Virus record (IMG/VR): IMGVR_UViG_3300036651_001461
Span: 1 to 21,928 of that record
Length of the DNA stretch: 21,928 nt
Source: a virus
Direction: 5' to 3' (one strand)
How positions within the stretch are numbered: the first letter of the stretch is position 1; the number at the start of each line of letters is the position of its first letter. The notes below the pieces were generated by a model, which had not been told where the DNA came from, searched no databases, and was given only the letters and a program-made list of their open reading frames with translations. The position numbers and the translations under genes are program-made. Shown here piece by piece: positions 1-21,928 of this stretch.

Positions 1-2
1 CG

Positions 3-191
3 CACGGCGAGGACTCCTGGGCGCACCCTATTTCCGAGAAGTTGGTAACGGCTAACTGCTGGAATTGGCGGATGGAAGGACCGGGTGTCTTACTCTGTGA
101 TACCGATTACGGTCCTCTGCGCCAAATCCTGGCCACGAATATCATTTGTACCGGTGAAAAAGACGGCTTACCAATATTGAAAGAACTATGA
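3..191 (+). CDS. 3' end of an unrecognised phage gene (partial)
   Basis: An open frame enters from the left edge and runs 62 codons to a TGA at 189-191. That stop overlaps the ATG of the following HNH gene in an ATGA arrangement, so the two are probably translationally coupled. The visible C-terminus is rich in Trp, Gly, Pro and Cys (for example ANCWNWRMEGPG and LLCDTDYGPLRQ) and ends in LPILKEL. I recognise no domain. In podovirus-like genomes the gene before the scaffold is usually the portal, so a portal or head-tail connector C-terminus is a positional guess only. Coding is supported by the clean open frame up to the coupled stop; the other two frames are blocked within the first 60 bases. 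Confidence 0.6.
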   Translation, partial: HGEDSWAHPISEKLVTANCWNWRMEGPGVLLCDTDYGPLRQILATNIICTGEKDGLPILKEL

Positions 192-574
192 GTAATCATA
201 CAGCTGAATACTATCGGCAATATTACTTAACAAATTCCGATAAAACTCGTGAGCGAGCTAGAAAAAGTATGAGAAAGTGGAGACAAGAGAACCCTGAATT
301 AGCTCGCCAGCGTCGCCGTATGGATAAACTCCTTTGGCGGGCAAGAAAGGTACGGGCGCGAACCGAAAAACGCATTCATCTTACGCAGTTACATAACTGG
401 GAGAACAAACTTTGTGGTATATGTACTGAGTTTATAGATGGTGACTACCATATTGACCACATCATCCCTCTATCTAAGGGAGGGGAGCATTCAGTTGCTA
501 ATTTACAACTTGCTCACCCTTTCTGTAATCGTTCCAAATCTAACCGCTTGCCAGGGGAATTAGAAATGGTATGA
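188..574 (+). CDS. HNH endonuclease (free-standing, homing-type)
   Basis: This is a 128-residue protein. The N-terminal half is strongly basic and helical (many Arg/Lys, residues 20-65) and is probably DNA-contacting. The C-terminal half is an HNH nuclease fold: a zinc-type pair C76-G-I-C79, the catalytic segment H88-I-D90-H91-I-I-P-L-S-K-G-G, then N105-L-Q-L-A-H-P-F-C113-N114-R-S-K. The second zinc knuckle appears to use H110 and C113 rather than the usual two cysteines. The family nicks or cuts DNA with a single metal ion. In phages, small HNH genes squeezed between structural genes are usually mobile passengers, although some HNH proteins assist terminase. The start overlaps the upstream stop by 4 nt. 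The gene is more AT-rich than the capsid genes downstream, consistent with recent arrival. Confidence 0.9.
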   Translation: MSNHTAEYYRQYYLTNSDKTRERARKSMRKWRQENPELARQRRRMDKLLWRARKVRARTEKRIHLTQLHNWENKLCGICTEFIDGDYHIDHIIPLSKGGEHSVANLQLAHPFCNRSKSNRLPGELEMV

Positions 575-700
575 TGAAACTATAGGCGCCGCCCGGTCTT
601 AGGCCAAGAGCCAAAACGAGGGCAGTTAAAAAAGTAAAGTGCGGAGTCGTCCGAGCCGCCAAACAAATGCGTGGACAGTAAAATAAAAGGAAGGTACACT
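575..700 (+). other. Intergenic gap between HNH gene and scaffold gene
   Basis: This stretch of 126 bases holds no gene that I can support. It begins with AACTAT (578-583), a copy of the six bases at 184-189 at the left end of the HNH gene. After the HNH stop, the same frame reads 19 basic codons (578-634) to a TAA, without a start codon. This could be a leftover of a displaced gene end or chance. The Shine-Dalgarno site for the scaffold gene (AAAAGGAAGG, 685-694) lies at its right end. Confidence 0.5.
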
Positions 701-1510
701 ATGGACCCCAATCCGGCAGACATGACTGACGAAGAGCTTGATGCAATATTAGCTGAAGGTGGCGTTGCCACCCCGCCAGAAGTCCCGGCAGAGGAAGTCC
801 CCGGTGAACCCGAAACCCCTCCGGCCGACCCAGCCGAAGAGGTGAACCCCGAGGAAAACGCGCAGCCAGCGCCTGACAAGAAGGAAGAGGAACCCTCTCG
901 CCGTGAAGTCAAGCGTATTAATGACCTGCTACGGAAATACCCACCCCAAGCGCCCAAAGAGGAACCGCCCGTCGAAAAACGTGAAGTGCTCAACATTGAG
1001 CAGGACGTGGACGCGGACGACCAGCTGAAAGAGCGTCTCATCGCTGACCGCAAGGCCGTCGAAGAGACCGCTTACAAGCGAGGTCGGGAGGAGGCCGCAG
1101 CAGCCAATAACAGTCTGCTCTTCAAGACCCGTCTTGAGATAGACGCTCCTCGTGTGGAAACCAAATATCCTTTCCTAGATAAGGATAACGCTAAGTTCAA
1201 CAAGGATATCGCGAACGACCTGAACACCGCCTATTTACAGGCCGTCGGGTACGATTTCGACACCGATACGGTGCAGAATACCAACGTTCGTTACGGTGAC
1301 TTTGCCGAAGCCTACATCAGGTTGGCCCAGGATATAGCGAGCAACCTGGTAGAAGACAGCAAGAAAGCTGTCGTCAAGCAGGCCGCCCAAACCGGACTCC
1401 GCCCAGACGGTACTCCGGCTAAGCCAAAACTCAACTTGAACAAGTTACCGAGCCAAATGTCCGACGAAGAACTTGACGCGGTCATCGCACAAGCGATACC
1501 ATCTAAGTAG
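701..1510 (+). CDS. Capsid scaffolding-like protein
   Basis: The gene sits directly before the major capsid gene and encodes 269 residues. Residues 1-70 are acidic and Pro/Glu-rich, and the middle is charged, Lys/Glu/Ala-rich and predicted helical. This is the composition of podovirus scaffolds such as T7 gp9, which bind coat protein, guide procapsid assembly and then leave. I chose ATG 701 because AAAAGGAAGG lies 6 bases upstream; an in-frame GTG at 671 adds ten residues but has no ribosome site. The same short motif occurs near both ends: MTDEELDAIL at residues 8-17 and MSDEELDAVI at about 253-262. No catalytic motif is visible. The assignment rests on position, composition and length; sequence homology could not be tested here. 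Confidence 0.75.
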   Translation: MDPNPADMTDEELDAILAEGGVATPPEVPAEEVPGEPETPPADPAEEVNPEENAQPAPDKKEEEPSRREVKRINDLLRKYPPQAPKEEPPVEKREVLNIEQDVDADDQLKERLIADRKAVEETAYKRGREEAAAANNSLLFKTRLEIDAPRVETKYPFLDKDNAKFNKDIANDLNTAYLQAVGYDFDTDTVQNTNVRYGDFAEAYIRLAQDIASNLVEDSKKAVVKQAAQTGLRPDGTPAKPKLNLNKLPSQMSDEELDAVIAQAIPSK

Positions 1511-1547
1511 CGCAAGCTAAACACAAATTTAAAAAAGGAAAGCTACT

Positions 1548-2411
1548 ATGGCAGACCCTACGCTTAACACAAATGTTACGCGCAGCATCGCACAAACTTC
1601 CCAGTATATTCAGGAGAAGTGGACCCGCGATATTCAGCAACCATTTGACGCGCAGTTACAAGCTGCGAAATTGGTGCAGGACCGTTCCGGTCTCGTGCCT
1701 AACGGTGACACCCTGAACATTCCGTTCACGAGCATCGTTGCCGCCCGCAGCAAGGCTGCGAGCACCGCTATCACCTTCGATAGCCCGGAAGGCGCTCCGG
1801 TTACCTTGAGCATCGACAAGCATTACTACGTCGGTGTACTTATCGAGGATATCGCCAAGATTCAGTCAAGCTACGACCTCAAAGCGGCCTTCATGGAGCG
1901 CATGAGTGAGGCTCTGGCCCTGCAGGTCGATACCGACCTCATGGGACTGTACGCTTCAGCTGGTCAGACCGTCTCCGGTGGCGCCACCATCGACGACGCT
2001 GACGTCCTGGCTGTCGTGACCTCCTTTGACTCCGTCAACACGCCGCCTTCGCAGCGCTTCGGCATCATCGGTCACAACACCAAGGCCGACCTGCTCGGTG
2101 TCAACAAGTACGTCGCTTACGACCAGACCGGCAAAACCGGTAAGGCTATCGACGGCAGCGAAGACCTGACCGGTACGGTTTACGGGATTGACTTCTACCA
2201 CAGTGGTAACGTCCCGGCTGCGGCTTCCAATGGCCACAACCTGTTCTTCCACAAGAAGGCCCTCTCCCTGGCTCAGCAAAAAGCCCCGACCTTCGAGATG
2301 ATTTACTCGGTCGATTACCTGGGCTTCAAAACGGCTCTGTACACCGTCTACGGTGTCGGCGTCGAGCGCGCAAGCTCGCTCATCGACTTGCAGCGCACCA
2401 CTGCCGCCTAA
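1548..2411 (+). CDS. Major capsid protein
   Basis: This 287-residue protein is likely the coat subunit that builds the icosahedral head. The N-terminus (ADPTLNTNVTRSIAQTSQYI) is followed by text typical of phage coat proteins: a segment on large antiparallel strands (NGDTLNIPF, residues about 52-60), then AITFDSPEGAPVTLSIDKHYYVG, IEDIAKIQSSYDLKAAFMERM, a helix with ALALQVDTDLMGLY, and FGIIGHNTKADLL with a C-terminal TVYGVGVERAS. This pattern, with the spine helix after the D-K-H-Y-Y strand, suggests the HK97 fold. No N-terminal protease cleavage motif stands out. ATG 1548 has AAAAAAGGAA upstream. Codon use is GC-ending and strongly biased, as expected of the most highly expressed virion gene. 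A stem-loop follows the stop. Confidence 0.9.
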   Translation: MADPTLNTNVTRSIAQTSQYIQEKWTRDIQQPFDAQLQAAKLVQDRSGLVPNGDTLNIPFTSIVAARSKAASTAITFDSPEGAPVTLSIDKHYYVGVLIEDIAKIQSSYDLKAAFMERMSEALALQVDTDLMGLYASAGQTVSGGATIDDADVLAVVTSFDSVNTPPSQRFGIIGHNTKADLLGVNKYVAYDQTGKTGKAIDGSEDLTGTVYGIDFYHSGNVPAAASNGHNLFFHKKALSLAQQKAPTFEMIYSVDYLGFKTALYTVYGVGVERASSLIDLQRTTAA

Positions 2412-2425
2412 TCAGCGGTCCCAAC

Positions 2426-2446
2426 GGGGAGCGGGTTAGTCTCCCC
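2426..2446 (+). other. Intercistronic stem-loop after the capsid gene
   Basis: GGGGAG at 2426-2431 pairs perfectly with CTCCCC at 2441-2446 around a 9-base loop, 14 bases after the capsid stop. No T-run follows, so it is not a standard intrinsic terminator. A partial attenuator or an mRNA-stabilising 3' hairpin for the capsid message is plausible. Confidence 0.45.
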
Positions 2447-2476
2447 AATCCATTAATCTAAACGAAGGATACAACT

Positions 2477-2671
2477 ATGCCGTCACGAGCAGAACTGGAA
2501 CTCCGAGCCGCCGCCGTCGATGTAGCCGTTGCAAGCTACCCGAATGACAGCAAACTGGAGCAAGCCGTTCTTCACGCCGAGCAGGCTATGACTGCCAAGG
2601 CAGGTACGGCCACCACCCTGGCCCCATCCGCCAAGTCGGTAGCCCAGGTCTCCGGCGGCAAGAACGTCTAA
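2477..2671 (+). CDS. Small hypothetical virion-region protein (64 aa)
   Basis: ATG 2477 has GAAGGA 7 bases upstream. The N-terminal half (PSRAELELRAAAVDVAVA, then YPNDSKLEQAVLHAEQA) looks like a short two-helix unit. This resembles the HeH/LEM or Rho-N-type mini-domains that often occur in small phage genes following the coat gene, but the match is by eye and weak. The C-terminal third is Ala/Thr/Ser-rich and probably disordered. A capsid decoration, head-completion or DNA-binding role would fit the location; none can be shown. The next gene starts 10 bases after the stop. Confidence 0.65.
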   Translation: MPSRAELELRAAAVDVAVASYPNDSKLEQAVLHAEQAMTAKAGTATTLAPSAKSVAQVSGGKNV

Positions 2672-2681
2672 GGAGAACACT

Positions 2682-3122
2682 ATGGCAGATAAGACTGAAC
2701 TGGACGCAAAAATCCAGCAGAACCAGCCCGTTAAACTGGCCACCTTTGACATCAATGTCAGTGTGCAGCCAGGGCACGATATGGTAGTCAACCATGTCGA
2801 TGGTTCACAAGAGTTGGCTCAGGGCCACGTCGCCCTGGCCGTCATGGCTCAGGAAGCCGCGACCGGTGAGGTTGTCAGCGTTGATGCCGTCAAGGCAGAA
2901 GCCGTTGAGAATCCCCGTTCCAGCGACCCCGAAGTCAATGGCCCCGACCAGCAGGTCGATGGTCAGTTAGCCCCCGAGGTTGTGGCTGACTCTCAGGCGA
3001 CCGTGCCTGTCGCACCAGTACCGGCAGCACCAAGCCCCGCAGAAGGCGATGCACCGCTAACCGCTGACCAAGTGGTTGCGGACCCCGTCGTACCTACTAG
3101 CGCAGACGTTGCAAACGTCTAA
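2682..3122 (+). CDS. Hypothetical protein with acidic Pro/Ala/Val-rich tail
   Basis: This 146-residue protein starts at ATG 2682 behind a good AAGGAGA site (2670-2676) that overlaps the preceding stop. Residues 1-50 look folded (PVKLATFDINVSVQPGHDM). From about residue 70 the sequence is acidic and low-complexity, dominated by Val, Ala, Pro, Asp and Glu, and is probably disordered. I recognise no family. A short folded head with an extended acidic tail in the capsid cluster could be a head decoration or accessory protein; this is inference. It is the last gene before the terminator at 3129-3150. Confidence 0.65.
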   Translation: MADKTELDAKIQQNQPVKLATFDINVSVQPGHDMVVNHVDGSQELAQGHVALAVMAQEAATGEVVSVDAVKAEAVENPRSSDPEVNGPDQQVDGQLAPEVVADSQATVPVAPVPAAPSPAEGDAPLTADQVVADPVVPTSADVANV

Positions 3123-3128
3123 GTAACG

Positions 3129-3150
3129 GAGGCGCTTCGGCGCCTCTTTT
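3129..3150 (+). terminator. Rho-independent terminator with TTCG tetraloop
   Basis: Perfect 7-bp stem GAGGCGC (3129-3135) and GCGCCTC (3140-3146) closed by the exceptionally stable C(TTCG)G loop, followed directly by TTTT. It lies 6 bases after the stop at 3120-3122 and ends the capsid block. Confidence 0.9.
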
Positions 3151-3158
3151 GCTACAAT
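3150..3158 (+). promoter_or_regulatory. Candidate extended -10 promoter after the terminator
   Basis: TGCTACAAT matches an extended -10 element (TGnTATAAT) and lies on the downstream edge of the terminator. No good -35 is seen, because that position is inside the hairpin. Transcription would start near 3165, very close to the Shine-Dalgarno site of the 3175 gene, so this is tentative. The 13-mer at 3150-3162 recurs exactly at 9211-9223. Confidence 0.4.
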
Positions 3159-3174
3159 AGAGAAAAGGATTATC

Positions 3175-3531
3175 ATGCCCCGCAAAGCCGTCATCCCCAC
3201 AAAGAAAACCGAGACCGTCAGCCGTTCATTAGACGATGTCCAAGACAACAACGCCCATATATCTGCCCGTGACGCCAAGCGCGACGAGCGATTGAGCGAA
3301 GAACTCATGTACGGTAAGACCGCCTACAAACGCACTGCCCGTGACACCATGCAAGAGAAGGAGCTGCGGCAGGCCCGGCTGCACTCCTTTGGTGGTGGCC
3401 CCAGCGATGTCCAGTTGTTCTGGGACCTTGGCCCTGAAGCAATCGCTAAGCAGCTTGTCAAACTCCGCGTCGGCGGGCAGGAAGTGGTTCTCAGCGCGGT
3501 AGAATTGCAAAAATACCTCCGCTGGGTGTAG
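3175..3531 (+). CDS. Hypothetical phage protein (118 aa)
   Basis: ATG 3175 follows AAAAGGA at 3163-3169. The protein is highly charged, with a basic N-terminus (PRKAVIPTKKTETVSRS), a central Arg/Lys/Glu-rich helical stretch (SARDAKRDERLSEELMYGKT) and a C-terminal segment (LGPEAIAKQLVKLRVGGQEV, then LSAVELQKYLRWV) that looks like a small folded domain. I recognise no family. It stands between a terminator/promoter pair and the fibre genes, where phages often place small accessory or assembly genes. Its stop overlaps the -10 of the next candidate promoter. Confidence 0.65.
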   Translation: MPRKAVIPTKKTETVSRSLDDVQDNNAHISARDAKRDERLSEELMYGKTAYKRTARDTMQEKELRQARLHSFGGGPSDVQLFWDLGPEAIAKQLVKLRVGGQEVVLSAVELQKYLRWV

Positions 3532-3534
3532 AAT
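3505..3534 (+). promoter_or_regulatory. Candidate sigma70-type promoter for the fibre block
   Basis: TTGCAA (3505-3510) and TAGAAT (3529-3534) are separated by 18 bases, with the -10 covering the stop of the preceding gene. A start near 3541 would leave an approximately 34-base leader with AACAGGAAACACAAAATG in front of the 3575 gene. Confidence 0.4.
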
Positions 3535-3574
3535 AAATGAGCAGACTGGACAGTCAATAAACAGGAAACACAAA

Positions 3575-4174
3575 ATGAACAAACTTATGAGAATCATCCG
3601 CGGCGACCTCCATGGTACCGGCGACATCAAGGGCGCGACCTACTTCATGTCGAACCTTAAAGTCCAGGTCCTCGACGCCAACGGCAACCCCAAGAAAGTC
3701 CGCCACTACTTCGGCTCTTCCCGGCTACAGAAGGCTATCTACAGCCTGATTTATCGCAACAAAACAATCCTTGACCTCGGCTCCGGTCTGGTCACCCACG
3801 CAGGCGTCCGCCTAATGTCCCAGGACACGGCAGTCACCGCCGGTGCAGCTACCCTGTCCGTCATGAAGAACCACGGTTCTGGCACTGGCGTCACCGCCGC
3901 CACAGCTACCGACACTGCCCTTCAGACAGCTATCGGCACCACAGCCACAGCTGGTTCCAACACTAACGCCGACGCTTCTCCGAACGCCACCATGACCTCC
4001 ACAGCTACCGTTTCCTACTCGGCGACTGCAGCAGTCACCGAATGGGGCCTGTTCAGCAGCACTACGCTCTCCGGCGCCACCATGTGGGACCACAAGGTCT
4101 TCTCGGCAGTCAACGTCGCGAACGGCGATTCCATCGCCTTCACCTACACGCTGACCATCAACAGCGGCGGCTAA
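3575..4174 (+). CDS. Virion appendage protein, Ala/Thr-rich (199 aa)
   Basis: This is a probable structural protein of the tail-fibre block. The first 70 residues are basic and mixed (LMRIIRGDLHGTGDIKGATY, KVRHYFGSSRLQKAIYSLIY). The rest is Ala/Thr/Ser/Gly-rich beta sequence: LSVMKNHGSGTGVTAATATD, TATVSYSATAAVTEWGLFSS, then a closing strand pair ending GDSIAFTYTLTINSGG. That C-terminal pattern (TEWGLF, a V-F-S-A-V-N-V strand, F-T-Y-T-L-T-I-N) is familiar from many uncharacterised phage structural proteins next to tail-fibre genes. The family name is not known to me and the role is inferred from neighbours. It has its own candidate promoter and a GGAAACACAAAATG leader. The next gene begins one base after its stop. 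Confidence 0.7.
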   Translation: MNKLMRIIRGDLHGTGDIKGATYFMSNLKVQVLDANGNPKKVRHYFGSSRLQKAIYSLIYRNKTILDLGSGLVTHAGVRLMSQDTAVTAGAATLSVMKNHGSGTGVTAATATDTALQTAIGTTATAGSNTNADASPNATMTSTATVSYSATAAVTEWGLFSSTTLSGATMWDHKVFSAVNVANGDSIAFTYTLTINSGG

Positions 4175-4175
4175 A

Positions 4176-5741
4176 GTGGCGCAACTCAGCACGCTAGCTG
4201 ATGATTTCCCAGGCACGACAGTAAATGCCAGCAGGTGGGGTACTGTAACCTTCCAGACGGGCGATTCAGCTAGTGTCGCGAATAATCAGCTTACTCTTAC
4301 GGCTACCCCAAGTGGGTACGCTTATGTTAGTACAAATAGCGACTTTAACCTTTCTAATAGTTCAGCTGCTCTGCAGTACATTGGAGATACGAGCGCTAGT
4401 AATGACTCTTACGATGGAAGTTTTTGGGTCACTGACACGACCGGTGGGGCGGCTGCCGAGTTTGGGTTCCTATTCCTTGACGGCGCCATCCAAACCTACT
4501 ATAACGGTGGCGCCGGACAGAGTATCCTCACCTCTTCTTTGCCAAAGACTGCTGGTATGTACTTACGGATTCGGGCAGATACCACCAATCTTTACACAGA
4601 TTACTCACCTGACGGGCAGACCTGGACAAACCTAGACGGCATCACCTATGCAACGGCTAACTTCGGTGGCCTCACCAGTGTCTTTCTAACAATAGAGAAT
4701 TATAATGACACGATTAGTGGCAACACCACACTTACCGTAGCTAATCTTAATATGCCCATAGTCGGGTTGTCTTCGCCGTCCAACGGGGGTTCGGTCACAT
4801 CAACCACACCCCAACTGCAGTTTATCGGGAACGAGCCCAACAGCGACACGCTGACCTACGAGGTAGAGGTGGATACAGCGAGTACGTTTGATGCTCAAGT
4901 GCCTTTGATTAAAAGCTTTACAACATTTGATACTTTTTATAGTGCGTTTGGCGGTGGAGGCGTGGCCCATTCTGCTGACCAAATAGGAAGGTCATTTAGT
5001 CCCTCATCAACGGGGAAGTTATCACAAATACAGGGGTATATACATGGCGGCGGCACTTTAACCGGCACACTCCAATTAGACATCTATGCCGCAACAGGTA
5101 GTTCAGGAAGTTATATTGGCACAGGAGCGGCTCTGGCCAGTTCTGATGTTGTTAATGCAAGTACTCTGCCAACGTCTACTAGTTGGGTCTCTTTTAATTT
5201 TAGTGGCACTAACCAGATAACCCTTACGAGTGGCACGGAATATGTCTATGTATTTAACCCGGACAACATGAACGCTTCTGGATATGTATCATTGGCGACG
5301 ACCACTTCCGCTACTGGTGATAGTCCGCAGAACGATATGCAGCTAGGATATGTGCCTTCGGCATTATGGAGCTCCTTGTCAACCAGCGCCTTAGCGTACA
5401 AATTATATTTTACGGGAACTCCTTTAATAGATGCCCTCTCCGCCTCAGGCGGCCACGATACGGCCCAGTTCAGTGACGTTACACATTCTGGGGACAGTAA
5501 CCCTTTTCCCAGCGGGGATACGACGGGCTTCACCGTCCCGTCTGGGGAGGCACTAACTAACGGTCTCACCTACTACTGGCGGGCCCGGGCCAAAGCGCCT
5601 TCGGGGACGAACACCTGGGGAGGCTGGAGTCCAGTGCAGCATTTCCTCACCGGCCATGTCTACACCAAGAGTACCACCGGTGGCGTATCTTTTGCGGGCG
5701 CCAACCACCGCGTTACCCACAAAATCCTTCGCATGGGGTAA
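4176..5741 (+). CDS. Tail-fibre-like protein: ConA-like lectin + interrupted Fn3
   Basis: The start is GTG, one base after the upstream stop, so translation probably depends on coupling. Residues about 8-195 (LADDFPGTTVNASRWGT to LTVANLNMP) resemble a concanavalin A/laminin-G-type sandwich. Residues about 198-243 (SSPSNGGSV, TYEVEVDTASTFDAQ) begin a fibronectin III-type domain, which resumes only at about 416-505 (GLTYYWRARA, WSPVQHF). In between, residues about 243-415 form a separate beta-rich domain (IGRSFSPSSTGKLSQIQGYI, LDIYAATGSSGSYIGTG, ITLTSGTEYVYVF). It resembles the jelly-roll domains called choice-of-anchor R in secreted proteins. The likely role is glycan binding on the host or a surface matrix. 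Both edges of the inserted stretch read PLI, and its DNA is more AT-rich than the virion genes. Confidence 0.75.
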   Translation: MAQLSTLADDFPGTTVNASRWGTVTFQTGDSASVANNQLTLTATPSGYAYVSTNSDFNLSNSSAALQYIGDTSASNDSYDGSFWVTDTTGGAAAEFGFLFLDGAIQTYYNGGAGQSILTSSLPKTAGMYLRIRADTTNLYTDYSPDGQTWTNLDGITYATANFGGLTSVFLTIENYNDTISGNTTLTVANLNMPIVGLSSPSNGGSVTSTTPQLQFIGNEPNSDTLTYEVEVDTASTFDAQVPLIKSFTTFDTFYSAFGGGGVAHSADQIGRSFSPSSTGKLSQIQGYIHGGGTLTGTLQLDIYAATGSSGSYIGTGAALASSDVVNASTLPTSTSWVSFNFSGTNQITLTSGTEYVYVFNPDNMNASGYVSLATTTSATGDSPQNDMQLGYVPSALWSSLSTSALAYKLYFTGTPLIDALSASGGHDTAQFSDVTHSGDSNPFPSGDTTGFTVPSGEALTNGLTYYWRARAKAPSGTNTWGGWSPVQHFLTGHVYTKSTTGGVSFAGANHRVTHKILRMG

Positions 5742-5764
5742 ACTAGAAGTAAAAGGAAACACAA

Positions 5765-6562
5765 ATGGCACACCAAATAGCAGACCGGGTCCAGGAAACC
5801 ACCACCACCACCGGCACCGGTAGCCTGACGCTAGCTGGAGCAGTGACCAATTTCCAGACCTTCGATAGTGTCATGGCCACTGGCGACACGTGTGACTACT
5901 GTATCGTAGACAGCGCTCACAATGCCTGGGAAGTCGGGCTTGGTACTTTCACCGCGACGACCACGCTGGCCCGCACGACGGTCTATGCCTCTTCTAACGC
6001 CGGGGCAGCTGTCACCCTTGCCGCAGGGAGCAAAAGTGTGTTCATTACTGCTAGCGCCAACGCACTTAATAACTTTGCGGCTATTCCCGCATCTAGCACC
6101 GCTCCGGCAACACCTGATAACGGGGATTTTTGGCTTGATGAAGCCGATGCTACCGATAACGTAGCTGCAGCTGCCGTAGCAATAGGAAATCTCCTGTTTC
6201 CAGTTGGGTCTATCTATACAAATCTGACTAATGCCACGAATCCGGCTACACTACTAGGGTTTGGTACCTGGACTGCATTCAGTCAAGGCCGAGTCCCGGT
6301 TGGTAAAGCTGCCTCAGGCACTTTCGCTACGGCGGGGGCGACGGGAGGTGAAGAAACGCACACCCTGACCATAACGGAGATGCCAAGTCACAGCCACACT
6401 TTCTCCAACACATGGAACGTGTCAGGGAGTGTCGAAGTAGGAAGCGGCACATTCCGGTGGTATAACGACACAAGCGAGTCTACGAATAATACCGGTGGTG
6501 ATGGCCCCCACAACAACCTTCAACCGTATGTGGTCGTTTATATGTGGCAGAGGACAGCCTAA
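5765..6562 (+). CDS. Phage tail-collar protein (receptor-binding), copy 1
   Basis: This 265-residue protein begins at ATG 5765 behind AAAAGGAAACACAA. Residues 1-105 (AHQIADRVQETTTTTGTGSL, GDTCDYCIVDSAHNAWEVGL, SKSVFITASANALNN) form an N-terminal module common in phage tail proteins, probably the virion-attachment part. Residues about 140-265 are a tail-collar/fibre-tip domain: LFPVGSIYTNLTNATNP, FGTWTAFSQGRVPVG, GGEETHTLTITEMPSHSHTF and the closing HNNLQPYVVVYMWQRTA. The H-x-H in EMPSHSH is the type of histidine pair that binds metal in T4 fibre tips. Paralogous collar domains occur at 6562 and 18174. Its stop shares bases with the next start (TAATG). Confidence 0.85.
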   Translation: MAHQIADRVQETTTTTGTGSLTLAGAVTNFQTFDSVMATGDTCDYCIVDSAHNAWEVGLGTFTATTTLARTTVYASSNAGAAVTLAAGSKSVFITASANALNNFAAIPASSTAPATPDNGDFWLDEADATDNVAAAAVAIGNLLFPVGSIYTNLTNATNPATLLGFGTWTAFSQGRVPVGKAASGTFATAGATGGEETHTLTITEMPSHSHTFSNTWNVSGSVEVGSGTFRWYNDTSESTNNTGGDGPHNNLQPYVVVYMWQRTA

Positions 6563-7182
6563 TGCCTAAACTCAAGACTTATGATGCCAGCACAAGTACG
6601 TGGGTGACCCTTGCTGACGTTGCTACCGTAGGCCCAACAGGCGCTACTGGACCTACGGGTGCGACTGGAGCGACTGGCGCAACGGGGGCGACTGGAGCAG
6701 CTGGGACTAATGGACTAGGAGTACCTTCCGGCGGCACGACAAACCAAGTTCTCAAAAAGAACTCAAGTACGAATAATGATACTTCATGGGCTAGTCTCGT
6801 GGACCTAGTTTACCCAGTTGGCGCGATTTACATGAGTGTCGTCAACACAAGTCCCGCTACTCTGTTTGGCGGCACCTGGAGTGTCTGGGGGACTGGTCAA
6901 GTGCCAGTCGGCGTCGATACCGGGCAGACCGAGTTTGCAACCGTCGAACATACTGGCGGAGAAAAGACACACACTCTGACGACGACCGAAATGCCAAGCC
7001 ACGCCCATGACCAATATGTGACTGCCAACAGTGGTAGTGCCGCCATCCGTAGAGACTACCAGTCGGATGGTGCGTCCGCCAACTTCCCTCAGGGTAACCA
7101 AGGTGGTTCAACGGGCGGTGGCGGTGCACATAATAACCTCCAGCCGTACATCACCTGTTACATGTGGAAGAGGACTGCTTAA
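6562..7182 (+). CDS. Tail-collar protein with collagen-like stalk, copy 2
   Basis: The start is ATG 6562, which overlaps the upstream TAA; a GTG at 6544 in the same frame is less likely. The product is 206 residues. A short N-terminal head (PKLKTYDASTSTWVTLADVA) is followed by about nine Gly-X-Y triplets (GPTGATGPTGATGATG and on to residue about 51), a collagen-like trimerising stalk. The linker VPSGGTTNQVLKKNSSTNN is common in phage fibres. Residues about 82-206 are a collar domain: LVYPVGAIYMSVVNTSPATL, FGGTWSVWGTGQVPVG, EMPSHAHD with the H-x-H metal pair, and HNNLQPYITCYMWKRTA. It is probably a second, alternative tip for host binding, stacked after copy 1. Confidence 0.85.
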   Translation: MPKLKTYDASTSTWVTLADVATVGPTGATGPTGATGATGATGATGAAGTNGLGVPSGGTTNQVLKKNSSTNNDTSWASLVDLVYPVGAIYMSVVNTSPATLFGGTWSVWGTGQVPVGVDTGQTEFATVEHTGGEKTHTLTTTEMPSHAHDQYVTANSGSAAIRRDYQSDGASANFPQGNQGGSTGGGGAHNNLQPYITCYMWKRTA

Positions 7183-7418
7183 TGAACAACCAATACCAAC
7201 CGATTGATGTGGATAAGGCCGCCTACGCGGGAAATGATGAAGGTTACCAAATAACACTTATAACCGCCTACCAGTTGGGAGAGGACGCCACTATTGAAAC
7301 CCCCTGGGGGGAGGCACTTCTAAAAGCGGATACCTATCTTGTGACCAATGCAGCAGGAGAAATGTTCGGACTCGACCCGGCCTCGTTCGAGCGCGAATAT
7401 AAACCAGCCGAAAATTAA
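7182..7418 (+). CDS. Small phage protein (78 aa), PGDYG-like
   Basis: ATG 7182 overlaps the upstream TAA (TAATG); the frame is also open from a GTG at 7164, but no ribosome site supports that start. The second half (ETPWGEALLKADTYLVTNAA, GEMFGLDPASFEREYKPAE) resembles small phage proteins with the pattern 'PGDYLVT-x-GE-x-Y-x-V-x-x-x-x-F-x-x-x-Y', which sit beside tail-fibre genes. Their function is unknown. The match is by eye. It could be a fibre chaperone or a tip accessory; nothing in the sequence proves this. Confidence 0.6.
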   Translation: MNNQYQPIDVDKAAYAGNDEGYQITLITAYQLGEDATIETPWGEALLKADTYLVTNAAGEMFGLDPASFEREYKPAEN

Positions 7419-7438
7419 AAGGAGGCATTGGGTCAGAT

Positions 7439-9313
7439 ATGCTCGGCTTCACCCCGATTTCCAACGCTCCACTTGATTCCACTGGAGGCAACGTCTTCCA
7501 GAAAGTTCTGGCGGGGGTCGCCAGTTTTCTGGGCGGTATCGCCCACACCCACCGGTTTGCGAAGGCTTTGACCGCCGCCTTATCGTTTGTAGGTAGCGTC
7601 AAGCGCAACCTCACCAAGAAACTGGCCGCAACTCTGAATTTTACTGGTGCCATATCCAAGGTCTGGTCTACCATCTCAGCGGGCCTGAGTTTTGCGGGTA
7701 GTCTTGGTGTGGTATACATTCCCCCGGCCATTGCCCAGGCCCTCTCGGGCGGCTTATCATTCGTCGGGGCAGTTAGCCGTCGCACAGCCAAACACCACAC
7801 AGCTAGTCTAAGTCCGGCGGGGGCGATAACACGCGGATTAAACAGGGGTCTAACTGCCTCCTTGTCCTTTGTAGGCGGGGTCGCAAAATCTACGGCTAAG
7901 AAGTTAAGCGCTAGTCTCAGCCCGAGCGCGGTGCTCACTCAAATACGGGTCTTTGTCCAGACGTTCACGGGGGTTTTATCATACACCGGGAGTCTGGCAC
8001 GCGTTGCTCACTACGCCCGAGCACTGACGGCGACCCTCAGTTTTACCGGCGCCATCCAGCGGGCAATCAGCAAGAAGCTAGTAGCCGTACTGTCGTTCAG
8101 CGGCACTGTCAAGAAGCAGTTAAGTAGGGTACTTAACTCCACTGTCTCTTTTGCGGGCAGCGTGCTACACCCCCACAACGCCGTCAAAGCCTTCAGCGCA
8201 GCACTCTCCTTCAGCGGTAACTTCGTCCGCGGCGCCGCCCACTTCCGCACCCTGACGGCTGGGCTAGGGTTCACCGGCAGTATCAACCGGCTATCCACCC
8301 ACTTTGTGTCTGGTGCGCTGGGCCTGAGTGGCGCCGTGACCCAACAGGCCAGTCGACTCCTTACTGGGACGGTAGCGTTTAGCGGGAAGGTCAGCCGGGC
8401 CGTCAGTCATAAACTCGGCGCCGCCCTCAACTTCGTCGGCAGCCTGCTCCGGGGGGCAGCCTTCTTCCGCAATCTGACCGGGAGCCTGTCCTTCACCGGT
8501 AGCCTTAGTCAAGCTCGAGCATTTCTCAAAAGCTTGACGGCTACCCTGAGGTTCAGCGGTGCGCTGTCATCTGTATGGGGGATTGTCTCTTCCTTCCTGT
8601 CTTTCTCCAGTAGTCTCGTCGCCGTCTTTCTCCCCTCCGGTGCCGTCCAGAAGATAGTAACTTCTAATTTGTCGTTTACTGGAGGGCTGACCCGTCAGTC
8701 GGTATTCCACCGGGCGTTGAGTGCTGGGTTGTCATTCTCGGGGAGCATTCGTCGGAATCTCAGCAAACACTTGAATGCCAGTTTCAGTTTTGCAGCTACT
8801 TTCTCCAGGGCGTTTCCTCAACTACTAGTTGCTAGTCTCGGTTTCAGTACCAACTTACGGCGAGCCACCACGGCTAAACTAACAAGTGCCCTGACCTTCG
8901 CTGCCAACCTTATCCCCGGTAGTTTCTTTCACCGCAGTTTCAGCGCGGCACTGACATTCGTTGGTAACATAACACCAGGACGGCTCATCTGGACGCGGAT
9001 TCAAACCACCATATTTGGCAATAGTACCCAGGGGAAGGTCTTGGGTAACGGCACGACCAGTAGCGTTCAATCCTCCAATACGGTAGATAAGGTCAGCTCC
9101 GGCACCAAGACGACCACCATCCAGACGGGCATCGTCAGCGCGGCGGAAAACGGCAGCACCACCACCGACCAGGTAGCGGGCGGGACAAATGTTGCACAGG
9201 CCGATGGAGGTGCTACAATAGAGTCAGTAACGTCAGGAACAAAAACAAATGAAACGAAAAGCGGCGGTACTTCTACCACCCTCACCGGTAGCGACAATCA
9301 GGGAGCGGTCTGA
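7439..9313 (+). CDS. Large repeat protein: ~26 tandem 18-residue repeats
   Basis: The 624 residues are almost wholly repeats. Residues about 19-535 hold roughly 26 units, mostly 18 (range about 17-22) long, with the consensus LTAxLSFTGSLxRxxxKx: a hydrophobic strand-like half (LSFTGSL) and a basic Ser/Thr/Lys/Arg half. Residues 536-624 switch to a Gly/Thr/Ser-rich region with three T-x-[DE]-x-V-x-x-G-T copies (about 548, 575 and 593). No catalytic motif or signal peptide is visible. The regular alternation suggests a beta-solenoid or beta-hairpin fibre, and the neighbours (collar proteins, BppU-like protein) suggest a tail appendage. I do not recognise a named family. The GGAGG site (7421-7425) lies an unusually long 13 bases from ATG 7439, and no closer in-frame start exists. 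The stop overlaps the next start (TGATG). Confidence 0.75.
   Translation: MLGFTPISNAPLDSTGGNVFQKVLAGVASFLGGIAHTHRFAKALTAALSFVGSVKRNLTKKLAATLNFTGAISKVWSTISAGLSFAGSLGVVYIPPAIAQALSGGLSFVGAVSRRTAKHHTASLSPAGAITRGLNRGLTASLSFVGGVAKSTAKKLSASLSPSAVLTQIRVFVQTFTGVLSYTGSLARVAHYARALTATLSFTGAIQRAISKKLVAVLSFSGTVKKQLSRVLNSTVSFAGSVLHPHNAVKAFSAALSFSGNFVRGAAHFRTLTAGLGFTGSINRLSTHFVSGALGLSGAVTQQASRLLTGTVAFSGKVSRAVSHKLGAALNFVGSLLRGAAFFRNLTGSLSFTGSLSQARAFLKSLTATLRFSGALSSVWGIVSSFLSFSSSLVAVFLPSGAVQKIVTSNLSFTGGLTRQSVFHRALSAGLSFSGSIRRNLSKHLNASFSFAATFSRAFPQLLVASLGFSTNLRRATTAKLTSALTFAANLIPGSFFHRSFSAALTFVGNITPGRLIWTRIQTTIFGNSTQGKVLGNGTTSSVQSSNTVDKVSSGTKTTTIQTGIVSAAENGSTTTDQVAGGTNVAQADGGATIESVTSGTKTNETKSGGTSTTLTGSDNQGAV
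7496..9043 (+). repeat. Array of ~26 protein-level 18-codon repeats
   Basis: Units of about 54 bp (51-66) repeat within the 7439 gene. They are conserved at the protein level (LxAxLSFxGxLxR) but strongly diverged in DNA, so they look like an old, selected array rather than a recent slippage product. Some units carry 3-4 extra residues before the next one (for example the unit with VVYIPPAIAQA and the one with FLPSGAVQK). Confidence 0.7.
9192..9219 (+). promoter_or_regulatory. Strong candidate promoter inside the repeat gene
   Basis: TTGCAC (9192-9197), a 16-base spacer, and an extended -10 TGCTACAAT (9211-9219). A start near 9226 would transcribe the BppU-like gene (9313) and the ejection genes behind it. 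It is the best -35/-10 pair I see in the window. It falls in the coding sequence of the C-terminal Gly/Thr repeats, so chance cannot be excluded. Confidence 0.5.
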
Positions 9314-9639
9314 TGGCAGCGCTTAAAACAGTCGCCGGGAACACCGCACCGCAGTACCAGATTACCTGTGCCCGACCCGATGGCACCGTCATTAACCTGA
9401 CCAGTTGTACGGTCAAGGTGTATCTCTATCTTAATAAGACCCAGCAAAACACCGGCCACGAATCGTCCACGGTCAGTATAATCAACCCTCTAACAGGGGC
9501 TATCGGCTGGCAACCGGCCACCGGTGACTTCAGCCAGAAGGGCCAGTACCGGGCCAACATCCAGATTACCTATCCCGACGCCAGCGTCGAGGTGCTGTTC
9601 GACCAAGCCTTATTCCAAGTCAGGAGTCTTATCCAATGA
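9313..9639 (+). CDS. BppU-like N-terminal Ig-fold protein (108 aa)
   Basis: ATG 9313 overlaps the upstream TGA and has GGGAG 7 bases before it. The protein reads as one beta-sandwich: NTAPQYQITCARPDGTVINL, then SCTVKVYLYLN, a central N-P-L-T-G-A-I-G-W-Q-P-A-T-G-D and finally KGQYRANIQITYPDASVEVL. The order 'ligand strand, D-G-T-x-x-x-L-T, N-x-x-T-G-x-x-x-W, G-D-x-x-x-x-G-x-Y-x-A' matches the N-terminal domain of baseplate upper protein BppU and its many stand-alone relatives. In lactococcal siphoviruses that domain anchors receptor-binding proteins to the baseplate. Here it may link the repeat fibre or other appendages to the tail. The stop overlaps the next ATG (ATGA). Confidence 0.7.
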   Translation: MAALKTVAGNTAPQYQITCARPDGTVINLTSCTVKVYLYLNKTQQNTGHESSTVSIINPLTGAIGWQPATGDFSQKGQYRANIQITYPDASVEVLFDQALFQVRSLIQ

Positions 9640-10697
9640 GCATTTCAATCGCTCCGTCCGGGCAAAATAACAGCGGACTATATCTCACTCCCAACCCGGC
9701 AGGCGCCGCAACCCCTATGCAGTACCATCAGACCGGTGGCGTCAACGGCAGCACTGCAGCCACTTTCGGCCCCGGACCGGCCATACACGCAGCAGGTGCC
9801 TCTGGTGGAGGTGGTGCAGGCGGAGGAGGCGGCGGTACTACTGCTGCTCAGCAAGCTGCTGCTGCGGCTGCAACGGCCACCGCCCAGAACGAGACGCGCT
9901 ACCACCAGAACCTGAATGCCGATATGGGTACTATTAACTCCGGCATTGATAGCGGTGCTGGCGATTACCGACAATCCATCCTCGACGCCTTCAACGGAAG
10001 CGGTGGTTTCAAGAGTCAACAGGCAGATGTAGATAACGAAGGCGTACAAAACGAACTCGCTAAGCGCACCGGTATGCAAGGCGTCCGTGACATGGTGAAC
10101 AACGGTATCCAGGGCGGCGGTGTCATCTTAGATAACGCCGGGGCCGGTACTTCCAGCGCCGGGGAAGCCCTGGCCCGAGCTTACGGAGTCGAAGGCCGCC
10201 AGCAAGCCAGTAAAGTCGGCAGTCAGTACGCCCAGGGGCAGAACCAAATCTCCACCGACCAAGGGAAGCTCAACACTTCCGAAGACAACTTTATGAACGT
10301 CGATGAACCGACCAAGAAGGCGGACGTCATTAACGGTATCGTCTCAAGCGCCAACCAGGCCCTGACGTATCTCTCGGCCATGTTCGCCAGTGCTAACTTG
10401 CCCGACCAAATCGACCTCGCCAAGCAAATGGCGGACATCAAGGCCCGGGCTACGGCAGCCCTCGGACAGTACGATGGACAGATAACTAGTTCTCGCGGCG
10501 CCAATGCGCCGATGAGCCAGGACGCCCTCAGCGCCAAGGCAGCTGATTTGTTCTCCAAGGGCACTGCGCCAGCGAAGGAGTTCAACTATACCTCTGAGGC
10601 TCCGGCAACGCTCAACGGCTCTGGTCCGAGCGCTTCCAGTCTGCCAATCTACATTAGTTCACCCGGCAACAAGAACGATAACGGCATCCCAACCTAA
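9636..10697 (+). CDS. Putative internal virion (ejection) protein, Gly/Ala-rich
   Basis: This 353-residue protein starts in an ATGA overlap, with AGGAG at 9622-9626. Residues 1-65 are Gly/Pro/Ser-rich, followed by a low-complexity run of Gly then Ala (about 50-85). From about 85 on the sequence is polar and helical (Gln, Asn, Ala, Asp), with segments such as DPTK-like turns and ADVINGIVSSANQALTYLSA that could be amphipathic. This composition, and its place just before a giant virion protein, match podovirus ejection proteins of the T7 gp14/gp15 kind, which leave the capsid to form a channel for DNA across the envelope. No sequence homology to them is claimed. The C-terminal 40 residues are Ser/Pro/Asn-rich. 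Confidence 0.6.
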   Translation: MSISIAPSGQNNSGLYLTPNPAGAATPMQYHQTGGVNGSTAATFGPGPAIHAAGASGGGGAGGGGGGTTAAQQAAAAAATATAQNETRYHQNLNADMGTINSGIDSGAGDYRQSILDAFNGSGGFKSQQADVDNEGVQNELAKRTGMQGVRDMVNNGIQGGGVILDNAGAGTSSAGEALARAYGVEGRQQASKVGSQYAQGQNQISTDQGKLNTSEDNFMNVDEPTKKADVINGIVSSANQALTYLSAMFASANLPDQIDLAKQMADIKARATAALGQYDGQITSSRGANAPMSQDALSAKAADLFSKGTAPAKEFNYTSEAPATLNGSGPSASSLPIYISSPGNKNDNGIPT

Positions 10698-10706
10698 GGA
10701 GGCGCC

Positions 10707-13700
10707 ATGAATCTTGGCTTATTCCTCAAAAAGGTAGAGGGCATTCCTCAGGATATTGAACATGTTGTGGGAAACGCAGCACATGGTGTTGCGAATATGG
10801 TTAGTGGTGGAAACAACAACGCTCCCCCTGTTGCACCACAGCAAAGCGGCCCGGTTCGCGTCAATATAGCGCCCGGTGTTGCTGGCCAACCAGACCCGTC
10901 CTCGCCTGCGTCGAACCCCTTTCTGAACCCACCGCCTTCCTTCAACAACAACCGCAATGTCGGCGAGAAAGTCTTCGACCAACTCAACCCCTTCGATAAC
11001 GGCCGGACCTTCACGAACGCCAAACCAAAGAACAACCGCTCAGTAATCGGGCAGGCCACCCACAACATGGGCACCGATATTGCTGGAGACTTAACGTATA
11101 AACCATTTGTTCAGGCTCCCTGGCAAGCCGGAACGGCAATGGGCAACACCATTACCGACCTACGCACCGGCAACAAACTCGCCCTGCCGCAGGACAGTTC
11201 ACAAATTCTACCCGACCTAGCTCAGACCGGGCCCGGATTCCTTCCCTCACAAGCCGTCAACGCAGGGAGTGGTACATTTAAAGAACTAAAAGCTGGGGTC
11301 GAAGCCCTTAAGGGAAACAAGCCTGCAGCCCTGCGAGACGCCAAGGCGGGACTGGGAAACCTCAATCAGACTGTGGCTGGCCAGTTGGTTAGTCCTGCTG
11401 AATACGGTATCGCCAACGCGGTTCACGCAACGCCGGAACAAGAACAAGCTATTGGGCTTAATCCGGACGCCACGGGCGCCCAGAAGTATATAGGGAACCC
11501 AATAGTGGGTGCCGCAGGGGTTATTGGCGCCGCCGCCGGGGTCAGAGGCGGTGTGGATATGATTCGCGGGAAAGGGGCTGTAGACCCTGCTGCCCAGGCC
11601 GTGCTTGACCATGCCACCGCAAATGGCCACACGGTCGGAGATATTAAAGATAATCCTTTCCTTAACCCCGACCGGACCGCATTGAACAGTGGGGACAAGC
11701 CTGACGCCGGTCTTTTGACGAAGGGCCAGAATAGCGTGCAAGCTCCCGGAGAAGTTCCGACTGAGAGTGCTCCTGTCCGTGAACCCGCGGCACCCGCCAA
11801 CACGCCATTTGGTGGTATCAACAAAGCCATCAACGACATGATGGACCACTACAACTCGGACGCTGAGAACCCTGGGTTTGGGGTTGCCAACATTGCCGAG
11901 ACCGCTAAGGCCGCCATGCGCCGTGGCACCAAACTGGCCGGGGGACTGTGGAGGGAAATCAATAAGCAGTTCGATAAACCCGGCCGTGAGGCCATTGCTG
12001 ACTACCTGGAAGGTATCGATAACCCCGACCTGACGCCGGAAGGCAAAGCCGTCGGTGACGCCCTGAAACCACTCATGGCTCGGGCACATGACGTCCGCCG
12101 AGAAGTTGACCCGAACGTCGGGCACGTTACAGATTACCTGCCTCGTGTACTGCGTGGCGGCAAGGGTTCCTCCGGAAAGAGTGGCTTGCTCGGTGCACTC
12201 CACGATATCATGGACCTCGGAAATCTCAACTCTGTCTTCTCCCGCCGTCGCCAAGTCGGTAAGTTCGTTGGCAGTGATGGCTCGGTATTGTTCGGCCGCC
12301 AGCGAGACCACGGTATCGTTGAGCACAAAAGCGGTGAACTCAGTAATAACCGGAGCGGCGCTAACCGGGTAACGTATCAGCGCGCGCCCACTACTACCCG
12401 CGAACTCGAAGCGAACCTGCCTATCAAGTTCCACCACAGTGTGGGGCGGCTCATGTCTATCTACCATAGTGATACCGCCGGGCTGCAGGCCCGCCACGCG
12501 GCTATCCAGGAACTGACCAAGAATCCCATGGAGCATGGGCTGTATACGAAACAACAGGTCGAGTCCGGCATGGCTGTCCCGGATGATATCCGTGAACTCG
12601 ACATCCCCGGGTTGCGTGACGAGAACGGTGAGAAGTTCTGGGCCAGTTCCAAGGCTACAAAGTATCTGGAGCGGGACCAGATGTTTGGCCGCCCAGATTC
12701 CCGAACTCTCGCGGGCAAGGCATATGACGCCGTGGCTAGTACAGCTACCCAGTTCATCGTGCTTAACCCTGTCTTCCACGGTGCTAACCAGCTCGTCCAG
12801 GCCTCGATTGCGGCCGGTAACATCTCCGGACGGGGCGGCGGATGGATAAGATTAACCTCACACATCTTTAGCAAGATTACCGATGATGACATCGTGGAGT
12901 ACATGTCCCATAAGGACGCCGCCATTCCAGATTACGGTAGCAGTCTGGAGAACATCCTCAGCAAGGCTAGTTTCGGCGCCACCAAACTGAACTCCAAAGC
13001 CATGGCCGCCATTGAGCTGCGACTTCGGGTAGCGCTATATAAAGCCAGTATCGAGGGCAAAATGGACCCCGATGCTGCGATTAAGAACATCAACACCTTC
13101 ATGGGTGACGACCATCAGCTTTCTAAAGCTTCCAACCGGGTTATCCTCTTCGGTCACTACCTGAAGACCATGGGCAACGCTATCGGTCAGCAAGTCACCC
13201 ACCCAATCGAGAATAAGGGGGCCAATGCCAACACTGCCATGGTCGCCGCATTGCTCATGGGCACCAGCAGCCAGTACCAGAAGTTCCTCGGTAACAAGAA
13301 CGCCTACGTGCGCCTGCCGGGTGAACTCGGCCTCATTAAGGAAGGTGTCAAAGCGGTCGGCGAAGTGAAGTCCGGCGCTATCCCGAGCGTCGTCACCAAC
13401 CACATTAACCCGGTGGCCAAGGAAGTTATTCAGCAATCTATCCCGGGTGGTGGTATGGACTTGTTCACGAAGCAGAAGGTCACCGACACGCAGCCTATCA
13501 AGGTAGGAGGCGTCAGCCTCGGGGCGCGGGGGACGCACGCCGTCAACTCACTCGTAGCCCCCATGCAACAGGTCGAGCAAGGTGCCAGCGGCAAGCGTTC
13601 GCCAGGAGAACTGGCCGAAAACCAGCTTGGATTATACTCGCCGCACGCCAAGGGTTACCAGGCAGCGCCGTCGGGGAAGGCTAACTTCATCAATACCAAG

Positions 13701-15035
13701 GGCTCCATTAAGGATAAGTACGGCAACGACCCCACGGGCTACCAGCAACAGCAGAACTACTTCAAGGGCCTCGACACTCTCAAGGGCCAGTTTGCCCATG
13801 ACAAACCGTCTACCGATGAACTGAACAAATATCTGGACCGCGAAGTGGACCCTGCCACTGGCCGCAAGAAGGAAAACTCGCCGTCTGACTCGGTGTCCAA
13901 CGGTCAGGCATTGTTCCATAACGATAAGCTCCGCCAGTCTATCCAGTCCTTCGAGAAGTCCCAACCACACCACGACCCAATGTGGGACCTTAGTAATAGT
14001 CAGTTGAAAACACTCATGCAATACAAAGGTATGCATACCGGTGACGACGAAAAGACGGTACTCTATAACCGCCAGACCGACAGCAAGGGTGACAATTGGA
14101 TTCAGGACGTCGTAAACAAACAGCAGGACTACTACAATAACCTCCAGAAAGCTCCCGGCGGCCAAGCTCCCATCCCGGACCCGACCGTCTCGTCCTACCC
14201 GAAGTTCAGCCCGGCAACCCAGAAATTACTCGACCAATATGATGCGGGTGACGCGGCAACGAAGACCCAGCTTATTCAGGACCATGGCGCGGAACTCTCG
14301 ACTGCCTGGAAACAGAAAGCTCAGTGGACGAACCGGATGCGAGCGGCTGAGGGCGCACTGCAGAAGAACGATTACCCGGTGGCTGACGCCGAGACCCAGG
14401 CCATCATGGACCAGTACAACGCCCTGCCGAAAAGTAAAAGCGGCGGCAACACCGACCCGGCTACTATGCACGCCCGTTCCAACTGGATTAAGGCCAACCC
14501 TGCTGCCTACGCGAAGATGCAGAACTACCTCGCGCAGGCTAGTATGAACAGCCTCATCGACAACGCTGCCATGGCCCAGTTCAAGGGCACGACTCCGGAC
14601 CAGAAACTGCTCGGAGACATTAAGAACGTTGGCCAGTATGACCTGGCCCAGAACCCTGACGGTACGTTAGCAGTCCTGGGGTCTCCTGGTGTACAGCCGA
14701 AAGCCGTCAGTCTCAACAGCAGTTCCAGTGGTAGTGGGTCGAAGTCGTCCGCCACCCTCTCCAAATTCATCGCTAACGAGAAGTCCGCCTCCCAAGCACG
14801 GGATGCCGAGCACGCCGCCAAGGCTTCCAACAATGTCGTCAAGGGGGTTAAGCGAACTGCCCGGCTCAAGGGTTCCAAGCGGATGAGTATCCACATGCGC
14901 GGCGAGACCCGCGTCCGGCCATTCCGGGTCAAAGGCGCGACGCTCAAACCTCGCAGCATCAGTAAGCGACCTGCCATGATGAACAAGGCGAGCCATAGCT
15001 TGAATACCCGTAACCATGCTAAGCTAAGGACATAA
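10707..15035 (+). CDS. Giant internal virion protein (1442 aa), ejection-type
   Basis: ATG 10707 has a strong AAGGAGG site 4 bases upstream. Residues 1-370 are Pro/Asn/Gly-rich and largely extended, with a Gly/Ala hydrophobic patch at about 260-285 (VGAAGVIGAAAGVRGGVDMI). Residues about 375-900 look folded and resemble phage large polyvalent or internal virion proteins: AREAIAD-like helices with YLEGIDNPDLTPEGKAVGDA, HVTDYLPRVLR (about 472), FIVLNPVFHGANQLVQ (about 681) and RVILFGHYLKTMGNAIGQQV. Residues 1000-1370 are Gln/Asp/Lys-rich helical sequence. The last 70 residues are very basic (GVKRTARLKGSKRMSIHM). No lytic transglycosylase Glu motif was found. Size and place parallel T7 gp16, a periplasmic/membrane DNA-ejection protein; this is inference from context. 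Confidence 0.7.
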   Translation: MNLGLFLKKVEGIPQDIEHVVGNAAHGVANMVSGGNNNAPPVAPQQSGPVRVNIAPGVAGQPDPSSPASNPFLNPPPSFNNNRNVGEKVFDQLNPFDNGRTFTNAKPKNNRSVIGQATHNMGTDIAGDLTYKPFVQAPWQAGTAMGNTITDLRTGNKLALPQDSSQILPDLAQTGPGFLPSQAVNAGSGTFKELKAGVEALKGNKPAALRDAKAGLGNLNQTVAGQLVSPAEYGIANAVHATPEQEQAIGLNPDATGAQKYIGNPIVGAAGVIGAAAGVRGGVDMIRGKGAVDPAAQAVLDHATANGHTVGDIKDNPFLNPDRTALNSGDKPDAGLLTKGQNSVQAPGEVPTESAPVREPAAPANTPFGGINKAINDMMDHYNSDAENPGFGVANIAETAKAAMRRGTKLAGGLWREINKQFDKPGREAIADYLEGIDNPDLTPEGKAVGDALKPLMARAHDVRREVDPNVGHVTDYLPRVLRGGKGSSGKSGLLGALHDIMDLGNLNSVFSRRRQVGKFVGSDGSVLFGRQRDHGIVEHKSGELSNNRSGANRVTYQRAPTTTRELEANLPIKFHHSVGRLMSIYHSDTAGLQARHAAIQELTKNPMEHGLYTKQQVESGMAVPDDIRELDIPGLRDENGEKFWASSKATKYLERDQMFGRPDSRTLAGKAYDAVASTATQFIVLNPVFHGANQLVQASIAAGNISGRGGGWIRLTSHIFSKITDDDIVEYMSHKDAAIPDYGSSLENILSKASFGATKLNSKAMAAIELRLRVALYKASIEGKMDPDAAIKNINTFMGDDHQLSKASNRVILFGHYLKTMGNAIGQQVTHPIENKGANANTAMVAALLMGTSSQYQKFLGNKNAYVRLPGELGLIKEGVKAVGEVKSGAIPSVVTNHINPVAKEVIQQSIPGGGMDLFTKQKVTDTQPIKVGGVSLGARGTHAVNSLVAPMQQVEQGASGKRSPGELAENQLGLYSPHAKGYQAAPSGKANFINTKGSIKDKYGNDPTGYQQQQNYFKGLDTLKGQFAHDKPSTDELNKYLDREVDPATGRKKENSPSDSVSNGQALFHNDKLRQSIQSFEKSQPHHDPMWDLSNSQLKTLMQYKGMHTGDDEKTVLYNRQTDSKGDNWIQDVVNKQQDYYNNLQKAPGGQAPIPDPTVSSYPKFSPATQKLLDQYDAGDAATKTQLIQDHGAELSTAWKQKAQWTNRMRAAEGALQKNDYPVADAETQAIMDQYNALPKSKSGGNTDPATMHARSNWIKANPAAYAKMQNYLAQASMNSLIDNAAMAQFKGTTPDQKLLGDIKNVGQYDLAQNPDGTLAVLGSPGVQPKAVSLNSSSSGSGSKSSATLSKFIANEKSASQARDAEHAAKASNNVVKGVKRTARLKGSKRMSIHMRGETRVRPFRVKGATLKPRSISKRPAMMNKASHSLNTRNHAKLRT

Positions 15036-15049
15036 AAGGAAAATAAACA

Positions 15050-15760
15050 ATGAACCTAGACGCTCTCTTTGCCACCTACTACACCCTCTACCGGGTGGAA
15101 GCGCAAATCCCCAACAGCCAAGACGATGAATACATCATCTTCACCGCACTCTCTACTGAAGCTATCAGCCGTTGGGCCAACTACGACAACACCTTTTGGA
15201 AGGAACTCTTTGACACCAACCAGGCGGACGGTAGCGGTGATACCCAGCTGGCAGTGGGGCAGACCGAATACCAGGCACCAAGTAACTTTCGAGCTGCCGG
15301 GGGCTACCTGCGAGTCTTTGATTCCACCGGCACTACACAGCGTCGGATTAAGATAATCGAGCCCCAGGACGTCCAGTTCCAGGCCGACACGGCTTCCTAC
15401 TGCTGGTTCCGTGGCGACCCGAATAACGGCTTCACGCTCGTCCTCAACCCTGAACCGGATGCCATGCTTGATGGGATGAACTTCGACTACACCTACTACA
15501 AAGCACCGGACCTGTTGGCCGCAGGCAGTGACCTGCCGCAGATGAGCCAGCCGATGTTCATCGTTCACCGCTGCCTAGCGAACCGCTTCCGTGGCTCTCG
15601 CAACCCGTTCTACACCAGCGCCAAGGGCGATGCTGAGGACATCCTGAAGACCATGCAGATGGAGAATAATTCGGGCAACTGGGCTGACCCCTGGGCGCTG
15701 GCTGACCACACCGGCGGCCGCTTCGGGGTAGGTACAAGTCCCGGGGGGTTCTTTGACTAA
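15050..15760 (+). CDS. Head-tail adaptor / tail tubular A-like protein
   Basis: This 236-residue protein starts at ATG 15050 behind AAAAGGAAAA. It contains ISRWANYDNTFWKELFDTNQ, a typical adaptor start in which a helical N-terminus leads into a beta domain (GQTEYQAPSNFRAAGGYLRV, RRIKIIEPQDVQFQ, GFTLVLNPEPD). It then has DYTYYKAPDLLAAGSDLPQM and PMFIVHRCLANRFRGSRNPF, and ends with NNSGNWADPWALAD and GGRFGVG. The arrangement 'strand-rich body, then YYKxP-DLL-x-x-x-S-D-x-P-x-M, then a helix' is seen in phage tail-gateway proteins comparable to T7 gp11, which joins the portal to the nozzle. The overlapping downstream gene is nozzle-like, supporting the pair. Confidence 0.75.
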   Translation: MNLDALFATYYTLYRVEAQIPNSQDDEYIIFTALSTEAISRWANYDNTFWKELFDTNQADGSGDTQLAVGQTEYQAPSNFRAAGGYLRVFDSTGTTQRRIKIIEPQDVQFQADTASYCWFRGDPNNGFTLVLNPEPDAMLDGMNFDYTYYKAPDLLAAGSDLPQMSQPMFIVHRCLANRFRGSRNPFYTSAKGDAEDILKTMQMENNSGNWADPWALADHTGGRFGVGTSPGGFFD

Positions 15761-18138
15761 TGCCACTCGACGTTAAAGACGACGGCCCGATTAACTTCCC
15801 GAAGCCGGACTACTTGCCACTCGGCAACTTTAAGCGCGGTGTCATTACCCTTGTCAACCAATCGAACCTCCCGAAAAATGCCTTAACCCGAGCGCAGAAC
15901 GCTCTGCTCGTGGAAGATGGACTAATAGCCAGTCGTCCCGGCATAGACTGGTACGGCACGGCTCCCTTGTTAGCCCCTCCCGGAAGTTTCACCGTCAACA
16001 CCCAGTCTGGTACCTCACTTGGTATCGGCACGTACCAGTACGTCGTGACGTTCGTGAACGCCCAGGGTGAAACCCAGGGTTCAACGGCGCAGAGTGTTAC
16101 CACGACTACGGGCAACCAAGATGTCTACGTTGGTGGATTCGGCGTTGATAACCTGCCGCTCGGTCCTGGCGGTGCGACGGCTCGGAAAATTTACCGCACC
16201 AAAGTTGGTGGCAGCACGTTTTATTTCTTACACCAGGTAGATGATAATACCACGGCCTTCTATCATGACACGACGGCCGACGCCAGTCTGACGGTTAGCG
16301 GGCTTCCGGCGGCCAACACAGCCGCAGTCGGTTCCCTGAACGGTTTTGATTACTACGACAGCGGCGACGGGGTAGACCTGGTCTGCGTCGGGGACGGTAA
16401 CGTTTTCCGCTCAATTAACGATGGCAATTCCTGGGCGCTGTGCAGCGGCCACACCTTCGACTTGACGGCTAACGTAAACCCAACTCAGTACAACGGCTTC
16501 CTCTACCTAACTTGTGAAGCCCAAGATATCATGGTGCGCTACGATGGTTCGACAACCTTGCAGACCTACACGGTGCTGAGCACGCCGAGTGCCCCGACCG
16601 CCGCGGTAGCCAGTGGGATTACCGGCACCACCTATACATCGTATTACAAAGTTTCCGCCGTCAGTACCATTGGTTTCTCGATTGCCTCCCCGAAAGTCAC
16701 GGTTCAGGCAAGTAAGCCGCGGGGCGAATACAGCACCACCAATACGGTGACCCTGACCCTTCCGGCGTACCAATCCACCCAGACCCGGATAGACATTTAT
16801 TACTCCGAGGATGACCTCAACTACTACTACCTCGGTAGCCAGACCACCCCGAACCTGACGTGGGTCGATGACGGCTCCGCGATAATCATCCCCAGCACGA
16901 TTGCCCCGACCACCAATACCACGCAAGGACCGTTAGTGGCTGAAACCAGTGTCGTCGGCAACCGCCTCTACGCTTGTCGGGATAAGGATTACCCGTACCG
17001 TATCTGGTTCAGTAGCGGCAGCAGCCCGCTCGGTTCCTTCTCTAACGGGTATGACGGCGGCTATCTCGACTGGCAACCCGGCGGGAAATACTTCCCGGTT
17101 CACGTCGAGGACTACCGCGACGGTAAGGGTACCAATATTGCTACCGTCTGGCTGGACAGCGCTGACAGCCAGGGCGGAATCATCCAGCTCTCGCTGGGCA
17201 GCTTAACTGTTGGCAACCTGAGCATTACCGTCCCTTCGGCCTACAAGCTACCCGGTTCCCGGGGCACCCCGGCGCCGCGCAGTGTCGTCAACGTCCTGAA
17301 CGACTACATCTTCTATAACTCCCAAGCCTTCTACAACCTGGGCAACCGGCCAAACCTGCTGCAGATTCTCTCGACTGATGAGACCAGCGCCAACATCCGC
17401 CCGACCGTCCGGACTATCAACCCGACAGCTGAGAATGGTATTTGTAGTATCTACAACGATGGCCGGGTCTACATCTCGGTACCGTACGGCACCAGCGCCA
17501 CCAACAACGCTACCATCGTCTACGACACCGAGCTGCAAGCCTGGCTGCCGCAAGCCTACACGGTCGGCTTCAAACAGTTTAAGCGCTACACCAGTGCTGA
17601 TGGTGTCCATCATCTCCTGGGCCTTAAGCCGGGGGATAACCGGCTGACACAAATCGGGACCCTCTACACCCCGTCGGCTTCTATCCGCGGCGACTACGGC
17701 GTGGCTTTTGAGACTGACATCCTGACGGGACTCTACAGTACCACCAAGGACCGCTACGGCTTCCAGTACACCGAGGAGATGGAATATGAGTTCTCGAACG
17801 CTAACGGCACCACCAACATCGAACTGCTCGGCGTGGACCATGCCAAGGGCTTCGGCTCCGTCAAGGCTGCTGTTTACAAGGCCGGGGCTACCACCTCGAC
17901 CGGCTGGAGTAGTTTCGGCTGGGATAAGGATGCTTGGGATGATACGTCCGTCGTGCCGACGACCTTCTCCGAAGTCTCGGCAATGCGCTACACCGTTGTC
18001 GGCCGGGAATTAGCCGCCGTACAGTGGCACGTTTTTACCAACACCGTTGACGCTGCCTTTACTGTCCGCTCCCTCCAGACCTGGGGTACTGATAGCGAGG
18101 ACGCCCACCCAAGCAAATGGCGCATTAAGGCGACGTAA
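15760..18138 (+). CDS. Tail nozzle / tubular B-like beta-propeller protein
   Basis: This 792-residue protein begins in a TAATG overlap with the adaptor gene. The N-terminus (GNFKRGVITLVNQSNLPKNA, LTRAQNALLVEDGLIASRPG) is the hallmark of podovirus nozzle and tail-stabilisation proteins: 'gl-N-x-x-x-x-P-x-x-a-l-x-x-a-x-N-x-x-x-x-x-G-x-i-x-x-R-x-G'. Fibronectin-like strands follow, twice: YQYVVTFVNAQGETQGSTAQ (about 90-185) and YYKVSAVSTIGFSIASPKV (about 275-385). The rest is repeated four-stranded blades (VVGNRLYACRDKDYPYRIWF, ATVWLDSADSQGGIIQL, VNVLNDYIFYNSQAFYNLG, CSIYNDGRVYISV, TIVYDTELQAWLP, HHLLGL), i.e. a propeller. T7 gp12 and P22 gp10 relatives form the hexameric tube end through which DNA leaves. 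The length agrees with gp12. Confidence 0.85.
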   Translation: MPLDVKDDGPINFPKPDYLPLGNFKRGVITLVNQSNLPKNALTRAQNALLVEDGLIASRPGIDWYGTAPLLAPPGSFTVNTQSGTSLGIGTYQYVVTFVNAQGETQGSTAQSVTTTTGNQDVYVGGFGVDNLPLGPGGATARKIYRTKVGGSTFYFLHQVDDNTTAFYHDTTADASLTVSGLPAANTAAVGSLNGFDYYDSGDGVDLVCVGDGNVFRSINDGNSWALCSGHTFDLTANVNPTQYNGFLYLTCEAQDIMVRYDGSTTLQTYTVLSTPSAPTAAVASGITGTTYTSYYKVSAVSTIGFSIASPKVTVQASKPRGEYSTTNTVTLTLPAYQSTQTRIDIYYSEDDLNYYYLGSQTTPNLTWVDDGSAIIIPSTIAPTTNTTQGPLVAETSVVGNRLYACRDKDYPYRIWFSSGSSPLGSFSNGYDGGYLDWQPGGKYFPVHVEDYRDGKGTNIATVWLDSADSQGGIIQLSLGSLTVGNLSITVPSAYKLPGSRGTPAPRSVVNVLNDYIFYNSQAFYNLGNRPNLLQILSTDETSANIRPTVRTINPTAENGICSIYNDGRVYISVPYGTSATNNATIVYDTELQAWLPQAYTVGFKQFKRYTSADGVHHLLGLKPGDNRLTQIGTLYTPSASIRGDYGVAFETDILTGLYSTTKDRYGFQYTEEMEYEFSNANGTTNIELLGVDHAKGFGSVKAAVYKAGATTSTGWSSFGWDKDAWDDTSVVPTTFSEVSAMRYTVVGRELAAVQWHVFTNTVDAAFTVRSLQTWGTDSEDAHPSKWRIKAT

Positions 18139-18140
18139 GG

Positions 18141-18146
18141 TATACT
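18141..18146 (+). promoter_or_regulatory. Candidate -10 (TATACT) ahead of the receptor-binding genes
   Basis: TATACT three bases after the nozzle stop, with a leader ending GAAACACAAAATG at 18164-18176. No clear -35 is visible, so confidence is low. The same layout (TA-rich hexamer at the stop, about 30 bases, AACACAAAATG) recurs before other fibre and lysis genes. Confidence 0.3.
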
Positions 18147-18173
18147 AACAATGTATAAGAAAAGAAACACAAA

Positions 18174-18974
18174 ATGAGTGACGTCTCCGCGGTTACCAAA
18201 TACTTTTCCACCGCTAACGAGGGGTTTATCACCACCACCTCCGACCCGGTGAGTAGCGGCGCGACCAGCGTGCCCTTGAGTAGTATGGCATCTCTTACCG
18301 ATGGCAGTGTCTATGTCGGTATCATCGAACCCGGGACGACCAATGAGCAGACCTTTACGGGTACCGTCTCGCAAGCCGCCACAGCTATCATCGACGTTGT
18401 CTGGACGCGGGGGACAAACGTGGCACACGTTGCAGGTGTCTCGGTCGTGGATTACGTTACAGGCACCGATTGGAACATGATGGTGGCAGGTATCTTAAAG
18501 ACCCTCAACCAGGACGGTACCCTCAAGGCGAGCGTCCTTAACGCTGTCTGGCCAGTGAACTCCGTCTACGTCGAGACCGGCGGGATTAACCCCGGTACTA
18601 CCTTAGGCTTCGGTACTTGGGTTGCCTTCGGCCAGGGACGTACTCTCGTCGGTGCGGGCACCTCGGACCAAGCTTTTGCGGCCGGAGCGACGGGCGGTGA
18701 GAGTACGCACCTCCTGACGACGCCTGAGATGCCCGCTCACGCTCACGGCGTTAACGACCCGGGCCACGCCCATACGTATACAGCCTGGCGTCAAGGGACC
18801 TATCCAGGAGGTGGTATCCTCGGTGGCGGAGCTTTATATGGCAACCCACCTATCTCTGCCGGAGCAACGACCGGTTCGGGGACGGGCATTTGGCTCAGTA
18901 ATACAGGCGGTGGTGATGCACATAATAACCTCCAGCCGTACATTGTCACCTACTTCTGGCGGAGGTCAGCATGA
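18174..18974 (+). CDS. Receptor-binding protein with tail-collar tip, copy 3
   Basis: The product has 266 residues. Residues 1-118 (SDVSAVTKYFSTANEGF, LTDGSVYVGIIEPGTTNEQT, VDYVTGTDWNMMVAGILKTL) form an N-terminal domain that is repeated almost motif for motif at the start of the next gene, so it is probably the virion-docking part. Residues about 122-266 are a collar tip of the same family as the genes at 5765 and 6562: VWPVNSVYVETGGINPGTTL, FGTWVAFGQGRTLVG, GGESTHLLTTPEMPAHAHGV with two H-x-H pairs (HAH twice), and HNNLQPYIVTYFWRRSA. A 27-base stretch near its end (18917-18943) is identical to 7125-7151. The start has a weak AAAAGAAA site. The stop overlaps the next ATG. Confidence 0.85.
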   Translation: MSDVSAVTKYFSTANEGFITTTSDPVSSGATSVPLSSMASLTDGSVYVGIIEPGTTNEQTFTGTVSQAATAIIDVVWTRGTNVAHVAGVSVVDYVTGTDWNMMVAGILKTLNQDGTLKASVLNAVWPVNSVYVETGGINPGTTLGFGTWVAFGQGRTLVGAGTSDQAFAAGATGGESTHLLTTPEMPAHAHGVNDPGHAHTYTAWRQGTYPGGGILGGGALYGNPPISAGATTGSGTGIWLSNTGGGDAHNNLQPYIVTYFWRRSA

Positions 18975-19753
18975 GTGATGTTTCAAGTGTCGTTAACTTC
19001 TTTTCGACGGCTAACGAAAACTTTAGTGCTAACCTGAGCACTGGTATCCTGGCAAGTGCTACCGAAGTCCCCCTGAACCACACGACTACCCTCACGGACG
19101 GCTCGGTGTTTGTCGGAATCGTCGAGCCCACCGGCACGAAACAACAGGCCTTCACCGGCACCGTAGACCTGGCCAATAGCCAGATTAAGGATGTTGTCTG
19201 GACGCGCGGGAGTAACGTCGGCCATGACGCGGGCGTACTGGTCGTGGACTACGTCACTGGGACGGATTGGAACATGCTCGTTACCGGAATCCTGAAATTT
19301 GCGAACCAAGATGGTAGCCTCAAAGAGGTGAGTGGTAGTTGGGTGGCGTACACCCCGACGTTGACGAACATCACCCTCGGCAACGGCACCCTGACCGGTC
19401 GCTACAAACAAATTGGGAAGCTGGTTTTCTTCGAGGTCACCCTGACCTTTGGCAGCACCACCACGCTAGCTACCGTCGCTAACTACACGCAAAGTCCCCG
19501 CTTTAGCCTACCGGTCACCGGGCACGTCTCGTCCTGGACCTGCTCTGACCTAGCTAACTATAACGGTGCGCCGCTGCCTTGCGCTGCCCGGCTGACCTAC
19601 GATGCTTCCGCTGCTAGTGGTAGCGGCTCCGCCGCCGCCCCGCAGTGGTACGATTCCGATAACTTCTGTGATACCGCTCTCAGCTCAGCTTCCGCTAACT
19701 TCCACGACGTCGGTGACAAAGGCGTCTGGTCAGGCTGTTACGAGGCCGCCTGA
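18971..19753 (+). CDS. Receptor-binding protein, paralogous head with a different tip
   Basis: ATG 18971 overlaps the preceding TGA, with GGAGG 5 bases upstream. The 260-residue product starts with a 118-residue domain (SDVSSVVNFFSTANENF, LTDGSVFVGIVEPTGTKQQA, VDYVTGTDWNMLVTGILKFA) paralogous to that of the previous protein, roughly 60% identical by eye. Its C-terminal part is unrelated to the collar tip: SWVAYTPTLTNITLGNGTLT, GRYKQIGKLVFFEVTLTFGS, RFSLPVTGHVSSW. That is a beta-rich module seen in many phage tail spikes ('W-x-x-Y-x-P-x-x-x-x-x-x-x-G-N-G-T-x-x-x-x-Y-x-x-I-G-K'). The likely role is a second host-binding tip docked at the same or an equivalent virion site. Confidence 0.8.
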   Translation: MSDVSSVVNFFSTANENFSANLSTGILASATEVPLNHTTTLTDGSVFVGIVEPTGTKQQAFTGTVDLANSQIKDVVWTRGSNVGHDAGVLVVDYVTGTDWNMLVTGILKFANQDGSLKEVSGSWVAYTPTLTNITLGNGTLTGRYKQIGKLVFFEVTLTFGSTTTLATVANYTQSPRFSLPVTGHVSSWTCSDLANYNGAPLPCAARLTYDASAASGSGSAAAPQWYDSDNFCDTALSSASANFHDVGDKGVWSGCYEAA

Positions 19754-19938
19754 TGAGTAATAAAGACATGCCTCTCCCCGCCGTTCCACTGTTGAGTGCC
19801 GACTCAGTTTTCTGGCCGCTGCTCTGGTGGGTCCACCACAACTGTCACGAACGCCGCTGCCCCTGGCCCGGCCACCCGAACGCTGACGGAGTGGTATACT
19901 GTAGGGGTCACGCCAAGAAAGAAAGGAACACAAAATGA
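19753..19938 (+). CDS. Cys/His-rich miniprotein (61 aa), possible zinc binder
   Basis: The start overlaps the upstream TGA (TGATG) and the stop overlaps the lysin start (ATGA), so the gene is embedded in a coupled chain and is probably real. Residues 13-27 are hydrophobic with three Trp (VFWPLLWWV). The second half has C31, C36, C50 and H53, with H28, H29, H32 and H41 nearby (HHNCHERRCPWPGH, YCRGH). The C-x4-C-x13-C-x2-H spacing would suit one zinc ion. I recognise no family. It lies between receptor-binding and lysis genes; a lysis regulator, fibre assembly factor or DNA/RNA-binding miniprotein are all possible. Confidence 0.6.
   Translation: MSNKDMPLPAVPLLSADSVFWPLLWWVHHNCHERRCPWPGHPNADGVVYCRGHAKKERNTK
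19892..19900 (+). promoter_or_regulatory. Candidate extended -10 promoter for the lysis genes
   Basis: TGGTATACT is a good extended -10 (TG-n-TATACT). A start near 19907 would give a leader of about 28 bases ending in GGAACACAAAATG (19925-19937) for the endolysin. No clear -35 is seen. The element lies inside the miniprotein gene. Confidence 0.45.
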
Positions 19939-20831
19939 TTCAGTTCGTAGATATCAGTTACGCTCAAGGAGCATATAATATGGCAGCCAATTCTGACCCG
20001 ATGGTCATGATGAAGGCTTCCGGGTTCTACACTAGCGCCAAGACGCCCTACCTCGATGCCCAGTTGGTTAGTAACTATGCCAACGCCAAGAAGTACAATA
20101 AGACTCCCTTCCTGTACCACTTCGCTGGCGGGGCTGACCCGCTGACAGAAGCCAAGTATTTTATCCGGGCGGTCTCACCGCTTGCAGTCGGTGACGGCTA
20201 CGCTCTGGATTTTGAGATAGACATTCCCAACCCTGTTGAGTGGGTGCTCATCTTTGTCCAGCAGGTCCATGACGCTACCGGTTGCTACCCGTGGGTCTAC
20301 ATTGACCGCTCCCGCCGTGAAGCCCACGACTGGTCCCCGGTGTTCAATCTGTGCAGCGAGTGGATTGCCGCCCCGGACGTGTCATTTGACGCGAACATCC
20401 CTGGCGTCGGTGTGTATGTCGCCCAGCAAGGGCCCATAATTAACGGGGTAGATACCGATGAGTACTTCGGCAGCCTCGAATCGTTAAGGAGTTACCTCTA
20501 TGGTTATAAGCCCCAAGCATCCACGCCCCAACCCGAACCGGCGCCCAGCCCGGTGCCCACACCCCCTGCCGCTCCAGTTCCGGCTCCGACACCCGTTCCT
20601 GAGCCGGTTACACCGGCAGTACCAGACCCACAACCTGTGGTTGAGCCAGCACCGGCGCCCGATACGAGGCCATCAAGCCCAGCGCCAGTACCTAAAGCAC
20701 CTCCACAAGTCACAGTCGTTACAGGCCCGACTGTTCCGGTCACGCCCGGACGCTTGAAGCAGGTAATCCTCGCTCTCATCGGTTTGGTCATGGGCGCGGT
20801 CGCCGCCCTGTGGGCAGCACTACACAGTTAA
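19935..20831 (+). CDS. GH25 muramidase endolysin with C-terminal membrane segment
   Basis: This 298-residue protein cleaves the MurNAc-GlcNAc bond of peptidoglycan. Residues 1-190 are a GH25 (Chalaropsis-type lysozyme) barrel: D6 in FVDISYAQG, VMMKASGFY, D92 and E94 in YALDFEID, WIAAPD, YVAQQGPIINGVDTDEYFG with D173/D175. D6, D92, E94 and D173/D175 correspond to the catalytic/structural acids of the pneumococcal phage lysin Cpl-1. Residues about 195-270 are a Pro/Ala/Val-rich linker with dozens of prolines. Residues about 274-296 (LKQVILALIGLVMGAVAALW) are one hydrophobic helix. There is no LysM, SH3 or other wall-binding domain, and no N-terminal signal. The C-terminal helix may tether the enzyme to the membrane until lysis. 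The start overlaps the miniprotein stop. Confidence 0.9.
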   Translation: MIQFVDISYAQGAYNMAANSDPMVMMKASGFYTSAKTPYLDAQLVSNYANAKKYNKTPFLYHFAGGADPLTEAKYFIRAVSPLAVGDGYALDFEIDIPNPVEWVLIFVQQVHDATGCYPWVYIDRSRREAHDWSPVFNLCSEWIAAPDVSFDANIPGVGVYVAQQGPIINGVDTDEYFGSLESLRSYLYGYKPQASTPQPEPAPSPVPTPPAAPVPAPTPVPEPVTPAVPDPQPVVEPAPAPDTRPSSPAPVPKAPPQVTVVTGPTVPVTPGRLKQVILALIGLVMGAVAALWAALHS

Positions 20832-20849
20832 TAAAGAAGGAGAACAAAT

Positions 20850-21047
20850 ATGCAAAAACTAAATGAACTCTGGGGCCATCTTCCGGGTGGTGTACGTCGT
20901 GTCGTCCACACCTTTTGGCAGGTCGCCCTGCCGGTGTTGTTAAGCCACCTGCTGCTCGCCCGCTCTAGTGCCGATGTCAAGGCTACCGTCGTCCTGGCTG
21001 GAGCCACTGGACTGGCCGCAGTGAAGGCGGTATACTTCAGAAGTTAG
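20850..21047 (+). CDS. Small holin (r1t/class II-like)
   Basis: This 65-residue protein follows the endolysin, with AAGAAGGAG at 20834-20842. A short basic, amphipathic N-terminus (GGVRRVVHTFWQVAL) leads into a hydrophobic segment (about 18-37, LPVLLSHLLLA), a polar turn (RSSAD) and a second hydrophobic segment (about 42-62, ATVVLAGATGLAAVKAVYF), ending with one Arg. The plan 'R-x-x-x-T-F-x-Q-x-x-L, two helices, V-K-x-x-Y' is that of small r1t-type holins, which form membrane lesions that let the lysin act. Two helices make it class II. Position beside the GH25 gene strongly supports the call. Confidence 0.75.
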   Translation: MQKLNELWGHLPGGVRRVVHTFWQVALPVLLSHLLLARSSADVKATVVLAGATGLAAVKAVYFRS

Positions 21048-21096
21048 GTTCCCACCCCCTAACAATGGTTCGGTGCGAGGCATCTCCTCCACCACT

Positions 21097-21133
21097 AAGC
21101 CCCCGGATTTTACGGTTTCCCGGGGGCTTTTTT
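21097..21133 (+). terminator. Strong intrinsic terminator of the late operon
   Basis: AAGCCCCCGG (21097-21106) pairs with CCGGGGGCTT (21120-21129), 10 bp with five consecutive G-C pairs, around a 13-base loop. A run of six T (21128-21133) follows. It lies 50 bases after the holin stop and ends the + strand operon. Confidence 0.9.
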
Positions 21134-21147
21134 ATGTCATAAAAGAA

Positions 21148-21174
21148 GGGCGGGGTGAATAACGGGTCCCGCCC
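21148..21174. repeat. Perfect 7-bp hairpin (inverted repeat)
   Basis: GGGCGGG (21148-21154) and CCCGCCC (21168-21174) form a perfect stem with a 13-base loop just after the operon terminator. There is no T-run on either side, so it is unlikely to be a second terminator. Confidence 0.5.
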
Positions 21175-21333
21175 ACCATGAAAAAGTACATGTACCCAGG
21201 AGTTAGCTCGCATCACCTTGAATCAGATTATTGGTGGCGTCTCTCGAACCGTGTCGCACTGCACACGAGCCAACTATGTCCTGGATACATTGGGGCGCAC
21301 AAACCGACCAGTGGAGTAGTCTGTTATATGCGC

Positions 21334-21400
21334 TCCGAGCCACCAACGACTGGAAGTGTACCCATGTTTCTGAGAGTCCGGGTGTCATTGGTGGCTCGGA
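21334..21400. repeat. 17-bp inverted repeat (one mismatch) with 33-base loop
   Basis: TCCGAGCCACCAACGAC (21334-21350) is the reverse complement of GTCATTGGTGGCTCGGA (21384-21400) apart from one C/A mismatch; 13 bases pair without interruption. Arms this long are unlikely by chance. No T-run follows, so the element is more like a structured RNA or a protein-binding site than a terminator. Confidence 0.6.
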
Positions 21401-21453
21401 TAGCGGCTGGGGCCCAAAGAAACGAGAGACTTGGGTCATTTACACTTGTACCG

Positions 21454-21906
21454 CTAGTTCCATGAAAAGCCACGGATAATGTGACTAATTTGTGAGCGGG
21501 ATACACCATATTGAAGTGCTAGTTCTCTCTGGGGTATATTTCCCGCGCTATACCGTTGCCGTATGGCGTCCACTTGTGCCTGTTTTAATTTCCGTTTTCC
21601 CCGCATACCAACCCTTACATTGTGGCTCTGGGTACACCATTCAAGGTTATGTAGATGATTATTCTCCCTATCACCATCTATATGGTTTATGATGGGCAGA
21701 TTATATGGATTGGGTAAATAGTGAACGGCTAATAGGCGGTGTACCGTTCGATTGTACTGCCTGCCGTTGCGCCATAATGGTACGAAACGATATCCATTGT
21801 TTTGCCTGTGGCTTGGGACTAACTTCCCTGTGTCACGGTACTTAAACGAATAAACTTCTCCGTTCGCTGAAATCTTGTAATCAGGAAAATTGTGAATGTC
21901 TACCAT
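21454..21906 (-). CDS. NUMOD4-HNH homing endonuclease with C-terminal HTH
   Basis: This 150-residue protein is on the minus strand, opposite to every other gene. Residues 4-24 (IHNFPDYKISANGEVYSFKY) are a NUMOD4 motif. Residues 37-67 (NNGYRFVPLWRNGRQ, VHRLLAVHYLPNP) and 72-96 (IINHIDGDRENNHLHNLEW with C91-T-Q and N96) make the HNH_3 nuclease; H75, D77, N87 and N96 are the key residues. Residues 108-147 (LKQAQVDAIRQRYSAGNIPQ, LALQYGVSRSQISHIIRG) are a helix-turn-helix DNA-binding module. Such enzymes are mobile and cut intronless or endonuclease-free alleles. No strong Shine-Dalgarno is seen. The whole domain set appears intact. Confidence 0.92.
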   Translation of the reverse strand: MVDIHNFPDYKISANGEVYSFKYRDTGKLVPSHRQNNGYRFVPLWRNGRQYNRTVHRLLAVHYLPNPYNLPIINHIDGDRENNHLHNLEWCTQSHNVRVGMRGKRKLKQAQVDAIRQRYSAGNIPQRELALQYGVSRSQISHIIRGFSWN

Positions 21907-21915
21907 AGAAAGTTA

Positions 21916-21924
21916 ATTGTAACA
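21916..21924 (-). promoter_or_regulatory. Candidate extended -10 for the minus-strand HNH gene
   Basis: Read on the minus strand, TGTTACAAT (21924 down to 21916) matches an extended -10. Transcription would begin only a few bases before the ATG at 21906, giving an almost leaderless message, which fits the absence of a Shine-Dalgarno site. The -35 would lie outside the window. Confidence 0.3.
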
Positions 21925-21928
21925 CACA

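Follow-up and report, generated by a model that had tools for sequence, protein, structure and literature searches.

The virus DNA analysed here (the window, 21,928 nucleotides, positions 1 to 21,928 of IMG/VR record IMGVR_UViG_3300036651_001461) encodes a protein, P0001, most of which consists of tandem LSFTG units of 18 or 20 residues. Judged by sequence, LSFTG is a widespread, uncatalogued repeat family, with homologous arrays in 49 other contigs; the family is new, though its general kind, the repetitive beta shafts of phage appendages, is already known. We see roughly an even chance that P0001 serves as an exchangeable shaft of beta repeats, with its charge adjusting how the virion binds surfaces; the virion appendage that it would belong to is most likely a fibre or whisker associated with the tail.

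The array gene and its repeat units

The gene and its parts lie in the window as follows.

7420-7425: ribosome-binding site of P0001, AGGAGG-type
7439..9313, plus strand: array gene P0001, 624 aa, ATG start
7508..8992, plus strand: 26 LSFTG units of 18 or 20 residues each, residues 24 to ~518
9056..9310, plus strand: C-terminal Ser/Thr/Gly-rich tail, residues ~540-624, of mixed charge, with approximate 9-residue mini-repeats

An iterated position matrix recovers 26 units in P0001, whereas 100 shuffles average 8.6 units and never exceed 16, and the total unit score is 536 where the highest of 100 protein shuffles reaches 225, which confirms the original prediction of an open reading frame carrying about 26 units of 18 residues. 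The consensus reads L T A/G x L S F x G x L x K/R x x x K/R x. Successive units are 18 or 20 residues apart nearly throughout; spacings of 17 and 23 break the pattern around residues 79-102, as do spacings of 27 and 14 in a row around residue 393. Autocorrelation peaks at lags 18, 20, 36, 38, 58 and 76. Residues 1-540 contain 52 K+R and a single D+E, so the basic character claimed for the units is borne out.

At the DNA level, Tandem Repeats Finder detects no unit array, its sole match being a 12-base repeat of 2.1 copies, and identity between unit cores is 39% for the protein and 46% for the DNA. Between units, codon positions 1, 2 and 3 match at 0.51, 0.57 and 0.28, and 0.28 is also the random value for position 3, which argues that the units are old and have been kept by selection on the protein. 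The same figures agree with the earlier view that the DNA had diverged while the protein pattern was retained.

A Gly/Thr-rich end bearing T-x-[DE]-x-V-x-x-G-T copies had also been proposed. That region is real, but its element is better called a 9-residue mini-repeat. Short tails of such mini-repeats follow the array in many relatives: across 36 post-array tails, lag 9 (z=14.6) and lag 18 (z=13.8) stand out with no other lag comparable, and the mini-repeat is individually significant at p<0.05 in 15 of these tails. The P0001 tail taken on its own is not significant (p=0.18 for 9-residue periodicity), and it looks like an element that is probably akin to the mini-repeats of its relatives. Mini-repeats of this kind, which are apparently a separate repeat type, are visible at the array C-termini of L032, L089, L028, L059, L035 and L036 (for example DTRLTVTLA, ASVLAVTQT and STTLNVTAT).

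Distribution and anatomy of the LSFTG family

IMG/VR contigs were scanned with a pair of degenerate DNA patterns, each covering two units spaced by 18 or 20 residues, which matched 96 and 54 stretches. When all fetched loci were searched with a unit HMM (E<1e-5) and contigs were counted from both patterns, arrays emerged in the 49 further contigs; array-bearing contigs span ~4 to 170 kb, and array GC ranges from 0.31 to 0.75. P0001 has the features that define the family, namely tandem units with L1, A/G3, L5, F7, G9, L11 and K/R13 at 18-20-residue spacing.

Searches of reference collections gave a uniformly different picture. No family or homologue of P0001 was found in Pfam, PHROGs, NCBIfam, PDB sequences, 50,697 GenBank phage records or 72,556 plasmids, and as a single-protein query P0001 found no viral relatives. 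In cultured phages, the best match of one relative's array (L083) has E=0.2. A tblastn search with P0001 reaches ~70 fetched viral loci at E<1e-5 and phage-database size, so the database negatives are not a problem of sensitivity. A stricter DNA pattern, which matches 37 of 47 arrays, found no LSFTG array in 84,980 species genomes. We rejected a host or prophage origin, as the 45 genome stretches that fit this pattern include no array and only two simple-repeat reading frames scored. No characterised-family profile matches the P0001 repeats, and across the family the curated cut-offs of Pfam, PHROGs and NCBIfam are not reached, with only sub-threshold or chance partial matches. A Pfam Replicase match of P0001 (24.4 vs a cut-off of 26) and GH97_C matches of two relatives, L083 and L134 (19.4-23.8 vs a cut-off of 25), were discarded as sub-threshold repeat artefacts. 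No known fibre family matches the repeats by sequence, and nothing on the unit was found in the literature searched.

The original prediction that the unit is undescribed thus stands insofar as no named family in Pfam, PHROGs, NCBIfam or PDB sequences covers it, while the notion of an architecture peculiar to one genome falls with the 49 further contigs. At the sensitivity used here, the LSFTG family is characteristic of uncultivated viruses, and because it is missing from the protein-family libraries searched it is invisible to standard annotation.

Over 963 units, the family consensus is L1 T2 [A/G]3 T4 L5 S6 F7 x8 G9 A10 L11 T12 [K/R]13 R14 T15 S16 [K/R]17 A18. Over ~12 residues, odd positions are hydrophobic and even ones small and polar, and the unit closes on two conserved basic positions, with K/R at position 13 conserved in 93% of 18-residue units. 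Spacings are most often 18 (588), followed by 20 (159), 19 (50) and 22 (28), and 785 of the 853 are even against 68 odd. Alternating residue classes combined with even insertions mean that successive units all keep the in/out alternation of a beta strand, and, by this pattern, even spacing is as expected for continuous beta alternation. A universal super-period of four units (18, 18, 18, 20) was considered, since it is seen in several arrays, yet the count observed is also attained in 48 of 1000 permutations and we dropped it.

Charge is conserved as well. Each unit carries ~1.9 K+R, a number that does not vary with GC (r=0.09), and K/(K+R) tracks GC (r=-0.70), which argues that charge rather than codon usage is under selection. 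D and E are nearly absent from family units, and unit number runs from ~8 to 54 per protein. Such variation in length would suit a purely structural spacer, in which rod length matters (as a tail or neck extension, or a whisker) and the basic residues do no more than offset the charge of acidic neighbours or help packing, with no ligand involved. In its favour, the array locus also holds acidic or neutral arrays, so that charge is unnecessary for the basic role of the locus. We consider this reading somewhat unlikely, since the conservation of K/R13 and the independence of K+R from GC go beyond what solubility alone needs; the about neutral charge of the putative partner described below also counts against it.

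Genomic setting and exchange at the array locus

The array lies in a cluster of virion genes.

1548-2411: major head protein (MCP), ~5 kb upstream of the array
3575..4174, plus strand: fibre-like protein, 199 aa (phrog_5417; weak tail fiber phrog_4176)
4176..5741, plus strand: Ig/beta-sandwich protein, 521 aa
5765..6562, plus strand: collar-type protein with a Gp10_C domain (Pfam PF21939, 1.3e-29)
6544..7182, plus strand: collar-type protein with a collagen-like stretch and Gp10_C (Pfam PF21939, 8.8e-33)
9313..9639, plus strand: BppU_N-like Ig-fold protein, 108 aa (Pfam BppU_N, 23.6 bits)

Virion genes in the window are thus ordered head, fibre-like, Ig, two Gp10_C collar, array, BppU_N-like and SU10-type adaptor, and the downstream part of the cluster also includes a protein with weak similarity to phage stabilization proteins. 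The earlier placement of the array between collar proteins and a BppU-like protein is borne out, with two Gp10_C collar-type genes ahead of P0001 and a BppU_N-like one after it. Genes similar to the 199-aa fibre-like protein occur in many array-bearing contigs (41 blastp rows), and residues 216-411 of the Ig protein resemble the non-repeat N-terminal part of two array proteins, those of L046 and L043.

In other contigs, the neighbours of the array include capsid, terminase, portal, prohead protease and head-tail adaptor genes. So many head and packaging genes, together with the MCP gene 5 kb upstream in the window, could indicate that the array decorates the capsid surface or forms a head fibre rather than part of the tail. 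We regard this as improbable, given that the genes flanking the array in the window, Gp10_C collar and BppU_N-like, are both of tail or baseplate types, and the earlier guess of a tail appendage is plausible.

Elsewhere in the window, a third Gp10_C collar-type protein (18174-18974) sits at the far end of the cluster of virion genes and is adjoined by a paralogue that has the N-terminal half in common with it (18971-19753). The 1442-aa product of 10707-15035 matches neither Pfam nor PHROGs and by position would be a large virion protein. Upstream of the head genes lies an HNH endonuclease gene (188-574), a related copy of which is on the opposite strand in L006.

Laminin-G/lectin-like domains are typical of surface-binding virion proteins. 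They are found N-terminally, outside the repeats, in the array proteins of L032 (6e-17), L046 (1e-15) and L134 (3e-7). Their presence in several homologues counts against P0001 being a polyanion- or membrane-active effector, such as a DNA-binding, internal virion or lytic protein that uses the cationic 18-residue unit. The excess of K/R over D/E in residues 1-540 and the alternating hydrophobic/cationic pattern would fit such a role, but beyond the laminin-G domains, the acceptance of acidic arrays at the same locus and a strict beta alternation with S/T/G that is unlike membrane-active helices make it very improbable.

The BppU_N-like gene passes the Pfam PF10651 gathering score only marginally (23.6 vs 23.1 bits). 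Its start overlaps the array stop in the window (TGATG), which suggests that the two genes are translationally coupled. The gene follows an array in at least 12 loci: all 12 matches to it at E<1e-3, three of them from near-identical contigs, lie directly downstream of an array, and none lies elsewhere in those loci. A recognisable BppU-like gene adjoins only 12 of 41 arrays, by a profile whose seed was taken from such genes, and 6 of 18 aligned downstream or related proteins match BppU_N at E<=0.01. A weak match of the BppU-like protein to a Methanoculleus virus (0.006) adds nothing. This protein is likely the partner of the array protein. The N-terminal domain of BppU (PF10651) from lactococcal-type phages resembles the single-domain product found here; the array itself is not BppU, and in these podovirus-like contigs the domain is a separate protein of ~105 aa.

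Where the downstream gene is conserved, the array changes length. L037, L059, L032 and L110 carry 24, 23, 15 and 12 units, respectively, beside BppU-like genes that are 58-74% identical among the first three and assigned by profile in L110, and a further contig with the gene order of the window (L033) has 13 units where the window has 26. Unit number in relatives therefore does vary, a check that the original prediction had proposed.

The repeat itself also changes. The cleanest pair is L101 and L190, between which the BppU-like protein is 61% identical, the adaptor 44% and the collar 36%. The ends of their array proteins are similar (N-terminal z=8.2; C-terminal z=5.7, the latter in low-complexity sequence), and their middles are unrelated (z=0.7). 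The L101 middle is cationic (29 K/R, 0 D/E) and that of L190 acidic (12 K/R, 33 D/E), with a period near 18 in both. The acidic repeat protein of the latter (L190:2981-3742, DxVxVAD type, period ~18) thus lies in the slot of an LSFTG array. At an equivalent locus, L020:1492-2532 encodes 346 aa with neutral, Pro-containing repeats of 22/24 residues (TASLTLSTFAPTVxVS), and SPSAS low-complexity arrays lie at the array locus beside a BppU-like gene at L021:579-3023, L021:3414-4307 and L195:2231-4573. These SPSAS, FAPTV and DxVxVAD repeats share the genomic slot of LSFTG and, where it was measured, an even period (18 in L190, 22/24 in L020), and in L190, L021 and L195 a BppU-like gene follows downstream as it does at some LSFTG arrays. 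They differ from LSFTG in sequence and charge, with no detectable homology between the middles. By these comparisons, LSFTG is one among several interchangeable repeat types at the array locus. More tentatively, it is possible that uncultivated phages have a common appendage slot in which beta-repeat rods of distinct charge (cationic LSFTG, acidic, neutral Pro-rich and SPSAS) replace one another while the attachment ends on either side stay conserved.

Predicted fold and candidate function

Single-chain AF2 models of two blocks, one from the window (pLDDT 69.7) and one from the regular array of L117 (76.3), fit right-handed beta-helices to within 2.4-3.3 A over ~150-165 residues when superposed (VIA Z 9-13), and left-handed ones at an rmsd of ~12 A. 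The models are, with moderate confidence, right-handed beta-solenoids of about one unit per coil. As a description of these models, an antiparallel meander read from the AF2 DSSP strings was rejected on the strength of this superposition. The structures on which the blocks superpose include Tapirin, HxuA, the phi29 gp12 appendage and the K2-2 tailspike, with which LSFTG has no sequence similarity, and Foldseek with the models found no PDB match at E<=0.001. The regular solenoid or hairpin array that had been anticipated does therefore appear, as a beta-solenoid, in a predictor biased to solenoids for repeats: AF2 gives confident solenoids even for random perfect repeats (PMC11795689), so the models lend the idea of a regular beta rod only weak support. 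The even spacing is just as compatible with antiparallel hairpins arrayed in an oligomer.

The left-handed beta-helix has a hexapeptide period (18 residues per coil), and in P0001 lag 6 is raised (0.124) while lag 12 is not (0.071). The triple beta-spiral has a ~15-residue repeat with a G/P turn, and P0001, with its unit of 18/20, has no signal at lag 15 (0.071). The adenovirus fibre shaft, a triple beta-spiral of 22 shaft repeats (PMC8869412), resembles P0001 in its tandem strand-turn units and their similar number per chain (22 vs 26), but unit length and chemistry differ and no PDB sequence match was found. The triple-stranded beta-helix of T4 gp5, built of VxGxxxxx octads (PMC4576200), likewise forms a rod of a phage virion from a repeating sequence with beta alternation, whereas LSFTG has a period of 18/20 and is strongly cationic, and lag 8 gives no autocorrelation signal in P0001.

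We infer the virion location, oligomer, fold, partner contact and ligand of P0001 as follows. LSFTG units would stack into an extended beta rod, either a solenoid or a hairpin sheet in an oligomer, which would be held at the virion by its own ends and the BppU-like partner. Array length, as the number of units, would set its reach, and the ladder of K/R would let it bind anionic polymers of the cell surface, such as LPS, teichoic acid, capsule or slime, multivalently and with low specificity. A cassette swap would then bring a new length and surface chemistry while leaving the attachment ends unchanged. Alternatively, the K/R-rich 18-residue repeats could have nucleic acid or a protein partner as their target instead of the cell surface.

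The repeat family occurs in dozens of viral contigs that differ widely in GC, and it is missing from the libraries, cultured phages and prokaryotic genomes searched. If P0001 is an exchangeable appendage shaft, the family would provide a testable way into how uncultivated phages adjust their adsorption, and further shaft types could be sought by way of the slot and its BppU-like gene. It would also be a new source of building blocks made of regular beta repeats. If the locus does act as a slot for cassettes, a single recombination step would let a phage lineage alter its virion surface in both length and electrostatics.
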